From positions 1 through 64,000 of the forward strand of contig JAIOYZ010000018.1 of NCBI GenBank assembly GCA_021740845.1: 64,000 nucleotides of DNA. Direction: 5' to 3'. Positions 1-64,000 of this stretch are shown here, in pieces. Below the pieces are notes generated by a model. That model did no database searches, was not told the DNA's origin, and saw nothing but the letters and a program-made list of their open reading frames with translations. The translations under genes were made by a program, and so were the position numbers. Source of the stretch: Bacteroidia bacterium (lineage in GTDB: Bacteria; Bacteroidota; Bacteroidia; UKL13-3). How positions within the stretch are numbered: the first letter of the stretch is position 1; every line of letters starts with the position of its first letter.

Positions 1-108
1 GGATTGGATGGTTTTGCTAACATATTTTTGCAAGCTTTTTACCAAAGTTCTGCATATACTGGCAAATATAATCACCCTTTTTTCCACCAAATGTCAGAAA
101 TAATATGA
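1..108 (+). CDS. C-terminal fragment of an unidentified protein (runs off left edge)
   Basis: Frame 1 is open from the first base for 35 codons and stops at TGA 106-108. The peptide ends with ...KYNHPFFHQMSEII and has a protein-like composition. I do not recognise the family. It would converge on the RIC gene to its right, with only 24 bases between the two stops. The call rests on an open frame without a start, so it could be chance. Confidence 0.4.
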   Translation, partial: GLDGFANIFLQAFYQSSAYTGKYNHPFFHQMSEII

Positions 109-132
109 CCTCTTGGCCTTTTTAAGGGTCGA

Positions 133-858
133 CTAATTATTTGCCAACAAAGCCTTCTCCAATTGCAATGCTTTTGGGTGTAGAATATTATTTTCTAAAT
201 GGATATGCAAATGCAAATCTTGTTCAAACTCATCAAGCTTTGCATATAAAGCTTTAAAGGTATTACATGCCCATTCTGGTGCTGTGTATTGCTTACTTAA
301 TATGGCAATCTGTTTGAACCAATCTCCCACTGTTTCATGTTCCTTTTCCATCATTCTAATCGGGTTATTGATTGAACCAAAATGCTCGATTTCAATCACT
401 AATTCTCCTTTTTCTGCCTTTACCATTTTCTTAATAAAAGGAAATAATATCATCTCCTCTTTTTTCATGTGCATGGCTAAGTCTTGAGAAATATATTTAT
501 ATAAATCAAAAATTTGTATCACTGCTGGTTCGTGCTCTCCATGAACTTTAGCCACCTTTTCTGCATAAGAATAAATCAATCCCAAAGATTCATTTACATA
601 GGAATGATGCGTGTTCACAATATAATCTACCAAAAAGTCTAAGGACCAAGAATCGTAATTTTGAGTGGAGGAAATTGTTGTATCCAATCCGTTTAATTCT
701 ACCAATAATTGGTCTAGGTTTACCTTGTTTTTTTGGCAAGCTTTCTCAATGGAAATTCCGCCACCGCAACAAAAATCAATTCCATGCTTTTTAAATACAT
801 GGGCTGCTTTAATATTCTTGGCTACTATTTCCGAAACTTTGTTTTCTGCGTTTACCAT
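133..858 (-). CDS. ric: Iron-sulfur cluster repair di-iron protein (RIC/ScdA/YtfE family)
   Basis: 241 residues, the usual length of the family. The N-terminal ScdA-type domain (about residues 5-60) carries the conserved Cys30-Cys31-Gly-Gly-Gly motif. The rest is a hemerythrin-like four-helix bundle with His/Glu ligands visible in NTHHSYV, HGEHEP, HMKKEE, KEHETVG and HLHIHLENN. Known members repair iron-sulfur clusters and iron centres damaged by nitric oxide or peroxide in the cytoplasm. The gene stands alone, divergent from the alpha-2-macroglobulin gene, and its promoter is overlapped by a palindrome (see 913-952), which suggests stress-dependent control. Family assignment is firm; the exact substrate is not shown by sequence. 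Confidence 0.93.
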   Translation of the reverse strand: MVNAENKVSEIVAKNIKAAHVFKKHGIDFCCGGGISIEKACQKNKVNLDQLLVELNGLDTTISSTQNYDSWSLDFLVDYIVNTHHSYVNESLGLIYSYAEKVAKVHGEHEPAVIQIFDLYKYISQDLAMHMKKEEMILFPFIKKMVKAEKGELVIEIEHFGSINNPIRMMEKEHETVGDWFKQIAILSKQYTAPEWACNTFKALYAKLDEFEQDLHLHIHLENNILHPKALQLEKALLANN

Positions 859-912
859 GGTTGTTATTCTTTATTTAATTATTTTAATAATGGCATTCCA
901 TATTTATGGGGA

Positions 913-952
913 CAAAAGTAAACGATTTTATATTTCGGACAAATTTATCCGA
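913..952 (-). promoter_or_regulatory. Bacteroidota promoter with palindromic operator upstream of ric
   Basis: Read on the minus strand there is TTTG (940-943), a 19-base spacer, then TACTTTTG (913-920), a full match to the Bacteroidota TTTG-N19-TAnnTTTG promoter. The palindrome TCGGACAAATTTATCCGA (935-952, 16 of 18 positions symmetric) sits across the -33 element, a position suited to a repressor. RIC genes are often under Rrf2/NsrR-type nitric oxide sensors, so an NsrR-like operator is my inference; no regulator gene lies in the window. Confidence 0.6.
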
Positions 953-1111
953 TTTAAATTTTTATGACTTTTGGCAGCTAATACCGCCATTTTTAAAGGC
1001 CTCGCATAATCACAAAAATTGAACCCTAAATTTTTTTTTTGATTTAACCATAAATCCATATGAAATCACATGTAAATATCAGTACTTAGTAGCTACTTAA
1101 TTACAACTCAA

Positions 1112-4100
1112 ATGAATCCTTCTTCTTTATTCAAAAATTGGTTCAGCAAGAAAATTATTCTTATTGGTCTTTCTGCAATTACCTTGGTTTCTGGTATTGT
1201 TTACCTTACCAACCAAAGGTCTAATAAAAGAAATGGCAAATTAAATCCTGCCTTTGCAAGTTATATAAGCGCATTTACCGCGGGAAGCATTTCTAGAGAG
1301 TCGAGCATAAAAATACAATTGGCAGGAAATTTTGCCGACACCAGTAAAATTGGTGAAAGTGTTAAAGCATTTTCGTTTGAACCAAGTATTAAAGGGGAAG
1401 CAAAATGGATTGATGCTTCAACAATTGAGTTTAAACCTAGCGAAAACCTTCCTTCAGGTCAAACCTATGAGGCAAGTTTTCTTTTAGAAAATGTGGTAGA
1501 CGTTCCAAAAGATTTGGAAGAATTTCCCTTTTCTTTTTCAGTTATTCAACAATCATTTGAAGTTTCTTACCCAATTTTTGAAGCTATAAATCCAAACAAA
1601 CTTACCTACCAACGTGTAAGTGGAACATTACTTACAGCAGATGTAGAAGAAAATTCTAACGTAGAAAAACTATTGAGTGCTTCTCAAGAAGGCAAGGCAT
1701 TTACTGTAAAATGGGAACATGCAGCAGATAAGAAAAGTCATCGCTATGTAGTGGATAGTGTGCTCAGAAAAGACCAAGCTACAGAAATATTAATTGCTTG
1801 GAATGGTAATCCATTGGGCATCGATTTAAAGGGAGAACACAAATTAACCATTCCTGCCTTAGGCGATTTTTCTGCCATCAATGCAAAGGTTGTTAATGAT
1901 GGTGCTCAATACATCTCCATCTATTTTAGCGACCCAATAGATCCTTCTCAAGACCTTAGCGGATTAATCCATTTTGATAAGTCTATCTCGCAAGCAAATG
2001 CGCAGACTATTGACATGCGATTTTCTGTTGAAGGCAACCAAGTTAAATGCTACCCCAATGTAACCTTAAGTGGTACTTATTTGTTAATTATTGAGGCCGG
2101 CATTGCCAATAGTCTTGGTTACAAATTAAAAAACACCCAAACATTTTCATTAGATTTTGCCGACTCAGAGCCTTCTGTTACCATGCTTGGTAAAGGAGTT
2201 ATCATGCCAATGTCGGCAAAATTAATGTTGCCTTTTGAAGCAGTTGGCTTAAACGCAGTAGATGTTTCCATTACTAAAATATACGAAACCAATGTAGCTC
2301 AATTTCTTCAAGTAAACGCAATTGATGGAAACAGAGAATTGGCAAGAGTTGGCCGACCAATACTTAAGAAAACAGTTCGTTTGGATCAAGACAAATTATT
2401 AGATTTAAGAAAAGTAAATACCTTTAATCTGAACCTAGAAGAATTAATTAAAACTGAACCGGGCGCCATTTATCAAGTAAAAATATCTTTCAAAAAAGCC
2501 TACGCATTATACAAATGTGCGGGCGATGTGGAAGAAGTTGCAGAAGATGAAATGCAACAAATGGATGAAGAAAATTGGGATGGAGAGGTGCAAACAGAAT
2601 CAAGCTATTGGGATTACTCAGAAGAATATTATAACGAAGATTACCAATGGACGGATAGAAACAACCCTTGCAAAAATTCTTACTATAATCCACAACGTTG
2701 GGCCAAAAGAAATATCATGGCTTCTGATTTAGGTATCATTGCTAAAAAAGGGACCAACAACCAATTCTTTGTGGCTATAACGCATTTACTCACTACCAAA
2801 CCAATGAGTGGAGTGAGTGTTGAATTATTAGATTACCAACAACAAGTTATTACCACTGGTGTTACTGATGCAGATGGTATGGTAAAAATAGATTTTACTC
2901 GCAAACCATTTCTTCTCATTGCAAAATACAAAGAACAAAGAGGCTACCTTAAATTAGATGATGGCTCCTCTTTATCGCTAAGTCAATTTGATGTATCTGG
3001 CGAATTGGTTCAAAAAGGAATTAAAGGTTTACTGTATGGAGAACGTGGTGTTTGGAGACCTGGAGATTCGCTTTATTTAACTTTTATTTTAGAGGACAAA
3101 AACAATTCCTTACCTAAGCAACATCCAGTAAGTTTAGAATTATACAATCCATTAGGTGCATTGTACAAACGTATCATTCAATCTAATTCTGTAAATGGAT
3201 TTTATGATTTTAGAACCTGCACCGACATGGATGCAATAACCGGAAATTATATTGCTAAAGTAAAAGTGGGTTCTGTTGTTTTTCAAAAGTCGTTGAAGAT
3301 TGAAACGGTAATGCCAAATCGATTGAAAATTGAATTGAATTTCCCTAAACCATATTTAGAAAAAGATGCTGAAATTAAAACAACACTTAAATCTAAATGG
3401 CTGCATGGTGCTATTGCTGATGGCTTAGATACTAAAGTTGAAGCCACTCTTACGCCAACTGTAACCAGTTTTAGAAGGTATCCAGAATATGTTTTCGACA
3501 ATCCTACAAGAAAGTTTAGCAGCGAAATGCAAACTGTTTTTGAAGGAAAATTAGATGCAAATGGAGAAGCAAAATTAGATGTAAACTTTGAACTAGAATC
3601 GAGCGCAGCAGGTATGCTCAATGCCAATTTTATTACCAAGGTTTTTGAACCAGGTGGTAATTTTAGTGTGGATAGATTTAGCATTCCATACAATCCTTAC
3701 AAATGTTATGTGGGCTTTAGAATGCCTAAAGGCGATGTTGCCAGAGGCATGTTATTAACCGATACCAACCATACTGTTCAAGTGGTTTGCGTTAACCCTG
3801 ATGGTAGTAATACTCGCGGACAAAGAAAAGTAACTGCGCGTTTGTATAAGATAAATTGGCGTTGGTGGTGGGATAAAGGCGATGATGATTTAAGTAATTA
3901 TGCCAACAGTGAGGAGTATTCTAATTTAATGAATGAAGAAATTACCCTTACCAACGGAATTGGTAAATTTAACTTTAGAGTTAATTATCCAGAATGGGGC
4001 AGATACTTAATGGTTGTAGAAGACCAAGATGGCCATAGTAGTGGAAAAGCATTTTATATGGATTGGCCAGGTTGGGCTGGAAGAGCGCAACGCGAAAATT

Positions 4101-6748
4101 CAAAAGAAGCAGCCATGCTTACCTTTAGTTTAAACAAGTCGACTTTTGTAGTGGGAGAAAAAGCAACCGTTACTTTCCCAACCCCACAAGCTGGTAGAGC
4201 TTTGTTAAGTTTAGAGTCGGGTACTGAAGTGGTAGAAAGCCATTGGATTGAAGCAGAAAAAGGACAAACATCTTACTCGTTTACCATAACAAAAAGCATG
4301 TTGCCAAACATTTATGCGCACATTACTTTGGTTCAACCGCATGCCCAAATTATTAATGATTTACCAATTCGCATGTATGGAATGATGCCAATTTTGGTAG
4401 AAGACCCAACCACAAAATTGGCGCCTGTAATAAATATGGCCAACCAAATTAGACCAGAAACCGATAACCAAATAAGTATTTCAGAAGCAAGTGGAAAAGC
4501 CATGACCTACACTTTGGCAATTGTTGATGAAGGCCTTTTAGATTTAACTCGTTACAAAACTCCCGACCCACATTCTCATTTCTATGCGCGCGAAGCATTG
4601 GGTGTAAAAACTTGGGATATGTTTGATTTTGTAATGGGCGCTTTTGGTGGTCAGTTCAACAGAATTTTAAGTATTGGTGGCGACGAAGGTATTAACAGAA
4701 AATCCAATGGCAACAAGGCAAAACGATTTAAACCTGTAGTTAAATTTATAGGTCCATTTTATTTGTCTGCTGGTAAAACGCAAGCGCATACCATAAACAT
4801 TAAAGATTATGTAGGTTCAGTAAAAGTAATGGTTGTAGCCGGACAAGAAGGTGCGTATGGCTTTGCAGAAAAAGCAGTGCCTGTTAAAAAACCCTTGATG
4901 ATTCTAGCCACACTTCCTCGTGTTCTTCGTCCTAACGAAGAGGTTAAACTACCTGTGAATGTTTTTGCCTTAGAAAAATTTGTAAAAAATGTAAGCGTTC
5001 AAGTCACAGGAAACAATTTAATAGAAGTAGTTGGCGGCAATAAAAAGTCGATTCAATTTACAAAACCGGGTGATGAAATTGTTGATTTTGATATAAAAGT
5101 AAAACGCGGTTTGGGCATTGCCAAAGTGAAAGTTGTGGCTACTTCGGGCAATGAAACCGCCATTTATGAAGTGGAGCTTGACGTTCAAAATCCAAATCCA
5201 TATGAGAACAATATTTATGCAGGAACCATTGAAACAAATAAATCTTGGGATCAGAAATACGAATTACCTGGCATGCCTGGAACCAATACGGCCAGTATAG
5301 AAATAAGTAGCATCCCTCCTATTAATTTAGAAAAACGTTTGCGCTATTTAATTCAATATCCACATGGTTGCGTAGAGCAAACTACTTCTTCTGTTTTCCC
5401 TCAATTAGCCTTGAACCAATTAATGGATTTGCACGAGGGATGGAAAGTAGAAATTGAAAAAAATATAAAAGCAGGTATTGCTCGTTTAAGAACTTTCCAA
5501 AATGCGGAAGGTGGAATGGGCTATTGGCAAGGCGAAACACAAAGCAACGAATGGGCTACCAATTATGCTGGACATTTTATGGTTGAAGCGCAAAACAAAG
5601 GCTATTCTTTGCCACTTAATTTCTTGGCCAATTGGAAAAAATTCCAGAAAAACAAAGCCCTTTCTTGGATGCCTAATTCTAATTTAGGCGATGAATTTAC
5701 ACAAGCATATAGGCTCTACACTTTAGCTTTGGCAAAATCACCTGAGCTAGGCGCTATGAACCGATTGAAAGAAGTGAAAGAATTAAGTTCAGCTTCGCGA
5801 TGGAGATTGGCAGCTGCCTATGTATTGGCCGGAAACAAAGAAGCTGCTTATACCTTAATTAAAAACGAAAAGGTATCTGTTGTAAACCAACATACCAATG
5901 AAATGGAATACACCTATGGCTCTCCAGAAAGAGATGAAGCCATGATATTAGAAACATTGGTTCTCCTGGGCGATAAAACCAAAGCGGGTCCTATGCTTAA
6001 AAAAGTTTGTGCTAACCTTAGTAGCGATGCTTGGATGAGCACCCAAAGTACAGCGTATTCGTTGTTGGCAGTTGCAGCTTTAACAGGTAAATTCAACGAT
6101 AACCAAATCTTAGAATTTGAATATACATTTAATGGAAAAACTACAAGTTACAGAGCTAAGGGAAGTATGGCACAAATTAAGCTCCCTGTTTCTGGCGCAA
6201 TGGGCGGTAGAGTAAGCGTTAAGAATACCAACGGGCAAATGATTTTCGCACGATTAATTACAAGAGGTCAGCCCGAAATTGGCAAACAAACTGCGGCCCA
6301 AAATAACCTTAACATGGAAGTGGTTTATAAAACAATGGATGATCTTCCTCTTAACCCAATGAGCCTAGAACAAGGCACAGATTTTAAGGTAGAAGTAAGC
6401 ATTACAAACCCAGGATTAATGGGCAATTATGCTAATTTAGCCTTATCGCAAATATTCCCTTCTGGTTGGGAAATTCACAATAGCAGAATGGATAATAATG
6501 CAACAGATAATAAATATGGTATCCCAAGATACCAAGACATAAGAGACGATAGAGTTTATTCATATTTTGATTTGTATGCCAAGCAAAAAGTAACTTATGT
6601 TCTATTATTAAATGCATCGTATTTAGGGAAATTTTACTTGCCAGGTTTCAATTGCGAAACTATGTATAACGGGCAAGTTCAGGCACGCGAGGCAGGCAAA
6701 TGGGTAGAGGTAATTCCTAAGAAATCATCCCCAACTGCATCCAATTAA
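1112..6748 (+). CDS. Bacterial alpha-2-macroglobulin family protein with thioester
   Basis: 1878 residues, the size of large bacterial alpha-2-macroglobulins (YfaS/YfhM type). A hydrophobic segment at residues 15-32 is an N-terminal membrane anchor or signal. Ig-like and MG-type beta domains fill the first two thirds, with an acidic, Glu/Tyr/Trp-rich insert near residues 470-510. The intact thioester motif GCVEQ has its cysteine at residue 1420, followed by the alpha/alpha-toroid domain. The family traps proteases through the thioester in the cell envelope. It lies directly upstream of pbpC, the classic pairing, taken to protect the wall during repair. The ATG at 1112 is accepted because the hydrophobic segment follows directly. 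Confidence 0.93.
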   Translation: MNPSSLFKNWFSKKIILIGLSAITLVSGIVYLTNQRSNKRNGKLNPAFASYISAFTAGSISRESSIKIQLAGNFADTSKIGESVKAFSFEPSIKGEAKWIDASTIEFKPSENLPSGQTYEASFLLENVVDVPKDLEEFPFSFSVIQQSFEVSYPIFEAINPNKLTYQRVSGTLLTADVEENSNVEKLLSASQEGKAFTVKWEHAADKKSHRYVVDSVLRKDQATEILIAWNGNPLGIDLKGEHKLTIPALGDFSAINAKVVNDGAQYISIYFSDPIDPSQDLSGLIHFDKSISQANAQTIDMRFSVEGNQVKCYPNVTLSGTYLLIIEAGIANSLGYKLKNTQTFSLDFADSEPSVTMLGKGVIMPMSAKLMLPFEAVGLNAVDVSITKIYETNVAQFLQVNAIDGNRELARVGRPILKKTVRLDQDKLLDLRKVNTFNLNLEELIKTEPGAIYQVKISFKKAYALYKCAGDVEEVAEDEMQQMDEENWDGEVQTESSYWDYSEEYYNEDYQWTDRNNPCKNSYYNPQRWAKRNIMASDLGIIAKKGTNNQFFVAITHLLTTKPMSGVSVELLDYQQQVITTGVTDADGMVKIDFTRKPFLLIAKYKEQRGYLKLDDGSSLSLSQFDVSGELVQKGIKGLLYGERGVWRPGDSLYLTFILEDKNNSLPKQHPVSLELYNPLGALYKRIIQSNSVNGFYDFRTCTDMDAITGNYIAKVKVGSVVFQKSLKIETVMPNRLKIELNFPKPYLEKDAEIKTTLKSKWLHGAIADGLDTKVEATLTPTVTSFRRYPEYVFDNPTRKFSSEMQTVFEGKLDANGEAKLDVNFELESSAAGMLNANFITKVFEPGGNFSVDRFSIPYNPYKCYVGFRMPKGDVARGMLLTDTNHTVQVVCVNPDGSNTRGQRKVTARLYKINWRWWWDKGDDDLSNYANSEEYSNLMNEEITLTNGIGKFNFRVNYPEWGRYLMVVEDQDGHSSGKAFYMDWPGWAGRAQRENSKEAAMLTFSLNKSTFVVGEKATVTFPTPQAGRALLSLESGTEVVESHWIEAEKGQTSYSFTITKSMLPNIYAHITLVQPHAQIINDLPIRMYGMMPILVEDPTTKLAPVINMANQIRPETDNQISISEASGKAMTYTLAIVDEGLLDLTRYKTPDPHSHFYAREALGVKTWDMFDFVMGAFGGQFNRILSIGGDEGINRKSNGNKAKRFKPVVKFIGPFYLSAGKTQAHTINIKDYVGSVKVMVVAGQEGAYGFAEKAVPVKKPLMILATLPRVLRPNEEVKLPVNVFALEKFVKNVSVQVTGNNLIEVVGGNKKSIQFTKPGDEIVDFDIKVKRGLGIAKVKVVATSGNETAIYEVELDVQNPNPYENNIYAGTIETNKSWDQKYELPGMPGTNTASIEISSIPPINLEKRLRYLIQYPHGCVEQTTSSVFPQLALNQLMDLHEGWKVEIEKNIKAGIARLRTFQNAEGGMGYWQGETQSNEWATNYAGHFMVEAQNKGYSLPLNFLANWKKFQKNKALSWMPNSNLGDEFTQAYRLYTLALAKSPELGAMNRLKEVKELSSASRWRLAAAYVLAGNKEAAYTLIKNEKVSVVNQHTNEMEYTYGSPERDEAMILETLVLLGDKTKAGPMLKKVCANLSSDAWMSTQSTAYSLLAVAALTGKFNDNQILEFEYTFNGKTTSYRAKGSMAQIKLPVSGAMGGRVSVKNTNGQMIFARLITRGQPEIGKQTAAQNNLNMEVVYKTMDDLPLNPMSLEQGTDFKVEVSITNPGLMGNYANLALSQIFPSGWEIHNSRMDNNATDNKYGIPRYQDIRDDRVYSYFDLYAKQKVTYVLLLNASYLGKFYLPGFNCETMYNGQVQAREAGKWVEVIPKKSSPTASN

Positions 6749-6755
6749 TGTATAC

Positions 6756-6803
6756 ATATTTGTGTTGGTTCAAAACTATTTCGGTTTGAACCAACACAAA
6801 TAT
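6756..6803. repeat. Perfect 19-bp inverted repeat built from two GGTTCAAA motif copies
   Basis: Arms at 6756-6774 (ATATTTGTGTTGGTTCAAA) and 6785-6803 are exact reverse complements around a 10-base loop. It lies 7 bases after the alpha-2-macroglobulin stop and 39 bases before the pbpC start. The inner ends are copies of the window-wide motif; GGTTTGAACC at 6783-6792 is exact. No T-tract follows on either strand, so it is not a standard terminator. It would form a strong hairpin in a read-through transcript. Confidence 0.85.
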
Positions 6804-6842
6804 TACCGATGTGAAAAGGGAAAAATAGAAGAAACCTACTGC

Positions 6843-9227
6843 ATGAAATTTACTTGGGGAAGCACTAAAAATAAAATCAAATTAATAGCCATTCTAATTG
6901 GGCTAATTTGGTTTTGGTTCAGCCTACCCAAACCACTTTTTCAGAATCCTTATTCCAGTATTTTATTGGATCAAAACGGAAAATTATTACAAGCCAAAAT
7001 TGCTAGCGATGGACAATGGAGAATAAAAGAACAGCAAGAGGTTCCAGAGAAATTTGCACAAGCAATTATTTGCTTTGAAGACAAGCGTTTTTACTACCAT
7101 CCTGGCATAGATCCTTTGGCTTTGGGAAGAGCAATTTGGCTAAACCTACAACATAGAAAAGTTTTAAGCGGCGGCTCTACACTAAGCATGCAAGTAATAA
7201 GAATTAGTAGAAATAAAAACCGAACTATTTTTCAAAAACTAATTGAAATGATTCTCACTCTTCGATTAGAAATCTCCTACTCCAAAGCAGAAATACTTTC
7301 TTTATACGCAAACCACGCACCTTTTGGCGGAAATGTGGTGGGTTTGCAAACAGCAGCTTGGCGCTATTTTGGGAGAAGTGCAGACCAATTATCGTGGGGA
7401 GAAGCTGCTAGTTTGGCAATTTTACCTAATAGTCCTTCCTTGGTTCGACCCGATAAAAACCGAACTATTTTACTTGAAAAACGAAACAAACTATTAGACC
7501 AAATGCTGTTGCAAGGAATTATAGATAAACAAACTTGTGACCTTGCTAAACAAGAACCCATTCCCAATAAAGCCTTACCTCTTCCAAACCATGCGCCCAA
7601 TTTATTATCGTCTATCCAACAAGGATTATTGGGATTTCAATCAAGTGAACCCTTTCTAAAAACCACTATAAATTTAAACTTACAAGAACGTGTAAACGAA
7701 ATTTTAGAACGTCACCACCAACAATTAAAAGCCAATGGAATAAACAATGCTGCAGCTTTGGTAATGGATGTTGAAACAGGCAATGTTACAGTTTATGCAG
7801 GTAATGTTTTTCATCCCAACAACCCAGAGATTGAAAGTTATGTAGATATGATTCCCGCAAAAAGGAGTCCGGGAAGCACTTTGAAACCTTTGCTATATGC
7901 AGCCATGTTACAAGATGGTTTGATCCTACCTAAAACCTTATTGGTTGATATTCCAACACAAGTTGCAGGTTATACTCCACAAAATTTTGATTTAAAATAC
8001 GATGGAGCTGTTCCTGCAGATAAGGCCTTGGCAAGATCCTTGAACATACCTGCTGTGCGCATGTTGCAACAATATAGATACGAGCGATTTTACTTTTTAT
8101 TAAAGCAATTAGGCATTAAAAGTTTGAACCAAGGGGCCAATCATTATGGCCTATCCTTAATACTTGGTGGTGGCGAAAATAGCATATGGGAAATAAGCGG
8201 TGTATATGCTAGTTTAGCAAGAACATTAAACCATTATGCAGTCAATAGCGGAAGGTATAATCCGCAAGATTTATCTCCTCCAAAAGTTTTGGTTCAAACC
8301 GAAAAGAAAAAAGAAACACCCAATTTATTAAATTTACAAAAGCAGTTTTACCTAAATGCTGGCTCTGTTTACAATACTTTTGAAGCAATGCAAGAATTGG
8401 TTAGACCCGGAGAAGAGCAACTGTGGAATCAATTTATTTCTTCTAAAAGAATTGCATGGAAAACGGGCACCAGCTTTGGTTTTAGAGATGGCTGGGCAAT
8501 TGGCATTACACCCAAAAATGTGGTTTGCGTTTGGGTTGGAAATGCAGATGGTGAAGGAAGACCAGGCTTAATAGGCGTTAGCACTGCCGCTCCCATTCTA
8601 TTTGATATTTTTAAACTCTTGCCAAATACTCCTTGGTTCAACCCGCCATACGACGATTTAGAATACAAAGCCATATGCAGGGAAAGCGGAAATAGCCCCA
8701 ATAATTTTTGCGAAAACATAGATTCTATTTGGTGCGCTAAAGCCAAGGCAACACAACCCATTTGCCAATACCACCAATTAATTCATACAGATGCAAGTGG
8801 TAAATTTAGAGTGAGCAGCGACTGTGAATCAACCATGAAAATGCAACACAAAAGTTGGTTTGTTTTGCCTCCTGCAATGGAATGGTATTATAGAAGTCAC
8901 GACCCAAATTACAAAACCCTGCCGCCATGGAGAAGCGACTGCAATGAAAGCAATGGCGTGGCTCCTATGGAAATGATTTACCCTAAAAAATCTACTAAAA
9001 TATATATCCCAGTTGAACTAGATGGCAGCACAGGAAAATGTGTTTTTGAGGTAGCACACAGAAACAAACAATGCAAAATCTTTTGGCACTTAGACCAAGC
9101 TTATATTGGCACTACAAAAGAATTTCATCAATTAGGTTTGAACCCAAGTATTGGCCTTCATCACTTGGTTTTGGTAGATGAAAATGGCGAGCGCTTAGAG
9201 CTTTCTTTTGAGGTTTTAAAAAAATAA
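6843..9227 (+). CDS. pbpC: Penicillin-binding protein 1C
   Basis: 794 residues from ATG 6843. The frame extends upstream to a TTG at 6762, but that stretch is the inverted repeat; the ATG gives MKFTWGS and a proper membrane segment near residues 12-30. The GT51 glycosyltransferase domain shows EDKRFYYHPGID with catalytic Glu79 and GGSTLSMQVIR. The transpeptidase domain has the SxxK motif Ser345-Thr-Leu-Lys348, an SLN motif, and Lys540-Thr-Gly. The end matches the Cys-containing C-terminal domain of PBP1C proteins. It polymerises and cross-links peptidoglycan at the membrane and probably works with the upstream alpha-2-macroglobulin. Confidence 0.95.
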   Translation: MKFTWGSTKNKIKLIAILIGLIWFWFSLPKPLFQNPYSSILLDQNGKLLQAKIASDGQWRIKEQQEVPEKFAQAIICFEDKRFYYHPGIDPLALGRAIWLNLQHRKVLSGGSTLSMQVIRISRNKNRTIFQKLIEMILTLRLEISYSKAEILSLYANHAPFGGNVVGLQTAAWRYFGRSADQLSWGEAASLAILPNSPSLVRPDKNRTILLEKRNKLLDQMLLQGIIDKQTCDLAKQEPIPNKALPLPNHAPNLLSSIQQGLLGFQSSEPFLKTTINLNLQERVNEILERHHQQLKANGINNAAALVMDVETGNVTVYAGNVFHPNNPEIESYVDMIPAKRSPGSTLKPLLYAAMLQDGLILPKTLLVDIPTQVAGYTPQNFDLKYDGAVPADKALARSLNIPAVRMLQQYRYERFYFLLKQLGIKSLNQGANHYGLSLILGGGENSIWEISGVYASLARTLNHYAVNSGRYNPQDLSPPKVLVQTEKKKETPNLLNLQKQFYLNAGSVYNTFEAMQELVRPGEEQLWNQFISSKRIAWKTGTSFGFRDGWAIGITPKNVVCVWVGNADGEGRPGLIGVSTAAPILFDIFKLLPNTPWFNPPYDDLEYKAICRESGNSPNNFCENIDSIWCAKAKATQPICQYHQLIHTDASGKFRVSSDCESTMKMQHKSWFVLPPAMEWYYRSHDPNYKTLPPWRSDCNESNGVAPMEMIYPKKSTKIYIPVELDGSTGKCVFEVAHRNKQCKIFWHLDQAYIGTTKEFHQLGLNPSIGLHHLVLVDENGERLELSFEVLKK

Positions 9228-9236
9228 ATGCAATTC

Positions 9237-9246
9237 GGTTTGAACC
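9237..9246 (-). repeat. Window-wide motif copy after pbpC
   Basis: Exact GGTTTGAACC with the flanks of the extended consensus, 9 bases after the pbpC stop. On the minus strand it reads TTTTTTTGGTTCAAACCGAA. Confidence 0.8.
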
Positions 9247-9289
9247 AAAAAAAGTTTAGGGCAAATAAATTTTATCTTTTTGAATAATC

Positions 9290-9431
9290 CTAGGGGTTTT
9301 TATAGGTATGAATAATGGCAAGAATAATGATTTGTTGTTTTTCTTTATTGATTAAATAATGAATTTATAATGAGAAACTGCCTCAAAAATATCAACCTTG
9401 ACACCAGGACTATTTAAAAAGAATAGCTCAT
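9290..9431 (-). pseudogene. Remnant of a RelE/ParE-type toxin gene
   Basis: An ATG (9429-9431) overlaps the antitoxin stop as ATGA, the usual coupling in these operons, and starts MSYSF before a stop. Shifting frame at the run of T residues continues as LNSPGVKVDIFEAVSHYK, typical of the N-terminus of ParE/RelE toxins. A further frame change then gives IHYLINKEKQQIIILAIIHTYKNP and a stop, typical of their C-terminus. About 50 central codons are missing. With two frame breaks and an internal deletion, the toxin cannot be made. Confidence 0.75.
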
Positions 9432-9670
9432 AAACTATTCTCAATTTCATCTATGGTTTTATCAAAATCTACAAGACTAGTAGAATTTTTGTAATAGTCG
9501 CTTAACCTTTCTTCAATTATTTCCTTTTGCCAAGAAGCAAGTTCTAAAACACTTTCAGCTTCTTCCTTTTGTAAATCGGCGTATTTATTTTTTAAGGTTA
9601 GCCATTCTTCAATAGGAATAAACACACCCGTTGTATTGCCTCTATTATCGTGAATGAATTGAAGTGCCAT
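9428..9670 (-). CDS. Antitoxin of a broken type II toxin-antitoxin pair
   Basis: 80 residues, beginning MALQFIHDNRGNTTGVFIP, the form seen in Bacteroidota antitoxins paired with RelE/ParE toxins. The N-terminal half is the presumed DNA-binding fold; the acidic C-terminal half (IDEIENSL at the end) would wrap the toxin. Its 3' end overlaps the start of the toxin remnant by the ATGA arrangement. The antitoxin frame is intact while the toxin is destroyed, so it is an orphan. It might still cross-neutralise other toxins or autoregulate, which the sequence cannot show. Confidence 0.7.
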   Translation of the reverse strand: MALQFIHDNRGNTTGVFIPIEEWLTLKNKYADLQKEEAESVLELASWQKEIIEERLSDYYKNSTSLVDFDKTIDEIENSL

Positions 9671-9767
9671 TATTTAATAATTAATAAGTGAAAATATATT
9701 TTGAATAATTCCTTACTCAAATATACGAGCCTTATTTGACAAATAGAATTGCAAATATTATTGCAGG

Positions 9768-10787
9768 TTAAACCAACTTCTCACTTAATTTCTCAATTGC
9801 CTTTCTAGCAGATTTTCCTTCGTAAATTATTTGGTAAACCGTATCCATGATGGGCATTTTAATTTGCATTTTCTCATTGAGTTCATGCATGTTTTTTGTA
9901 GCGTAATATCCTTCTGCAATCATTTTCATTTCTAACTGCGCAGCCTGAACCGTATAGCCATTCCCAATCATGCTACCAAACCTCCTATTTCTACTGTGCA
10001 CAGAATATCCTGTTACCAATAAATCTCCTAAATAGGCCGAATGGTTAATCTTTCTATCCGTGTCGGTAATATTTCTTAAAAAGCGTTTCATCTCCCTTAC
10101 ACTATTACTCATCAATACCGCTTGAAAATTATCTCCATAACCCAACCCATGACAAATACCTGCAGCAACTGCATAGATATTCTTTAATACTGCTCCATAT
10201 TCAGTTCCTCTTACATCGCTGGAGACTACTGTGCGGATATAAAAATTATTGAGTAGATGCGCAAACGAACGTGCTAATTCTTGTCCGGTTCCTGCTATAG
10301 TTAAATAAGATAATTTTTCGTTGGCTACTTCCTCCGCGTGGCAAGGACCAGATATTACCAAAATGCGTTTTTCATCTATGCCATATGCATCAATAAAATA
10401 ATCGCCAACAATTTGTTTGGTTGATGGTACCAAACCTTTGATTGCACTTACAATGGCTTTTCCCTTAAATAACTCTTTAGCACAAGTACCAAGACTCGCT
10501 TCTAAAAAAGCCGCAGGAATGGCTATTACCAATACTTGCGCTTCCTTTACCACCTCAGCCAAATTAGAACTTACCGTTACTAAATCAGGATGAATTTCAA
10601 TAGAACTAATATAATCTGGATTGTGTTTATGCTTGCGAATATATTCCGCCTTTTCTTCACTCCTTACCCACCAGGTTAACGAATTGAGAGTAGTATTTCC
10701 GTTTGCTCTACTTTCACTTAATATCTTTACTAATGCCGTTGCCCAACTGCCACCACCTATAACTGCTATACTATTTATGGTTACCAT
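9768..10787 (-). CDS. gpsA: Glycerol-3-phosphate dehydrogenase [NAD(P)+]
   Basis: 339 residues. The N-terminal Rossmann motif is IAVIGGGSWATAL (residues 7-19). The C-terminal substrate domain carries the GTEYGAVLKNIYA segment with the conserved lysine and the NSVREMKRF region. It reduces dihydroxyacetone phosphate to sn-glycerol-3-phosphate in the cytoplasm, supplying the backbone of membrane phospholipids. It stands alone between the antitoxin and pnp. The start at 10787 puts the nucleotide-binding loop at the expected distance from the N-terminus. Confidence 0.95.
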   Translation of the reverse strand: MVTINSIAVIGGGSWATALVKILSESRANGNTTLNSLTWWVRSEEKAEYIRKHKHNPDYISSIEIHPDLVTVSSNLAEVVKEAQVLVIAIPAAFLEASLGTCAKELFKGKAIVSAIKGLVPSTKQIVGDYFIDAYGIDEKRILVISGPCHAEEVANEKLSYLTIAGTGQELARSFAHLLNNFYIRTVVSSDVRGTEYGAVLKNIYAVAAGICHGLGYGDNFQAVLMSNSVREMKRFLRNITDTDRKINHSAYLGDLLVTGYSVHSRNRRFGSMIGNGYTVQAAQLEMKMIAEGYYATKNMHELNEKMQIKMPIMDTVYQIIYEGKSARKAIEKLSEKLV

Positions 10788-10937
10788 TACTATCTACTTT
10801 ATGTTGGCAATTTATACCAATTGTTTTTATTATCTAAGCCAAAACTTACAAGGTATATAACGATGCAATAGATGTTTAGGCCAATTCTATTGGACTATTA
10901 CATATATGCATTCGGTATTACATTTTCATTATAAATA

Positions 10938-10967
10938 AAAAAGGGAACCGTTTCTGGCTCCCTTTTT
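10938..10967 (-). terminator. Intrinsic terminator after pnp
   Basis: The stem AAAAAGGGA / TCCCTTTTT with an inner extension lies just after the pnp stop. The A-run and T-run on the two sides let it work in both directions. Confidence 0.8.
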
Positions 10968-10972
10968 ATAAA

Positions 10973-13207
10973 TTAATTTCTATTTTCTGGTCTCGGTTCA
11001 CGAGGCGGACGAGGTCCACGATCGTCTCTTCTTGGACCACGATTATCATCTCTTGGAGGACGACTTTCTCTTGGAGCTGGTTCTACATAACCTTCTGGCT
11101 TAGGCAATAAAACCTTTCTACTCAATTTAAGCTTACCAGTTTTTTGGTCAACCTCAATCAACTTCACTTTTATTTCTTCACCAACAGTTAAAACACCTTC
11201 CATGCTTGGCAAACGGTTCCAACCAACTTCAGAGATATGTAATAAGCCATCTTTACCTGGCATTACTTCCACAAATGCTCCAAAATCAACAATTGATTTT
11301 ACTTTACCAATGTATTCTGCACCTACTTCAGGAACCGCAACAATCGCTTTAATCATGGCAACTGCTCTTTCCAAACTTTCTTTGTTGTTGGAAGCAATTT
11401 CTACAATACCCATATTGTTTTCTTCGGTGATAGAAATGGTTGCTCCAGTTTCTTTCTGCATCCCTTGAATAATCTTACCTCCAGGCCCGATTACCGCACC
11501 AATGAAATCTTTGTCGATAAACAAAGTTTCAATACGTGGAGCATGTGGCTTGTAATCTACATTCGGTTCAGAAATAGTTTTATTCATTTCATCCATGATA
11601 TGCAAACGACCAGCCTTAGCTTGGTTCAAAGCTTCTTCTACCATTTCCCATCTCAATCCGTTAATCTTGATATCCATTTGGCAAGCAACAATACCATTTT
11701 TGGTACCTACTACTTTAAAATCCATATCACCCAAATGATCTTCATCACCCAAGATATCAGAAAGGATAGCATACTTACCAGTAGTTTCATCAGAGATTAA
11801 TCCCATGGCAATACCACTTACCGCACCTGTTACTTTAACACCTGCATCCATTAATGCCAATGAACCTGCACAAACAGTTGCCATAGATGACGAACCATTT
11901 GATTCTAAAATATCAGATACAATACGAACTGTATAAGGATTAACTGGTGAACCAGGTAATACGCGTTTTAAACCGCGCAATGCCAAGTTACCATGTCCAA
12001 TTTCTCTTCTTCCAGGACCACGGTTTGGTTTTACCTCACCAGTTGAAAAAGCAGGGAAATTATAATGCAATAAGAATTTAGCATAACCTTCATTCATTGG
12101 GCTATCCAACATTTGCTCATCCTGACTAGTTCCTAAAGTTACAGTGGTTAACGATTGAGTTTCGCCACGTGTAAAAATTGCCGAACCGTGTGCACCTGGT
12201 AAATAACCAACTTCACTCCAAATCGGACGAACTTGATCCAATTCACGACCATCTAAACGAGTGCGATCGCCTAAAATCATAGCGCGAACTGCATCGTATT
12301 CTACATCGTGAAAATATTTGTTCATTAAGAATTTGTCGGTTTCAGTACCTTCAGGCAATGAAGCTTTAAATTCTTCACGTACTGCTTTAAAACCAGCAGA
12401 ACGCTCACCTTTACCAGCTTTTGATTTAGCGATAGTATAAATTTTATCGTAAGCAAAAGCCTTGATTTGAGCTTCTAGTTCTGGGTTACTGCGTTCGTGG
12501 TTGTATTCGCGAGCAGGTTTTTTACCACCTAGCATCTCTACCAAATCCCACTGTGCTTTAATCTGAACTTTAATAGCTTCATGAGCAACCTTCAATGCTT
12601 CTAACATATCCACTTCACTCACCTCAGCACATTCGCCTTCCACCATGTTTAAGTCGCGCTCAGTACCAGCTACAATAAGGTCCATATCTGCACGCTCTAA
12701 TTCATCTTTGTAAGGGTTAATCACAAATTTTCCGTCGATACGCGCTACACGAACTTCAGAAATTGGACCATTAAAAGGAATATCACTTACGATAAGAGCC
12801 GCCGAAGCAGCTAAACCTACCAATGCATCAGGCATGATATTCTTATCTGAAGAGATTAATGTTAAAGCTACTTGTGTATCTGCATGGTAGTTTTCAGGAA
12901 ACAAAGGACGTAAGGCACGGTCAACAATACGGCTAACCAATACTTCGTAATCGCTCAATTTTGCTTCACGTTTGTGAAAGCTACCTGGAATACGGCCCAC
13001 TGCCGCAAATTTCTCTTGGTAATCCACTGTAAGTGGCATAAAGTCTACATCTTCTTTCGCTTCTTTTGCTGAAACGGCTGTGGCTAAAATCATGGTATCA
13101 CCCATTTTTACCACAACGGCTCCATCGGCCTGGCGAGCTAGTCTACCAGTTTCGATACTGATGGTTTTTCCACCAAGTTCGAAGGTTTTTGTTGTTGCAA
13201 TTGACAT
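10973..13207 (-). CDS. pnp: Polyribonucleotide nucleotidyltransferase (PNPase)
   Basis: 744 residues: two RNase PH-like domains separated by an alpha-helical linker, then a KH domain with the loop [11 protein letters not shown] and an S1 domain ([21 protein letters not shown]). The tail after about residue 705 is rich in Arg, Pro, Asp and Gly ([11 protein letters not shown]), a disordered extension that probably binds RNA or partners. PNPase degrades RNA 3' to 5' with phosphate in the cytoplasm. It follows rpsO, the common bacterial order, with a hairpin between them that probably limits read-through. Confidence 0.97.
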
Positions 13208-13240
13208 ATTTTCTTGTCTTTTTCTATAATTTTAAAAATA

Positions 13241-13269
13241 AAGGGGCAGCACCGTTTGGCCTGCCCCTT
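13241..13269 (-). terminator. Hairpin between rpsO and pnp
   Basis: AAGGGGCAG (13241-13249) pairs perfectly with CTGCCCCTT (13261-13269), with T-rich sequence after it in the rpsO direction. It can act as a partial terminator or processing site between rpsO and pnp. Confidence 0.75.
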
Positions 13270-13317
13270 TTTCCAATAAATTAATAATAGCCAATTCTTG
13301 CGAATTGGATAGTTCGA

Positions 13318-13593
13318 TTACTTACGCAATTCAAGTTCTTTAATGATGTCCCTGTAACGAAATACATCTTTACGTTGCAAGTAGTTCAATAACGCACGTC
13401 TTTTACCTACCAATTTTACTAAGTTTAATTCAGCAGAGAAATCTTTTTTGTTAGATTTCAAGTGGCCTGTAATGTGGTTGATCCTCTCTGTAAACAGAGC
13501 GATCTGACTTTCAGCTGAACCAGTGTCGGTTTTCGACTTGGCTCTACCGTGTGCTTCGAAGATTTCTTGTTTCTTCTCGGTTGTCAAATGCAT
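13318..13593 (-). CDS. rpsO: 30S ribosomal protein S15
   Basis: 91 residues, normal for S15. The conserved core DTGSAESQIALFTERINHITGHL and the C-terminal KRRALLNYLQRKD are present. It binds 16S rRNA in the platform of the small subunit early in assembly. A TATTTTTG box 30 bases upstream is its likely promoter, and pnp follows behind a hairpin. Confidence 0.97.
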   Translation of the reverse strand: MHLTTEKKQEIFEAHGRAKSKTDTGSAESQIALFTERINHITGHLKSNKKDFSAELNLVKLVGKRRALLNYLQRKDVFRYRDIIKELELRK

Positions 13594-13622
13594 GATTTAT
13601 ATATTTAATTTTTAATGTGGCG

Positions 13623-13630
13623 CAAAAATA
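13623..13630 (-). promoter_or_regulatory. -7 box of the rpsO promoter
   Basis: TATTTTTG on the minus strand matches the Bacteroidota TAnnTTTG element and would give a leader of about 20 bases. No clear TTTG -33 element is seen. Confidence 0.45.
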
Positions 13631-13648
13631 TACTAAAAATTTAAATTT

Positions 13649-14764
13649 CTATGCGTTTCCCTCAATTTTTGCAGTTAAACCATTCATTTCGGGCATATTG
13701 GCAACAAAATAATTAAATGCCTTGGCTAAATTGGCAATATCTTTAAAAATTTCAAAACTCAATTTAAGGTCGCCATGATCCAGCAAATTAGACAACTCTA
13801 AATGAACATTCTGGTTATTTTCTGTAATCAAAGAATGCAGCAATACCGATTGGTTGGAAGGAATTACATTATCATCTTTCCCATGAATTATGGCAACAGG
13901 ACAAGTAATTTTGCGAGCATGTATCGATAAATCTAGTCTGTCTTTCCAAGTGGCAAAATCAGGAATTTTTGTCCAAGCACGCATAATCACTTCACTTCTA
14001 TATGCCGTATCGTATCTCAGTTTTTTGTATAATTCAACAGTTTGGGGCTTTGTTTTGGCAAGCAAATCTGGCAATAATGGCTTAGCTCTTTTTAAACCGT
14101 TATCTTCTAAAGCGGTTTGAACCAAATCTTCTAATTCAGTATTATCACCTAATTCATATTTCAGGAAATTTTTCATGAGAATATGCATCCCATAATCGTC
14201 TACATTTTTTTCATTGGTTAGAGCAAATTGAATAGTGGATTCAAAATCACTAAAACTCCCCAACAGGCAAAGAGAAGACACCGTATTTGCGGGCATTTCA
14301 GCAATTGCTAAGGCAGCAATTCCTGCCGTAAAAGAAGGTGCAAAAATCGCTGGACGAAATTTATTTGGGTTCAAAATTGGATCAGCCAAAATGCTTTGAA
14401 TCACTTCTTTAACCTCCTCAATACCCTTTGGATGAATAAGCAGAGAGTCTATGGTTTGAATCTTAGGAGTAATTACACGGTAGCCCATTTTTCTAAAGGC
14501 ATTGTTTACCACAGCCATGCGTTTATCCCTAAATCCACTCATAGCAAATCCAGTGAAAGTAATGATAAGGCCTTTTTCTTTTTGGTTAGGGGTATATAAA
14601 ATTATAGGCGTTTTACCATTAGGCAGCGTCAATTCTGTTTCCTCACCAAAGGCAGTATTCTTTAATAATGAGGTATTAATAATAAACCTAAAACCATCTA
14701 AAAATAATTTCAAATCGCAGTTAATTAATTTATTGTAATAAAATGGTACTAAGCTAAGACTCAA
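13649..14764 (-). CDS. Alpha/beta hydrolase family protein
   Basis: 371 residues. The alpha/beta hydrolase core runs from about residue 55 to the end. A nucleophile-elbow region is seen in IFAPSFTAGIAALAIAE, although it is not a textbook GxSxG. A candidate acid residue lies in IIHGKDDNVIPS and a candidate histidine in LLDHGDLKL. There is no signal peptide, so it is probably cytoplasmic. The substrate is unknown. An exact motif copy at 14113-14122 encodes LVQT within it. It is adjacent to rpsO but separated by the rpsO promoter. Confidence 0.7.
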   Translation of the reverse strand: MSLSLVPFYYNKLINCDLKLFLDGFRFIINTSLLKNTAFGEETELTLPNGKTPIILYTPNQKEKGLIITFTGFAMSGFRDKRMAVVNNAFRKMGYRVITPKIQTIDSLLIHPKGIEEVKEVIQSILADPILNPNKFRPAIFAPSFTAGIAALAIAEMPANTVSSLCLLGSFSDFESTIQFALTNEKNVDDYGMHILMKNFLKYELGDNTELEDLVQTALEDNGLKRAKPLLPDLLAKTKPQTVELYKKLRYDTAYRSEVIMRAWTKIPDFATWKDRLDLSIHARKITCPVAIIHGKDDNVIPSNQSVLLHSLITENNQNVHLELSNLLDHGDLKLSFEIFKDIANLAKAFNYFVANMPEMNGLTAKIEGNA

Positions 14765-14942
14765 CTGTCCCGAAATAATTTATAAATTTCCCTAAGGGTC
14801 AGCTAAACAAGAGTATCGAATTATTTTGAAAAAATGGCTGATTCCCAAAAAATTATTGGAAAGTTCACAAATGGGCGCAGAAAAAAAGTGTGTTTATTCA
14901 ACTGTTAACCATTCTTCTCCAACTTAATTCTGCTCACATTTA

Positions 14943-15116
14943 TTGGACGTTGGTTAGTCGTTGGGTATTAGTCTTTGGTCTTTGGCATTGTAAAAAATCA
15001 AAGGGTGTTGGCCTTGTCAACCGAAGCTTTAGCGTAGGTTGGCTGTTGGCCTTGTCAACCTGAGCTTTAGCGTAGGTTGGCTGTTGGCCTAAAGACCAAA
15101 GACTAAATCCTAAAGA
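14943..15116. repeat. Heptad repeats flanking a duplicated 17-mer element
   Basis: From 14943 to 14984 the sequence runs in 7-base units (for example GTCTTTG twice at 14971-14984). From 15089 to 15116 the reverse-complement type appears (CTAAAGA, CCAAAGA, CTAAATC, CTAAAGA). Between them lies a direct duplication of about 40 bases containing GAAGCTTTAGCGTAGG or a variant (15021-15040 and 15060-15080). The two heptad stretches form an inverted pair around the duplication. The rest of the gap from 14765 to 14942 shows nothing I can name. Confidence 0.7.
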
Positions 15117-15180
15117 CCTTTTCGGGCTACAGGCATTGGCACTTTATAAGAATGGATAACTGAATTTGAATTCAAAAAAA

Positions 15181-15204
15181 AAGCTTCACATTTCTGTGAA
15201 GCTT
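15181..15204 (-). terminator. Terminator hairpin, module copy 1
   Basis: AAGCTTCACA-TTTC-TGTGAAGCTT is a perfect 10-bp stem. On the minus strand it is followed by a run of T residues, as expected for intrinsic termination. Confidence 0.8.
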
Positions 15205-15389
15205 TCAAAATATCGCAAGCCCGTAGGACGGCTGAGCGTTAAAAATTGATTCGGGGGACGGCTGAGCGTTAAAAATTAATTCGGGGAATCAATTTAGCGA
15301 AGAGCGTGACCGTGGGGCGGGCCCTCCCCTTCGGGCTACAGGCATTGGCAATACTTAAGAATGGATAACCGAATTTGAATTCAAAAAAA

Positions 15390-15413
15390 AAGCTTCACAT
15401 TTCTGTGAAGCTT
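15390..15413 (-). terminator. Terminator hairpin, module copy 2
   Basis: Same perfect 10-bp stem and T-run as the copy at 15181-15204. Confidence 0.8.
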
Positions 15414-15569
15414 TCTGAAATATCAGTAGCCCGTAGGACGGCTGAGCGTTAAAAATTGATTCGGGGAATCAATTTAGCGAAGAGCGTGACCGTGGGGCGG
15501 GCCCTCCCCTTCGGGCTACAGGCATTGGCACTATTTAACAATGGAGAACAAAATTTCAAAACAAAAAAA

Positions 15570-15593
15570 AAGCTTCACATTTCTGTAAAGCTT
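15570..15593 (-). terminator. Terminator hairpin directly after tRNA-Glu
   Basis: The same hairpin with one arm changed to TGTAAAGCTT (one mismatch), 13 bases after the tRNA 3' end and followed by a T-run. It is the first terminator met by the tRNA transcript, and the weakest of the three stems. Confidence 0.8.
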
Positions 15594-15605
15594 TCTGAAT
15601 GCCTG

Positions 15606-15677
15606 TAGCCCGTAGGGGAGTCGAACCCCTCTTTAAAGAATGAAAATCTTTTGTCCTAACCGATAGACGAACGGGCC
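15606..15677 (-). tRNA. tRNA-Glu (anticodon TTC)
   Basis: The minus strand folds as a 72-base cloverleaf. The acceptor stem is GGCCCGT/ACGGGCT with a G-U pair at the end, the D arm contains CTATCGGTTAGGA, the anticodon arm is AAAGA-TTTTCAT-TCTTT giving TTC, and the T arm is AGGGG-TTCGACT-CCCCT. CCA is not encoded. It is followed by an array of terminators and modules that copy its 3' end. Confidence 0.95.
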
Positions 15678-15872
15678 ATCATTTTTGGGTTGGCAAAAGT
15701 AGGAATATTTTTTAAAAAGCAAAATATTTTTTTCGAAAAATTAAAAAAAGTGTGGAATAGGGCTTCCAATTAGGCCATTTATCTTAATTAATTGGATATA
15801 AAGCTAAGTAAAAACATCCTAGGAGGCAGACTCAACAAAAGAAACGCTTATAATCCTGCATTACCGTGCTTT

Positions 15873-15882
15873 GGTTCAAACC
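15873..15882 (+). repeat. Window-wide motif copy
   Basis: Exact GGTTCAAACC inside the palindrome-like TTTGGTTCAAACCAAA, in the gap between tRNA-Glu and the small hypothetical gene. A partial copy (TTGGTTCAAAA) follows at 15921. Confidence 0.8.
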
Positions 15883-15910
15883 AAAATTACTTAAACCAAA
15901 CCTACACATC

Positions 15911-16237
15911 TCACCTCATTTGGTTCAAAAAGGAAGTATAATAATTGGTTTTATGAAGCTTTGGTAGCAACCAGGCGTTAAGGCTGATATACTCTTTATC
16001 TGCGGGTACAAATTCTCTTAGGGAAACAAATTTTTCAGCATCCATCTTAAACCTCTTACTGTGTTTATAAGACGGATTATTTGTAAGACGCTCTAGTATC
16101 TTCAAAAAATTTAGATCTTTCTTACCTTCGTCCTTTCTGAATATAGTCCACTTCCTCAAAATCTTCTCTTCAAAATGGATTAAACAGCCATGGATTATTC
16201 TATTTAAAATCATCTCCAACCCCATCCCCTCTTCCAA
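15911..16237 (-). CDS. Small hypothetical protein
   Basis: 108 residues, Lys-rich, with no signal peptide or membrane segment. The C-terminal part (EYISLNAWLLPKLHKTNYYTSFL) has aromatic residues and looks protein-like. I do not recognise the family. It is bounded by motif copies at 15873 and 16258 and lies in the accessory stretch between tRNA-Glu and the TAC locus. It may be a degraded gene fragment. Confidence 0.4.
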   Translation of the reverse strand: MEEGMGLEMILNRIIHGCLIHFEEKILRKWTIFRKDEGKKDLNFLKILERLTNNPSYKHSKRFKMDAEKFVSLREFVPADKEYISLNAWLLPKLHKTNYYTSFLNQMR

Positions 16238-16257
16238 TATTTTCTTTTCATTATTTC

Positions 16258-16267
16258 GGTTTGAACC
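16258..16267 (-). repeat. Window-wide motif copy
   Basis: Exact GGTTTGAACC with TTTC before and AAGAA after, just upstream of the small hypothetical gene's start. The remaining 200 bases up to the toxin gene contain no recognisable promoter or gene. Confidence 0.8.
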
Positions 16268-16484
16268 AAGAACTTTTTAAAGAATTGGATCTAAATTATT
16301 AACCCATATTGAATGAATTTAGAATCAAAAAATATTGATATATTGCATAAACAAACTCATTCTTTTCTACCCAATTTGTTTTGCGAAGAATGATATTTTG
16401 TAAATGAACCTGCACCTAAAGCCAAAACTATGAAACCAACAATTATTCTAAATCAATTTAAAAATAAACCTATAAGTTGATTTT

Positions 16485-16988
16485 ATGAAATTTGTTAATA
16501 TATTCGCACCACAGTTATTCGCTTTAGTTATTGAAGATGAAATTGATGAATTTACTTCATTTATAAATTTTCTAACTGATGTTTCGAAGCTGGAGGCGTA
16601 TTTCAATGAAAATACAGATGTACTTAAATTTTATAATTTATCGATTGAAGAAGCAATTGAAAAAACCGAAGAATTAGCCATAGAGTTGTATGACTACCTA
16701 GAGGAAAACCGGGAAAATTTAAATCAAGTTTTTGTGCCTCTAAAAAAATTTGGAAATGAGTTAGTACTCCACAAGATGAAACATAAAATAAATTGGGTAC
16801 GTTTATATGCTATTCAAGTTGAGTCACAATATTATGTTATCACTGGTGGAGCAATTAAACAAAGTCAAAATATGGCTGATCATCCTGAAACCGCAAGGCA
16901 GTTAAAAAAACTAGAAAAAGTAAGAGAATTTCTCTTAGCTCAAGGCATTAGTGATATGGATGGGTTTTACGAATTATTAAGAGAATAA
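16485..16988 (+). CDS. Toxin-like first gene of a TAC (toxin-antitoxin-chaperone) locus
   Basis: 167 residues, longer than a typical HigB (about 90-110). The N-terminal half is acidic and helical. The C-terminal half (WVRLYAIQVESQYYVITGGAIK...LKKLEKVREFL) resembles the RelE/HigB beta-sheet core with basic residues and a final helix. It is followed after 6 bases by a helix-turn-helix antitoxin and then a SecB-like gene, the gene order of TAC systems, where the toxin is usually an mRNA endonuclease acting at the ribosome. Toxin function is inferred mainly from context. Confidence 0.6.
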   Translation: MKFVNIFAPQLFALVIEDEIDEFTSFINFLTDVSKLEAYFNENTDVLKFYNLSIEEAIEKTEELAIELYDYLEENRENLNQVFVPLKKFGNELVLHKMKHKINWVRLYAIQVESQYYVITGGAIKQSQNMADHPETARQLKKLEKVREFLLAQGISDMDGFYELLRE

Positions 16989-16994
16989 TTTAAA

Positions 16995-17441
16995 ATGGGA
17001 AAGAAAGTGTTTAAAGATTTAATAAGCAATGAAAAATCAAAAGTTCATGATCTTATTGCGTTTCGCAAAACAAACAAAGCTTGGTTGAAAAAATCAATGC
17101 AAATTGCTATAGCAATTTTAAAGGTATTGCGTGAAAGAAATGTCACTCAGGTAGAACTAGCTGCAAAGTTAGAAGTTTCGCCACAATACATTAACAAGAT
17201 TGTTAAAGGACAGGAGAACCTTACATTGGAAACTATCGCAAAGTTGGAAGAAATATTGAAAATTAATCTGATTTCAATCGAGCCATTCCAATACAAGAGT
17301 GAAGCAATAAAGTCTATAAGCTTGCCAAATATAATAGACAAAAGTAAGTATCAGTCAATCTATTTTGCCACTAAACCAATTGAGCGCCTCACCTTTCAAT
17401 CTCCAAAAGGAGAAGCAACTAATTTTGCAGAATCCGCCTAA
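16995..17441 (+). CDS. XRE-family antitoxin of the TAC locus (HigA-like)
   Basis: 148 residues. A helix-turn-helix of the XRE type spans about residues 38-92 (TQVELAAKLEVSPQYINKIVKG, then TLETIAKLEEIL). The C-terminal extension of about 50 residues (to ATNFAESA) lies beyond the DNA-binding domain; in known TAC antitoxins such a tail is the chaperone-addiction region that makes the antitoxin depend on its SecB. It follows the toxin gene by 6 bases and precedes the chaperone ATG by 1 base, a tight operon. It probably represses its own promoter. Confidence 0.75.
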   Translation: MGKKVFKDLISNEKSKVHDLIAFRKTNKAWLKKSMQIAIAILKVLRERNVTQVELAAKLEVSPQYINKIVKGQENLTLETIAKLEEILKINLISIEPFQYKSEAIKSISLPNIIDKSKYQSIYFATKPIERLTFQSPKGEATNFAESA

Positions 17442-17442
17442 T

Positions 17443-17874
17443 ATGAATAGTACAAATTCCATAGGATTTCAATTAATTGCTATACATACCGAACAGTTTG
17501 CAATTGTTGAACAAGAATTCGATACTAATAAACCATTAGAATTTGTTGTCAATTTTAATGTCGCAAAGAATGAGGCACAAAGATCATTATCTGTTTTATT
17601 CTCAAACCGCTTTATGGATGAGGATAGACCAATAATGATACTTGAATGTAGCTGCCATTTTAAACTGGCAGAGGAATCATGGGTACAATTTGTAGAACAG
17701 GAAAGTAATGCCCTAATTGTTCCCAAAACATTTATTACTCACCTAGCAGTAATAACAGTTGGCACCGCACGCGGAATATTACATTCCAAAACCGAAGGCA
17801 CAAAATTTAATGGTTACATGCTTCCAACTTTAAACCTACTCGAATTATTTACAGAAGATGCGCGTATAGTTTAA
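17443..17874 (+). CDS. SecB-like chaperone of the TAC locus
   Basis: 143 residues from ATG 17443. The frame is open upstream to 17365, but that part overlaps the antitoxin and reads as its shadow. The order of elements is SecB-like: beta strands with ECSCHFKL, a helix with VPKTFITHLAVITVGTARG, then HSKTEGTKFNGYMLPTLNLLEL, which parallels the end of SecB (RGTFPPLNLAPVNF). Bacteroidota usually lack a housekeeping SecB, so a copy coupled to an XRE antitoxin suggests a dedicated TAC chaperone. The assignment is by motif layout, not by a profile search. Confidence 0.65.
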   Translation: MNSTNSIGFQLIAIHTEQFAIVEQEFDTNKPLEFVVNFNVAKNEAQRSLSVLFSNRFMDEDRPIMILECSCHFKLAEESWVQFVEQESNALIVPKTFITHLAVITVGTARGILHSKTEGTKFNGYMLPTLNLLELFTEDARIV

Positions 17875-17962
17875 TGTCTTATTGAAATGTTTGATGATTT
17901 TCATTAATTTCTACTTTAGTTATCTCACCTAGAATAGCATCCTCACTTCAATACCTCCTAAT

Positions 17963-17993
17963 GGGGGAGTTTCTGTTACATGAAGTCTCCCCC
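17963..17993. terminator. Hairpin between the TAC locus and a convergent lipoprotein gene
   Basis: GGGGGAG (17963-17969) and CTCCCCC (17987-17993) pair perfectly around a 17-base loop. There is no strong T-tract. The position between convergent stops supports a terminator. Confidence 0.5.
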
Positions 17994-18686
17994 CTACTTT
18001 ACCGCCTTACTTAAATCTATCACCACCTCTTCATAAACCTGGCAAGGAGCAATTAATAAATATTGATTATTCAACCTTTCCTTGTCAAAATAATGAGCAC
18101 CAATGCGCCATTCATTATAAATTGGAACTTTTATAGACCCAGAGCTGCTCTGATAACTCAATATATTTGCTCCAATTACAGTATCTAAAATTTGGCCATC
18201 TGTAAAGGGCCCAACTTTAAAGGGAGCTTCCATTTTATACGGAGGAATAAAATTACTAGCAGTTATGCGGTTATAAAGTGTATCACTTGAGGTATAAGTC
18301 TTTTTTGTGGAAATCTTAAAGATCACAAAACTATTTAAACCTTTAACTACATTTCCTAGATTTACCGACTTATTTAATGGGAGATCTACTACCAAAGAAC
18401 CTTTTGAAATACTATCTATATATTGAAGAGAAAGATTTCCATTAATTAAATCTGAAACACTTTCATATGTAAAAGAAAACTCTCCCTTTTCGTTTGTAGT
18501 CAAGGATAACTCAAATGGATCTTCTAGAAGACTTTTGGTAAAATAATTCAATTTCAGCGAATAATTTGCATAGGGTATGGTATGCGAACAATCCTTATAA
18601 AGAAAGCCACTCACCACATAATTTTCTTTCTCTCGCTTACACGAGAAAAATAGAATAAAAAACAAAAAGGGAATCAGATTACGCAT
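17994..18686 (-). CDS. Hypothetical lipoprotein
   Basis: 230 residues. A signal peptide of 15 residues ends in the lipobox FFSC, with Cys16 followed by KRE. The body is beta-rich and contains a region like a carboxypeptidase-regulatory (CarboxypepD_reg) fold early on (SLTTNEKGEFSFTYESV). It is predicted to be attached to the outer or inner membrane. No enzymatic motif is seen and I do not recognise a family. The gene is isolated and convergent with the TAC locus. Confidence 0.7.
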   Translation of the reverse strand: MRNLIPFLFFILFFSCKREKENYVVSGFLYKDCSHTIPYANYSLKLNYFTKSLLEDPFELSLTTNEKGEFSFTYESVSDLINGNLSLQYIDSISKGSLVVDLPLNKSVNLGNVVKGLNSFVIFKISTKKTYTSSDTLYNRITASNFIPPYKMEAPFKVGPFTDGQILDTVIGANILSYQSSSGSIKVPIYNEWRIGAHYFDKERLNNQYLLIAPCQVYEEVVIDLSKAVK

Positions 18687-18869
18687 TGATAAAGTTTAAA
18701 ACAAATATATCCAATCACAATAGGACAAATAACCAAAAAGATTAACCTGCTTTAAATGTAATGCTATTCTAATCATAAAGAAATGCTTAAAACTAAATAA
18801 TTATTTGAGTAGAAAAAAATTGGAAAAATGTTTGTTCCTAATACCTGCAAAACCTTTACATTTGCCATT

Positions 18870-19052
18870 GAAAGGTCGGATAATATTTGAAAAAATTAAT
18901 ACCAATTTTTAACCGGCTCAACCACACATCAAAATCAGGCTTTTTTACCCTCGTGGGATTTTTGGTAATTTATTACCAGAGACATTAGAAGATTGCGATA
19001 CCAGTGGAGGCTAAATCCTCTAAACTAGGATTTTTATCAAAACCGACCTTTC
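18870..19052. mobile_element. MITE-like 183-bp element, copy 1
   Basis: The element begins GAAAGGTCGG and ends CCGACCTTTC, a perfect 10-bp terminal inverted repeat. It has no open frame. Internal hairpins are TGGTAA-TTTA-TTACCA and AAATCCT-CTAAACT-AGGATTT. A second copy at 31572-31754 has the same length and orientation and differs at only four bases. No clear target duplication is visible. A structured RNA is an alternative. Confidence 0.7.
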
Positions 19053-19059
19053 TTTTTTT

Positions 19060-19069
19060 GGTTCAAACC
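19060..19069 (+). repeat. Window-wide motif copy beside MITE copy 1
   Basis: Exact GGTTCAAACC in TTTTTGGTTCAAACCAAAG, 7 bases after the MITE-like element and upstream of a T9SS cargo gene. It is absent beside MITE copy 2, so it is not part of that element. Confidence 0.8.
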
Positions 19070-19096
19070 AAAGCCTTTTACAAACTATCTTTCTGG

Positions 19097-19140
19097 TACA
19101 TCTGCACTATTTTTTCCCGAGTAGTTCTGTTTCATTTTTG
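19097..19140 (+). promoter_or_regulatory. Promoter with shared upstream element, T9SS cargo gene 1
   Basis: TACATCTGCACTATTTT (19097-19113) followed by TTCATTTTTG (19131-19140). The TTTT and CATTTTTG parts are 19 bases apart, fitting the Bacteroidota -33/-7 arrangement with one change in each box. The same two blocks at identical spacing lie before the gene at 21111, so TACATCTGCAC is probably a shared activator site next to -33. Confidence 0.55.
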
Positions 19141-19164
19141 CTCACAATTTTAAACCAAATAAAA

Positions 19165-20805
19165 ATGAAAAAAATTATTTTACAATTAATGATTGCCAGC
19201 TCTTCTGTTATAGCTGCATTTGCTCAAACTCCTTTGGTAGAAAAATATACCAAAGTGGATATGAATATATTGGCAACCCCAGCCAAAGGAACGGTAATTC
19301 CAACCTCAGATGGCGGTTATTTTATGAGCAAAGGGCTAAGCCTCATAAAGTATGATTCTTTGAATGCTGTGGTTTGGACACAAAATTTAAAGGCAACAGA
19401 ACGAATTGGGTATGCTCATAAAATTAATGCCATTTGTGATGATGGTTTAGGGGGAGCAATAATTACTGGAGAATTTAATGGCACTTTATCTTTTGGCAAC
19501 GACTCATTAGCTCCGTTTTATACTGCCTCAGGATCTGACTTATACTCTGCAGATGCCTTTGTGGCACGCATTAACCAAACAGGAAAAATTTGGATGCACC
19601 GCCTAGGCGAGGCAGATAATTTTTCTTTAGGAACCGATAGAGGTGTATCTGTTAAAGTAACCAACAATAAAGTATATTGGTTAGCTCATGGCAAGGGCCG
19701 TAATCTTAGGTTCAACAATGTAAACTACCCAAGCAACCAATATAGCAATAATATAGCACTGCTTTGTCAGTTAAGCCTTGATGGCACTGTAGATTGGGTT
19801 AATGTAAACAAAGGATTTTTACAACCCGCAGAATTAGCGGTACATGGCAATAATATCTTTTTTACAGGGTTTAATTTGGGCTCCTCTACTGCTATTAACT
19901 TTGGCAATAATATTACCATATCTTATTCGCAGGGCTCTTTAATTGCTGTAAAATTTAACAATACAGGTGAGGCACAATGGGCTGTTATATACGATAGCGA
20001 TAACTCCATAAACAACTACAGCGGCACTGCCATAGATAACGACGGCAACCTTTATGTTAGCGGCTTAAGCAGCAAATGGACTGCCAGTTATGGCATTAGA
20101 CCTTCGTCTGGGTACTTGGTTAAAATAAATGGTACAGATGGCAAACAAGTATGGACCAGGGTATCTAACTTTGGGATTAAAGGACCTGTTTTTTCTGACG
20201 GAAAAATATACATAGCTGGCAACACTAATGGAAGTGTATATCTTCAAACCAATGGAACCGATAGCATTGAATTTAAAAGAAGCGCCACGGCTACTGGAAC
20301 AGAGCAATGGGTAGCCTCTTTTGATAAAAACGGAACCATGCTCGGCAGTGTAAAAGCATCTGTAGCAGGTGGATTAGTAGGCAGCACCATTGAGTATTTG
20401 GAAAGCACCAATAATAGGGTTATAATGGCTGGCATTTTCTCTTATGGCAATGTTTTTGGTAATGTAACTTTACCCATGACGGGTATGAATGTGGGTGCTT
20501 ATCATATTGGCTTTTTTGAAATTAAAACAGGTTCAGGTTCGGTTGGCATTGAGAACAAATGGGTTCAAACACCTATATCTCTTTACCCCAATCCGGCAAA
20601 AGCCTATTTTATGATTGAAACAGCAGACAATACACCCATTCTAAGCATTTCTTTAAGGGATATTTCAGGCAAAAAAGTTAATCCACAATATTTGCTACAA
20701 AATAATTTAGCAAACGTAAATACAGCTATGCTCCATACAGGAATTTACTTTGTTGAAATAACAACCACTAATGGCATTACTTATAAAAAAATTCTGATAG
20801 ATTAA
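19165..20805 (+). CDS. Secreted T9SS cargo protein with beta-propeller-like repeats
   Basis: 546 residues from ATG 19165; an upstream TTG in frame is rejected because MKKIILQLM... starts a clean signal peptide ending AAFAQ. The body has repeated units such as GGAIITGEFNGTL and GNLYVSGLSS, typical of SBBP/delta-60-like beta-propellers. The last 80 residues are a type A sorting domain (ISLYPNPAKAYF ... GIYFVEITT ... YKKILID), so it should cross the outer membrane by the type IX system. Its function is unknown. The upstream element is shared with the next gene but one. Confidence 0.8.
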   Translation: MKKIILQLMIASSSVIAAFAQTPLVEKYTKVDMNILATPAKGTVIPTSDGGYFMSKGLSLIKYDSLNAVVWTQNLKATERIGYAHKINAICDDGLGGAIITGEFNGTLSFGNDSLAPFYTASGSDLYSADAFVARINQTGKIWMHRLGEADNFSLGTDRGVSVKVTNNKVYWLAHGKGRNLRFNNVNYPSNQYSNNIALLCQLSLDGTVDWVNVNKGFLQPAELAVHGNNIFFTGFNLGSSTAINFGNNITISYSQGSLIAVKFNNTGEAQWAVIYDSDNSINNYSGTAIDNDGNLYVSGLSSKWTASYGIRPSSGYLVKINGTDGKQVWTRVSNFGIKGPVFSDGKIYIAGNTNGSVYLQTNGTDSIEFKRSATATGTEQWVASFDKNGTMLGSVKASVAGGLVGSTIEYLESTNNRVIMAGIFSYGNVFGNVTLPMTGMNVGAYHIGFFEIKTGSGSVGIENKWVQTPISLYPNPAKAYFMIETADNTPILSISLRDISGKKVNPQYLLQNNLANVNTAMLHTGIYFVEITTTNGITYKKILID

Positions 20806-20893
20806 TTCATTTAGTATTGTCTGAACCAATAATTTTTTAAGGAAACCTATATTGTTTAGATAAAGCCTAACATTATATTTTATAAACAAGGGT

Positions 20894-20932
20894 AAAAAAA
20901 GCGAAGCTGTTCTAAACAGCTTCGCTTTTTTT
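20894..20932 (+). terminator. Strong terminator after T9SS cargo gene 1
   Basis: An 18-bp perfect stem containing GCGAAGCTGTT/AACAGCTTCGC with an A-run and a T-run closes a 3-base loop. Confidence 0.9.
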
Positions 20933-21041
20933 TAGAGAATATGTTGTGTATTAAAAACCAATCCGCAAATCATAACTCAAAAAGTATTAAATCTAAAACC
21001 AAATACTTTTTTGTTAAATGTGTCAGATGAGATTATACTAG

Positions 21042-21085
21042 TACATCTGCACTATTTTATAATTACACGCCTAAATTCATTTTTG
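21042..21085 (+). promoter_or_regulatory. Promoter with shared upstream element, T9SS cargo gene 2
   Basis: TACATCTGCACTATTTT (21042-21058) and TTCATTTTTG (21076-21085), separated exactly as at 19097-19140, although the 17 bases between the blocks differ completely. This is consistent with conserved regulatory sites and not with a simple duplication. Confidence 0.55.
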
Positions 21086-21110
21086 TCTATACCATTTAAC
21101 AAAACAAAAA

Positions 21111-22139
21111 ATGAAAAAACAAGTACTCTCCCTATTGGCATTACTAATTATGAGTGGAGCCAGTTACGCACAATTTACCGCAGCACAAATTTGGAATTTA
21201 AATCTTCGGGTTGATCCTATTCCACACAACTCCATTAACATGCTTTATTTTGACATGGCCATTACCTACAATAGCAGGGGAATACCTCTTACCGGATTAT
21301 CATCCGCGCAACCAGGTTTGCCTTTGCCTACCTTTAAAATTAGCAGCACTGTAGAGGGGAATAAAGTTATTTGCCTTTCACAAGAAAAAGAAGACAACGA
21401 CCCTTGGGAAGATAAAGAGCGTGCTACTTTTGAAAGTAATGGCACATACGATACCAGCGTTACCATAGAAAACAGTAATAACGGTGCTGCATTTGAAAAG
21501 AATGGTAAAATAGTGATTGCACAAGGTGGAAGTTCAAATCTATCTATACACCATACGTATCGTTGGGCTAACAATACCTGGGAATTGAATAATAAATCAT
21601 TTTATTATTTCAGTGCAAATAAGCTAGATTCAATGGTAACATACAAGTACACCAGCAGCGTAGATTCTTTGCGCAACTCCTTTATTATCTATTATTATAG
21701 CAACGGATTAGATTCTAGTTTACACAGCATATTGCAAACCAGCACCAATCAATTTGAGGTTCAAAACAAAGTATTGGTTTTACAGAAAGAGGCGGGCAAA
21801 ACCAAAAAATTTGCAGTAGAATCTCGCAATACTACAGGTGGTCCATTTCAGCGCACTGCCACATTTACCTATAACAACAGTGGAGCCTCTGCATTAAATG
21901 AAACCTTTGCAAATACTACATTGAGTGTATATCCAAACCCTGCCAACGAAAAAATTAAAATCCAACTAAGTGCACCATTAACTATTAACGCCATAACCAT
22001 TTTAAATTTAAATGGTGCCTTAATAAAAGAAAGCATGGTAGGTTCAGAAATAGATATTGCTGACTTAAAAAGCGGCATTTATTTGATTCAAGTAAATAGC
22101 GACAAAGGAATATACACTCAAAAATTCGTTAAAAATTAA
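21111..22139 (+). CDS. Secreted T9SS cargo protein
   Basis: 342 residues. The signal peptide MKKQVLSLLALLIMSGASYA is followed by a beta-rich domain of unknown function (about residues 25-260). The C-terminal type A sorting domain is clear: LSVYPNPANEKIKIQL, then LNLNGALIKES, SGIYLIQV and a final KFVKN. Export through the type IX system to the cell surface or medium is expected. It probably shares regulation with the gene at 19165. I do not recognise the middle domain. Confidence 0.8.
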   Translation: MKKQVLSLLALLIMSGASYAQFTAAQIWNLNLRVDPIPHNSINMLYFDMAITYNSRGIPLTGLSSAQPGLPLPTFKISSTVEGNKVICLSQEKEDNDPWEDKERATFESNGTYDTSVTIENSNNGAAFEKNGKIVIAQGGSSNLSIHHTYRWANNTWELNNKSFYYFSANKLDSMVTYKYTSSVDSLRNSFIIYYYSNGLDSSLHSILQTSTNQFEVQNKVLVLQKEAGKTKKFAVESRNTTGGPFQRTATFTYNNSGASALNETFANTTLSVYPNPANEKIKIQLSAPLTINAITILNLNGALIKESMVGSEIDIADLKSGIYLIQVNSDKGIYTQKFVKN

Positions 22140-22205
22140 GCACACACATTTCCCTTAGTGGATACTAGTAGCATATACAAGCAAACAAAAAGCAAGCAAC
22201 AAATT

Positions 22206-23954
22206 ATGAAAAAAATACTCTTAAGCATTGGGCTAATTGGATTAGCCACGGCACTACTTGCCCAAACAAATCTTACTCAAAAGTACCAATATCCTATTAG
22301 TGGCTCTATTGAAATGATAGAAAAAATGCCCGGAGGAATTGCCCTAATTGGCTCCTCAGATGGCATAAGTGGCATAGAAGCCCATAGCAACGAAGTAAAA
22401 TATACCTACACCAAAATGGGGAAAATTAAACCAGAAGAAATGCAAATAATACCCAATACAAGTTACATTATATTGTCACGAGGATATAGCAAATTGGTTA
22501 TTGATTATATTACAGGAAAGGAAGTATTTACCCCTGCAGAAAATGGTTGGGGAGCTATTATGAGCATATCGCCAGACTTTAGCAACAATACTTTAACGAT
22601 AATGGGAACTACCAATAAAGGTGGATATGCTCTGGGCGTATACAACCTTAATAATTTTGCAAAAATAGGAATGGTTGAGTTCTCCGATAAGAAACAAATG
22701 GGTGTATATATTAATGCACTTACTTATTATGAATCTGAAGGAAAATTATTTGTTAGAACAGAAAAAGGCATCGTATGTATAGACAAAAATAAAATTACTA
22801 CCGATTGGGTTTATAGTGATTTAGACAAAACATCGGGCATCATAAAAGTAGTAGCCGACCCAGCTAAAGGTGAGTATTATATCTGCGAAAGCAATGGCAA
22901 AAACCACTATTTGCACAAACTCAATAGCAGCGGAAATTTAACTACCAAAAAACCAGTTAAAATTCCAGGTATGCCGCAAAACATATCTTTAACAGATAAA
23001 ATGTTGTATACACATACAGCAGACCTAAAAACAACCTTTATTCAATTCTACAACCGCGAAACTTCATTGCCTTTATGGAAAAAGGCATTCGCAATTAAAG
23101 GTCCGGTTTTTATGACCCAAATTACTCCAAATGGATTGGTTTATGCAGCACAAACTGGCGCTATCAATACCATTGATTTAACAAGTGGAAAAACAATACT
23201 TAAGAAGGAAATCAAAACAGGAGCAGTCTACAAAAATGTAATTTTATTACCAAATGATTTGGTCTTTTACTTGAGTTTAAAAGATATGGGTGTGGCTAAT
23301 TTAAAAACAGGTGAGTATATAAAGGAACCCGCTAAGTTTAAGAAAGTAACCAATATGATTACTGCTTACGACGAAAAAAATGATAGGTTAATTGTGAGCA
23401 CAGGCACCGAATTGTATTTTATTAAAAAAGATGGTAGCAACACCAAGGTTATGGATTTAAAATTTAAAGAAGAAGAAACTCCAAGTAAAATTGAGTTTAG
23501 AGAAAAAGGCATATTAATTGGAGCAGCACAAAACAATATGTTGATAAGCTATGATGGCAAAATTATTTACGAATCCTACTACAAAGCACCTGGACAAAGT
23601 TTGGCGGCAAAAATTGCTTTAGGAGCAGTTACGGCCGCATTGGCAAGCCAGAGTGTTGGCCAAGGAATGGCTGGCAACCAAAAAGATTCTAGGCAAAGCT
23701 CCCAAGCGGCATCTGGCTTAGGAGGAGAAATGAGCAAGAAATTTAGGGCCACAGAAGCCACTAAAAACCACTTATACATATTAACCAAATTAGATGACGG
23801 TGTAGGCTTAGTAAAAATAAATAAAGACAATGGACAAAAAGAGGCAGAATTAATTTTAAAAGATAAAAAGCCAGAATACAAAGTAGATGAAGACTTTGGC
23901 GTTTTGTATTACAAAAAGGAAAATAAATTAATCATTGGCTTTGACTTACGATAA
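22206..23954 (+). CDS. Secreted beta-propeller (PQQ/WD40-like) protein
   Basis: 582 residues from ATG 22206, chosen because MKKILLSIGLIGLATALLAQ is a signal peptide; the frame continues upstream without one. The body has repeated strands such as GAINTIDLTSGKTILKKEI and GVANLKTGEYI, the pattern of quinoprotein-like propellers. A Gly/Ala/Ser/Gln-rich segment near residues 460-505 looks like a surface loop or membrane-associated region. There is no sorting domain at the C-terminus, so it is probably periplasmic. It follows the T9SS cargo gene closely and may share its transcript. Confidence 0.7.
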   Translation: MKKILLSIGLIGLATALLAQTNLTQKYQYPISGSIEMIEKMPGGIALIGSSDGISGIEAHSNEVKYTYTKMGKIKPEEMQIIPNTSYIILSRGYSKLVIDYITGKEVFTPAENGWGAIMSISPDFSNNTLTIMGTTNKGGYALGVYNLNNFAKIGMVEFSDKKQMGVYINALTYYESEGKLFVRTEKGIVCIDKNKITTDWVYSDLDKTSGIIKVVADPAKGEYYICESNGKNHYLHKLNSSGNLTTKKPVKIPGMPQNISLTDKMLYTHTADLKTTFIQFYNRETSLPLWKKAFAIKGPVFMTQITPNGLVYAAQTGAINTIDLTSGKTILKKEIKTGAVYKNVILLPNDLVFYLSLKDMGVANLKTGEYIKEPAKFKKVTNMITAYDEKNDRLIVSTGTELYFIKKDGSNTKVMDLKFKEEETPSKIEFREKGILIGAAQNNMLISYDGKIIYESYYKAPGQSLAAKIALGAVTAALASQSVGQGMAGNQKDSRQSSQAASGLGGEMSKKFRATEATKNHLYILTKLDDGVGLVKINKDNGQKEAELILKDKKPEYKVDEDFGVLYYKKENKLIIGFDLR

Positions 23955-23990
23955 CATTAAACAAAAAACAAAAACAAAAAATTAAACATC

Positions 23991-24434
23991 ATGAAAAAAC
24001 TCCTTATTCCAATGCTGTTACTTACTATGGTAGCTTGTAAAAAAGAAGACGAAACAAAAACAGAAGACAAAGACGCACCAGTAGCAGTTACCAAAGAAAA
24101 TTTAGTAGCCAATTGGACCATTACAAAGTTGGAAGAATATTCTATTCCAGGAGATTCATTATTGCTTTCCTATCCCATTCCAGCTGGAACAGGAACCTTT
24201 ACTTTAAGAGATGACAATACGTATTCCACAGTTTTATCTCTTGGAACATCTAATGGAACTTACTCATTGGTTAAATTAAATGGCAAAGACCTTATAATAT
24301 TAAATGAGCCGGGCGATTTACCAGATACTAACGTAGTTACAAAACTCACCAAATCATCCTTGGTAATTAGCAATAAAGATGCTGAAATAAACAGGGGTAG
24401 CGACGATTACTCTGTGGGATACATGATCAAATAA
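23991..24434 (+). CDS. Lipocalin-like lipoprotein
   Basis: 147 residues. The signal peptide ends with the lipobox MVAC (Cys16), followed by KKED and an acidic linker (residues 20-33). The rest fits a lipocalin-like fold: ENLVANWTITKLEE at the start, then FTLRDDNTYSTVLSLGTSNGTYSL. Lipoproteins of this sort are frequent in Bacteroidota and have no assigned reaction. It is 36 bases downstream of the propeller gene, so they are probably one operon ending at the strong terminator. Confidence 0.75.
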   Translation: MKKLLIPMLLLTMVACKKEDETKTEDKDAPVAVTKENLVANWTITKLEEYSIPGDSLLLSYPIPAGTGTFTLRDDNTYSTVLSLGTSNGTYSLVKLNGKDLIILNEPGDLPDTNVVTKLTKSSLVISNKDAEINRGSDDYSVGYMIK

Positions 24435-24452
24435 AGTAAAACAAGAAAAAGT

Positions 24453-24509
24453 AACCTATAAAAAAAAGAGGCTGTTTCAATATTGAAACAGCCTCTTTTT
24501 TTATAGGTT
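24453..24509. terminator. Bidirectional terminator between convergent genes
   Basis: A very long inverted repeat, GAGGCTGTTTCAA / TTGAAACAGCCTC, flanked by A7 and T7 and then AACCTAT/ATAGGTT. It serves the lipoprotein gene on the left and the response regulator on the right. A near copy of the window motif (GGTTCAAGCC) starts in its right arm at 24506. Confidence 0.9.
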
Positions 24510-24519
24510 CAAGCCAAAT

Positions 24520-25209
24520 TTAACAAAGTCCGTTTTTGGTAAATAAACGAATGGCTTGAGCCTTAGACGTAACGTGTAGTTTTTTATAAATATTAGCAAT
24601 GTGGTTGCGAACGGTATTAGGACTTGTATCCATTTTTTGTGCAATTTCTTTGTATTCTAAACCTTCTACCAAAAGCTCCAGAACATCCTTTTCGCGAGGT
24701 GTTAAATTGTAATGATAAGGTACCTCTTCAGTGGACTTTTTGTCAATTTCAATACTTGCATTCATGAGTAACTTAAGTGCCTTTCTAGCGATACTTGGAG
24801 ACATAGGTGCGCCTTCATTGTTTAATAAACTAACAATTGCTTCTTTAATTTTTTCAATGGGCTCATCTTTTAATAAATAACCATCTGCTCCCGCTTTAAT
24901 AGCAGAAAATATTTTTTCATCTTCATCAAAAATGGTTAGCATTAAGTACCGAGAATTGGGGTATCTATCTTTACCCTTGGCCACTGCTTCTATCCCATTC
25001 ATGATAGGCATATCAATATCCATTAAAACCACGTCGGGCTCCACAGATTTGCGCGCCTCCATCATTTTCATCAGAAAGTCTTCACCATTCTCAGCTGTAA
25101 AAAGCACTTCATAATTTTCGAAAGCATTTAATTTTTCCATTAATGCAGTACGCAAACTTTTCTTATCGTCAACAATAGCTATATAGGTCATTTCATTTCT
25201 TTTACTCAT
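24520..25209 (-). CDS. NarL/LuxR-family response regulator
   Basis: 229 residues. The receiver domain (about 10-130) has the DD pair in IAIVDDKK, the phospho-acceptor in VLMDIDMPIMNG and the lysine in LLKDEPIEKI. The DNA-binding LuxR helix-turn-helix lies at LTPREKDVLELLVEGLEYKEIA...SPNTVRNHIANIYKKL. A second ATG at 25191 (MTYIAIVDD) could be the real start. It lies 41 bases downstream of a HisKA_3 sensor kinase, its obvious partner. The neighbouring secreted proteins are possible targets, by position only. Confidence 0.92.
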   Translation of the reverse strand: MSKRNEMTYIAIVDDKKSLRTALMEKLNAFENYEVLFTAENGEDFLMKMMEARKSVEPDVVLMDIDMPIMNGIEAVAKGKDRYPNSRYLMLTIFDEDEKIFSAIKAGADGYLLKDEPIEKIKEAIVSLLNNEGAPMSPSIARKALKLLMNASIEIDKKSTEEVPYHYNLTPREKDVLELLVEGLEYKEIAQKMDTSPNTVRNHIANIYKKLHVTSKAQAIRLFTKNGLC

Positions 25210-25250
25210 GGCAAAAATGGCTTGATGATTTGGTTCAATAAATAGTGCAT

Positions 25251-27296
25251 CTATACTATAAAGGTATAAGATACTCCTTGCTTTGGTTCGGTCTGAACCA
25301 AAATTGATATATCAGTTTCTGCTGCACGCTTTTTGATATTAGTTAGTCCAAACCCATTATTCTCATTGTTGGGGTTGAATCCAATTCCATTATCTGCTAA
25401 ATGAACTCGAATTTTTTCATTTGAAAAAATGGAAATCTGAAAACGCTTTGCCTGAGAGTGCTTAAATGCATTATTTATAACTTCTTGGCAAATACGAAAC
25501 AAGTTCAGCCCAGTTAAGGAATTCATGGAAATTGTTTGTTCAATTTTTTCCTCAAAAATCAGTTCTATTTCGCTATGTCTAAACATATTTCGGGCATAAA
25601 CTTTTAACTTATCAGAAAAATCTTGAATAGAAATTTGCTCATCATTTATCGCCCAAATCGTTTCGCGTAAATTAGAAATTACTTGTCTTACGCTACCTTG
25701 AATACTTTGCGAAACATCCATTCTTTTTGCTTCGTTCTGACTCATTAACCCATCCAAAGAGTATAGAACAAATGATAATTGTCCTCCTACATTATCATGC
25801 AAATCTCTCGAAATACGTTCCTTTTCTTGCTGTACTTTTTGAGCCGCCAAAAGTTCTTGTTCTTTCTTTCTCAAATTAATAATATTAAAGCGCCACATCA
25901 CTAAAATAACTACCAAAAGCAGAGAAGCTATCAGGGCGGCAATCGCAAAATTTTGGTAGCTAATTTTTGCTTGTTGAGCCATTAATTCCAATTGCTTAAT
26001 ATCATTTTCTTGTTGCAATAATTTATTTTCATTTTCCTTCTTTTCGGTTTCAAATTGTGTTTGCAACTCTGCCACCTGTTTGGCTGTTTGAATATTATAA
26101 AACACCTCATTGAGTGAATTTAACTTGTTAAAATATTCCAAAGCAATAGCACTTTGGTTCAGCCTTAAATAAGACTCTACCAAAATAATAACCGCATTTT
26201 TTTCAATATCAATTTGCTTCGCTTGGCTCGCTAATTCTTGGCCTTGTTTAGCAAATTTTATGGCCAAAGAATACTTTTTTAACTCGAGGTAAATAGCGCC
26301 AATATTACTTAACAGGGCTGGCATATCTTTATTTATTTGATACTTTTTCCTAATCTCCAAAGCCTTATTTGAGAATTCAAGTGCTTGATTATACTGTTTC
26401 AAATTTTTGTATGCTACAGCCATATTATTTAAAATCTGACTGCTTTCATCAGGAAAATCTTTTATACTGACTATTTTTAAAATTGGACTCAGAAGTGATA
26501 ATACCTCTTGAGGTTTTTGCTTATCGGTATATACAATTCCCAAGTTAATACTTGCCTTTACCAATCCGGCAGTATCTTGTAATTTGCGCCGTATTTCTAT
26601 TGTTTTTTGCAGGTACTTTTGGGCTGAACCTAAGTCTTTTTTGTCGATAAAAACAAGGGCAATATTATTGTAATCGGATGCAATGGAGCGCACATCTGCC
26701 ACCTTTTCATCAAAAGCCAAACACTTATAAAAATAGCTTAATGCCTGATCCAATTTTCGGGTTTTGAGAGAAATAGCACCCATGTTATTGTATGACTTTA
26801 TAATTTCTAAGCTATCTCCTATTTGCTCATTAATTTGTAATGAGCCTTGAAAGTAATACAAGGCACTATCTGTATTGCCTGCATAATATTGCAGCACCCC
26901 CTTTTTCTTTAGCAGCTCGGCTTCTAAACTTGGGTAGCTTGCCTTTTCTAATAAGTGCAATACAAGGCTAAAAAAATAGTTGGCAGAATCTAATTGATTT
27001 GCATATAAATAATGTGTCCCTATATTTGTATAGGCCCTATACATTCCAAAATTTTGTCCTTTACTTTTTGCAATAACAAAAGCCTTATGAGCATAGGTCA
27101 ATGCTGCATTATCCCGGTTTTGAATTGCCAATTCTGATACCTGATTATATAAACGTATACGTGTGGTATCCGAAGTTGTAGGTTTAGCAATGACTAGCAG
27201 AAAACTATCTATAGCATTTGTTTGGGCGAATGGTTTAAAAGCTAGCCCAAAATAGAGCAAAGCAAATAGGATGGATTTTTTGTAGGCTAATGACAT
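25251..27296 (-). CDS. TPR-containing sensor histidine kinase (HisKA_3)
   Basis: 682 residues from ATG 27296, giving a signal peptide MSLAYKKSILFALLYFGLAFKPFAQ; the upstream extension lacks one. About ten TPR repeats fill residues 25-400 (outside the cytoplasm), then a coiled coil, one membrane segment (FAIAALIASLLLVVILVMW), the dimerisation motif ERISRDLHDNVGG with the phospho-accepting histidine, and a HATPase with NNAFKHSQAK and DNGIGFNP. It is the usual Bacteroidota partner of NarL-type regulators. A palindromic motif copy at 25282-25302 encodes LVQTEP near the C-terminus. Confidence 0.92.
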   Translation of the reverse strand: MSLAYKKSILFALLYFGLAFKPFAQTNAIDSFLLVIAKPTTSDTTRIRLYNQVSELAIQNRDNAALTYAHKAFVIAKSKGQNFGMYRAYTNIGTHYLYANQLDSANYFFSLVLHLLEKASYPSLEAELLKKKGVLQYYAGNTDSALYYFQGSLQINEQIGDSLEIIKSYNNMGAISLKTRKLDQALSYFYKCLAFDEKVADVRSIASDYNNIALVFIDKKDLGSAQKYLQKTIEIRRKLQDTAGLVKASINLGIVYTDKQKPQEVLSLLSPILKIVSIKDFPDESSQILNNMAVAYKNLKQYNQALEFSNKALEIRKKYQINKDMPALLSNIGAIYLELKKYSLAIKFAKQGQELASQAKQIDIEKNAVIILVESYLRLNQSAIALEYFNKLNSLNEVFYNIQTAKQVAELQTQFETEKKENENKLLQQENDIKQLELMAQQAKISYQNFAIAALIASLLLVVILVMWRFNIINLRKKEQELLAAQKVQQEKERISRDLHDNVGGQLSFVLYSLDGLMSQNEAKRMDVSQSIQGSVRQVISNLRETIWAINDEQISIQDFSDKLKVYARNMFRHSEIELIFEEKIEQTISMNSLTGLNLFRICQEVINNAFKHSQAKRFQISIFSNEKIRVHLADNGIGFNPNNENNGFGLTNIKKRAAETDISILVQTEPKQGVSYTFIV

Positions 27297-27469
27297 ATGT
27301 AAAATTTGGCTGCTACAATATATAGATAAAAACAAACCAAATCAATTACTTGAACTTGTAAATCTGCAATAATTCCCCATCCCTACTCAAAATCAAATAT
27401 TTGATATCACAAAATCAAAATTTTCAAATTATTCATTGGTATTGATTGCCTTCAATTAATATTTCATCC

Positions 27470-27875
27470 ATGAAAAAACTTTATACCATTTTAGGCATAG
27501 CATCATTCGTTTTCTTAGCTTCATGTTCCTCCAAGAAAATGAGTAAGGGATTTCAGGTGAGTGCTGGGGTGGAGAGTAGTGTGGATGGGAAGCTTGATGG
27601 GCTTAATAAAGATTCGTTGGTTTTTGAGACGGCTCCGAATTAACTTAATGGACCTGAGAAGAATGTACTTTTTTAACTTTACCGGGGAATTTTAAAAAGC
27701 GCTTATTCCAGAAAATTATTCGGTGTATAAATCTGAGTAAGATAAAAAGAATGATTACTTGTATGTCTTTGCGCAGTTAGATGCCAACGGAAATGGCTTG
27801 CGCGACAAGGAAGAAGCATCCTATATGTTTTGGATCGACCTAAAAAATCCAGAGAAAAACGGTAGGCAATATTAG
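27470..27875 (+). pseudogene. Decayed lipoprotein gene
   Basis: ATG 27470 starts a lipoprotein signal (MKKLYTILGIASFVFLASC with lipobox LASC) that stops at 27643 after 58 residues. Another frame then reads protein-like sequence with interrupting stops: FNFTGEF, stop, KALIPENYSVYKSE, stop, then DKKNDYLYVFAQLDANGNGL through NPEKNGRQY and a final stop at 27875. One frame shift and two stops suggest a decayed gene. A functional 58-residue lipoprotein followed by unrelated debris is the alternative. Confidence 0.5.
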
Positions 27876-28003
27876 CCTTATTGGTTGGCAGGTTTAAACA
27901 AAATTAGCCTGCATTGAACCAAATACTCAATAAATCTGTCTTAATAATAATTGAAGCCGAAATCTCTTTGGCCTGTCTCTATATTGCCTCAAAATAATTG
28001 AAT

Positions 28004-29923
28004 ATGAAGAAAATTTTTTTTGTTACCCTATTGCTTTGCAATCTTCAAAGTTTTGCGCAACACAGTTGTGGGCACTTGAAGGAAAATGCCAGCAGCCCAC
28101 ATTTTACGCTTACTGCGGCCGATATGGATTTACTTAACCAGTATGATATCAATTACTATAAGTTTAACCTGAATGTAGAAAACAACACAAAGTTTATTCA
28201 AGGGTATGTTTATATTGAAGCAAAGACTTTGTTGACCTTACACAATTTTACCTTGCAATTGCATAATGCCTTAACAGTTGATTCCGTTTGGTTCAACCAG
28301 AAAAAATCGGATGCCATTCATGATAAAAACTTTTTACATATAGAGGCTGATGCAGATTCTCTTTTGGCTAATACACCTTTTAATGCGACCATTTTTTACC
28401 ATGGCACCACGCCTAACAATACCGATGGAGCTATTGGTGGTGCTGGCTTTAGCACCAATACAACCCAAAAGGTAACCTGGACCTTGAGTCAACCCTTTTC
28501 TGCTTACGAATGGTTTCCTTGCAAGCAACTCAATACAGATAAAATTGATTCGATGGATATATGGATCAATACCGATACCATCAATAAAGTTGGGTCGAAT
28601 GGCTTACTTAAAAACATAGTTCCCTTAGGCAATGGAAAACACAGTTACCAATGGTCAAGCAAATACCCAATTGCATACTATCTTATCTCCATTGCCGTTT
28701 CTGACTATCAAGAAAAAAACAGTTATGCAAATCCTGTGGGACACTCGCCAATATTGGTTCAAAACTATCTGTATAAAAATGCAACAATTCAAGAAATTGA
28801 AGCTGTAGACCACACCCCCGCATTAATAGAAGTGTTCTCCGAAAAGTTTGGCATGTACCCTTTTGCCAACGAAAAATATGGTCATTCACAAGCTCCTATT
28901 CCAGGTGCTATGGAACACCAAACCATGACCAGCATAGGTGCATTTAACTTTGAAATTGTAGCCCATGAATTAGGTCACCAATACTTTGGCGATTACGTTA
29001 CTTGCAACGGCTATTCTGAAGTTTGGCTGAATGAAGGCTTTGCCACTTTTACCGAATATGTGGCATTAGAAAATCTTTTCCCAGGCCAAGAAAAGGAATG
29101 GTTAATTGGAAACATAAACAGAGCCAAACAGGCCAGCAATACCGTGTTTGTAAACGATTCGTTTGATGTAGGAACCTTATTTGATGGCAATTCATCTTAT
29201 GCCAAAGGTGGCATGGTGGTGCATATGTTGCGCAACCTCATTAACAACGATTCTATCTTTTTCTTGGGCTTACGCAATTATTTAGCCGCTTACGCATTTG
29301 GCAGCGCAAGAACACCCAACTTTAAAGATATTATGTCGCAAACATCTGGTCTGAACCTAGACCAATTTTTTACGCAATGGATTTACAATGAAGGATACCC
29401 TATCTTATCTGGTAAGTATAACCAAGTTGGAGGCAATCTTTGGCTCAGCATTAATCAAGAACCCAGCAGTGGAAGCACGGTGTTTATATTTCCTTTAGAA
29501 GTGCGATTAAAAAGAGCCATGGGTGATACCAGTATTTATGTACAAGTAGATGCCGTTAGCAAAATGCTCAACATACCTGTAGGTATGGGCACTATTCAAA
29601 GCGTTCGGTTTGATCCAAATCTAAAGCTATTGCGCGATGTATTTAGCATTGCCAAGGATCCTAACTTTACTTCGTTAAGTGATTTACCTAAAGAATTTTT
29701 ACATGTGATGCTCTATCCAAATCCGGCCAACAATGAATTACATATGTTGCAAGCGGCAGGTTCGCAGGTGCAAATTTTTGATATGCGCGGACAATTAGTT
29801 CAGAACAATGCATTGATAGAAAACGACCAAGTTATTGATATTGCCTCTCTCCTACCTGGAGTGTATGTGGTACAATTTAAGAAAAATGAAAGTACTGCTA
29901 CTTTACGCTTTGTGAAACATTAA
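28004..29923 (+). CDS. Secreted M1-family metallopeptidase with T9SS sorting domain
   Basis: 639 residues from ATG 28004, which begins a signal peptide (MKKIFFVTLLLCNLQSFAQ). The aminopeptidase N-like beta domain is followed by GAMEH, the family exopeptidase motif (usually GAMEN), and the zinc site HELGH (His321, Glu322, His325) with Glu344 exactly 18 residues later. The type A sorting domain covers the last 75 residues (VMLYPNPANNELHM ... LPGVYVVQF ... LRFVKH). It should be exported and cleave N-terminal residues from peptides outside the cell. The zinc ligands are complete. Confidence 0.92.
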   Translation: MKKIFFVTLLLCNLQSFAQHSCGHLKENASSPHFTLTAADMDLLNQYDINYYKFNLNVENNTKFIQGYVYIEAKTLLTLHNFTLQLHNALTVDSVWFNQKKSDAIHDKNFLHIEADADSLLANTPFNATIFYHGTTPNNTDGAIGGAGFSTNTTQKVTWTLSQPFSAYEWFPCKQLNTDKIDSMDIWINTDTINKVGSNGLLKNIVPLGNGKHSYQWSSKYPIAYYLISIAVSDYQEKNSYANPVGHSPILVQNYLYKNATIQEIEAVDHTPALIEVFSEKFGMYPFANEKYGHSQAPIPGAMEHQTMTSIGAFNFEIVAHELGHQYFGDYVTCNGYSEVWLNEGFATFTEYVALENLFPGQEKEWLIGNINRAKQASNTVFVNDSFDVGTLFDGNSSYAKGGMVVHMLRNLINNDSIFFLGLRNYLAAYAFGSARTPNFKDIMSQTSGLNLDQFFTQWIYNEGYPILSGKYNQVGGNLWLSINQEPSSGSTVFIFPLEVRLKRAMGDTSIYVQVDAVSKMLNIPVGMGTIQSVRFDPNLKLLRDVFSIAKDPNFTSLSDLPKEFLHVMLYPNPANNELHMLQAAGSQVQIFDMRGQLVQNNALIENDQVIDIASLLPGVYVVQFKKNESTATLRFVKH

Positions 29924-29943
29924 TGAGTAAAACAACACCTAAC

Positions 29944-31482
29944 ATGAAAAGAATTTTAAGTATACTTAGTTTGATTATCTGCATGGGCAGTGAAAATATC
30001 ATGGCCCAAAATCCGGGAACCCTTGATGTAAGTTATGGGGTAAATGGAAAAATGAGTGCCACTTTTCCTGCAAAGAATGGCAGCAGTCTTTACATATATG
30101 ATTTGCAAAAAGTGGCAGATGGCAAATTGATTGGCATCATGAACAAATCGTATTATGATGCAATTAACGAAACCTATACAGACACCGTTGTGGTTTTTAA
30201 AGTATTGGCAAATGGCAATCCAGATGCGGGCTTTGGCGTGAATGGTGAAATAAAAACAAATTTGGTTCCTATGTTTATTTTACCCCAACAAGATGGCAAA
30301 ATACTCATAGGCTTTAACGACCAAGAAGAGCTGGTGATGATGCGATTTTTAAGCAACGGAAGCGTTGATGTAAGCTATGGAATAGAAGGAACTTCTTATA
30401 CAGGAATTTTTGCTGAGGTATCAAATGGTGTTCAAGAAAGCAATGGTGATTTAACCTTGCTTGGCTCTGTAAAAAATAACTCGGCAATGCTTATTGCTAA
30501 ATTGAAGAGCAATGGCGAGCGCCAATTTGATTTTGGCAAAGATGGACTTCATGTTTTTGATTTTGATGCATTTAATTATTACGAATGGCCAAGCCAAATT
30601 CTCTTGCAAAATGATGGGAAAATGGTGGTGTTAGGGAATGAATATAGCAATGGCAATTATGCATTTGTTTGTAGGTTAAATAAAGATGGTAGCTATGACA
30701 GCTCCTTTAGTTCAGATGGAAAATTGCGCATTAATTCTACCATGGGAACCAATGCTATGAAGTTACTTGATAACGGGAAAATAATTTTAGGAGGAACCTA
30801 CTATTACAGCAACTATACCAAATCTGGCTTTGCCATTGCAAGTGTAAATGCCGATGGCACCATGGATGCCAGCTTTGGATCAAACGGTTTAAGAAACTTT
30901 AATTTTGGTGGACAAGATGATTTTCTTTATTCAATTTTGGTGCAAGAGGATGGCAAGATTCTAGCGGCGGGTTCTACCACTGGTAAGTTTGCTTTGGCTA
31001 GAATACATAAAAATGGCACCTATGATTTGAGTTTTAATACTACTGGCAAAACTACCATTGAATTTGACGCCGGCTCTACAAGCAGCGCTCATTTTATGAG
31101 CTTTGAAGCAGATCAAAAAATTTGGGTAAGCGGATTAATAAGACATAGTGATTTATCTGTTGGATTCTGCTCTGCCAGATTTCACCTAGGGAATACGGTA
31201 GGCTTATTGGAAAGAGAAAATTCGCTACAGGCATCTGTATATCCTAATCCATTTAAGGAGTCTATAACTATAGAAGTGAGCATTGATAAAAAGGATTTTT
31301 TAAGTGCCAATTTATATAGCTTAGAAGGAAGGCTCATAGAAAATTTACTCTCGAGCACTCAGATGGCAAAAGGAAGCTATAAATTGGATTTACCATCAAA
31401 TAATATTGTTGGTTCAGGCATTTATTTATTACAAATAAAAATGGGTGAACGGGAGAAGTGGATTAAAGTGGTAAAAGACTAA
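29944..31482 (+). CDS. Delta-60 repeat protein with T9SS sorting domain
   Basis: 512 residues from ATG 29944 (MKRILSILSLIICM..., signal ending IMAQ). An ATG at 29923 overlapping the previous stop is in frame but lengthens the signal unusually; it could still be used. At least six delta-60 units are visible, of the type GKILAAGSTTGKFALARIHKNGTYDLSF and GTMDASFGSNGLR. The last 85 residues are a sorting domain (LQASVYPNPFKESI ... GSGIYLLQI ... KWIKVVKD). It probably forms an extracellular propeller; the ligand is unknown. It is co-transcribed with the M1 peptidase. Confidence 0.85.
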   Translation: MKRILSILSLIICMGSENIMAQNPGTLDVSYGVNGKMSATFPAKNGSSLYIYDLQKVADGKLIGIMNKSYYDAINETYTDTVVVFKVLANGNPDAGFGVNGEIKTNLVPMFILPQQDGKILIGFNDQEELVMMRFLSNGSVDVSYGIEGTSYTGIFAEVSNGVQESNGDLTLLGSVKNNSAMLIAKLKSNGERQFDFGKDGLHVFDFDAFNYYEWPSQILLQNDGKMVVLGNEYSNGNYAFVCRLNKDGSYDSSFSSDGKLRINSTMGTNAMKLLDNGKIILGGTYYYSNYTKSGFAIASVNADGTMDASFGSNGLRNFNFGGQDDFLYSILVQEDGKILAAGSTTGKFALARIHKNGTYDLSFNTTGKTTIEFDAGSTSSAHFMSFEADQKIWVSGLIRHSDLSVGFCSARFHLGNTVGLLERENSLQASVYPNPFKESITIEVSIDKKDFLSANLYSLEGRLIENLLSSTQMAKGSYKLDLPSNNIVGSGIYLLQIKMGEREKWIKVVKD

Positions 31483-31571
31483 CAAATATCTAAACCAATT
31501 TAGCACCTGAGATTAAAGCTATAGGAAGGACTGTTTTTGCAATAAGCCTTAAGTCCTTTATTTTTTTAGTT

Positions 31572-31754
31572 GAAAGGTCGGATAATATTTGAAAAAATTA
31601 ATACCAATTTTTAACCGGCTCAACCACACATCAAAATCAGGCTTTTTTACCCCCGTGGGATTTTTTGTAATTTATTACTAGAGACATTAGAAGATTGCGA
31701 TACCAGTGGAGGCTAAATCCTCTAAGCTAGGATTTTTATCAAAACCGACCTTTC
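31572..31754. mobile_element. MITE-like 183-bp element, copy 2
   Basis: Same length, orientation and perfect GAAAGGTCGG/CCGACCTTTC ends as the copy at 18870-19052, with four substitutions. Two of the four fall on the same base pair of the internal TGGTAA hairpin (G-C in copy 1, T-T here). No coding capacity. The remaining gap up to gapA (31755-31973) shows no gene. Confidence 0.7.
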
Positions 31755-31973
31755 ATTTTTTAAAAAAAAATCTAACCCCTTTTCCCTGCATTTTAAGTAT
31801 CAGTTAATTTCATTCCACTCATTAAGTCTGGGTCAAAACTGCCCATATTTCACCCCCAACAAAACCCATTCAACTGGTATTCATCCACTTATTCTCACCA
31901 AACAAATTTAAAATGGCATAAAAATCATAAAAAAAATGGACTCAAAAGGAATCCGTTTTTAGTTAGAATCACT

Positions 31974-31981
31974 TATCTTTG
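31974..31981 (+). promoter_or_regulatory. -7 box of the gapA promoter
   Basis: TATCTTTG is an exact TAnnTTTG match 28 bases before the gapA ATG. The -33 region is T-rich (TTTTT at 31956-31960) without a perfect TTTG. Confidence 0.5.
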
Positions 31982-31996
31982 CCAAACTAAAAATAA

Positions 31997-33007
<1,011 letters not shown>

Positions 33008-33024
33008 GCTGCTGGCTTTGTTAG

Positions 33025-33045
33025 CCGAAGCTTTAGCGTAGGATA
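33025..33045. repeat. Dispersed 17-mer element
   Basis: CCGAAGCTTTAGCGTAGG, also found at 15021, 33841 and, with changes, 15061. Here it sits between the gapA stop and its terminator, flanked by GGCTGCTGGC on both sides. Confidence 0.7.
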
Positions 33046-33065
33046 GGCTGCTGGCAATTATATTT

Positions 33066-33099
33066 AAAAACTCTGGTAGAATATTCTGCCAGAGTTTTT
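33066..33099 (+). terminator. gapA terminator
   Basis: AAAAACTCTGGTAGAAT pairs with ATTCTGCCAGAGTTTTT with one G-U pair; a T-run follows. The run leads directly into a motif copy, the perfect palindrome GGTTCGAACC at 33104-33113. Confidence 0.9.
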
Positions 33100-33103
33100 T
33101 TTT

Positions 33104-33113
33104 GGTTCGAACC
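33104..33113. repeat. Palindromic motif variant after gapA terminator
   Basis: GGTTCGAACC, one base from the window-wide motif and fully symmetric, in the context TTTGGTTCGAACCGAAA. It abuts the T-run of the gapA terminator. Confidence 0.7.
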
Positions 33114-33196
33114 GAAACCAGGATGTGATAATAATTTTTCTGGCATTGCATTTGTATATTAGCACCCATCAATAAAAACTACTAATAAAAATTATC

Positions 33197-33802
33197 ATGA
33201 AATTAAATGCGAGAAGCTTGATACGTTCAGGCGCGATTTTAGGTTCTTTTGTTATTGCATTTGCTGCGTGTAAATCAAAAAAAAAGGTAACTACTCCAAT
33301 TGAAAAAAGTACTGGCGCAATTGAAATATCAGTTCCTTTTAGCGCTAAGGAATATTACAGCGACAAAGAAAATTTCCGTTCTAAAAGCAGTGGTAATAGT
33401 CCAGATTTACAAACCGCAAAGAAAATTGCAATGCAAAATGCAAAAAGTGAAATGGCCGGTTTGATCCAAACTACTGTTAAAAAAGTTACCGATCAATATA
33501 CTCAACAAAGAACTGTTGGAAACCAAATTGATTTCAATAATAAATTTGAAGAATTGGCTCGCGAGGTTACCAACCAAGAATTAGTTGATGTGAAAGTATT
33601 AGGTGAAAAACTGTTTCAAGAACCAAATAATACCTACACTTATTGGGTTGCTATTGAAGCCAATAAACAAGCTGTCTTAAATGGCATCGATAAAGGTATT
33701 GCCAACAATCAAAAAATAGCTCAAGATTACGACAAGAAGAAATTTGAAGAAATCTTCAATGCCGAAATGGAAAAATTGGCAAAGGAAAGAGCAGGAAATT
33801 AG
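33197..33802 (+). CDS. LPP20-family lipoprotein
   Basis: 201 residues. The signal sequence ends near IAFAAC (Cys25), followed by a Lys-rich stretch. Residues 60-175 match the LPP20 pattern: an alpha helix with TAKKIAMQNAKSEMAGLI, then the variable region and a strand with YTYWVAIEANKQAVL. LPP20-like proteins are surface or periplasmic lipoproteins, some of which activate envelope machines. A second protein of the same type follows at 33985. Confidence 0.75.
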   Translation: MKLNARSLIRSGAILGSFVIAFAACKSKKKVTTPIEKSTGAIEISVPFSAKEYYSDKENFRSKSSGNSPDLQTAKKIAMQNAKSEMAGLIQTTVKKVTDQYTQQRTVGNQIDFNNKFEELAREVTNQELVDVKVLGEKLFQEPNNTYTYWVAIEANKQAVLNGIDKGIANNQKIAQDYDKKKFEEIFNAEMEKLAKERAGN

Positions 33803-33810
33803 AAGAAGAT

Positions 33811-33958
33811 CTTTAGTCTTTAGTCTTTAGTCTTTGGCGTCCGAAGCTTTAGCGTAGGATAAGTTGTTAGTCTTTGGCAAAAATACATGTTCAATTTGAA
33901 GTGTATTTTTGCCAAACCACAAAGCAGCCAGAAGCCAGTCGCCAGCAGCCAGAAGCTA
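33811..33958. repeat. Heptad repeats with 17-mer element
   Basis: 33811-33838 reads CTTTAGT three times then CTTTGGC. 33841-33860 is the dispersed 17-mer CCGAAGCTTTAGCGTAGG. 33924-33958 is five heptads of the GCAGCCA/GAAGCCA type. All units are 7 bases long, as in the 15 kb and 47 kb regions. The AAATACA segment (33880-33915) also contains an inverted pair, TTTGGCAAAAATAC / GTATTTTTGCCAAA, that could act as a terminator. Confidence 0.75.
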
Positions 33959-33984
33959 TACTTCATTGATAATCGGTAAAAAAA

Positions 33985-35385
33985 ATGAAACACTTACTAC
34001 ATTTACGTGCAATTTGGATCGTGTTAGCATTGGCGCTAATGGGATGCGGAGTGCATAAGGAAAGTGTATTAAGTAATAAAAAGCCAGATTGGGTGGCTCA
34101 AAGGCCAACCAATACTCAATATTATATTGGAATTGGCTATGCCAGTAAACTCAATAATGCTGGCGATTTCCAGAGAGTAGCCAAGAAAAATGCATTAGAC
34201 GACATGCTTGGTGAAATTAAAGTTACCATTTCAAGCAACTCTATTCTATCGCAACAACAAAACAATCAAACTTTCAACCAGCAGTTTTTTTCTGATACCA
34301 GAATGGTTGCCTCCGAAACCATGGAAGGTTTTGAGGTAGTAGATAGCTGGGAAAACAAAACAGAGTATTGGATCTATTACCGCATGAACAAAGCGGATTT
34401 TGAAGCCTATAAAAGAAAGAAAATTTATCAGGCTAGTGAAAAGGCTTTGGATTATTTGAACAGAGCCGATCAACTAAATCCTGCCCGCGATTTTGTGCAA
34501 ATTTTTAACTTAAGAATTAAAGCTGCGGCAACCTTACAAAACTTCTTAAACGAATCTATCGAAACCACATACCGAGGTAAAAATGTTTTCTTATTAAATG
34601 AGATTATCTCCCAACTACAAGACCAATTACTTTTAGCTAATTTAGGTTCAAAACAAAATAATCTAAAAGCAACTGTTGGCAAATCTTTGGATCAGCCCAT
34701 ATTGGTTTTTGCCTATTATAGGAAGGATACTTTTAACTATCCTATTTCAAATCTTCCTATTAAACTAATAAGTAGCGGCTTGGTTTTTAAGGGCAATTCT
34801 AGTGTTCAAACCCAATTTGATGGGACTGGACAATTTGGCTTAAGTGCTATAAAAACACAAGACAATATGCATATTTTGCAGTTTAAACCAGATTTAGAAA
34901 CACTCCTTCTTTCTGATAGTTTAAACGCCAGTATGAAAAGCTTATTGGTTAAAATGGAATGTCCTCAAATTACCATTCGTATTAAAATTGATCCTATAAA
35001 AATATTTATGGTAAGCAATGAAAAAAATTTGGATCAAACCATGAACCACAAAATTTTGGAACCCGTTATCAAGAAAAAATTATTAGAATCGGGTTGCATT
35101 TTTGTAGAAACAAAAGATCAAGCAGATTACCAAATTGAACTAATTGCCAATACAAAAGACTTAGGTATTATTTGGGGAACTATGCTACGCTCCACCTTTG
35201 AAATTCAAATTAGTTTGTACGATACAAAATCACGCTCAGAATTAATGCACGATGCCCTTAACGATATTATCGGTTATCAAAACACCAAAGAAAAGGCAGG
35301 ATTGGAAGCCTATAAAGAAGCTATAAACCCTATAATGAGTAAGGTTTACCCTGGCTTAGAAAACGCTTTGTTTTCAACTCAATAA
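33985..35385 (+). CDS. LPP20-like lipoprotein with C-terminal extension
   Basis: 466 residues. The signal peptide ends in the lipobox LMGC (Cys21). Residues 30-150 match the LPP20 pattern (KPDWVAQRPTNTQYYIGIGYA, RVAKKNALDDMLGEIKVTISS, YWIYYRMNKADFEAYK). The remaining 300 residues are beta-rich and resemble the peptidoglycan- or partner-binding modules of related lipoproteins, but I cannot name them. It lies after the smaller LPP20 protein with heptad repeats between, so co-transcription is uncertain. Confidence 0.7.
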   Translation: MKHLLHLRAIWIVLALALMGCGVHKESVLSNKKPDWVAQRPTNTQYYIGIGYASKLNNAGDFQRVAKKNALDDMLGEIKVTISSNSILSQQQNNQTFNQQFFSDTRMVASETMEGFEVVDSWENKTEYWIYYRMNKADFEAYKRKKIYQASEKALDYLNRADQLNPARDFVQIFNLRIKAAATLQNFLNESIETTYRGKNVFLLNEIISQLQDQLLLANLGSKQNNLKATVGKSLDQPILVFAYYRKDTFNYPISNLPIKLISSGLVFKGNSSVQTQFDGTGQFGLSAIKTQDNMHILQFKPDLETLLLSDSLNASMKSLLVKMECPQITIRIKIDPIKIFMVSNEKNLDQTMNHKILEPVIKKKLLESGCIFVETKDQADYQIELIANTKDLGIIWGTMLRSTFEIQISLYDTKSRSELMHDALNDIIGYQNTKEKAGLEAYKEAINPIMSKVYPGLENALFSTQ

Positions 35386-35386
35386 A

Positions 35387-36106
35387 TTAAAGACTCATTA
35401 GTTCTTTAAACTTCACCGCTTGCCTTCTGCTCACCTCTATTTTGGTTCCATCTTTTAAATAAAATAAGAAACCAGAATTGAAAAATGGCTCTATTTTCTC
35501 AAGAAAATTCAAGTTGATAATTTGCTGGCGATTGGCTCTAAAAAACATCTGTTCGTTTAACCTTTCGTCCAGAGAATTTAAAGTTCTATGAATAAGTGGT
35601 TGGTACTTATCAAAATAAATTTTGGCGTAATTTCCTGCAGATTCTATTATCCTAATGTCTTCCAATTTCACATACCAACAACGGTCGCCATCACGAATAA
35701 ACACTTTTTCATTGGGTGCCAATTTATTGCGCAAACGGTCGGATTTCAACTCTTCAATTTGCTTCTTAGCTTTCAAAATCGCATCCGAAAGTCTGTCTTT
35801 TTGTATGGGCTTCAACAAATAATCCAAGGCATTTACCTCAAATGCTTTGATGGCAAATTCATCGTAGGCAGTTGTAAAAATAATAGATGGTGTTTCTATT
35901 AAATCTTCCAATAAATCAAATCCAGTTTTCTCAGGCATTTGAATATCCAAGAATACCAATTGTGGCTTTTGTTTATCAATAATTTCTAAGGCTTCATCCA
36001 CATTTGAGGCTTCAGCAATTATTTGAATTTCTGGAAACTCTTTCAACAAATTTTTCAAGCCTTCACGGGCCAATTTTTCGTCGTCAACTATTAATGTTTG
36101 TATCAT
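35387..36106 (-). CDS. LytTR-family response regulator
   Basis: 239 residues. The receiver domain has IVDDEK, the phospho-acceptor in LVFLDIQMPEKTGF and LLKPIQKDRL. The C-terminal LytTR DNA-binding domain runs from about residue 135 (NEKVFIRDGDRCWYVKLEDI...) to SRRQAVKFKELMSL, with the conserved FFRANRQQIINL. Its start overlaps the kinase stop by 4 bases (ATGA), so the two are translationally coupled. Confidence 0.95.
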   Translation of the reverse strand: MIQTLIVDDEKLAREGLKNLLKEFPEIQIIAEASNVDEALEIIDKQKPQLVFLDIQMPEKTGFDLLEDLIETPSIIFTTAYDEFAIKAFEVNALDYLLKPIQKDRLSDAILKAKKQIEELKSDRLRNKLAPNEKVFIRDGDRCWYVKLEDIRIIESAGNYAKIYFDKYQPLIHRTLNSLDERLNEQMFFRANRQQIINLNFLEKIEPFFNSGFLFYLKDGTKIEVSRRQAVKFKELMSL

Positions 36107-37131
36107 AATGGTATATCTATTTTGGTAATAACTTCCGTATCATTTAAATTCTCTATGCTAAAACTTGCTTGTGAATCGTATAAAATTCCTAAGCGTTCGC
36201 GGGTGTTTTCTAAACCCAAACCTAGTTCATTTATTTTTGGTTCAAACCGACCCGTATTTATTATTTCTATATGCAAATGAAAATTGGTTTTGATGGCAGA
36301 AACAAAAATATTCCCACCCATTTTACTTCTAGAAATGCCATGTTTTACGGCATTCTCCACCAATGTTTGCAACATCATTGGCGGCACTTTGGTGCTAAGC
36401 GTATCTTCCTTTATTTCAAAATTAATGCTCAAACGCTCATCAAATCTAATTTTTTCAATGGCCAAATAATCTTTAACCGTTTCTATTTCTTGCTTTAAAG
36501 TAACCGTTTTTTCCTTGCTCATTTGCAAGGAGCTTCTTAACAATCCACTTAAACGTGTAATAGCTTCCTTAGATAAATTTGGGTCAATATCTACCAATGT
36601 TCTGATGCTATTGAGTGAGTTAAACAAAAAATGTGGGTTGAGTTGTGTTTTTAAATTCTGGTATTGATTTTCTTTGATAATAGCCTGCAATTGGTATTTG
36701 GCTTTTTCGGCTTCCAAAGAGCGCTCCCAATAATGAAACAAATGGTAAACCAAGGCCCAAAGTAAAATGTACTTACTCCAGCTAAACAGGTAATTGATAA
36801 TTAAAATTAAATCAATTGGCAATTGACTCATCAATGGCACTGTTAACCTATCGAGGTAAATATTTAAAAGGGTAAGCAAGAAAGAAACAAAACCAATACC
36901 CAAAATAGCGCGAGGCACAAGCTGTTTCATGGGTAGGTTGATCCAAGAACTGCGGATAATAAAACTGCGGTACAAGTGAGTTAATAAAATTCCAGCAGCA
37001 AAATTAATCCCAACATTTAGCACCAATAATTCGTTGAAACCATAGATGTTTCCGTAGCCAATAAACTCCAAAATTACAAAGAGGAACCAACCACCAATCT
37101 GACAAATCCAATACAGGGTATTTTTCTTCAT
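36103..37131 (-). CDS. LytS-like histidine kinase (His_kinase family)
   Basis: 342 residues. Four hydrophobic membrane segments occupy about residues 8-130. A short coiled coil leads to the His_kinase box QLNPHFLFNSLNSI with the phospho-accepting histidine, then a HATPase with VENAVKHGISRS and LGLENTRERL. It senses an unknown membrane or envelope signal and phosphorylates the coupled LytTR regulator. A motif copy at 36239-36248 encodes RFEP between catalytic blocks, where sequence is usually variable. Confidence 0.94.
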   Translation of the reverse strand: MKKNTLYWICQIGGWFLFVILEFIGYGNIYGFNELLVLNVGINFAAGILLTHLYRSFIIRSSWINLPMKQLVPRAILGIGFVSFLLTLLNIYLDRLTVPLMSQLPIDLILIINYLFSWSKYILLWALVYHLFHYWERSLEAEKAKYQLQAIIKENQYQNLKTQLNPHFLFNSLNSIRTLVDIDPNLSKEAITRLSGLLRSSLQMSKEKTVTLKQEIETVKDYLAIEKIRFDERLSINFEIKEDTLSTKVPPMMLQTLVENAVKHGISRSKMGGNIFVSAIKTNFHLHIEIINTGRFEPKINELGLGLENTRERLGILYDSQASFSIENLNDTEVITKIDIPL

Positions 37132-37220
37132 TAGGGTAAAGGTAAAAGAAAATGGAAATGAAAGGAAAAATCTCTTACATAAAAGGCGGGTAGATTTTAT
37201 AAGCGTAGCATTTAGGGTTC

Positions 37221-37230
37221 GGTTTGAACC
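37221..37230 (-). repeat. Window-wide motif copy at the atpC terminator
   Basis: Exact GGTTTGAACC. On the minus strand it follows the T-run of the atpC terminator, the same arrangement as at gapA. Confidence 0.8.
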
Positions 37231-37235
37231 AAAAA

Positions 37236-37264
37236 AAAGGCCGAATCTTTTGGATTCGGCCTTT
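37236..37264 (-). terminator. atpD-atpC operon terminator
   Basis: AAAGGCCGAATC / GATTCGGCCTTT forms a perfect 12-bp stem with a 5-base loop. An A8 run on the plus strand supplies the T-run for minus-strand transcripts. Confidence 0.9.
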
Positions 37265-37285
37265 AGGTATAATTAGGTCTTGCAA

Positions 37286-37516
37286 TTAAGCGAGCACAAT
37301 AACTTTGTTGTTAAGAACTTCAACAACTCCGCCATTCACTTCAAACTCCTGCTTTCCTTCTTTGTCTTTTACCACAATCATTCCTTTTTCTAAACTAGAA
37401 ATAAGAGCAGCGTGGCCTTTCAAGATTTGGAATTTACCAGTTGCTCCTGGAAGGGTTACCGCCTCAATTTCACCTGAAAAAAGCGTTTTGTCGGCAGTTA
37501 TGATTTCTAATTGCAT
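37286..37516 (-). CDS. atpC: ATP synthase F1 epsilon subunit (short form)
   Basis: 76 residues (MQLEIITADKTLFSGEIEAVTLPGATGKFQILKGHAAL...). Only the N-terminal beta-sandwich is present; the C-terminal helical hairpin of E. coli-type epsilon (about 135 residues) is absent. The sandwich is enough to couple the rotor to F1, but the helices that inhibit ATP hydrolysis are missing. It follows atpD by 20 bases. A short epsilon is common in Bacteroidota. Confidence 0.93.
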   Translation of the reverse strand: MQLEIITADKTLFSGEIEAVTLPGATGKFQILKGHAALISSLEKGMIVVKDKEGKQEFEVNGGVVEVLNNKVIVLA

Positions 37517-37536
37517 TCTTTTAAAATTAAAATTGA

Positions 37537-39104
<1,568 letters not shown>

Positions 39105-39397
39105 CCAAAACAGAAAATATTTATTTGGTTCAGGCAGAAATAAATTTCATGCAAATGAAGATTAGCGCTGCTCTTCTGCATTAAGGTTTAAGTCGAAGTC
39201 AAAATTTATTTATTATGAATAACATAATTGTTTGTTTTTATAAGACGAGGCCAGCGTTTTCTTGATGCATTTATTTAAACAGAAAGGCAAACTAAATGAA
39301 AAAGTAAAAACAGGTACCAAATTTTGTTCTTTGTGTTTATGAACTCATTAGTGCTTTTTGCGTTTAAAGGTATTTTAAATAAACAAAATCCCATAAA

Positions 39398-39419
39398 AAA
39401 ACCCGCCGAAGCGGGTTTT
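39398..39419 (-). terminator. ftsH terminator
   Basis: AAAACCCGC-CGAA-GCGGGTTTT, a perfect 9-bp stem with a stable tetraloop, immediately after the ftsH stop. The flanking A-run gives the T-tract. Confidence 0.9.
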
Positions 39420-39423
39420 AATG

Positions 39424-41478
39424 TTAAATAGTATCTTCTTTTGGTGGTTCTACCACTTCCATTTTAGAATCATAAGATTCACCAATTTCAGAGGCAGGAA
39501 TATGAATTATATCCTCAGCAAGTTCCTCATGCTTATCGTGAGGGCGTTTGCCTAAAATAACTTCCAAATCGGTTTGGAATAGAATTTCCCTCTTCAATAA
39601 TTCTTGCGCCAATTCTTCTAATTTAGGGCGTTTCTCTGTTAACAATACTTTGGTTCTTTGATAACAAGAATCAATTATTTTCCTTACCTCATGGTCAATC
39701 ATCTCAGATGTTTTCTCACTATAAGGCTTGGTAAAACCGTACTCTTGGTTGCTATCATTGAAACTTACATTACCAATATTTTCATTCATACCATAAATGG
39801 TAACCATTCCATAAGCCATTTTGGTAATGCGCTCTAAATCGTTTTGCGCTCCTGTAGATATTCTACCAAAAATTATATCTTCGGCAACTCTACCACCCAA
39901 AGTCATACACATCATGTTTTCTAACTGCTGTGTGGTATATAAATATTGATCTTTAGGCAAATATTGAGCATAACCTAAAGCAGCAACTCCTCTTGGAACA
40001 ATACTTACCTTTACTAATGGATCAACACCTTCTAAGAACCAACCTGCAATGGCATGACCACTTTCATGGTAGGCAATAATTTCTTTTTCTTCAGGAGAAA
40101 TAATCTTGTTTTTCTTTTCCAATCCACCAATAATTCTATCAATGGCATCTTGAAAATCTTGCATATCAACCGCAGTCTTATTATTTCTTGCAGCAATCAA
40201 AGCAGCTTCATTACAAACATTGGCAATATCTGCTCCCGCAAAACCTGCTGTTTGAATAGATAATTTCATTGGATCTACACCTTCGGCCATTTTAATTGGC
40301 TTCAAGTGTACTTTAAATATTTCCGCTCTTCCATTCAAATCAGGCCTATCAATTGATATTTGTCTATCAAATCTTCCCGGACGAAGCAAGGCAGAATCCA
40401 AAATATCTGGGCGGTTAGTAGCCGCTAAAATAATTACTCCTAAATCGGTAGCAAATCCATCCATTTCGGTTAACAATTGATTTAAGGTATTCTCTCTTTC
40501 GTCGTTACCGCCTTGAACCAAATTTTTACCACGTGCTCTACCTACCGCATCAATTTCATCTATAAAAATAATACAAGGAGCTTTCTCTTTGGCTTGTTTA
40601 AATAAATCTCTCACCCTACTTGCACCAACACCTACAAACATCTCTACAAAATCAGAACCTGATAAAGAGAAGAAAGGAACACCTGCTTCACCTGCTACAG
40701 CTTTTGCCAATAATGTTTTACCTGTACCTGGAGGGCCAACTAACAAAGCACCTTTAGGAATTTTACCTCCCAAGGTGGTATATTTTTTAGGGTTCTTCAA
40801 GAAATCAACAATTTCCATTACTTCCACTTTGGCTTCATCTAATCCTGCCACATCTTTAAAAGTAATGTTAACGTGTTGGTCTTTATCAAATAATTGAGCC
40901 CTACTTTTTCCTATGTTAAATATTTGTCCGCCTGCGCCACCTGCGCCGCCACCCATTCTGCGCATCACAAACATCCACAAACCAATTAGCAAAACAAATG
41001 GGAACAACCAGCTAATAATATCTCCCAAATAATTGTGTTGGGTTGCTGTTTCTGCTATTAATCTTTCGTTGGATGGAAAACCATCTTGGCGTCTAGTTAA
41101 TTCTGCTTCAAAGCTGGCTACATCGCTAATTTCAAAAAAGTAATGAGGACCACCTTCTGCTCCAGCAAAAATGCCACTTCTGCTAGATAGGTCTTTGTAT
41201 TTTTCGTTCTTAAGTGCGTCCTTCTTAATGTAGATATCAACCTTTTCTTTGTTGATGATTACAATTTTCTCAATATCATGAGAAGGCAACATTTCGGTGA
41301 AAAACTTAGTTTTGGTAACCTTCAAGGCAATATCATGTGGCGCAAATTGAAGGGCAAGAAATACCACCGCAATAATTCCATAAATCCAATAAAAATTGAA
41401 CTTAGGCATCATTGGTGGTAATTTAGGCTTCTTATTTGGTTCGCCCGGACCAAGAGGTGCTTTATTATTTTCTGACAT
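39424..41478 (-). CDS. ftsH: ATP-dependent zinc metalloprotease FtsH
   Basis: 684 residues from ATG 41478 ([12 protein letters not shown]), which places the first membrane segment at about residue 30; a longer frame to 41565 overlaps the upstream gene and is unlikely. Two membrane segments flank a periplasmic part, followed by the AAA domain with Walker A GPPGTGKT (residues 248-255), Walker [13 protein letters not shown] and the arginine-finger region. The zinc site is HESGH (471-475). FtsH extracts and degrades membrane proteins and short-lived regulators. The C-terminus is acidic. Confidence 0.97.
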
Positions 41479-41554
41479 GTTTTTTTCGTTGGTGCAACTT
41501 ATGAATGAAGTTGCTAAAATGAGAAATTGTTTTAAGAAAAATGCTGTTTTGAGT

Positions 41555-42046
41555 TTAAACGGCAAAATTTAACTGCGAAGCCATCCAAAAAGTCGATAAA
41601 GGAACAAAGCCTTTTTCCTCAAAATCTCCTTTGGTTTGAACCAAGGGATTAAATACCAAAGCGGTTTGATCCAAGCTACAATTGGTTATAGCTGCTTGCA
41701 AACTTGTTTTGGAATGTGTTTCTAAGGCATCTCCTTTTAAAACCAGAACTTGCATTCTGTTGAAAAAATTGAGATTTAATTTTTCTCCTAAATCCTTGAT
41801 TATTTTTACCGACTTATCAATTCCACAACCACTGATAGGATGCGCCTGCTCATTTACAGCAAATAAAACAAGTTGATTAAACAGAATCTCACCTGCCGCT
41901 TCTAATGGAATATCGTGAGCCGTCCATGAGGAAGTAAATAGGCGAATTGCTTGTTGAATTTCTGCGGCTTCGGAAACAGATAAGTTGCGATCTGCTGCAT
42001 AAACCCAAATTCTTGCGTGGGAAGGTAAGTTTGAAAGATTAGCCAT
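41555..42046 (-). CDS. Conserved hypothetical protein upstream of ftsH
   Basis: 163 residues, no signal peptide. It begins MANLSNLPSHARIWVYAADRNLS and contains SWTAHDIPLEAAGEIL and HPISGCGIDKSVKIIKDLG. Homologues in this phylum are often labelled ABC transporter ATPase, but no Walker motif is present and the label is not supported. The sequence suggests a small soluble alpha/beta protein. It lies 76 bases upstream of the ftsH start on the same strand and may be co-transcribed. An exact motif copy at 41633-41642 encodes LVQT. Function unknown. Confidence 0.65.
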   Translation of the reverse strand: MANLSNLPSHARIWVYAADRNLSVSEAAEIQQAIRLFTSSWTAHDIPLEAAGEILFNQLVLFAVNEQAHPISGCGIDKSVKIIKDLGEKLNLNFFNRMQVLVLKGDALETHSKTSLQAAITNCSLDQTALVFNPLVQTKGDFEEKGFVPLSTFWMASQLNFAV

Positions 42047-42086
42047 GGTAAAAATGTGATTACGAAAATACCAAAAATTAAGCCAT

Positions 42087-42099
42087 TGACAGATTGTCA
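42087..42099. promoter_or_regulatory. Small inverted repeat between divergent genes
   Basis: TGACAGATTGTCA, two 5-base arms around 3 bases, lies 41 bases upstream of the ATG at 42046 in the divergent gap. It could be an operator for either gene; nothing else supports it. A motif copy with one change (GGTTCAAACA) follows at 42213. Confidence 0.25.
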
Positions 42100-42248
42100 G
42101 TTGAAAATAGTGAAAAAACTTTTACATTCGTGATGCGAGGTAGTAGCTTGGCAGTAGCACGTGCACTTTCAAACCATATCCCGCCAAAATCAAAAGTGAG
42201 AAAACTCCTTTTGGTTCAAACAGAATTAATAAAACACTATTTTATTTT

Positions 42249-42827
42249 ATGAGAAAAATATACTTACTAATTGTTACTGGTCTACTCAGTTTAGGTGCTT
42301 CTGCTCAGAGTCAAAAAGAAATTCACGTAGGAATTGGAACTGGCTCCATCCAAGAATTAGAAGTTAGAAATGGAACTCACCCTTTGTTTAAATTGGCCTC
42401 AGGCTCTGGAGAACCTATCAAAAGAACTTATTCTCCTGCAGGACCAATTCGCATTGGCATTAACTCCCATGAGAATAGGAGATTTCTTTTAGGTGCCGAA
42501 TTCAATTATATTAATACAGAAGTCATGAACGATTATGGCACTGGTTCAAATGAGTTTATCAACTTTGCCAACTATTCCTTAATGGCCTCAACTCAATACA
42601 AATATTTCGACAAACCAAAATACACCATGTATTCTGGCGTTCAGTTTGGAGTGAGCTTTTCGGCTGTTAAAAATCAAAGCAATGGCAAAAAAGACCAAGA
42701 CTTAACAGGCGCCTTTCAAGTTAATTTTTTAGGTGTACGTTATGGGACTAAACTAGGTGTATTTGGCGAAATTGGTTATGGTTTCAATGGGTTTTTAAGT
42801 GGTGGTCTCTTCTATCGCTTGGATTAA
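42249..42827 (+). CDS. Outer-membrane beta-barrel-like protein
   Basis: 192 residues. The signal peptide MRKIYLLIVTGLLSLGASAQ is followed by alternating strands with aromatic girdle residues (RFLLGAEFNYINTEV, YSLMASTQYKYF, MYSGVQFGVSFS, LGVFGEIGYGFNG) and the end GLFYRLD with aromatic residues near the terminus. This is the layout of a small barrel of the OmpA/porin-like type. Function unknown. It ends at a terminator that overlaps the 5' region of the flavoprotein gene. Confidence 0.7.
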   Translation: MRKIYLLIVTGLLSLGASAQSQKEIHVGIGTGSIQELEVRNGTHPLFKLASGSGEPIKRTYSPAGPIRIGINSHENRRFLLGAEFNYINTEVMNDYGTGSNEFINFANYSLMASTQYKYFDKPKYTMYSGVQFGVSFSAVKNQSNGKKDQDLTGAFQVNFLGVRYGTKLGVFGEIGYGFNGFLSGGLFYRLD

Positions 42828-42859
42828 TTACCAATATTTAGCAAAAAAAACTATTTTCG

Positions 42860-42885
42860 AAGCCACTCTTGTAGTGGCTTTTTTT
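42860..42885 (+). terminator. Terminator ending at the start codon of the next gene
   Basis: AAGCCACT-CTTGT-AGTGGCTT followed by five more T residues up to 42885; the next gene's ATG is 42886-42888. It either ends the barrel-protein transcript or attenuates the flavoprotein gene. Confidence 0.75.
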
Positions 42886-44148
42886 ATGACCCAAAATCAA
42901 CCGTCTATTGTTATTGTTGGGGCAGGACCTGCAGGTTGTGCCACTTCCCTTTTTCTGAGTAAAGCTAAAATTAAGCATACCATTATTGATAAGGCTGTTT
43001 TCCCACGCGATAAAGTTTGTGGCGATGCCCTCAGCGGAAAAGTGGTTTATGTGTTTAAACAATTGGATGAACAAATTCTCCATAATTTTTCGGCACAACC
43101 CACCAAGTTTTTGCCAAGCTGGGGTGTAAAGTTTGTTGCTCCAAATGGTAAAGCTATTGATATTCCTTTTAAAAGTGACATGAGCAAGGAAGAATATGCT
43201 CCGGGCTTTATTAGCAAACGCATGGAATTTGATGTCACTTTATTTTCCATGCTCGACCCAAATTATGCTACCATTTTGCAAGGAACTTCTCTTGTTGAAG
43301 TAAATGCAACCGATACAGGCGTTAATTTATTTTGCGAGCAAGAAGTTAATGGACAAAAGCTTCCATTGGAATTTAAAAATATTCAAATGGTGGTTGGTGC
43401 AGAAGGCGATCGTTCTATTATTGGTAAAAAGCTAGGTAATATCACAAAAGATAACCTACACTATTGTGCTGGAATACGAGCTTATTACGAAGGCGTAACC
43501 GATATGCACGAGCAAAATTTTATTGAACTTCATTTCTTAGAAGAATTGCTTCCTGGATATTTTTGGATTTTCCCTTTGCCAAACGGAATGGCAAATGTAG
43601 GCGCAGGAATGTTAAGCGATACCGTGAGCAAGAAAAAGGTGAACTTAAAAGCCGATATGTTGCGTGCTATTGAAAACAATCCTCGCATCAAAGACCGTTT
43701 TGCCAATGCCAAATTGCAAGGAAAAATTGAAGGTTGGGGATTGCCTTTAGGTTCAAAACAAAGAACGATTAGCGGAAATAATTTTCTATTAACAGGTGAT
43801 GCTGCCAGCTTAATTGACCCATTTACAGGTGAAGGAATTGGCAATGCATTATATAGTGGAATGTTGGCTTCGGCACATATTCAAAAATGTTTGGCAGAAA
43901 ATAAATTTGATGCCAATTACAATAAAGCCTACGACGAAGCTTTTTATAGTCGCCAATGGAATGAATTGAAATTGAGCCATACTTTACAAAAACTTTGTAA
44001 ATACCCGTGGTTATTCAATTTTATGGTTAATAAGGCGCACAAGAATAAAACATTACGCGAAACCATAAGCTGCATGTTCGAAGATTTAGACATGCGTGCT
44101 AAACTAAGAAACCCGCTTTTCTACGTTAAATTGTTATTCAACGATTAA
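42886..44148 (+). CDS. Geranylgeranyl reductase-family FAD-dependent oxidoreductase
   Basis: 420 residues from ATG 42886, which puts the FAD-binding Rossmann motif SIVIVGAGPAGCA at residues 7-19; the open frame continues upstream through the terminator and is not coding there. Further family marks are the VFPRDKVCGDALSG loop and LTGDAASLIDPFTGEGIGNAL. The family reduces isoprenoid or related double bonds and includes hydroxylases, so the substrate cannot be named. It probably acts at the membrane with a lipid or quinone-like substrate. Confidence 0.85.
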   Translation: MTQNQPSIVIVGAGPAGCATSLFLSKAKIKHTIIDKAVFPRDKVCGDALSGKVVYVFKQLDEQILHNFSAQPTKFLPSWGVKFVAPNGKAIDIPFKSDMSKEEYAPGFISKRMEFDVTLFSMLDPNYATILQGTSLVEVNATDTGVNLFCEQEVNGQKLPLEFKNIQMVVGAEGDRSIIGKKLGNITKDNLHYCAGIRAYYEGVTDMHEQNFIELHFLEELLPGYFWIFPLPNGMANVGAGMLSDTVSKKKVNLKADMLRAIENNPRIKDRFANAKLQGKIEGWGLPLGSKQRTISGNNFLLTGDAASLIDPFTGEGIGNALYSGMLASAHIQKCLAENKFDANYNKAYDEAFYSRQWNELKLSHTLQKLCKYPWLFNFMVNKAHKNKTLRETISCMFEDLDMRAKLRNPLFYVKLLFND

Positions 44149-44158
44149 AAGCGGGCTT
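44109..44158 (+). terminator. Possible terminator at the flavoprotein 3' end
   Basis: AAACCCGCTTTT (44109-44120) pairs with AAAAGCGGGCTT (44147-44158) with one mismatch and a 26-base loop; a T7 run follows at 44165-44171. The left arm lies inside the gene. Confidence 0.4.
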
Positions 44159-44179
44159 CCAATATTTTTTTAGTTTCTA

Positions 44180-44863
44180 CTATCTTCTTCCTTGCAAGTT
44201 GTTCATCAACTGCATGTAGTTTTGTTGAGCCAAATAGAAGTCTGGGAATTCTTTTAAAGCCATTTCAAAAAACTTCTTAGCGGCCATTGGATCTTTTTGT
44301 CCAACCATAAATGCTTTCATATTATAAACTGCAGCGCGAATTGGCACTTTTTGTTTTTCAGTTTCAGAAACCATGATGTCTACACTATCTGTGCTGTTCA
44401 CCATTTTCTCTTCCAAAGTTTTTACCAAACCAACAGCTTCTTCGCCATTGCCTGCAGAAAATTGCATAGCTGCAATTTGATACAAGTAGTTAATTTTATT
44501 GGTGGCAACGTATAATTTATTATAAAAATCTAAGAGCTCTTTTCCTTTACCAGAACCTTGTAAACAAAGCGCTTTCAATTGCATTAATTTTTCATCATTG
44601 GGTCTGTTTACCAAAGCAATATCTACATAATGTTCTGCAGAAGTATAATTACCAATGGCGGCATACAATTCTGGCAGTGAATCTAAATAGTTTTTCTCAC
44701 TGCTATCTGCTTGCAAAATGCATTGCGCAGCCACAATTGCAGTATGGTAATCGCTAATGGCTACACTGTTTTTGTAAAGTGTAGAATAATCTAAATTTTT
44801 GTTGGCATTGTTACAGGCTAATGTAAAAAGAAAGCCAAGTCCTAAAATGAATTTTTGCTTCAT
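44180..44863 (-). CDS. TPR-containing lipoprotein
   Basis: 227 residues. The signal ends in the lipobox TLAC with Cys17, followed by NNANK. Four to five TPR-like helix pairs follow (SVAISDYHTAIVAAQCILQADS, IGNYTSAEHYVDIALVNRPND, DPMAAKKFFEMALKEFPDFYLA). The C-terminus is NNLQGRR. It is probably an envelope adaptor protein. The partner is unknown. The gene is isolated and converges on the flavoprotein. Confidence 0.75.
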   Translation of the reverse strand: MKQKFILGLGFLFTLACNNANKNLDYSTLYKNSVAISDYHTAIVAAQCILQADSSEKNYLDSLPELYAAIGNYTSAEHYVDIALVNRPNDEKLMQLKALCLQGSGKGKELLDFYNKLYVATNKINYLYQIAAMQFSAGNGEEAVGLVKTLEEKMVNSTDSVDIMVSETEKQKVPIRAAVYNMKAFMVGQKDPMAAKKFFEMALKEFPDFYLAQQNYMQLMNNLQGRR

Positions 44864-44985
44864 ATATGAATTAATAAAATGTATCGGTTATTGCGTGGGC
44901 AAAATAATACAATATTTGGGTAATGCCAATGTGCTGGTTTCATTGGGCATTTAGAGCATCAAAGTTTGTTTTGGGTTTAGTAATA

Positions 44986-45025
44986 TTCGGTTTGAACCTA
45001 AAAAATGAGATTGGTTCAGACCGAA
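44986..45025. repeat. Inverted pair of window-wide motifs at a gene end
   Basis: TTCGGTTTGAACC (44986-44998) faces GGTTCAGACCGAA (45013-45025) across 14 bases, 13 bp with one wobble. The right copy contains the stop codon of the epimerase gene. The hairpin would form at the 3' end of that transcript, as inverted uptake sequences do in Neisseria. Confidence 0.8.
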
Positions 45026-46041
45026 ACTAAAAATTTTGGATACGCCTCAGCGCAATCTTGAATGGTTTTTTCGATGGGAGTAAATTCGAAATTTAATTCC
45101 TTCTTGATGCGATCCGAATTGTAGTAAGATTCATTAATAGCTGCTCGTGCAGTTTCTTTGGTAATAGAAATTCCACCTTTAGAAAATAAACGAACCACAG
45201 CCATAATTCTCCAAGATAAGGCCGCCATCCAAGGTGTTACATTGATATATGGTCGTTTCTTTTTAAGTGCATCGGCAATCATGAAAAACAAATCTCTAAA
45301 ACGCATATTGGCACCAACCATCACAAAACGCCTATCGTACACCTTTTGCTTGGCTAAAAGAATTAAGGCTCTTGCCACATCTTTTACATCCACGTATCCA
45401 TTTACACCCATGCTATACATGGGCATGCCTTTGTATATGGTTTGAACCAAAGCATTAGAGCCTTTTGAAAAATCTCCAACCCCAATTATTACTCCTGGAT
45501 TAACCATGGCAATTTGCAAACCTTCCTCTGCTCCTCTCCAAACTTCCAATTCTGCTTTGTATTTGCTAATGGCATAATTGCTATTGAGTTTGCTGCTTTC
45601 CCACTTGCTATTTTCGTCCATGGTATTGCCACTTTTTGTCCTTCCCAAAGAAGCAATAGAACTCACATAATTCAATTTTTTTACGCCATGGATCAAACAC
45701 AAGTTTACCACATTGGCAGTACCTTCCGTGTTCACTTGCATCAACAAATCTCTATCAGCCGCTTCAAATGAAACCAATGCAGCACAATGGTAAACTTGCT
45801 CCATATTTTGAAGAGCGTGACTCAAGGTGTCTAAATCCAGCACATCTGCAACAACCCATTCTAGGTTTTTCTTGAGCATTTCTTGTTTTTCCTTTTCAGG
45901 AAAATAATGGTCGAACACAAAGTTAAACTCCCTAAAGTCAGAGCTATTGCGCTTACACGCACGAACCATTTGCCCATCTGCTAAAAGCTGACAAACCAAA
46001 TGTGAACCCAAAAAGCCTGTTGCGCCAGTTACTAAATTCAT
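45016..46041 (-). CDS. NAD-dependent epimerase/dehydratase (extended SDR)
   Basis: 341 residues from ATG 46041, giving MNLVTGATGFLGSHLVCQLL; five extra codons upstream exist but add nothing. The cofactor motif is TGATGFLG, and the catalytic YxxxK is YAISKYKAE with NYVSSIASLG upstream as the Ser strand. It resembles dihydroflavonol reductase-like members used in polysaccharide, lipid or terpenoid modification. The substrate is unknown. An exact motif copy at 45439-45448 encodes LVQT. Its stop codon lies in a motif copy. Confidence 0.85.
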   Translation of the reverse strand: MNLVTGATGFLGSHLVCQLLADGQMVRACKRNSSDFREFNFVFDHYFPEKEKQEMLKKNLEWVVADVLDLDTLSHALQNMEQVYHCAALVSFEAADRDLLMQVNTEGTANVVNLCLIHGVKKLNYVSSIASLGRTKSGNTMDENSKWESSKLNSNYAISKYKAELEVWRGAEEGLQIAMVNPGVIIGVGDFSKGSNALVQTIYKGMPMYSMGVNGYVDVKDVARALILLAKQKVYDRRFVMVGANMRFRDLFFMIADALKKKRPYINVTPWMAALSWRIMAVVRLFSKGGISITKETARAAINESYYNSDRIKKELNFEFTPIEKTIQDCAEAYPKFLVSV

Positions 46042-46082
46042 TGTGGAAATGTGCATTTGTTGCCGGGCTAAAATAAGCAGAT

Positions 46083-47267
46083 TTGAAGATTATTTTCCCA
46101 TTTCATATGAACAGTGATTACTTACATCCATTATCCAATACTTTTATTCGGTCTTTAGACCAGAGTATCAGCCATAAAACCTTATTTCAATCCACATATT
46201 TTTTTGAGGGAAGAGAAGTAGATTTAAGTCAATACGACATTGCGATTTTAGGAATTAAGGAAGATCGGTTCAGACCAGAATTTGAAGGTTGTGGTAAAGC
46301 AGCAGATGAGGTAAGAAAAGAACTGTACAAATTGGTTAAACCCAGAACAGATATTCGCTTGTTGGATTTAGGAAATATAGAAGCAGGCAACCAATTGAGC
46401 GATACTTATTTTGCCTTGCAGCATACTTTGGCGGAGTTAATGAAAGCCAAAATTGTAACCTTAATTATTGGTGGTTCACAAGATTTAATATACCCGCAGT
46501 ATGCAAGTTTTCAAGGTTTGAATCCAAATATGCAATTGCTTTTGGTGGATTCGAAAATGGAAATGCAAATTCATGAGGAAAAGAAAAAGAACAATTACCT
46601 ACCCAATATCATTGCCCATGAACCTGAGTTTTTATTTAATATTTCGCATGCAGCCTACCAAGGTCATTTTGTTGAATCTGAAACCTACGATGCATTTGAG
46701 CGAATGAATTTCGACATGTTGCGACTGGGAAGCTTGCGAGGAAACATGCAAGAAATTGAGCCTTATTGCCGCAATGCCAGCATGTTGGCCATGAGCATGC
46801 AAGCCATTAAAGCCAGCGATGCACCCGCACAAAACTTTCCTTCACCAAACGGCATTAGCGCAGAAGAAGCTTGCCAATTGGCTCGTTACGCGGGCATGAG
46901 CAACGATTTATTAAGCGCTGGATTCTATGATTTAAATCCCACTCAGGATAGAAACCACACCAGCAGCGCATTATTGGCACAAATGCTTTGGTATTTTATT
47001 GAAGGCTATACCAATAGAAGAAACGATTACCCTGTTGCAGAAAGCAAGGACTATCTTATTTACCATACCACCAATAAAAACATGAATAGAGAATTAACTT
47101 TCTATAAGAGTGTATTGAGCAACCGTTGGTGGATGGAAGTTCCCTATCCGCATGAACGTAGCAAACACGAAGGAAAATTCTTAGTTCCTTGCAGCTATAA
47201 AGACTACCAAACCGCGCAAAACGACGAAATACCGGATAGGTGGATGAAGACGTATCAGAAGTTGTAA
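46083..47267 (+). CDS. Arginase/formimidoylglutamase-fold protein lacking metal ligands
   Basis: 394 residues with the arginase superfamily fold: LVTLIIGGSQDLIYPQYASF, LLLVDSKMEMQIHEE, and AMSMQAIKASDAPAQNFPSPNGIS. In active enzymes these places read GGDHS, DAHxD and SxDxDxxDP. Here they are GGSQD, DSKME and SMQAIKASDAP, so most metal-binding Asp and His residues are replaced. The overall length and the AEEACQLARYAG segment still fit the fold. It is unlikely to hydrolyse guanidino substrates with the usual Mn cluster and may be a binding or structural protein. It is followed by a large repeat region. Confidence 0.8.
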   Translation: MKIIFPFHMNSDYLHPLSNTFIRSLDQSISHKTLFQSTYFFEGREVDLSQYDIAILGIKEDRFRPEFEGCGKAADEVRKELYKLVKPRTDIRLLDLGNIEAGNQLSDTYFALQHTLAELMKAKIVTLIIGGSQDLIYPQYASFQGLNPNMQLLLVDSKMEMQIHEEKKKNNYLPNIIAHEPEFLFNISHAAYQGHFVESETYDAFERMNFDMLRLGSLRGNMQEIEPYCRNASMLAMSMQAIKASDAPAQNFPSPNGISAEEACQLARYAGMSNDLLSAGFYDLNPTQDRNHTSSALLAQMLWYFIEGYTNRRNDYPVAESKDYLIYHTTNKNMNRELTFYKSVLSNRWWMEVPYPHERSKHEGKFLVPCSYKDYQTAQNDEIPDRWMKTYQKL

Positions 47268-47270
47268 GTA

Positions 47271-47361
47271 GTTTTGGGTTTTGGGTTTTGGGTTTTGGGT
47301 TTTGGGTTTTGGGTTTTGGGTTTTAGGTTTTAGGATTTAGGTTTTAGGTTTTGGGTTTTGG
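47271..47361. repeat. Telomere-like heptanucleotide array (GTTTTGG)n
   Basis: Thirteen consecutive 7-base units: GTTTTGG seven times, GTTTTAG twice, GATTTAG, GTTTTAG, then GTTTTGG twice. It starts 4 bases after the stop of the arginase-like gene. The GGG tracts separated by TTTT could form a G-quadruplex on the plus strand. No gene is present. Confidence 0.9.
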
Positions 47362-48123
47362 GTGTTAAGAATCCAGGAAGAAGGGAGAAATCCAGTGTGA
47401 TAATGACATAAAAGCAAATCCTTGCTTGTTGCTTTTGCAAAAAACATATACAGATGCACAAATTAAATTTATGAATCGATGGTCCAGGGTTTTAATTTTG
47501 CTTAGTTGACAAATTGGTCTGGGCAAATATGCACAGATTAAACATGCCTCCCAAAGACCAAAGACTAAAGACCCTCCACTGCCAGAAGCCAGAGGCTAGT
47601 TGCTAGAGGCAAGAGAGTTTTAGGTTTTAAGTTTTAAGTGTTAAGGGTTAGGTGCTTGAAGCGAGAATGTCCAATGTGATAATGACATAAAAGCAAATCC
47701 TTGCCAGTTGCTAGTTGCCAATTGCTAGAGGCAAGAGAGTTTTAAGTTTTAGGTTTTGAGTGTTAAGGGTTAGGTGCTTGAAGCGAGAATGTCCAGTGAG
47801 ATAATGACTTAAAAGCAAATCCTTGCTAGTTGCTAGTTGCCAGTTGCTAGAGGCAAGAGAGTGTTAAGTTTTAAGTTTTAAGTTTTAGGTTTTGAGTGTT
47901 AAGGGTTAGGTGCTTGAAGCGAGAATGTCCAATGTGATAATGACATAAAAGCAAATCCTTGCTAGTTGCTAGTTGCTAGTTGCCAGTTGCCAGTTGCTAG
48001 AGGCTAGAGAGTGTTAAGTTTTAAGAATCCAGGAAGAAGCGAGAAATCATGTGATAATGACATAAAAGCAAATCCTTGCTTGTTGCTAGTTGCCAGTTGC
48101 TAGAGGCAAGAGAGTGTTAAGGG
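47362..48123. repeat. Composite tandem repeat region based on 7-base units
   Basis: A core of about 30 bases (GTGATAATGACATAAAAGCA plus AATCCTTGC) occurs five times, at about 47395, 47676, 47796, 47934 and 48051. The later four are separated by 117-138 bases. Between the cores are runs of heptads such as TTGCTAG, TTGCCAG, AGGCAAG, GTTTTAA and TAAGGGT. From 47551 to 47655 fifteen consecutive heptads keep phase while their sequence changes. No open frame of note lies within it. Confidence 0.85.
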
Positions 48124-49536
48124 TTATGAGCTTGGTTTGTGCTTATTTATTATGTTAATTGAAAATACCAATCCAAGGATAATACCTGCAATTAACAAGG
48201 CGAAGTAAATTTCAAACGACTGAAATATAATACTTGAAAGCAAAGGCAATAATCCTACTAAACCTAAAAAAACGGCAAACATAGAAATCCAGCCATCGCC
48301 TGTTTTATTTTTAGCATGGTGAATAAATGAAACTAATCCACCCAAGATGGCTATAACAGAAGCAAAGGTGAGTGGAGGTATTATAAAACTAAGAGTTGAA
48401 AGCGCCCCAAAAATTAGTGCTTTTTTGGTTAAACTGTATTGCTTGGTTTCAACCGAACTACCTGTTCCTTTTTTATGTTTTCTATTAATTACCCATTCAA
48501 TAAACAAAAACAAGGCAGTGCTTATTAACATTAGTAAAGTAAGAAAAACCATAAGGACTAGTAAATAAACACCAGACCCAGATAAGTTTATAATAACTAT
48601 ATAACCAAACCAAACGTAAGCCAAATTTATTAGGATGGCTAATAATACTATAATCGTTAGGAGTAGCCTTATTTTTGAAAACTTTTTATCAGATGGAATA
48701 TGATTAAATGCACTTATTGCCAACAAAATTGCAGGCAATGCACCAACAAAAGAAAGTGTAAACATTATACTTAAAACAACTTTTAATTGGGTGCTGTAAT
48801 CCAATAATGAAAATGGTTTGGCAGGTTTTATAGGTTTTATAGGTTTTGCTGGCTTAGGAAATTTTTGTTTGTTAATCAATTTAATAAACAACCAATTAAA
48901 GAATCCGGCTAAAACCAATACTGCAAGAAGTATGAAAAACCTAGCGGGAATAGTTGGATCTATTAGCAAACCTAGTATAGATATACTTAAAAATAAGGAC
49001 CAAAAAACCCCTGTTATTAGTCCAAATACAAACCTACTTGACACCTTCTCTCCATTAGCCTTTTGCACTTTTCTTCCAAGTAAACTCACATAAAGAAGGC
49101 TTGGAGAAAACAAGGCAGGTAAAACTAATGGATAAGAAAAAAGACTAATGAATCCTAAGATAAAAGTCCATTGTTTATAGCCATTCATTTCATCCTGATA
49201 AGACCTTCTTAAAGGAATATTTTTTGAGGAATCGGCAGGACTTGTAAATAAAGAATCTGATAAAATCTTGCTGTTCTTTGTTTTAATCCATATTTGTTTT
49301 TTTGTCAAAACATATCTTAAATCATTGGAAGCAGAAACTTCATTCTCTTCTTCACCTATTTCTGCATCCCTGTCTGGCAATGCCTTTGCCGACTTTATTT
49401 TTGGCGGTGAAAATTCCCTTGCTAAATGCAATCCCTTGCCCGTTCTAACCTTACTTCTAAAGGCGTAATGCTTATTACATTGGGTAAAAAGCAAAACAAA
49501 AAAACAGAATAGTAGAAGTTGAAAAATTTTGAACAT
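48124..49536 (-). CDS. Multi-spanning membrane protein with N-terminal lipobox
   Basis: 470 residues. It starts with a signal ending FTQC (Cys20), a lipobox, followed by a soluble part of about 110 residues. Then come at least nine hydrophobic segments in blocks that resemble DUF4190-like modules (FILGFISLFSYPLVLPAL, LLGRKVQKANG). Near the middle is the Lys/Pro linker KPAKPIKPIKPAKP. An N-terminal lipid anchor on a polytopic protein is odd and may mean a domain fusion. Function unknown. Confidence 0.65.
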   Translation of the reverse strand: MFKIFQLLLFCFFVLLFTQCNKHYAFRSKVRTGKGLHLAREFSPPKIKSAKALPDRDAEIGEEENEVSASNDLRYVLTKKQIWIKTKNSKILSDSLFTSPADSSKNIPLRRSYQDEMNGYKQWTFILGFISLFSYPLVLPALFSPSLLYVSLLGRKVQKANGEKVSSRFVFGLITGVFWSLFLSISILGLLIDPTIPARFFILLAVLVLAGFFNWLFIKLINKQKFPKPAKPIKPIKPAKPFSLLDYSTQLKVVLSIMFTLSFVGALPAILLAISAFNHIPSDKKFSKIRLLLTIIVLLAILINLAYVWFGYIVIINLSGSGVYLLVLMVFLTLLMLISTALFLFIEWVINRKHKKGTGSSVETKQYSLTKKALIFGALSTLSFIIPPLTFASVIAILGGLVSFIHHAKNKTGDGWISMFAVFLGLVGLLPLLSSIIFQSFEIYFALLIAGIILGLVFSINIINKHKPSS

Positions 49537-49627
49537 TTATAAAAATAGCACTTTCTTTTAAAAAAAGAATGGTAAAAAAAATCATACATATTTGCCATAA
49601 CTCTATCTTGCAACCCTGATTGTAAAT

Positions 49628-50944
49628 ATGCTTAAACCACGCACTTTTTGGATTTTGGTCTTGTTGCTGCATGCCTTGGGCTTCTTGCAAGCCTTACATA
49701 CAGGCAGTATTTATTTGGTTGATTCCATTGACTACCTCTCGCAAGCAGAAAACATTAAACTACATGGAAGCTTTTATGCTGCACCTTGGGACCAAGCCGT
49801 AAAACCTGATTATTTCAGCTTTCGCCCTCCAGTTTATGGGTTCTTAATATACTGTATCAAAGCTTTGGTTCAAACCGACTATGCTATTTTATTTTTGCAG
49901 GCTTGCCTTAGTTTATCTACTATTTGGGGTGTGGTAAAACTAGCCAAAGAACTTGGGTTTGAACCAAAAAAAACACATACAATTTTACTTGGAATTTTAT
50001 TGCTCTATCCTTCCCAAATTATCCATTGCAATTTTGTAATGAGCGATGTTCTTTTCCAAAGTCTGTTGTTTTGGTCGTGTTATTTTACTTATGGGTTATG
50101 GTCTGAACCAAACTATAAAATGAGTTTTTTGGCTGTGCTATTTTTTAGTATTGCCATGCTTACCAAACCCGTGGCATTTCTGTTAGGAATGAGCATAGCG
50201 CTAATTTTATTTTTTGTATTTATACGTAAAAATACGCTTCGCTATCTTCTTCCCTTTTTAGTTTTACCATTCATTTATCATGCCTATTCTAGCTATAATG
50301 AAAAGGTAACGGGATATTATCATTACTCATCTGTTACGCCCATTTTTGTATTGAAATACATGGCCAAATACACCAATGGCCAATTGTTTGGAGAAAACTA
50401 TGCAGACTCAGTTCAGGAAATAATTATGCAAAAAGCCAATTCAGCAAGTAGCTACCAAGAACGATATGAAGGCATGAATGCAGCAGGAAAAGAAATTATT
50501 ATGCAACATCCCTATTTCTTTGCTTGGTTCAACATAAAAGGCTGGTTGGCATTTATGCTCGACCCAGGAAGGTTTGAATGGGTGCATTTCTTAAACTTAC
50601 CTGAAGGAAATTATTTGGGATTATACCATGTAATTCATACACAAGGCTTGGTGAATGGAGTACTTCATTTTATTAAAAATGCACCCTTGGTTTTATTGAG
50701 CATTTTGTTTTTATGTTTGGTTTGGAATGTATTTACAGCCTTTGCCTTTCTAAAAAGTTTATTCAACAAAAATCTATCGCTTATCCTTAGAATTTGCATC
50801 TTCCTTTTTGTGGCGTATATCATTGGCTCAACTGGCGTTTTGGGACTTTCGCGTTACCGCATTGCAGTTGCTCCTTTGCTTTGGATAGGAGTAATTTTAT
50901 TTTTCTCACCCAAACCTAATTCTAGTTCGAGTGCTAAAAATTGA
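49628..50944 (+). CDS. GT-C-fold glycosyltransferase-like membrane protein (family 39/ArnT type)
   Basis: 438 residues with about ten membrane segments. The first outside loop carries the acidic motif VDSIDYLSQAEN, where GT-C enzymes keep a catalytic Asp, and SFRPPVYGFLIY follows, as in ArnT/PMT-2 relatives. It would transfer a sugar from a polyprenyl carrier to an acceptor outside the cytoplasmic membrane. Substrates are unknown. Two exact motif copies 80 bases apart encode LVQT (49867-49876) and GFEP (49956-49965). It overlaps the next gene by 14 bases. Confidence 0.75.
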   Translation: MLKPRTFWILVLLLHALGFLQALHTGSIYLVDSIDYLSQAENIKLHGSFYAAPWDQAVKPDYFSFRPPVYGFLIYCIKALVQTDYAILFLQACLSLSTIWGVVKLAKELGFEPKKTHTILLGILLLYPSQIIHCNFVMSDVLFQSLLFWSCYFTYGLWSEPNYKMSFLAVLFFSIAMLTKPVAFLLGMSIALILFFVFIRKNTLRYLLPFLVLPFIYHAYSSYNEKVTGYYHYSSVTPIFVLKYMAKYTNGQLFGENYADSVQEIIMQKANSASSYQERYEGMNAAGKEIIMQHPYFFAWFNIKGWLAFMLDPGRFEWVHFLNLPEGNYLGLYHVIHTQGLVNGVLHFIKNAPLVLLSILFLCLVWNVFTAFAFLKSLFNKNLSLILRICIFLFVAYIIGSTGVLGLSRYRIAVAPLLWIGVILFFSPKPNSSSSAKN

Positions 50945-51815
50945 TTCTCCACTAACACCTATTGAGGAAATTAAGTGGCCTTTATTAAAAGAAAAAGGTT
51001 TACGCTTATTTATAAAACGAGAGGATATTTCTCACCCATATATATCTGGCAATAAGTGGAGAAAATTGAAATACCATTTATTAGAAGCTGATAAATTAGG
51101 CAAAAACACTTTGGTAACTTATGGCGGTGCCTTTAGCAATCATATCTTGGCAACTGCAGCAGCAGGTGCAAAATATGGATTTAGAACCTATGGTTTTATA
51201 AGAGGAGAAAGGGTGGAAAATACTGTTTTGCAACTAAGTGAACTATTTGGTATGGAATTGCATTTTGTTAGCAGAACAGATTACAAAGAGAAAGGTCAAT
51301 TGTTTCAAAAGCATTTCGGTTTGAACCAAAACGTTTATGAAATTCCAGAAGGTGGTGGAGGGGATTTGGGTGAAAAAGGTGTTGCAGAAATGCTTGTTGA
51401 TATAAAGGATTTTAAATGCAATCATTTGTTCACTTCAGTAGGTACTGGCAGCACATTGAAAGGCATTATTCGAGGAATAGAAAATCAGAGTTTGAGTATT
51501 AAAGCACATGGAATTGTGGTCTTAAAAGGTGCAGAAGAAATGGCCAATGAATACCATTCTTTTGATTCTAATTTATATCGATTGCATTTTAATTTTCACA
51601 GAGGCGGTTATGCAAAATCAGATTCAGAATTAACTGCCTTTATAAAATCTTTTGCCTCAAAAACAGGAATATTATTAGACCAAGTTTACGAAGGCAAAAT
51701 GCTTATTGGGATTTTATCATTGGCTGAGCAAAACTATTTTAAACCAGGAGAATCTATACTTGCCATACACAATGGCGGAGTAATTGGTTTAACAGGCCTG
51801 ATGGATAAAAAATAA
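50931..51815 (+). CDS. PLP-dependent ACC deaminase/D-cysteine desulfhydrase-family protein
   Basis: 294 residues from GTG 50931, overlapping the previous gene by 14 bases; no in-frame ATG exists before the conserved start. The PLP lysine is in ISGNKWRKLKYHL, the substrate loop is TYGGAFSNHILATAAAGAKYG, and the phosphate-binding loop is TSVGTGSTLKGI. The family deaminates 1-aminocyclopropane-1-carboxylate or desulfurates D-cysteine; the exact substrate cannot be read from the sequence. Coupled translation with the glycosyltransferase is likely. Confidence 0.88.
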   Translation: MLKIDSPLTPIEEIKWPLLKEKGLRLFIKREDISHPYISGNKWRKLKYHLLEADKLGKNTLVTYGGAFSNHILATAAAGAKYGFRTYGFIRGERVENTVLQLSELFGMELHFVSRTDYKEKGQLFQKHFGLNQNVYEIPEGGGGDLGEKGVAEMLVDIKDFKCNHLFTSVGTGSTLKGIIRGIENQSLSIKAHGIVVLKGAEEMANEYHSFDSNLYRLHFNFHRGGYAKSDSELTAFIKSFASKTGILLDQVYEGKMLIGILSLAEQNYFKPGESILAIHNGGVIGLTGLMDKK

Positions 51816-51816
51816 A

Positions 51817-51847
51817 AAAGCGGAGCACCTTTTGGATACTCCGCTTT
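51817..51847. terminator. Bidirectional terminator between convergent genes
   Basis: AAAGCGGAG / CTCCGCTTT, a 9-bp perfect stem with A-rich and T-rich flanks, after the PLP enzyme. It lies before the stop of the convergent PPIase gene at 51866. Confidence 0.85.
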
Positions 51848-51865
51848 CATATAAATAATTTTCTT

Positions 51866-53860
51866 CTATTTGGTTAAATCCATCAAAGCAGGATTGTTTA
51901 CCACAACAGGATATTTAGCACGTAATTCTTTTACCCATTCAGTCATTAAATATTCTTGGTAATCGCTAGTAGCCAAACCTTTTGCTTCTTTCAAAGTTTT
52001 TGGTTCAGCAGGAATAACACCTAAAACATTATAAAACTTATTGGCATCCAATTCAACAATATCTACAACACCTTTTTTATCCCATAATTTGGCAGCAGTA
52101 GCATCTGTTTTTTCTGCTTTATAATCTTTTGCGACCAAAGCACTAGAACCTTTTTTATTCAATTTTTTAAAGATATCTGCTTCTTTTTTGCCAGAGTTAA
52201 ACATCTTCATAGCAGCTTCTTTGGTTTTAGCATCTAAGCAATTATATACTTGGTAATTTACACGTTCTTTCCACATGTAATTTCCTTTTCTATCTGCATA
52301 AAATGCGTCTAATCCAGCGGTATCGCTCAAGGCCTTGCTCCAAACTTTTCTATCAGTTAAATCAAACAACAAAATTCCATCGTGGTATTCTGTCATGATA
52401 TTATTAAACTCTGGGTATTTTGTTTCCAAGATACTTTCTTCATATGCCAAACATTTATCGTTAGCCCAAGATGTAAATTGATTGCGTGCAATCATGGCAG
52501 CATTTTCTTTACCATGTGGCTCTTGGTTAGAACTTAAAAAGGTTCCAAAATCTTTACCTGTATAGGTTACGTTTCCAATTGTAAACAAAGGACTAGCGCC
52601 CATCTTAATTTCATCGTAAACCCAATTTCCGTTTAAGAAAGAGGTATCCAACTTACTGGTAAAACTGTTGATATTAGCCGTATATTCTTTATAGTTATTT
52701 TCTCTTTTTACACGCTCAATCACGGCAGTTTTAGAACCTTCAGATCTGCTATCGCGGGTAACTTTGTTCTTAATTAAATCTTGCACTTCTTTGTAATCTC
52801 CCAAAGGACGGAAATCCACGTACTTCACGATGTGCCATCCGTAATCTGTCATGAATGGTTTAGAAACTTCATCTTTTTTCAAGGCAAAGCAAACATCTTT
52901 AAAAGCATCTGGGTATCCACTTAAACTTGGCATCCAATTCATAATACCTTTATTTCCTTTGCTGCCATCGTCTTGAGAATAAATTTCTACTATAGAATCG
53001 TATGGCGCACCTGCAAGAATTTCTTTGTAAGCAGCATCAATTCTTTCTTTGGCATTGTTTAAAGTTTCTTGGGTTGAACCATATCCTGTTCTTACCATGA
53101 TATGTTGAATTTTAACCTCACCACGTGCAGTACGGTTATCATTCACTTTCATGATATGGTAACCAAATTGGGTGCGGAAAGGCTGACTAATTTCACCTTT
53201 ATTGGTTTTGTAAGCCACATTCTCAAATGGATAAACCATTTGGAAAACTGTGAACCAACCTAATTTACCATAATTAGTTTTAGCAGAAGGATCTTCTGAA
53301 TATTTAGAAGCAAGGCTATCAAATAGCTCACCTTTAATAGCACGCTTGCGGATATCAACTATTTTGTTGTAAGCTGCTAAGGTATCTTTTGGAGAAGCAT
53401 TTGGCGCCACATTAATTAAAATATGACTAGCATTAATTTCAGCCTTCATGCGCTCGTAAGCTTCTTGCATCAAACTCTCAGTAACTTTTTTATCATTTAA
53501 ATAAGGTGTTGCCAATTGTTTGCGATAACCAGCCAACTCCGAACGAAATGCCGGATTGGTATCCAATTGCATGGTCATGGCTTCTTTAACCTTCAACTTA
53601 AAGTTTACATAAAGATCCAAATACTCTCTTATTTCGGCTTCTGTTGGGGAGGTTTTCTCTTTACGGTTTTTGTTTAGCTGACGTAAAAATTCGTCTTGCA
53701 AAACAGATTCATCGCCAATTGTGAAAATTACAGGATTGGGTTTAACAATTTCTGGAGCAACTGTTTTTTTAGCTGTTGCGCTTTTCGTCTTATTTTGTGC
53801 ATTTGTTTGAAATGCGCCTAAACCAACTAAAAAACCTAACAATAATGCGGTTTTCTTCAT
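51866..53860 (-). CDS. Peptidyl-prolyl isomerase with two parvulin domains (SurA/PrsA-like)
   Basis: 664 residues from ATG 53860; 15 upstream codons are open, but the signal peptide MKKTALLLGFLVGLGAFQTNAQ begins here. A SurA-N-like region (EFLRQLNKNRKEK) is followed by two parvulin domains: about residues 140-245 (ASHILINVAPNAS... GYHIMKVND) and 250-360 (IQHIMVRTGYGS... GWHIVKYVD). The rest is helical. It should act in the periplasm as a chaperone and isomerase for outer-membrane or secreted proteins such as the T9SS cargo in this region. Confidence 0.92.
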   Translation of the reverse strand: MKKTALLLGFLVGLGAFQTNAQNKTKSATAKKTVAPEIVKPNPVIFTIGDESVLQDEFLRQLNKNRKEKTSPTEAEIREYLDLYVNFKLKVKEAMTMQLDTNPAFRSELAGYRKQLATPYLNDKKVTESLMQEAYERMKAEINASHILINVAPNASPKDTLAAYNKIVDIRKRAIKGELFDSLASKYSEDPSAKTNYGKLGWFTVFQMVYPFENVAYKTNKGEISQPFRTQFGYHIMKVNDNRTARGEVKIQHIMVRTGYGSTQETLNNAKERIDAAYKEILAGAPYDSIVEIYSQDDGSKGNKGIMNWMPSLSGYPDAFKDVCFALKKDEVSKPFMTDYGWHIVKYVDFRPLGDYKEVQDLIKNKVTRDSRSEGSKTAVIERVKRENNYKEYTANINSFTSKLDTSFLNGNWVYDEIKMGASPLFTIGNVTYTGKDFGTFLSSNQEPHGKENAAMIARNQFTSWANDKCLAYEESILETKYPEFNNIMTEYHDGILLFDLTDRKVWSKALSDTAGLDAFYADRKGNYMWKERVNYQVYNCLDAKTKEAAMKMFNSGKKEADIFKKLNKKGSSALVAKDYKAEKTDATAAKLWDKKGVVDIVELDANKFYNVLGVIPAEPKTLKEAKGLATSDYQEYLMTEWVKELRAKYPVVVNNPALMDLTK

Positions 53861-53961
53861 ATTCAATATTTTTTTAAGTGATGCAAAAATAGGAATTTGA
53901 GGCACCCAAGCAAATATAGAAGAGGCATTTGAGATAATTTAATACCTTATTATGAGTCTTT

Positions 53962-54711
53962 TTACTGCAATAATTTGTAGATTACAGGTTTTGAAGGACT
54001 TGCATCAGTTTCTAAACTTGCTATTTGGAGGTTTAATAAATACACTCCATCAGGTAAGGAATTGGGAACATAAACCATTTCGCTAATAGTAGCTTTTGTT
54101 CTTGGGCTTTCTGGAAATTGCCAAAATGCTTTGTGAGCAGCCATGGCACCACCATCTTCTTCGCGGTCAACAGAAGGCAAATCAACCAATAAATGGTTTA
54201 TTCCGGCTTGAACCAAAACGCTTACAAATTTAGGATCTAGGTAAGTTGGGTTATTGCCAGAATAAAGTTTGTTGAGTTTTTCATCACCATTTGGAATAGT
54301 TCTTAATATAACTGCTTCCACACCTTTTTGTAAAATTTCAGGTACTCCTTCACCAAAAACAATCCAATCTCCTCCTTCAATTTGGGTAGGTTCCAATGAA
54401 ATTATTTGAGCGATAAAATGAAATTGGTTCAAAACGCTATTAATACTTACACGCTCTAAAGTGATATGCCCTATAGACTCAGTATGTGTGCCATTACCGT
54501 GAGCGTTAATATGCAAATTCTCGCAATTGGCGCCACTTCCCATGGCTACAGAACCAACAAAATCTCCTACTTTTATTGGTTCAAACAAAGGCTCAGGAAT
54601 ATGAAAGGCATTGGGATTATTAGAACCACTTTGCATGGGAATAGATAAATCAATTCCTGAAGAAAAATCTACTTCAAACCTTTTTCCATTCCATTCAATA
54701 TTTGCCTTCAT
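53962..54711 (-). CDS. Cyclase/kynurenine formamidase-like metal hydrolase
   Basis: 249 residues. The family motif HGNGTHTESIGHI supplies the His/His/His metal site (usually HxGTHxDxxxH; here Glu replaces the Asp). The start KANIEWNGKRFEVDFSSGIDLSIPM fits the family. Members hydrolyse N-formylkynurenine, isatin or similar amides. There is no signal peptide. No tryptophan-pathway gene lies nearby, so the substrate stays open. It is divergent from the kinase at 54789. Confidence 0.85.
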   Translation of the reverse strand: MKANIEWNGKRFEVDFSSGIDLSIPMQSGSNNPNAFHIPEPLFEPIKVGDFVGSVAMGSGANCENLHINAHGNGTHTESIGHITLERVSINSVLNQFHFIAQIISLEPTQIEGGDWIVFGEGVPEILQKGVEAVILRTIPNGDEKLNKLYSGNNPTYLDPKFVSVLVQAGINHLLVDLPSVDREEDGGAMAAHKAFWQFPESPRTKATISEMVYVPNSLPDGVYLLNLQIASLETDASPSKPVIYKLLQ

Positions 54712-54788
54712 TTTGCGTTCTTTTAGGCAAATATTGGATTTTGTTTCTGATTTATTGTAAATCGGATACTTATATTTGAACCATAAGC

Positions 54789-55949
54789 ATGAAAGAATAC
54801 GAAAAAAAACGGTGGTGGAAAGTGGTCATTTTTGCGGCAGCCTTCCTTATTGGAATCTTCTCTTTATGGTATACGCGAACCTTGGTAAAAGGCTTGGCTA
54901 TACAAGAAGAAAAGAAAATTGTACTATGGGCAAATGCTACCAAACAATTGAGCTTAGCTACAGATGAAACGGATATCAATTTTCTACTTGATATCATTAA
55001 AGACAATGAAACTATTCCAACCATTTTGGTGGATGATAAGAATGAAATAATTAGTCATAGAAACTTGGATTCTGCAAAAGCTAATAACCCAAAATATCTA
55101 AATAAAATTTTGGATGAAATGAAGGCAGAACATGAACCTATAAAAATTGACTACGATAAAGCCAACAATAGATTTAACTATTTGTACTATAAGAATAGCA
55201 ATATTCTTAATGATTTAAAAACCTATCCATTTATACAACTTTCGCTCATTGCTTTTTTTGCAATAATGAGCTATTTAGCCTTAAGCAGTAGCCGAAGAGC
55301 AGAACAAAATCAGGTTTGGGTGGGTATGAGCAAAGAAACTGCTCACCAATTGGGAACACCAATATCTAGTTTGCGCGAATGGCATAACCTCTTACGCGAA
55401 ACAGATAAAGAAAATCAAGAGGAAATTTTAAAAGAAGTAGATTACGATATCAGACGATTAGAATTAATTACTGAGCGTTTTTCAAAAATTGGGTCTGAAC
55501 CAATCTTAAAAGAAGAAAATCTGGATTTGGTAATTGAAAAATCTATCGGATATTTAAAAAATCGAGTTTCGAGCAAAGTGGATTTTACAATAGATATTGG
55601 AAAACCAGGCAATTGGGCCAAAATAAATATCCCATTGTTTGATTGGGTAATTGAAAACCTTTGCAAGAATGCAATTGATGCCATGGAAGGCAATGGCAGC
55701 TTGCGCATCAGCATTAACCACGATGAATTGCATATATTTCTAGATATCACAGATACAGGAAAAGGCATTCCAAAAAGCAAATTCAAAACTGTATTTAAAC
55801 CTGGCTTTACCACCAAAAAAAGAGGTTGGGGTTTGGGACTATCTTTAGTAAAAAGAATCATTCACCAATACCACAAAGGCCAGATTTATGTGCGCCATTC
55901 TGAATTGGGTAAGGGAACAACATTTAGAATTGTTTTGGATGCAGTTTAA
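54789..55949 (+). CDS. Sensor histidine kinase (HisKA-like)
   Basis: 386 residues. Membrane segments at about residues 12-30 and 145-165 enclose a periplasmic sensor part. The H-box is SKETAHQLGTPISSLREW, an altered form of the usual HELRTP, followed by HATPase motifs ENLCKNAIDAMEGNG, DTGKGIPKSKFKTVFKPGF and the G2 box GWGLGLSLVKRI. There is no receiver and no adjacent response regulator, so it is an orphan kinase. The autophosphorylation site is inferred from the H-box. Confidence 0.9.
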   Translation: MKEYEKKRWWKVVIFAAAFLIGIFSLWYTRTLVKGLAIQEEKKIVLWANATKQLSLATDETDINFLLDIIKDNETIPTILVDDKNEIISHRNLDSAKANNPKYLNKILDEMKAEHEPIKIDYDKANNRFNYLYYKNSNILNDLKTYPFIQLSLIAFFAIMSYLALSSSRRAEQNQVWVGMSKETAHQLGTPISSLREWHNLLRETDKENQEEILKEVDYDIRRLELITERFSKIGSEPILKEENLDLVIEKSIGYLKNRVSSKVDFTIDIGKPGNWAKINIPLFDWVIENLCKNAIDAMEGNGSLRISINHDELHIFLDITDTGKGIPKSKFKTVFKPGFTTKKRGWGLGLSLVKRIIHQYHKGQIYVRHSELGKGTTFRIVLDAV

Positions 55950-55957
55950 GAAATATC

Positions 55958-55967
55958 GGTTTGAACC
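55958..55967 (-). repeat. Window-wide motif copy after the kinase gene
   Basis: Exact GGTTTGAACC, 9 bases after the kinase stop and 37 before the ruvX ATG. It fits the preference for gene ends. Confidence 0.8.
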
Positions 55968-55990
55968 TAATTTTGCTTTCTCAAATAAAT

Positions 55991-55998
55991 TACCTTTG
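55991..55998 (+). promoter_or_regulatory. -7 box of ruvX promoter
   Basis: TACCTTTG is an exact TAnnTTTG match ending only 5 bases before the ruvX ATG, which suggests an almost leaderless transcript. Confidence 0.45.
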
Positions 55999-56003
55999 CC
56001 AAT

Positions 56004-56417
56004 ATGCCCAGAATAGTAGCCGTTGATTATGGCACCAAAAGAGTTGGTTTGGCAGTTACAGACCCATTACAAATAATTGCCACCACTTTGGCAACAGTAA
56101 GAGCGCACGAGGTTTTGGCCTATTTAAAAAATTATATAGCTACAGAACCACTAGAATGTATTGTTGTTGGTAAGCCATTGCAAATGGATGGCACAGACAG
56201 CCAATCTGCCAAACATGTAGAAAAATTTGTATCTTCGCTGGCCAAAAATTTCCCAGATATTCCAATTAAAAGAATTGATGAAAGGCTAACTTCCAGAATG
56301 GCAACTGCAAGTATGTTGGAAATGGGTTTAAAAAAGAAAGACCGACAAAAAAAGGAGACTGTAGATCAAATTAGTGCTGTTTTGATTCTTCAAACCTATT
56401 TGGCAAATAAATTTTAA
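56004..56417 (+). CDS. ruvX: Putative pre-16S rRNA nuclease / Holliday junction resolvase-like protein
   Basis: 137 residues of the YqgF family. The RNase H-like start VAVDYGTKRVGLAVTDPLQ holds the first catalytic Asp, VVGKPLQMDG the second strand, and KRIDERLTSRMA and VDQISAVLILQ the conserved acidic sites. The family processes the 5' end of 16S rRNA and was earlier proposed as a resolvase. It is 32 bases upstream of def, a common pairing. Confidence 0.93.
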   Translation: MPRIVAVDYGTKRVGLAVTDPLQIIATTLATVRAHEVLAYLKNYIATEPLECIVVGKPLQMDGTDSQSAKHVEKFVSSLAKNFPDIPIKRIDERLTSRMATASMLEMGLKKKDRQKKETVDQISAVLILQTYLANKF

Positions 56418-56449
56418 AACAAAAAACACGGAAAGTACTTAAACCAAAT

Positions 56450-57004
56450 ATGATTCTTCCCATAGTAGCATACGGCGATGCCGTTTTAAGAAAAGTAGGA
56501 GTTAGTATTGATGCTAATTACAAAGATTTACCTCAATTAATTGAGAATATGTGGGAAACCATGTACCATGCCCATGGTGTTGGATTGGCTGCTCCTCAGG
56601 TAGGTAAAGCCATCAATTTATTTATTGCAGATACTTCAGCATTTGATGATGAAAACTATCCAGAAATGAAAAAAGTATTCATCAATTCTGAGATATTAAA
56701 AGAATGGGGAGATAAATGGGACTATGAAGAAGGCTGTTTAAGTATTCCAAATATTAGGGAAAATGTAAGTAGACATCCTAATCTACTATTACGTTACCAA
56801 GACGAGCAGTTTAACTGGCATGAAGAGGAATTTGATGGAATAGCTGCAAGGGTTATTCAACACGAATACGACCATTGCCAAGGTAAATTGTTTGTAGATT
56901 ATGTATCCGAATTAAAACGCAGACTCCTCAAAAACAAGCTACTTAATATTTCAAAAGGTGGAGCTCGTGTGGATTACAAAATGCGAATCCCAAGTCACCG
57001 CTAA
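56450..57004 (+). CDS. def: Peptide deformylase
   Basis: 184 residues. All three motifs are present: GVGLAAPQVG, EEGCLSIPN with the metal-binding cysteine, and QHEYDHCQGKLF with the catalytic Glu. It removes the formyl group from nascent proteins at the ribosome. It follows ruvX closely and is probably in the same transcript. Confidence 0.97.
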   Translation: MILPIVAYGDAVLRKVGVSIDANYKDLPQLIENMWETMYHAHGVGLAAPQVGKAINLFIADTSAFDDENYPEMKKVFINSEILKEWGDKWDYEEGCLSIPNIRENVSRHPNLLLRYQDEQFNWHEEEFDGIAARVIQHEYDHCQGKLFVDYVSELKRRLLKNKLLNISKGGARVDYKMRIPSHR

Positions 57005-57033
57005 TTTATTCAAAACCATTTTCTTCCTTTAGA

Positions 57034-57054
57034 TATTTGCAAATAATGCAAATA
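57034..57054. promoter_or_regulatory. Candidate operator before the acyl-CoA ligase gene
   Basis: TATTTGCA-AATAA-TGCAAATA, a perfect 8-bp inverted repeat with a 5-base spacer, 78 bases before the start at 57132. Its size suits a TetR-like dimer. The regulator is unknown. Confidence 0.4.
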
Positions 57055-57131
57055 CTTTCTACACTATTTGGGCAAGGTCATTTGAAGGCTTTCAATTATT
57101 TGGCTTTATTCGCATTGCTAAAAATTAATTT

Positions 57132-59030
57132 ATGGAGCAGAAATTTAACTTGAATTATTCCTTTCCGTCATTACATCCTTATTTAAAGAATGTAGCGGCC
57201 ACCATTAAATCTCCGGACAGCATTTACTTAATGGAAAAGAAAAAAGATAGCTATAGAGGTATCACCTACCAACAAGTTATCGACGAGGCCAATGCAATTT
57301 CGGCCTACTTCCACAATCTTGGCTATCAAAAACAAGATATGGTGGCACTCATTATTGAGAATTGCCCAGAATACATTTGTTTCGACCAAGGGTTAATGCA
57401 ATTGGGTTTGGTTAATGTTTCAATTTACCCCACTCTATCTGAATCGGAAGTAGAATACATTTTAAACGATTCGGGTTCAAGAGCTATTTTAGTAGGGACT
57501 CCCTTTTTGCTGAAAAAAATTAATAAAATAAAACACAATTGCCCCAAACTTGAAAAAATAATCATCGCTTTTGAAACCGATAAAAAGGACGAGGGAATAG
57601 AAACCTATTCGGAAATGATTGCAAAAGGGAAATCCCTATATGCAAATTCTCAAAAGCAAATCGACCTAATTTGCGAAGGTGTTACCCGCGATGATTTATC
57701 TTGTTTACTTTATACTTCTGGAACAACAGGAAAACCAAAAGGAGCCATGTTAACTCACGACAACTTTTTGAGTGATATTGAAATGGCTGTTGAATTGATG
57801 TATGTGGTTAATAAAGATTTTAGGTTTCTTTCTTTTTTACCAATGTGCCATGTTTACGAAAGAACAGCCACCTATTATTTAAGTACTGTTGTTGGAACAC
57901 AAATAGCATTTGCACAAAGTTTAGAGGCCTTAACTAGTAATATTATAGAAGTAAAACCAACTGCAATTTTAACAGTACCAAGGTTATTAGAAAGAATTGA
58001 AGAACGTGTTCGCAAAAATGTTACCTCCAAAGGAGGATTGAGTCTTCAAATTTTCAATTGGTCGATAAAGGCTGGTGAGGCGAGAAGATTTTTAAAAGAG
58101 GCTGGTAAAACTCCAGGTATCTTTTTGAACCTAAAATTAGCTATTGCCGAAAAGCTAGTATTCTCTAAAATTAAAGAAAAATTAGGCGGAAATATGCGCT
58201 TGATGATTTCAGGAGGAGGCGCAATGCCACAGCATGTTGGAGAATTTTTTGGCAATATTGGGGTGGTAGTTTGCGAAGGCTATGGCTTAACGGAAACCTC
58301 ACCTTTGGTTACGGTAAATGAACCACACCGACAAGTTTTTGGAGCCGTTGGTAGAGTTGGGCGACTAAATGAAGTGGCTATTCAAAACCCAGATACCAAA
58401 GAAATAATCACCATACAAACTCACGATTCATATAATCCAACTTTTGAGTGTGGGGAAGGTGAGATTTTGGTTAGAGGTAGAAATGTTATGAAAGGTTATT
58501 GGAATTTACCAGAAGCCACAGCAGAAGCAATTGATCCTGAAGGCTGGTTACATACAGGTGATGTAGGTAAGTTCTACAAAGGATATTTAAAAATTACGGA
58601 TAGGATTAAGAATATTTTGGTGAATTCTTTTGGCAAGAATGTATATCCAACACCAATTGAAAACACCTATCTAAAATCTAATAAAATTGAACAAATATTC
58701 TTAATTGGCGATAAACAAGAATATTTAACAGCCATTGTGGTGCCATCAAGGGAGGAATTGAAAGAATCTTTTGGAGTTAAAGATTCCTATTTTGATGAAT
58801 CAGACGATTTTATAAGGGATGAAAAAGTGCATAAATGGATAGAAACAGACATGCATAAATATGCAACAGAACTAGGTAAATTTGAACGTGTGAAACATTT
58901 TATTGTGAAGCGCAGATTATTTACTTTAGAGGCTGGAGAAATGACACCCACCCAAAAAGTAAAACGAAAATTAGTAGAACAAAAATACGAAACAGAAATT
59001 AAGTCTATGTACGTGGCAATTGTGGATTAA
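57132..59030 (+). CDS. Long-chain fatty acid CoA ligase (AMP-binding)
   Basis: 632 residues. The adenylation motif YTSGTTGKPKGAMLTHDN (about residue 197), EGYGLTETSPLVTVN and the hinge TGDVGKFYKGYLKITDR with NILVNSFGKNVYP are present. It activates long-chain fatty acids via an acyl-adenylate. Cytoplasmic, possibly membrane-associated. A palindromic operator candidate lies upstream. It does not clearly resemble any one FadD subtype. Confidence 0.92.
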   Translation: MEQKFNLNYSFPSLHPYLKNVAATIKSPDSIYLMEKKKDSYRGITYQQVIDEANAISAYFHNLGYQKQDMVALIIENCPEYICFDQGLMQLGLVNVSIYPTLSESEVEYILNDSGSRAILVGTPFLLKKINKIKHNCPKLEKIIIAFETDKKDEGIETYSEMIAKGKSLYANSQKQIDLICEGVTRDDLSCLLYTSGTTGKPKGAMLTHDNFLSDIEMAVELMYVVNKDFRFLSFLPMCHVYERTATYYLSTVVGTQIAFAQSLEALTSNIIEVKPTAILTVPRLLERIEERVRKNVTSKGGLSLQIFNWSIKAGEARRFLKEAGKTPGIFLNLKLAIAEKLVFSKIKEKLGGNMRLMISGGGAMPQHVGEFFGNIGVVVCEGYGLTETSPLVTVNEPHRQVFGAVGRVGRLNEVAIQNPDTKEIITIQTHDSYNPTFECGEGEILVRGRNVMKGYWNLPEATAEAIDPEGWLHTGDVGKFYKGYLKITDRIKNILVNSFGKNVYPTPIENTYLKSNKIEQIFLIGDKQEYLTAIVVPSREELKESFGVKDSYFDESDDFIRDEKVHKWIETDMHKYATELGKFERVKHFIVKRRLFTLEAGEMTPTQKVKRKLVEQKYETEIKSMYVAIVD

Positions 59031-59064
59031 CAGTTCTTTTAGCAAACAAGTACAAGATTTTCTT

Positions 59065-59169
59065 CACTTAGCTCTTTGTCAAAAACAGCAATTCCAAAAT
59101 CCAAGAATCTCTAAAATAGAGACCAAAATAATTGGAGTAAAGGATTTATTTGTGACAAAGAGCTAGGTG
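59065..59169. repeat. 105-bp inverted-repeat element between convergent genes
   Basis: CACTTAGCTCTTTGTCA (59065-59081) faces TGACAAAGAGCTAGGTG (59153-59169), 16 of 17 positions complementary. The 71-base interior holds a second hairpin TCTCT-AAAAT-AGAGA. No long T-run is present. It may be a small MITE-like insertion or a structured 3' region. Confidence 0.65.
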
Positions 59170-59186
59170 GTAATTCCAAGATTAGC

Positions 59187-60719
59187 TTACTCATAAACCA
59201 AATTTAAGCACTCAAAAGCCAATTTGGAAGGGATGGCAAAACCTAGGCCTTCATAATCTCTTCCAACAATTTTCTTTACCACAATTCCAATTACTTTTCC
59301 ATTTTGGTCAATCAAAGGGCCTCCACTATTGCCAGGATTTATACTCACATCTGTTTGAATAAATTCTTGGCTATTTATTACTCGTTTCCCACTTACAATT
59401 CCACGAGAAACAGATTGACCCAATTTTAGGGAGGCTGGAGTTCCAATTGCCATTACTAAATCTCCCACTTCATAAGAGGCACTAGAATCTAATTCTAAAA
59501 AAAACTCCCTTTTCGTATCAATTTTTAGTAAGGCAAGATCATTCCAATCGTGGTATTTAATTAATTTAGCACTAAACTGGGTGGTGTCCTTTCCAATGGA
59601 TACACTTATTTTTGTTGCTTCAGAAACAACATGAAAATTAGTTAGGATTAAACCATCTGAACTAATTAAAAATCCACTTCCAAAAGACCCTTCATCTGTT
59701 TGTATGGTAACTGTTGCCTCCATACATTGCTTAATTTGAACTTTCAAATCGGTAGGCATTTGCGTAGGTCTAATCAAACTTACTTTTCTAGCTTTTGCCG
59801 CCTTAAGGAGAATTTCATTCTCGGAATGAATCCAGTTTAAAATCTTTTTATTTGAAACAAATAAAACCAAATTTTCAATCAGAGCTTTGTTGAAAATTTC
59901 ATGAGGGTCTTTGCTTTGCGAAAACCCATTAACCACAATTGATTCTATTTTTTCTTTAGAGCCACTTGTTAATTTATAGTGAATGGTTAAGGAATAATTC
60001 CCAAATGGAATTTCCATGTTATTAGAAATAACACTATGGCTATTAAAAGCAAAATCTGAAACTTCCGGCTCCACGCTAACATAAGGCATCAATTCTGAAT
60101 CCTTTATAATAGTGCTAATTTTGTTGTTCCTTTTGTTCATAATACGAAAACCATAAGCCTCTAAGGTTCTATTCATTTCGGCTTTCATACTAGATCTACT
60201 TCCAAAAACAGGATCAAAGGCACTCTCAGTTCCTATCATCTCAAATTTTCTATTGTTTATTAAACCCAATAAAGAAGAAGCAGGAATAGCTATTTGCGGA
60301 TCCTGAAAAATTATTTCTTCCAGAGAATCAGCTCTGCTAATGGGGATTTTAATTAAATTTATTTGAATATCTTTTTGGTTGATTTTACCTAATTCCCCTA
60401 TTGAAATTCTCTCGAAATTCACTTGTTGCGCCATCTCTTCAATCTTTATATTAAAAGGAATTGAATTTGCCATAAAAAATGGGTAAGAAACATACCCATT
60501 TGCCTTTAAAACTATTTTCTTCTCTTTAAGAGAATTCTTTTTAATTAAACAAGGCATTTTTTGAATTTGCTTTTCCCCTTCTGCATCAAAAATAGCTGGT
60601 ATGCTATCTAAACTAGTGGAAAATTGAACATACCCATTCTTGGTATTTACCACTTGAGAGCTGGCATTTGTAAAGAAAATAAATGTTAAACTTGGTAGAA
60701 TTAGTAAAAATTTAATCAT
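59187..60719 (-). CDS. Trypsin-like serine protease (S1C) with long N-terminal domain
   Basis: 510 residues with a signal peptide (MIKFLLILPSLTFIFFTNASSQ). A beta-rich region of unknown family fills about residues 25-325. The protease domain (from about 330) has the triad His363 (LTNFHVV), Asp394 (WNDLALL) and Ser465 (GNSGGP) in good HtrA-like context. Unlike HtrA/DegP there is no PDZ domain; the protein ends shortly after the catalytic domain. It should act in the periplasm or at the cell surface. The order, with the protease at the C-terminus, is unusual. Confidence 0.88.
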   Translation of the reverse strand: MIKFLLILPSLTFIFFTNASSQVVNTKNGYVQFSTSLDSIPAIFDAEGEKQIQKMPCLIKKNSLKEKKIVLKANGYVSYPFFMANSIPFNIKIEEMAQQVNFERISIGELGKINQKDIQINLIKIPISRADSLEEIIFQDPQIAIPASSLLGLINNRKFEMIGTESAFDPVFGSRSSMKAEMNRTLEAYGFRIMNKRNNKISTIIKDSELMPYVSVEPEVSDFAFNSHSVISNNMEIPFGNYSLTIHYKLTSGSKEKIESIVVNGFSQSKDPHEIFNKALIENLVLFVSNKKILNWIHSENEILLKAAKARKVSLIRPTQMPTDLKVQIKQCMEATVTIQTDEGSFGSGFLISSDGLILTNFHVVSEATKISVSIGKDTTQFSAKLIKYHDWNDLALLKIDTKREFFLELDSSASYEVGDLVMAIGTPASLKLGQSVSRGIVSGKRVINSQEFIQTDVSINPGNSGGPLIDQNGKVIGIVVKKIVGRDYEGLGFAIPSKLAFECLNLVYE

Positions 60720-60779
60720 TTACAACAATACAATTTAAAATGATTTCCTTATGTTCGACCTTCAATTAAAATTTAGCAA

Positions 60780-62375
60780 ATGAAAAAAATAATCATCGCA
60801 TTACTCTTGACATCTAGCGCCCTTTTTTCTTATTCCCAAGATGTGGATATCACTTGGGGTAAAGAAGAAAAAATCACTAGAAACTCCGGTACACCTCAAA
60901 TTTTAGGAATTGAAGATGTAGGAATTATTATCCTTAAATCTGATGATACCAAAGATTTAGGAGATTATAAAATTGCTATTCACGATAAGTCAAATTACGA
61001 CCAAACCAATTTGTTTGAATTGGACAAGCTGTTAAACAAAGAAATAAAGTCTAATGATTTAGAAGAGGTTTTTCTATTTGAGAAGACAATTATTTTCATC
61101 AGTAGTAACAAAACCGAACTAATGGCTACTACTATGAATTTGGATGGCGAGATAATAAAACCAAGAATATTATTAGCTAGGGTTGATGAAAAAGAGAAAG
61201 GCTTTAGTGGGTACGAGATTTCAACCTCACCAGATAAATCCAAACTTTTAGTAATCCGTAAAATTGATAATAGAGACAAAGAAAAGGCAAGCTATAACTT
61301 TATGGTTTATGATACTGATTTTAAAAAGCTAAGTTCAAGTAAACAAGTTATGCCTTATGATGGAAAACATTTTACATTTAACAGGGCGGTAATGACTAAT
61401 TCTGGTGATGTATATTTTTCTTGTACAATATTAATAGACGGAGCAAAGAGGAAATTTGATACATTCAAATCAATGATGTTTATGCTAAACACCAATGAGG
61501 CCAAACCCAAATTGACAGATGTGGTTTTTCCATTACAAGAAAAAATTTATTCCTCAATAACTTTTAAAGTTTCGGATGATGAAATTTCCATAAATGGACT
61601 TTATGCAAAATCCAAAACATCTGAATTTCTAGAAGGAATTTTTCAATTGACTTTAAGTAGAAATGGCTTTAATGTAATTAATTCAACCTATTTACCCTTT
61701 TTGAAAGGATTGTCATCTAGAGAAGGTGTAAATGATAAAATGCACCCTGGAGTTTCATCAAACTATAAAATAGATTATATCTATACTTTAGAGAATGGAG
61801 AGAAAATTGTAATTTTATCTAGCCAATACAGCTATTTTTATACTTCTGGAAATTCCACAAGCAAGCAAATGTACTCCTCTGACATTATTGTAATGAAAAT
61901 CTCCAAAGAAAACACCATTGCCTACAATACAATGGTATTTAAAAACCAATTCTATTCAATTCCTTATAGCGTAACCATTAATTTAGGTGGTATTGGTGGT
62001 GCGGGATTAAGTTTGGGGTATGGTATTGAGAAAAGTGTTTACAGGACCTATAAAAAATACGAAGAGTTATTGTCGTATGCCCTATTATTTGATGGAAAAA
62101 CATTAAATTTTATTTTTAATGACCACATAAAAAATAAGGGTTTGAAAACGGCTGACGATAGGTTTAATAACACAAAAAAATCGTATTGTGCTTTGGTTCA
62201 ATTTGATATTGCAACTGGAAAATGGAACAAAAAAGCTCTATTTAATTACAAGGAAGAAGAAACCTTGATGTTACCAAAGAACTTTGCTCAAATTTCGGAT
62301 AATGAAATAATCACATTTGCTTTTAGGGATGGCCGTTCCCAATCACTAGGTAAAGTGTTTATTGAAAAGAAGTAA
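60780..62375 (+). CDS. Secreted hypothetical protein
   Basis: 531 residues. The signal peptide MKKIIIALLLTSSALFSYSQ is followed by many short beta strands and charged loops (SPDKSKLLVIRKIDNRDKEK, NSGDVYFSCTILIDGAKRK), like a seven-bladed propeller but without recognisable repeat signatures. A Gly-rich stretch NLGGIGGAGLSLGYG lies near residue 405. No sorting domain. It is divergent from the protease gene with a 60-base gap. Function unknown. Confidence 0.65.
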   Translation: MKKIIIALLLTSSALFSYSQDVDITWGKEEKITRNSGTPQILGIEDVGIIILKSDDTKDLGDYKIAIHDKSNYDQTNLFELDKLLNKEIKSNDLEEVFLFEKTIIFISSNKTELMATTMNLDGEIIKPRILLARVDEKEKGFSGYEISTSPDKSKLLVIRKIDNRDKEKASYNFMVYDTDFKKLSSSKQVMPYDGKHFTFNRAVMTNSGDVYFSCTILIDGAKRKFDTFKSMMFMLNTNEAKPKLTDVVFPLQEKIYSSITFKVSDDEISINGLYAKSKTSEFLEGIFQLTLSRNGFNVINSTYLPFLKGLSSREGVNDKMHPGVSSNYKIDYIYTLENGEKIVILSSQYSYFYTSGNSTSKQMYSSDIIVMKISKENTIAYNTMVFKNQFYSIPYSVTINLGGIGGAGLSLGYGIEKSVYRTYKKYEELLSYALLFDGKTLNFIFNDHIKNKGLKTADDRFNNTKKSYCALVQFDIATGKWNKKALFNYKEEETLMLPKNFAQISDNEIITFAFRDGRSQSLGKVFIEKK

Positions 62376-62795
62376 TTATAATTTTACCATTTTCACATGC
62401 TCAATATCTGCTTCCCAAAAATTTTCTCCTTCCGGTTTGAACCCAAATTTTGCATATAAAAATGCAGCTTGCAATTGAGCATGCAGGTATATTTTTTGGT
62501 TCAAACCGCTTATTTCTTTTAGAATAGTTGTTAATAAAGCTGAAGCCAGACCTTTGTTTCTGGCTTCTTGCAATACAGCAAAACGCTCTAATTTAATACC
62601 TTTTTCGGTTTGGCGCCAACGAGCAGTACCAGCAGGTTTGCCATCAAGCAAAGCCAAAAAATGCGTGGATTCCTCTTCAAACTCCCATTCTAAATCCTCC
62701 GGACAGTTTTGTTCTACTACAAAAACTACCTTACGAATATCCCATGCAAGCTGTAAATCAGCTTTTTCTATGATTCTAATCACCTCTACTTTCAT
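62376..62795 (-). CDS. GNAT-family N-acetyltransferase
   Basis: 139 residues. The acetyl-CoA loop is VLQEARNKGLASALLTTIL, preceded by KLERFAVL and followed by HAQLQAAFLYAKFGFKPEG, all typical of GNAT enzymes. Substrate unknown. Two exact motif copies lie in it: 62434-62443 (reads GFKP) and 62498-62507 (reads GLNQ). Its start lies beside the fbaB promoter, so the two genes are divergent. Confidence 0.85.
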   Translation of the reverse strand: MKVEVIRIIEKADLQLAWDIRKVVFVVEQNCPEDLEWEFEEESTHFLALLDGKPAGTARWRQTEKGIKLERFAVLQEARNKGLASALLTTILKEISGLNQKIYLHAQLQAAFLYAKFGFKPEGENFWEADIEHVKMVKL

Positions 62796-62799
62796 TTTC

Positions 62800-62830
62800 T
62801 TGGCTGTTCTTTTCTAAAAATGTATGTTTG
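62800..62830 (+). promoter_or_regulatory. Promoter of fbaB
   Basis: TTG (62800-62802), 20 bases, TATGTTTG (62823-62830). The ATG inside it at 62824 is thereby excluded as a start, supporting the start at 62854. Confidence 0.6.
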
Positions 62831-62853
62831 CTGTAGCAATATATTTTAATTTT

Positions 62854-63906
62854 ATGACAAAAGTAGCCGAATTATTAGGCGATAGCGCGGAATCGCTATT
62901 GAACCATGAGTGTAAAACCATTTCTAAAAGTCAATTGCATCTGCCAGGTGGAGATTTCGTTGACAGAGTATTTATGCAAAGTAATCGTTCACCCCAAGTA
63001 TTGCGAAGCCTAGGTGCTTTGTACAATACAGGCCGTTTGGCAGGAACTGGTTATGTTTCTATTCTTCCAGTTGACCAAGGTATTGAGCACAGTGCTGGTG
63101 CTTCATTTGCACCAAACCCTGCCTACTTTGATCCAGAAAATATTGTTAAATTAGCTATTGAAGGTGGTTGTAATGCAGTTGCATCTACCTATGGAGTATT
63201 AGCAGCTTGCTCTAGAAAATATGCTCATAAAATTCCTTTCATTGTTAAGTTAAATCACAACGAATTTTTAAGCTATCCAAATAAATTTGATCAAATTATG
63301 TTTGGTTCTGTGGATGAGGCTTGGAACTTAGGAGCTACTGCTGTTGGTGCAACTATTTATTTTGGTTCAGACGAAAGTGGCCGTCAAATTCAAGAAGTTG
63401 CAGCTGCATTTGAGCGTGCACATGAATTAGGTATGGCTACTATTTTATGGTGCTATACTCGTAATAATGCTTTCAAAAAAGACGGAGTTGATTACCATAC
63501 TGCTGCTGATTTAACTGGACAAGCAAACCATTTGGGTGTAACTATCCAAGCGGATATTATCAAACAAAAATTACCTAATACCAATGGTGGTTATACTGCC
63601 TTGAACTTTGGTAAAACTCATAACAAGGTATATACTGATTTATCTTCTAGTCATCCAATTGATTTAACCCGTTACCAAGTAGCTAATTGCTATATGGGAA
63701 GACAAGGTTTAATTAACTCAGGTGGTGAAAGTAATGGTGCAACAGATTTAGCTGAAGCAGTTACCACAGCGGTAATCAATAAGCGCGCTGGAGGACAAGG
63801 ATTAATTTCTGGTCGTAAAGCATTCCAAAAGCCAATGGTTGATGGAATTGCCTTATTGAATGCCATCCAAGATGTTTATTTAGATAATAGCATTACAATC
63901 GCATAG
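62854..63906 (+). CDS. fbaB: Class I fructose-bisphosphate aldolase
   Basis: 350 residues from ATG 62854 ([13 protein letters not shown]...). It belongs to the DhnA/archaeal-type class I group: [14 protein letters not shown] near the N-terminus, [12 protein letters not shown] with a conserved Lys strand, and [23 protein letters not shown] near the end. It cleaves fructose-1,6-bisphosphate through a Schiff-base lysine. Codon use is biased as in gapA, consistent with high expression. It has a consensus promoter directly upstream. Confidence 0.9.
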
Positions 63907-63959
63907 TATTTATCTAATTTAATATAGGTATTTACCTGTCATTAAATTTATTCATACCA

Positions 63960-64000
63960 CTAATCGCCAGCATATTGTCCTGGTGGTTGGTGGTTTTTTT
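63960..64000 (-). CDS. Possible C-terminal end of a gene entering from the right
   Basis: The minus strand reads KNHQPPGQYAGD and a stop (63960-63962), open to the window edge. Only 12 codons are visible, so this may be chance. The preceding 50 bases after fbaB contain nothing I recognise. Confidence 0.25.
   Translation of the reverse strand, partial: KNHQPPGQYAGD

Follow-up and report, generated by a model that had tools for sequence, protein, structure and literature searches.

The window analysed here is a stretch of 64,000 nucleotides from an uncultured, lake-type Bacteroidia bacterium. All features of the array described below are read on its minus strand. The array opens with tRNA-Glu (TTC) (15677-15605) and its trailer; terminator 1, module 1, terminator 2, module 2 and terminator 3 follow in turn, and the left arm of a third module comes last. 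The tRNA is recognized by ARAGORN and by Rfam (tRNA, 56.8 bits), and a pattern scan places its -7 box, TACTTTTG, which is of the Bacteroidota type (TAnnTTTG), at 15694-15701. Its 3' end, CCTACGGGCTAC (15605-15616), is the segment copied by the modules. Terminator 1 (15567-15596) lies directly behind the tRNA trailer, while terminators 2 (15387-15416) and 3 (15179-15206) lie behind modules 1 and 2, respectively. All three are near-identical hairpins of 12-13 bp with T runs, of the AAGCTTCACA type, and four terminator-like sites are found in the whole region compared with 0.9 in shuffles. The initial annotation had described modules with closing arms, tail copies and terminators behind this tRNA, and the sequence confirms this layout, including a terminator of the same type behind each module. 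Its view of terminator 1 as weak is only mildly right, the energies being -14.5 kcal/mol for terminator 1 compared with -16.7 and -16.0 kcal/mol for terminators 2 and 3.

Each module is framed by two copies of the tRNA end in opposite senses. The left arm, whose origin had been overlooked, is an inverted copy of the T arm and acceptor 3' strand of the tRNA together with the trailer (22/23 positions), and the right arm is a direct copy of the tRNA tail. The left arms of module 1 (AATGCCTGTAGCCCGAAGGGGAG, 15504-15526) and module 2 (15324-15346) both form inverted repeats of 96% identity with 15598-15620. In module 1, the core hairpin occupies 15434-15495 and the right arm, at 15426-15437, matches the tRNA end CCTACGGGCTAC at 12 of 12 positions, with the closing arms GTAGCCCG/CGGGCTAC pairing exactly. 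In module 2, the core with its first right half occupies 15255-15315, and the right half is present twice, as 30-bp tandem copies (15227-15286, direct repeat with a spacing of 30) of which the second starts at the inner hairpin's tip (CCCCGAATC). The closing arms of this module are GTAGCCCG/CGGGCTTG, and its right arm (15216-15227) is a degenerate tail copy, CCTACGGGCTTG. The third module is truncated to its left arm (AATGCCTGTAGCCCG, 15123-15137, an inverted repeat of 100% identity with 15598-15612), which is followed by unrelated sequence. The 164-nt unit recurs at a spacing of 180 bp with 93% identity between copies, the third copy being more diverged. Beyond the truncated module, at 15003-15078, there are two 38-bp tandem copies (GGCTGTTGGCCTTGTCAACC..AGCTTTAGCGTAGGTT) enclosed by a 27-nt inverted repeat (arms 14957-14983 and 15091-15117), which form another short palindromic repeat.

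Internal folding, which had been claimed for the modules in general, is seen in module 1, which folds better than 200 of 200 shuffles (z -3.3). For module 2, which contains the duplication, some shuffles fold at least as well (z -1.2). The tRNA and module 1 taken together fold with a z of -7.6, and in this fold the left arm pairs with the tRNA tail. ARAGORN and Rfam find tRNA-Glu alone in the window and no tRNA fold in the module bodies, which agrees with the earlier remark that the bodies do not resemble a tRNA.

The constant part of the module is a 62-nt hairpin built in two steps from two helices. Two covariance models were made, R1 for the whole module and R2 for the core. R1 matches module 1 over 15426-15520 with 110.3 bits and ends its match to module 2 at 15216, and R2 gives 83.1 bits for the core of module 1 and 69.1 bits for that of module 2. 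In an alignment of 16 core sequences, where the inner stem is about 10 bp long, 86% of the cells are paired compared with 24-43% when the strands are slid, 40 cells have changed on both sides, and the covariation score is 0.43 compared with 0.13 or less when slid. The outer helix varies in full, as CAATGC/GCATTG, CAAGGC/GCCTTG, TTGAAGC/GCTTCAA or CGCCCGC/GCGGGC. Lack of conservation of the closing stem in relatives had been named in advance as a reason to abandon the initial reading; the stem is both conserved and covarying. R1 matches 17 of the 64 genomes of the order, which comprises this family alone, so that the same 64 genomes stand for both. In the class, which was scored with strict filters so that the counts are lower bounds, R2 matches at least 21 of 395 genomes, corresponding to at least 16 of 196 genera. 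In the genome studied here R2 has two matches, both of them the window modules. In one genome (G138:C13:193, locus L179), three cores stand in a 70-bp tandem with no tail copies between them, so amplification of the core alone also occurs.

The same module is present behind tRNA-Glu in congeners G002, G003, G011, G012 and G013, as a half module in G009, and in genera g2, g7 and g9. Since gapA, as read from its translation, lies divergently upstream in several of these carriers, the locus is the same. The arms follow the tRNA: in g2, where the acceptor stem of tRNA-Glu is GGTCCGT/ACGGACTA, the module arms have changed along with it to GTAGTCC or GTAGTGC paired with GGACTAC. Units within one genome are almost identical (identical in G057, one base apart in G011), units of different species diverge by 15-25%, and the copy number ranges from half a module to at least six units, with many congeners having none. 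The serial duplication that had been suggested for the window is therefore supported. Behind some arrays an old terminator-like sequence is found displaced. Metagenome bins of uncultured bacteria, varying in completeness, account for the named carriers of the tRNA-Glu form, so that arrays may be misassembled at contig ends.

Genes are found among or behind the units in some relatives. In G044, rpsO directly follows tRNA-Glu and the site is unoccupied; in its congener G024, modules and three toxin-antitoxin-like gene pairs stand before rpsO, in an array split over two contigs, with the end of one and the start of the other inside it. These pairs (L086, 343-973, 1205-1839 and 2113-2671) lie among cores and resemble MNT/HepT, PIN and MazF/PemK systems, the gene names in both genomes having been read from translations without a family search. 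Behind the array of G035 (L087, 1-3330) there are an MNT-like gene and a long reverse AIPR-like phage-resistance gene, likewise named by reading the sequence, which suggests a putative defence spot behind tRNA-Glu in that genome.

The core is not confined to tRNA-Glu. A covariance search of relatives and other tRNA genes, as the initial annotation had proposed, finds it behind tRNA-Glu, Phe, Lys and Arg in family f37 and behind tRNA-Leu in G037, where its orientation is flipped and the tail copy is on the opposite side. What follows the core is, in the cases that could be scored, a repeat of the local tRNA end, with scores of 11-12 for Glu, 9.5 for Phe, 15 for Lys and 11.5 for Arg compared with mostly 3-7.5 against unrelated tRNAs; the tails of tRNA-Glu and tRNA-Arg are themselves alike, and the tRNA-Phe module of G231 runs off its contig and was left out. 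The left side of the modules behind these other tRNAs contains an inverted T arm. In all, seven tRNA loci are occupied beyond the tRNA-Glu locus of family f1, among about thirty loci. Since the zone within 300 bp behind tRNA genes presumably makes up well under 1% of such genomes, chance is a poor explanation for these seven. A neighbouring tRNA-Ser in G069, which is 276 nt away from the core and has no tail copy, was left out of the count.

Copies are also present at sites unrelated to tRNAs. In family f41 (G205 and G234), the core sits where a coding gene ends, flanked on both sides by 80-bp direct copies of that gene end. In family f14 (G186), two inserts containing the core are found within the terminal repeats of a CRISPR array. 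The 164-bp insert has TTTTAGTGGAT on both sides, an 11-bp duplication, and the other is bounded by TTTTAGTGGAT with one change in the left copy. The array concerned (L126, G186:C8) is very long, with more than 70 repeats of GTCTTAATCCTTGTTTTAGTGGATGTGGTGCTCTGAC, and it is the degenerate repeats at its end that hold the inserts. At several other dispersed copies no flanking repeats were seen. In G101, an AbiH-like gene (L085, 826-1995) lies between two cores that have non-tRNA arms and are part of a larger dispersed repeat; the three copies near this gene were rejected as cassettes because of these arms and the dispersed flanking repeats.

On balance, and with modest confidence, the modules are best regarded as copies of a small non-autonomous, REP/MITE-like mobile DNA palindrome that has been tandemly amplified in gene tails. 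The element would settle in the zones behind genes, above all at tRNA 3' ends, where it would become framed by the local gene tail, with an inverted copy on the left and a direct copy on the right. The unit of tail, terminator, inverted tail and core would then be amplified in tandem. Since every copy would restore the tRNA end and its terminator, the tRNA gene would be left unharmed and the array tolerated. Movement would depend on an enzyme supplied in trans, either a recombinase or a transposase, that acts on folded single strands of DNA. The inverted tail may serve to zip the core and the neighbouring tail copy into one long hairpin, which could promote excision and duplication. The inverted copy of the target tail would be accounted for if the terminator hairpin led to fold-back copying, or if a long closing stem were under selection. 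As is characteristic of MITE-like elements, copies are found with target duplication at unrelated sites (CRISPR repeats, a gene end and several tRNAs). Counting against a mobile element are the inverted copy of the target tail, which known transposition routes do not explain, the low copy number in this genome, the several dispersed copies that are not flanked by repeats, and the failure of the searches described below to find a linked transposase or recombinase.

The gene-bearing arrays bring to mind integrons, in which case the tRNA tail would be a docking site, the module a folded single-strand site like attC, and the stretch from tail to tail an exchangeable cassette that is usually empty. 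The tandem units with a folded, site-like hairpin resemble cassette arrays, toxin-antitoxin-like pairs are interspersed with modules between tRNA-Glu and rpsO in G024, MNT-like and AIPR-like genes follow the array of G035, and displaced terminator-like sequences occur behind some arrays. In addition, in cassettes 1 and 2 of G037 and cassette 1 of this genome, the start of the cassette is complementary to the cassette's own left arm, as a circularised cassette requires. However, the left arms of modules 2 and 3 in this genome do not match their own trailers, the breaks at the toxin-antitoxin genes fall inside cores rather than at clean cassette ends, and most units have no gene. The arms, GTAGCCCG/CGGGCTAC in module 1, follow the local tRNA and differ from the closing GTTRRRY/RYYYAAC of attC. 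An integron integrase above the TIGR02249 cut-off is found in one of 34 genomes and is not linked to the array; this true integrase (307 bits, G000:C58:1439-2378) is in the genome studied here, outside the window and on a different contig from the modules. We therefore consider an integron-like system unlikely. A recombination system other than an integron, which would dock at tRNA 3' ends, take folded single-stranded hairpins for its cassette sites and build arrays able to carry toxin-antitoxin or defence genes in Bacteroidota, appears quite unlikely. An origin from a phage or plasmid was also considered and rejected, as matches were to tRNAs only and the exact right-arm pattern did not occur in viral contigs.

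The modules might instead act as RNA, either as small RNAs of module plus terminator made by read-through from tRNA-Glu, as the initial annotation had suggested, or through an inverted tail that regulates tRNA maturation by pairing with the 3' half. The constant orientation behind tRNAs, with tRNA-Leu as the one exception, would suit such a role, as would the terminator after each unit, the strong joint fold in which the left arm would sequester the tRNA tail, and the complementarity that is kept even though the trailers change between species. However, a scan for TAnnTTTG boxes on both strands of 14900-15800 finds only the box of the tRNA itself, so that the modules have no promoter of their own, and a terminator of -14.5 to -16.7 kcal/mol stands upstream of each module. 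RNA structures are expected to tolerate G-U pairs. In the core helices there are 9 G-U compared with 11 A-C among some 670 paired cells, the A-C count leaving out one mostly A-C column, whereas the tRNA-Glu stems of 18 sequences from the same loci have 29 G-U and 0 A-C; because the comparison treats related rows as independent, it is to be read as a sign rather than a measured probability. The promoter scan and the missing G-U excess suggest that the hairpin is maintained at the level of DNA. That it does form in DNA is suggested by breaks and joins at the inner hairpin tip in module 2 of this genome, in G026 and in G024. Furthermore, many congeners have no module, other copies lie within CRISPR repeats and elsewhere, and no Rfam family reaches its gathering score in the modules, lax thresholds giving chance sub-threshold matches only; BTnc231, the best bacterial match to a module, was rejected as an identity at 22.5 bits compared with a cut-off of 80.4. 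Read-through small RNAs are thus not supported, and we give a functional RNA of either kind little probability.

Kinship with established families of palindromic repeats, either the REP sequences of the TnpA-REP (RAYT) class or the CGTC class, is suggested by several features. Like GTAG-tagged REPs and REPINs, the core is a short, non-autonomous extragenic DNA palindrome behind genes that is sometimes clustered; its complement starts with GTAG or GGAG, and the given strand ends with CGTCC or CCTCC. Atypical REP-like structures flank TnpA-REP genes of subclass 2.6 in Bacteroidetes (PMC6006769). The CGTC-tagged repeats, which occur in Bacteroidetes and for which no associated transposase was found, have a stem of 8-9 bp with a 4-5-nt loop, adjoining the tag, and a CCA-like tail (PMC3733652); the core, which ends with CGTC or CCTC, shares with them the host group and the missing transposase. 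The details differ, however. The core is 62 nt long with two helices and has a low copy number. Its GTAG/GGAG is about 15 nt from the inner stem, where REPs have GT[AG]G directly 5' of the hairpin, and in family f1 it coincides with tRNA tail sequence. Its CGTC-like end is some 8-14 nt from the inner stem, with a strand of the second helix between. Among Y1 transposases, the candidate autonomous partners whose neighbourhoods were compared, 30 PF01797 loci from genomes with and without the element all lack a core within 1.5 kb, three carriers (G037, G052 and the half-module G009) have no PF01797 match, and the presence of these genes does not follow that of the hairpin. Finally, the arms reproduce the tail of the local tRNA or gene in both direct and inverted form, and neither PMC3733652 nor PMC6006769 describes such tail copying for REPs. 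Membership in either class is highly doubtful.

A purely local scar, left at the tRNA tail and terminator by slippage during replication and by fold-back copying, without any mobile element, would fit the near-identity of tandem units within a species, the inverted trailer copies expected of fold-back synthesis and the breakpoints at the hairpin tip, but it leaves unexplained why an identical type of core recurs at many loci, behind different tRNAs and in different families, and is very improbable.

The mobile palindrome remains to be compared with two further arrangements at tRNA genes. Elements integrated into tRNA genes between attL and attR resemble the array in that the tRNA 3' end is duplicated as a direct repeat at both ends, as seen from the tail-copy matrix and the displaced flanks, with the tRNA left intact and an older terminator displaced. 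The units of the array, in contrast, are 140-180 bp long, too short for an integrase gene, have an inverted tail copy in addition, and no linked enzyme, their own or mobilising, was found. The integration scar at the tRNA gene offered by the initial annotation comes nearest the mark of its ideas, since an apparently mobile core recurs at several tRNA genes, within CRISPR repeats and where a coding gene ends, although the array does not look like a one-off scar; its interpretation as a whole is partly supported. The tyrT locus of Escherichia coli, with its 178-bp repeats and rtT RNA, is also a case of tandem repeats behind a tRNA gene that each repeat the tRNA 3' end. That array is at a single locus and we know of no conserved hairpin core that moves from it between tRNAs, whereas the modules described here are found behind many tRNAs and have inverted tail copies. 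No description of tail-copying palindromes was found in the open-access text searched.

The array therefore looks like a tiny mobile element of a kind that has been little described, and not like a scar left by a single event. The sequence of small palindromic repeats is usually fixed throughout, whereas here the core is fixed and the arms are borrowed from the local tRNA or gene tail. Such borrowed arms, direct and inverted, offer a clear and testable hint that DNA is inserted or copied at gene ends in an unusual manner. The covariance model can be used by others to find such hairpins, and the core marks unstable positions behind tRNA genes at which defence genes may accumulate.
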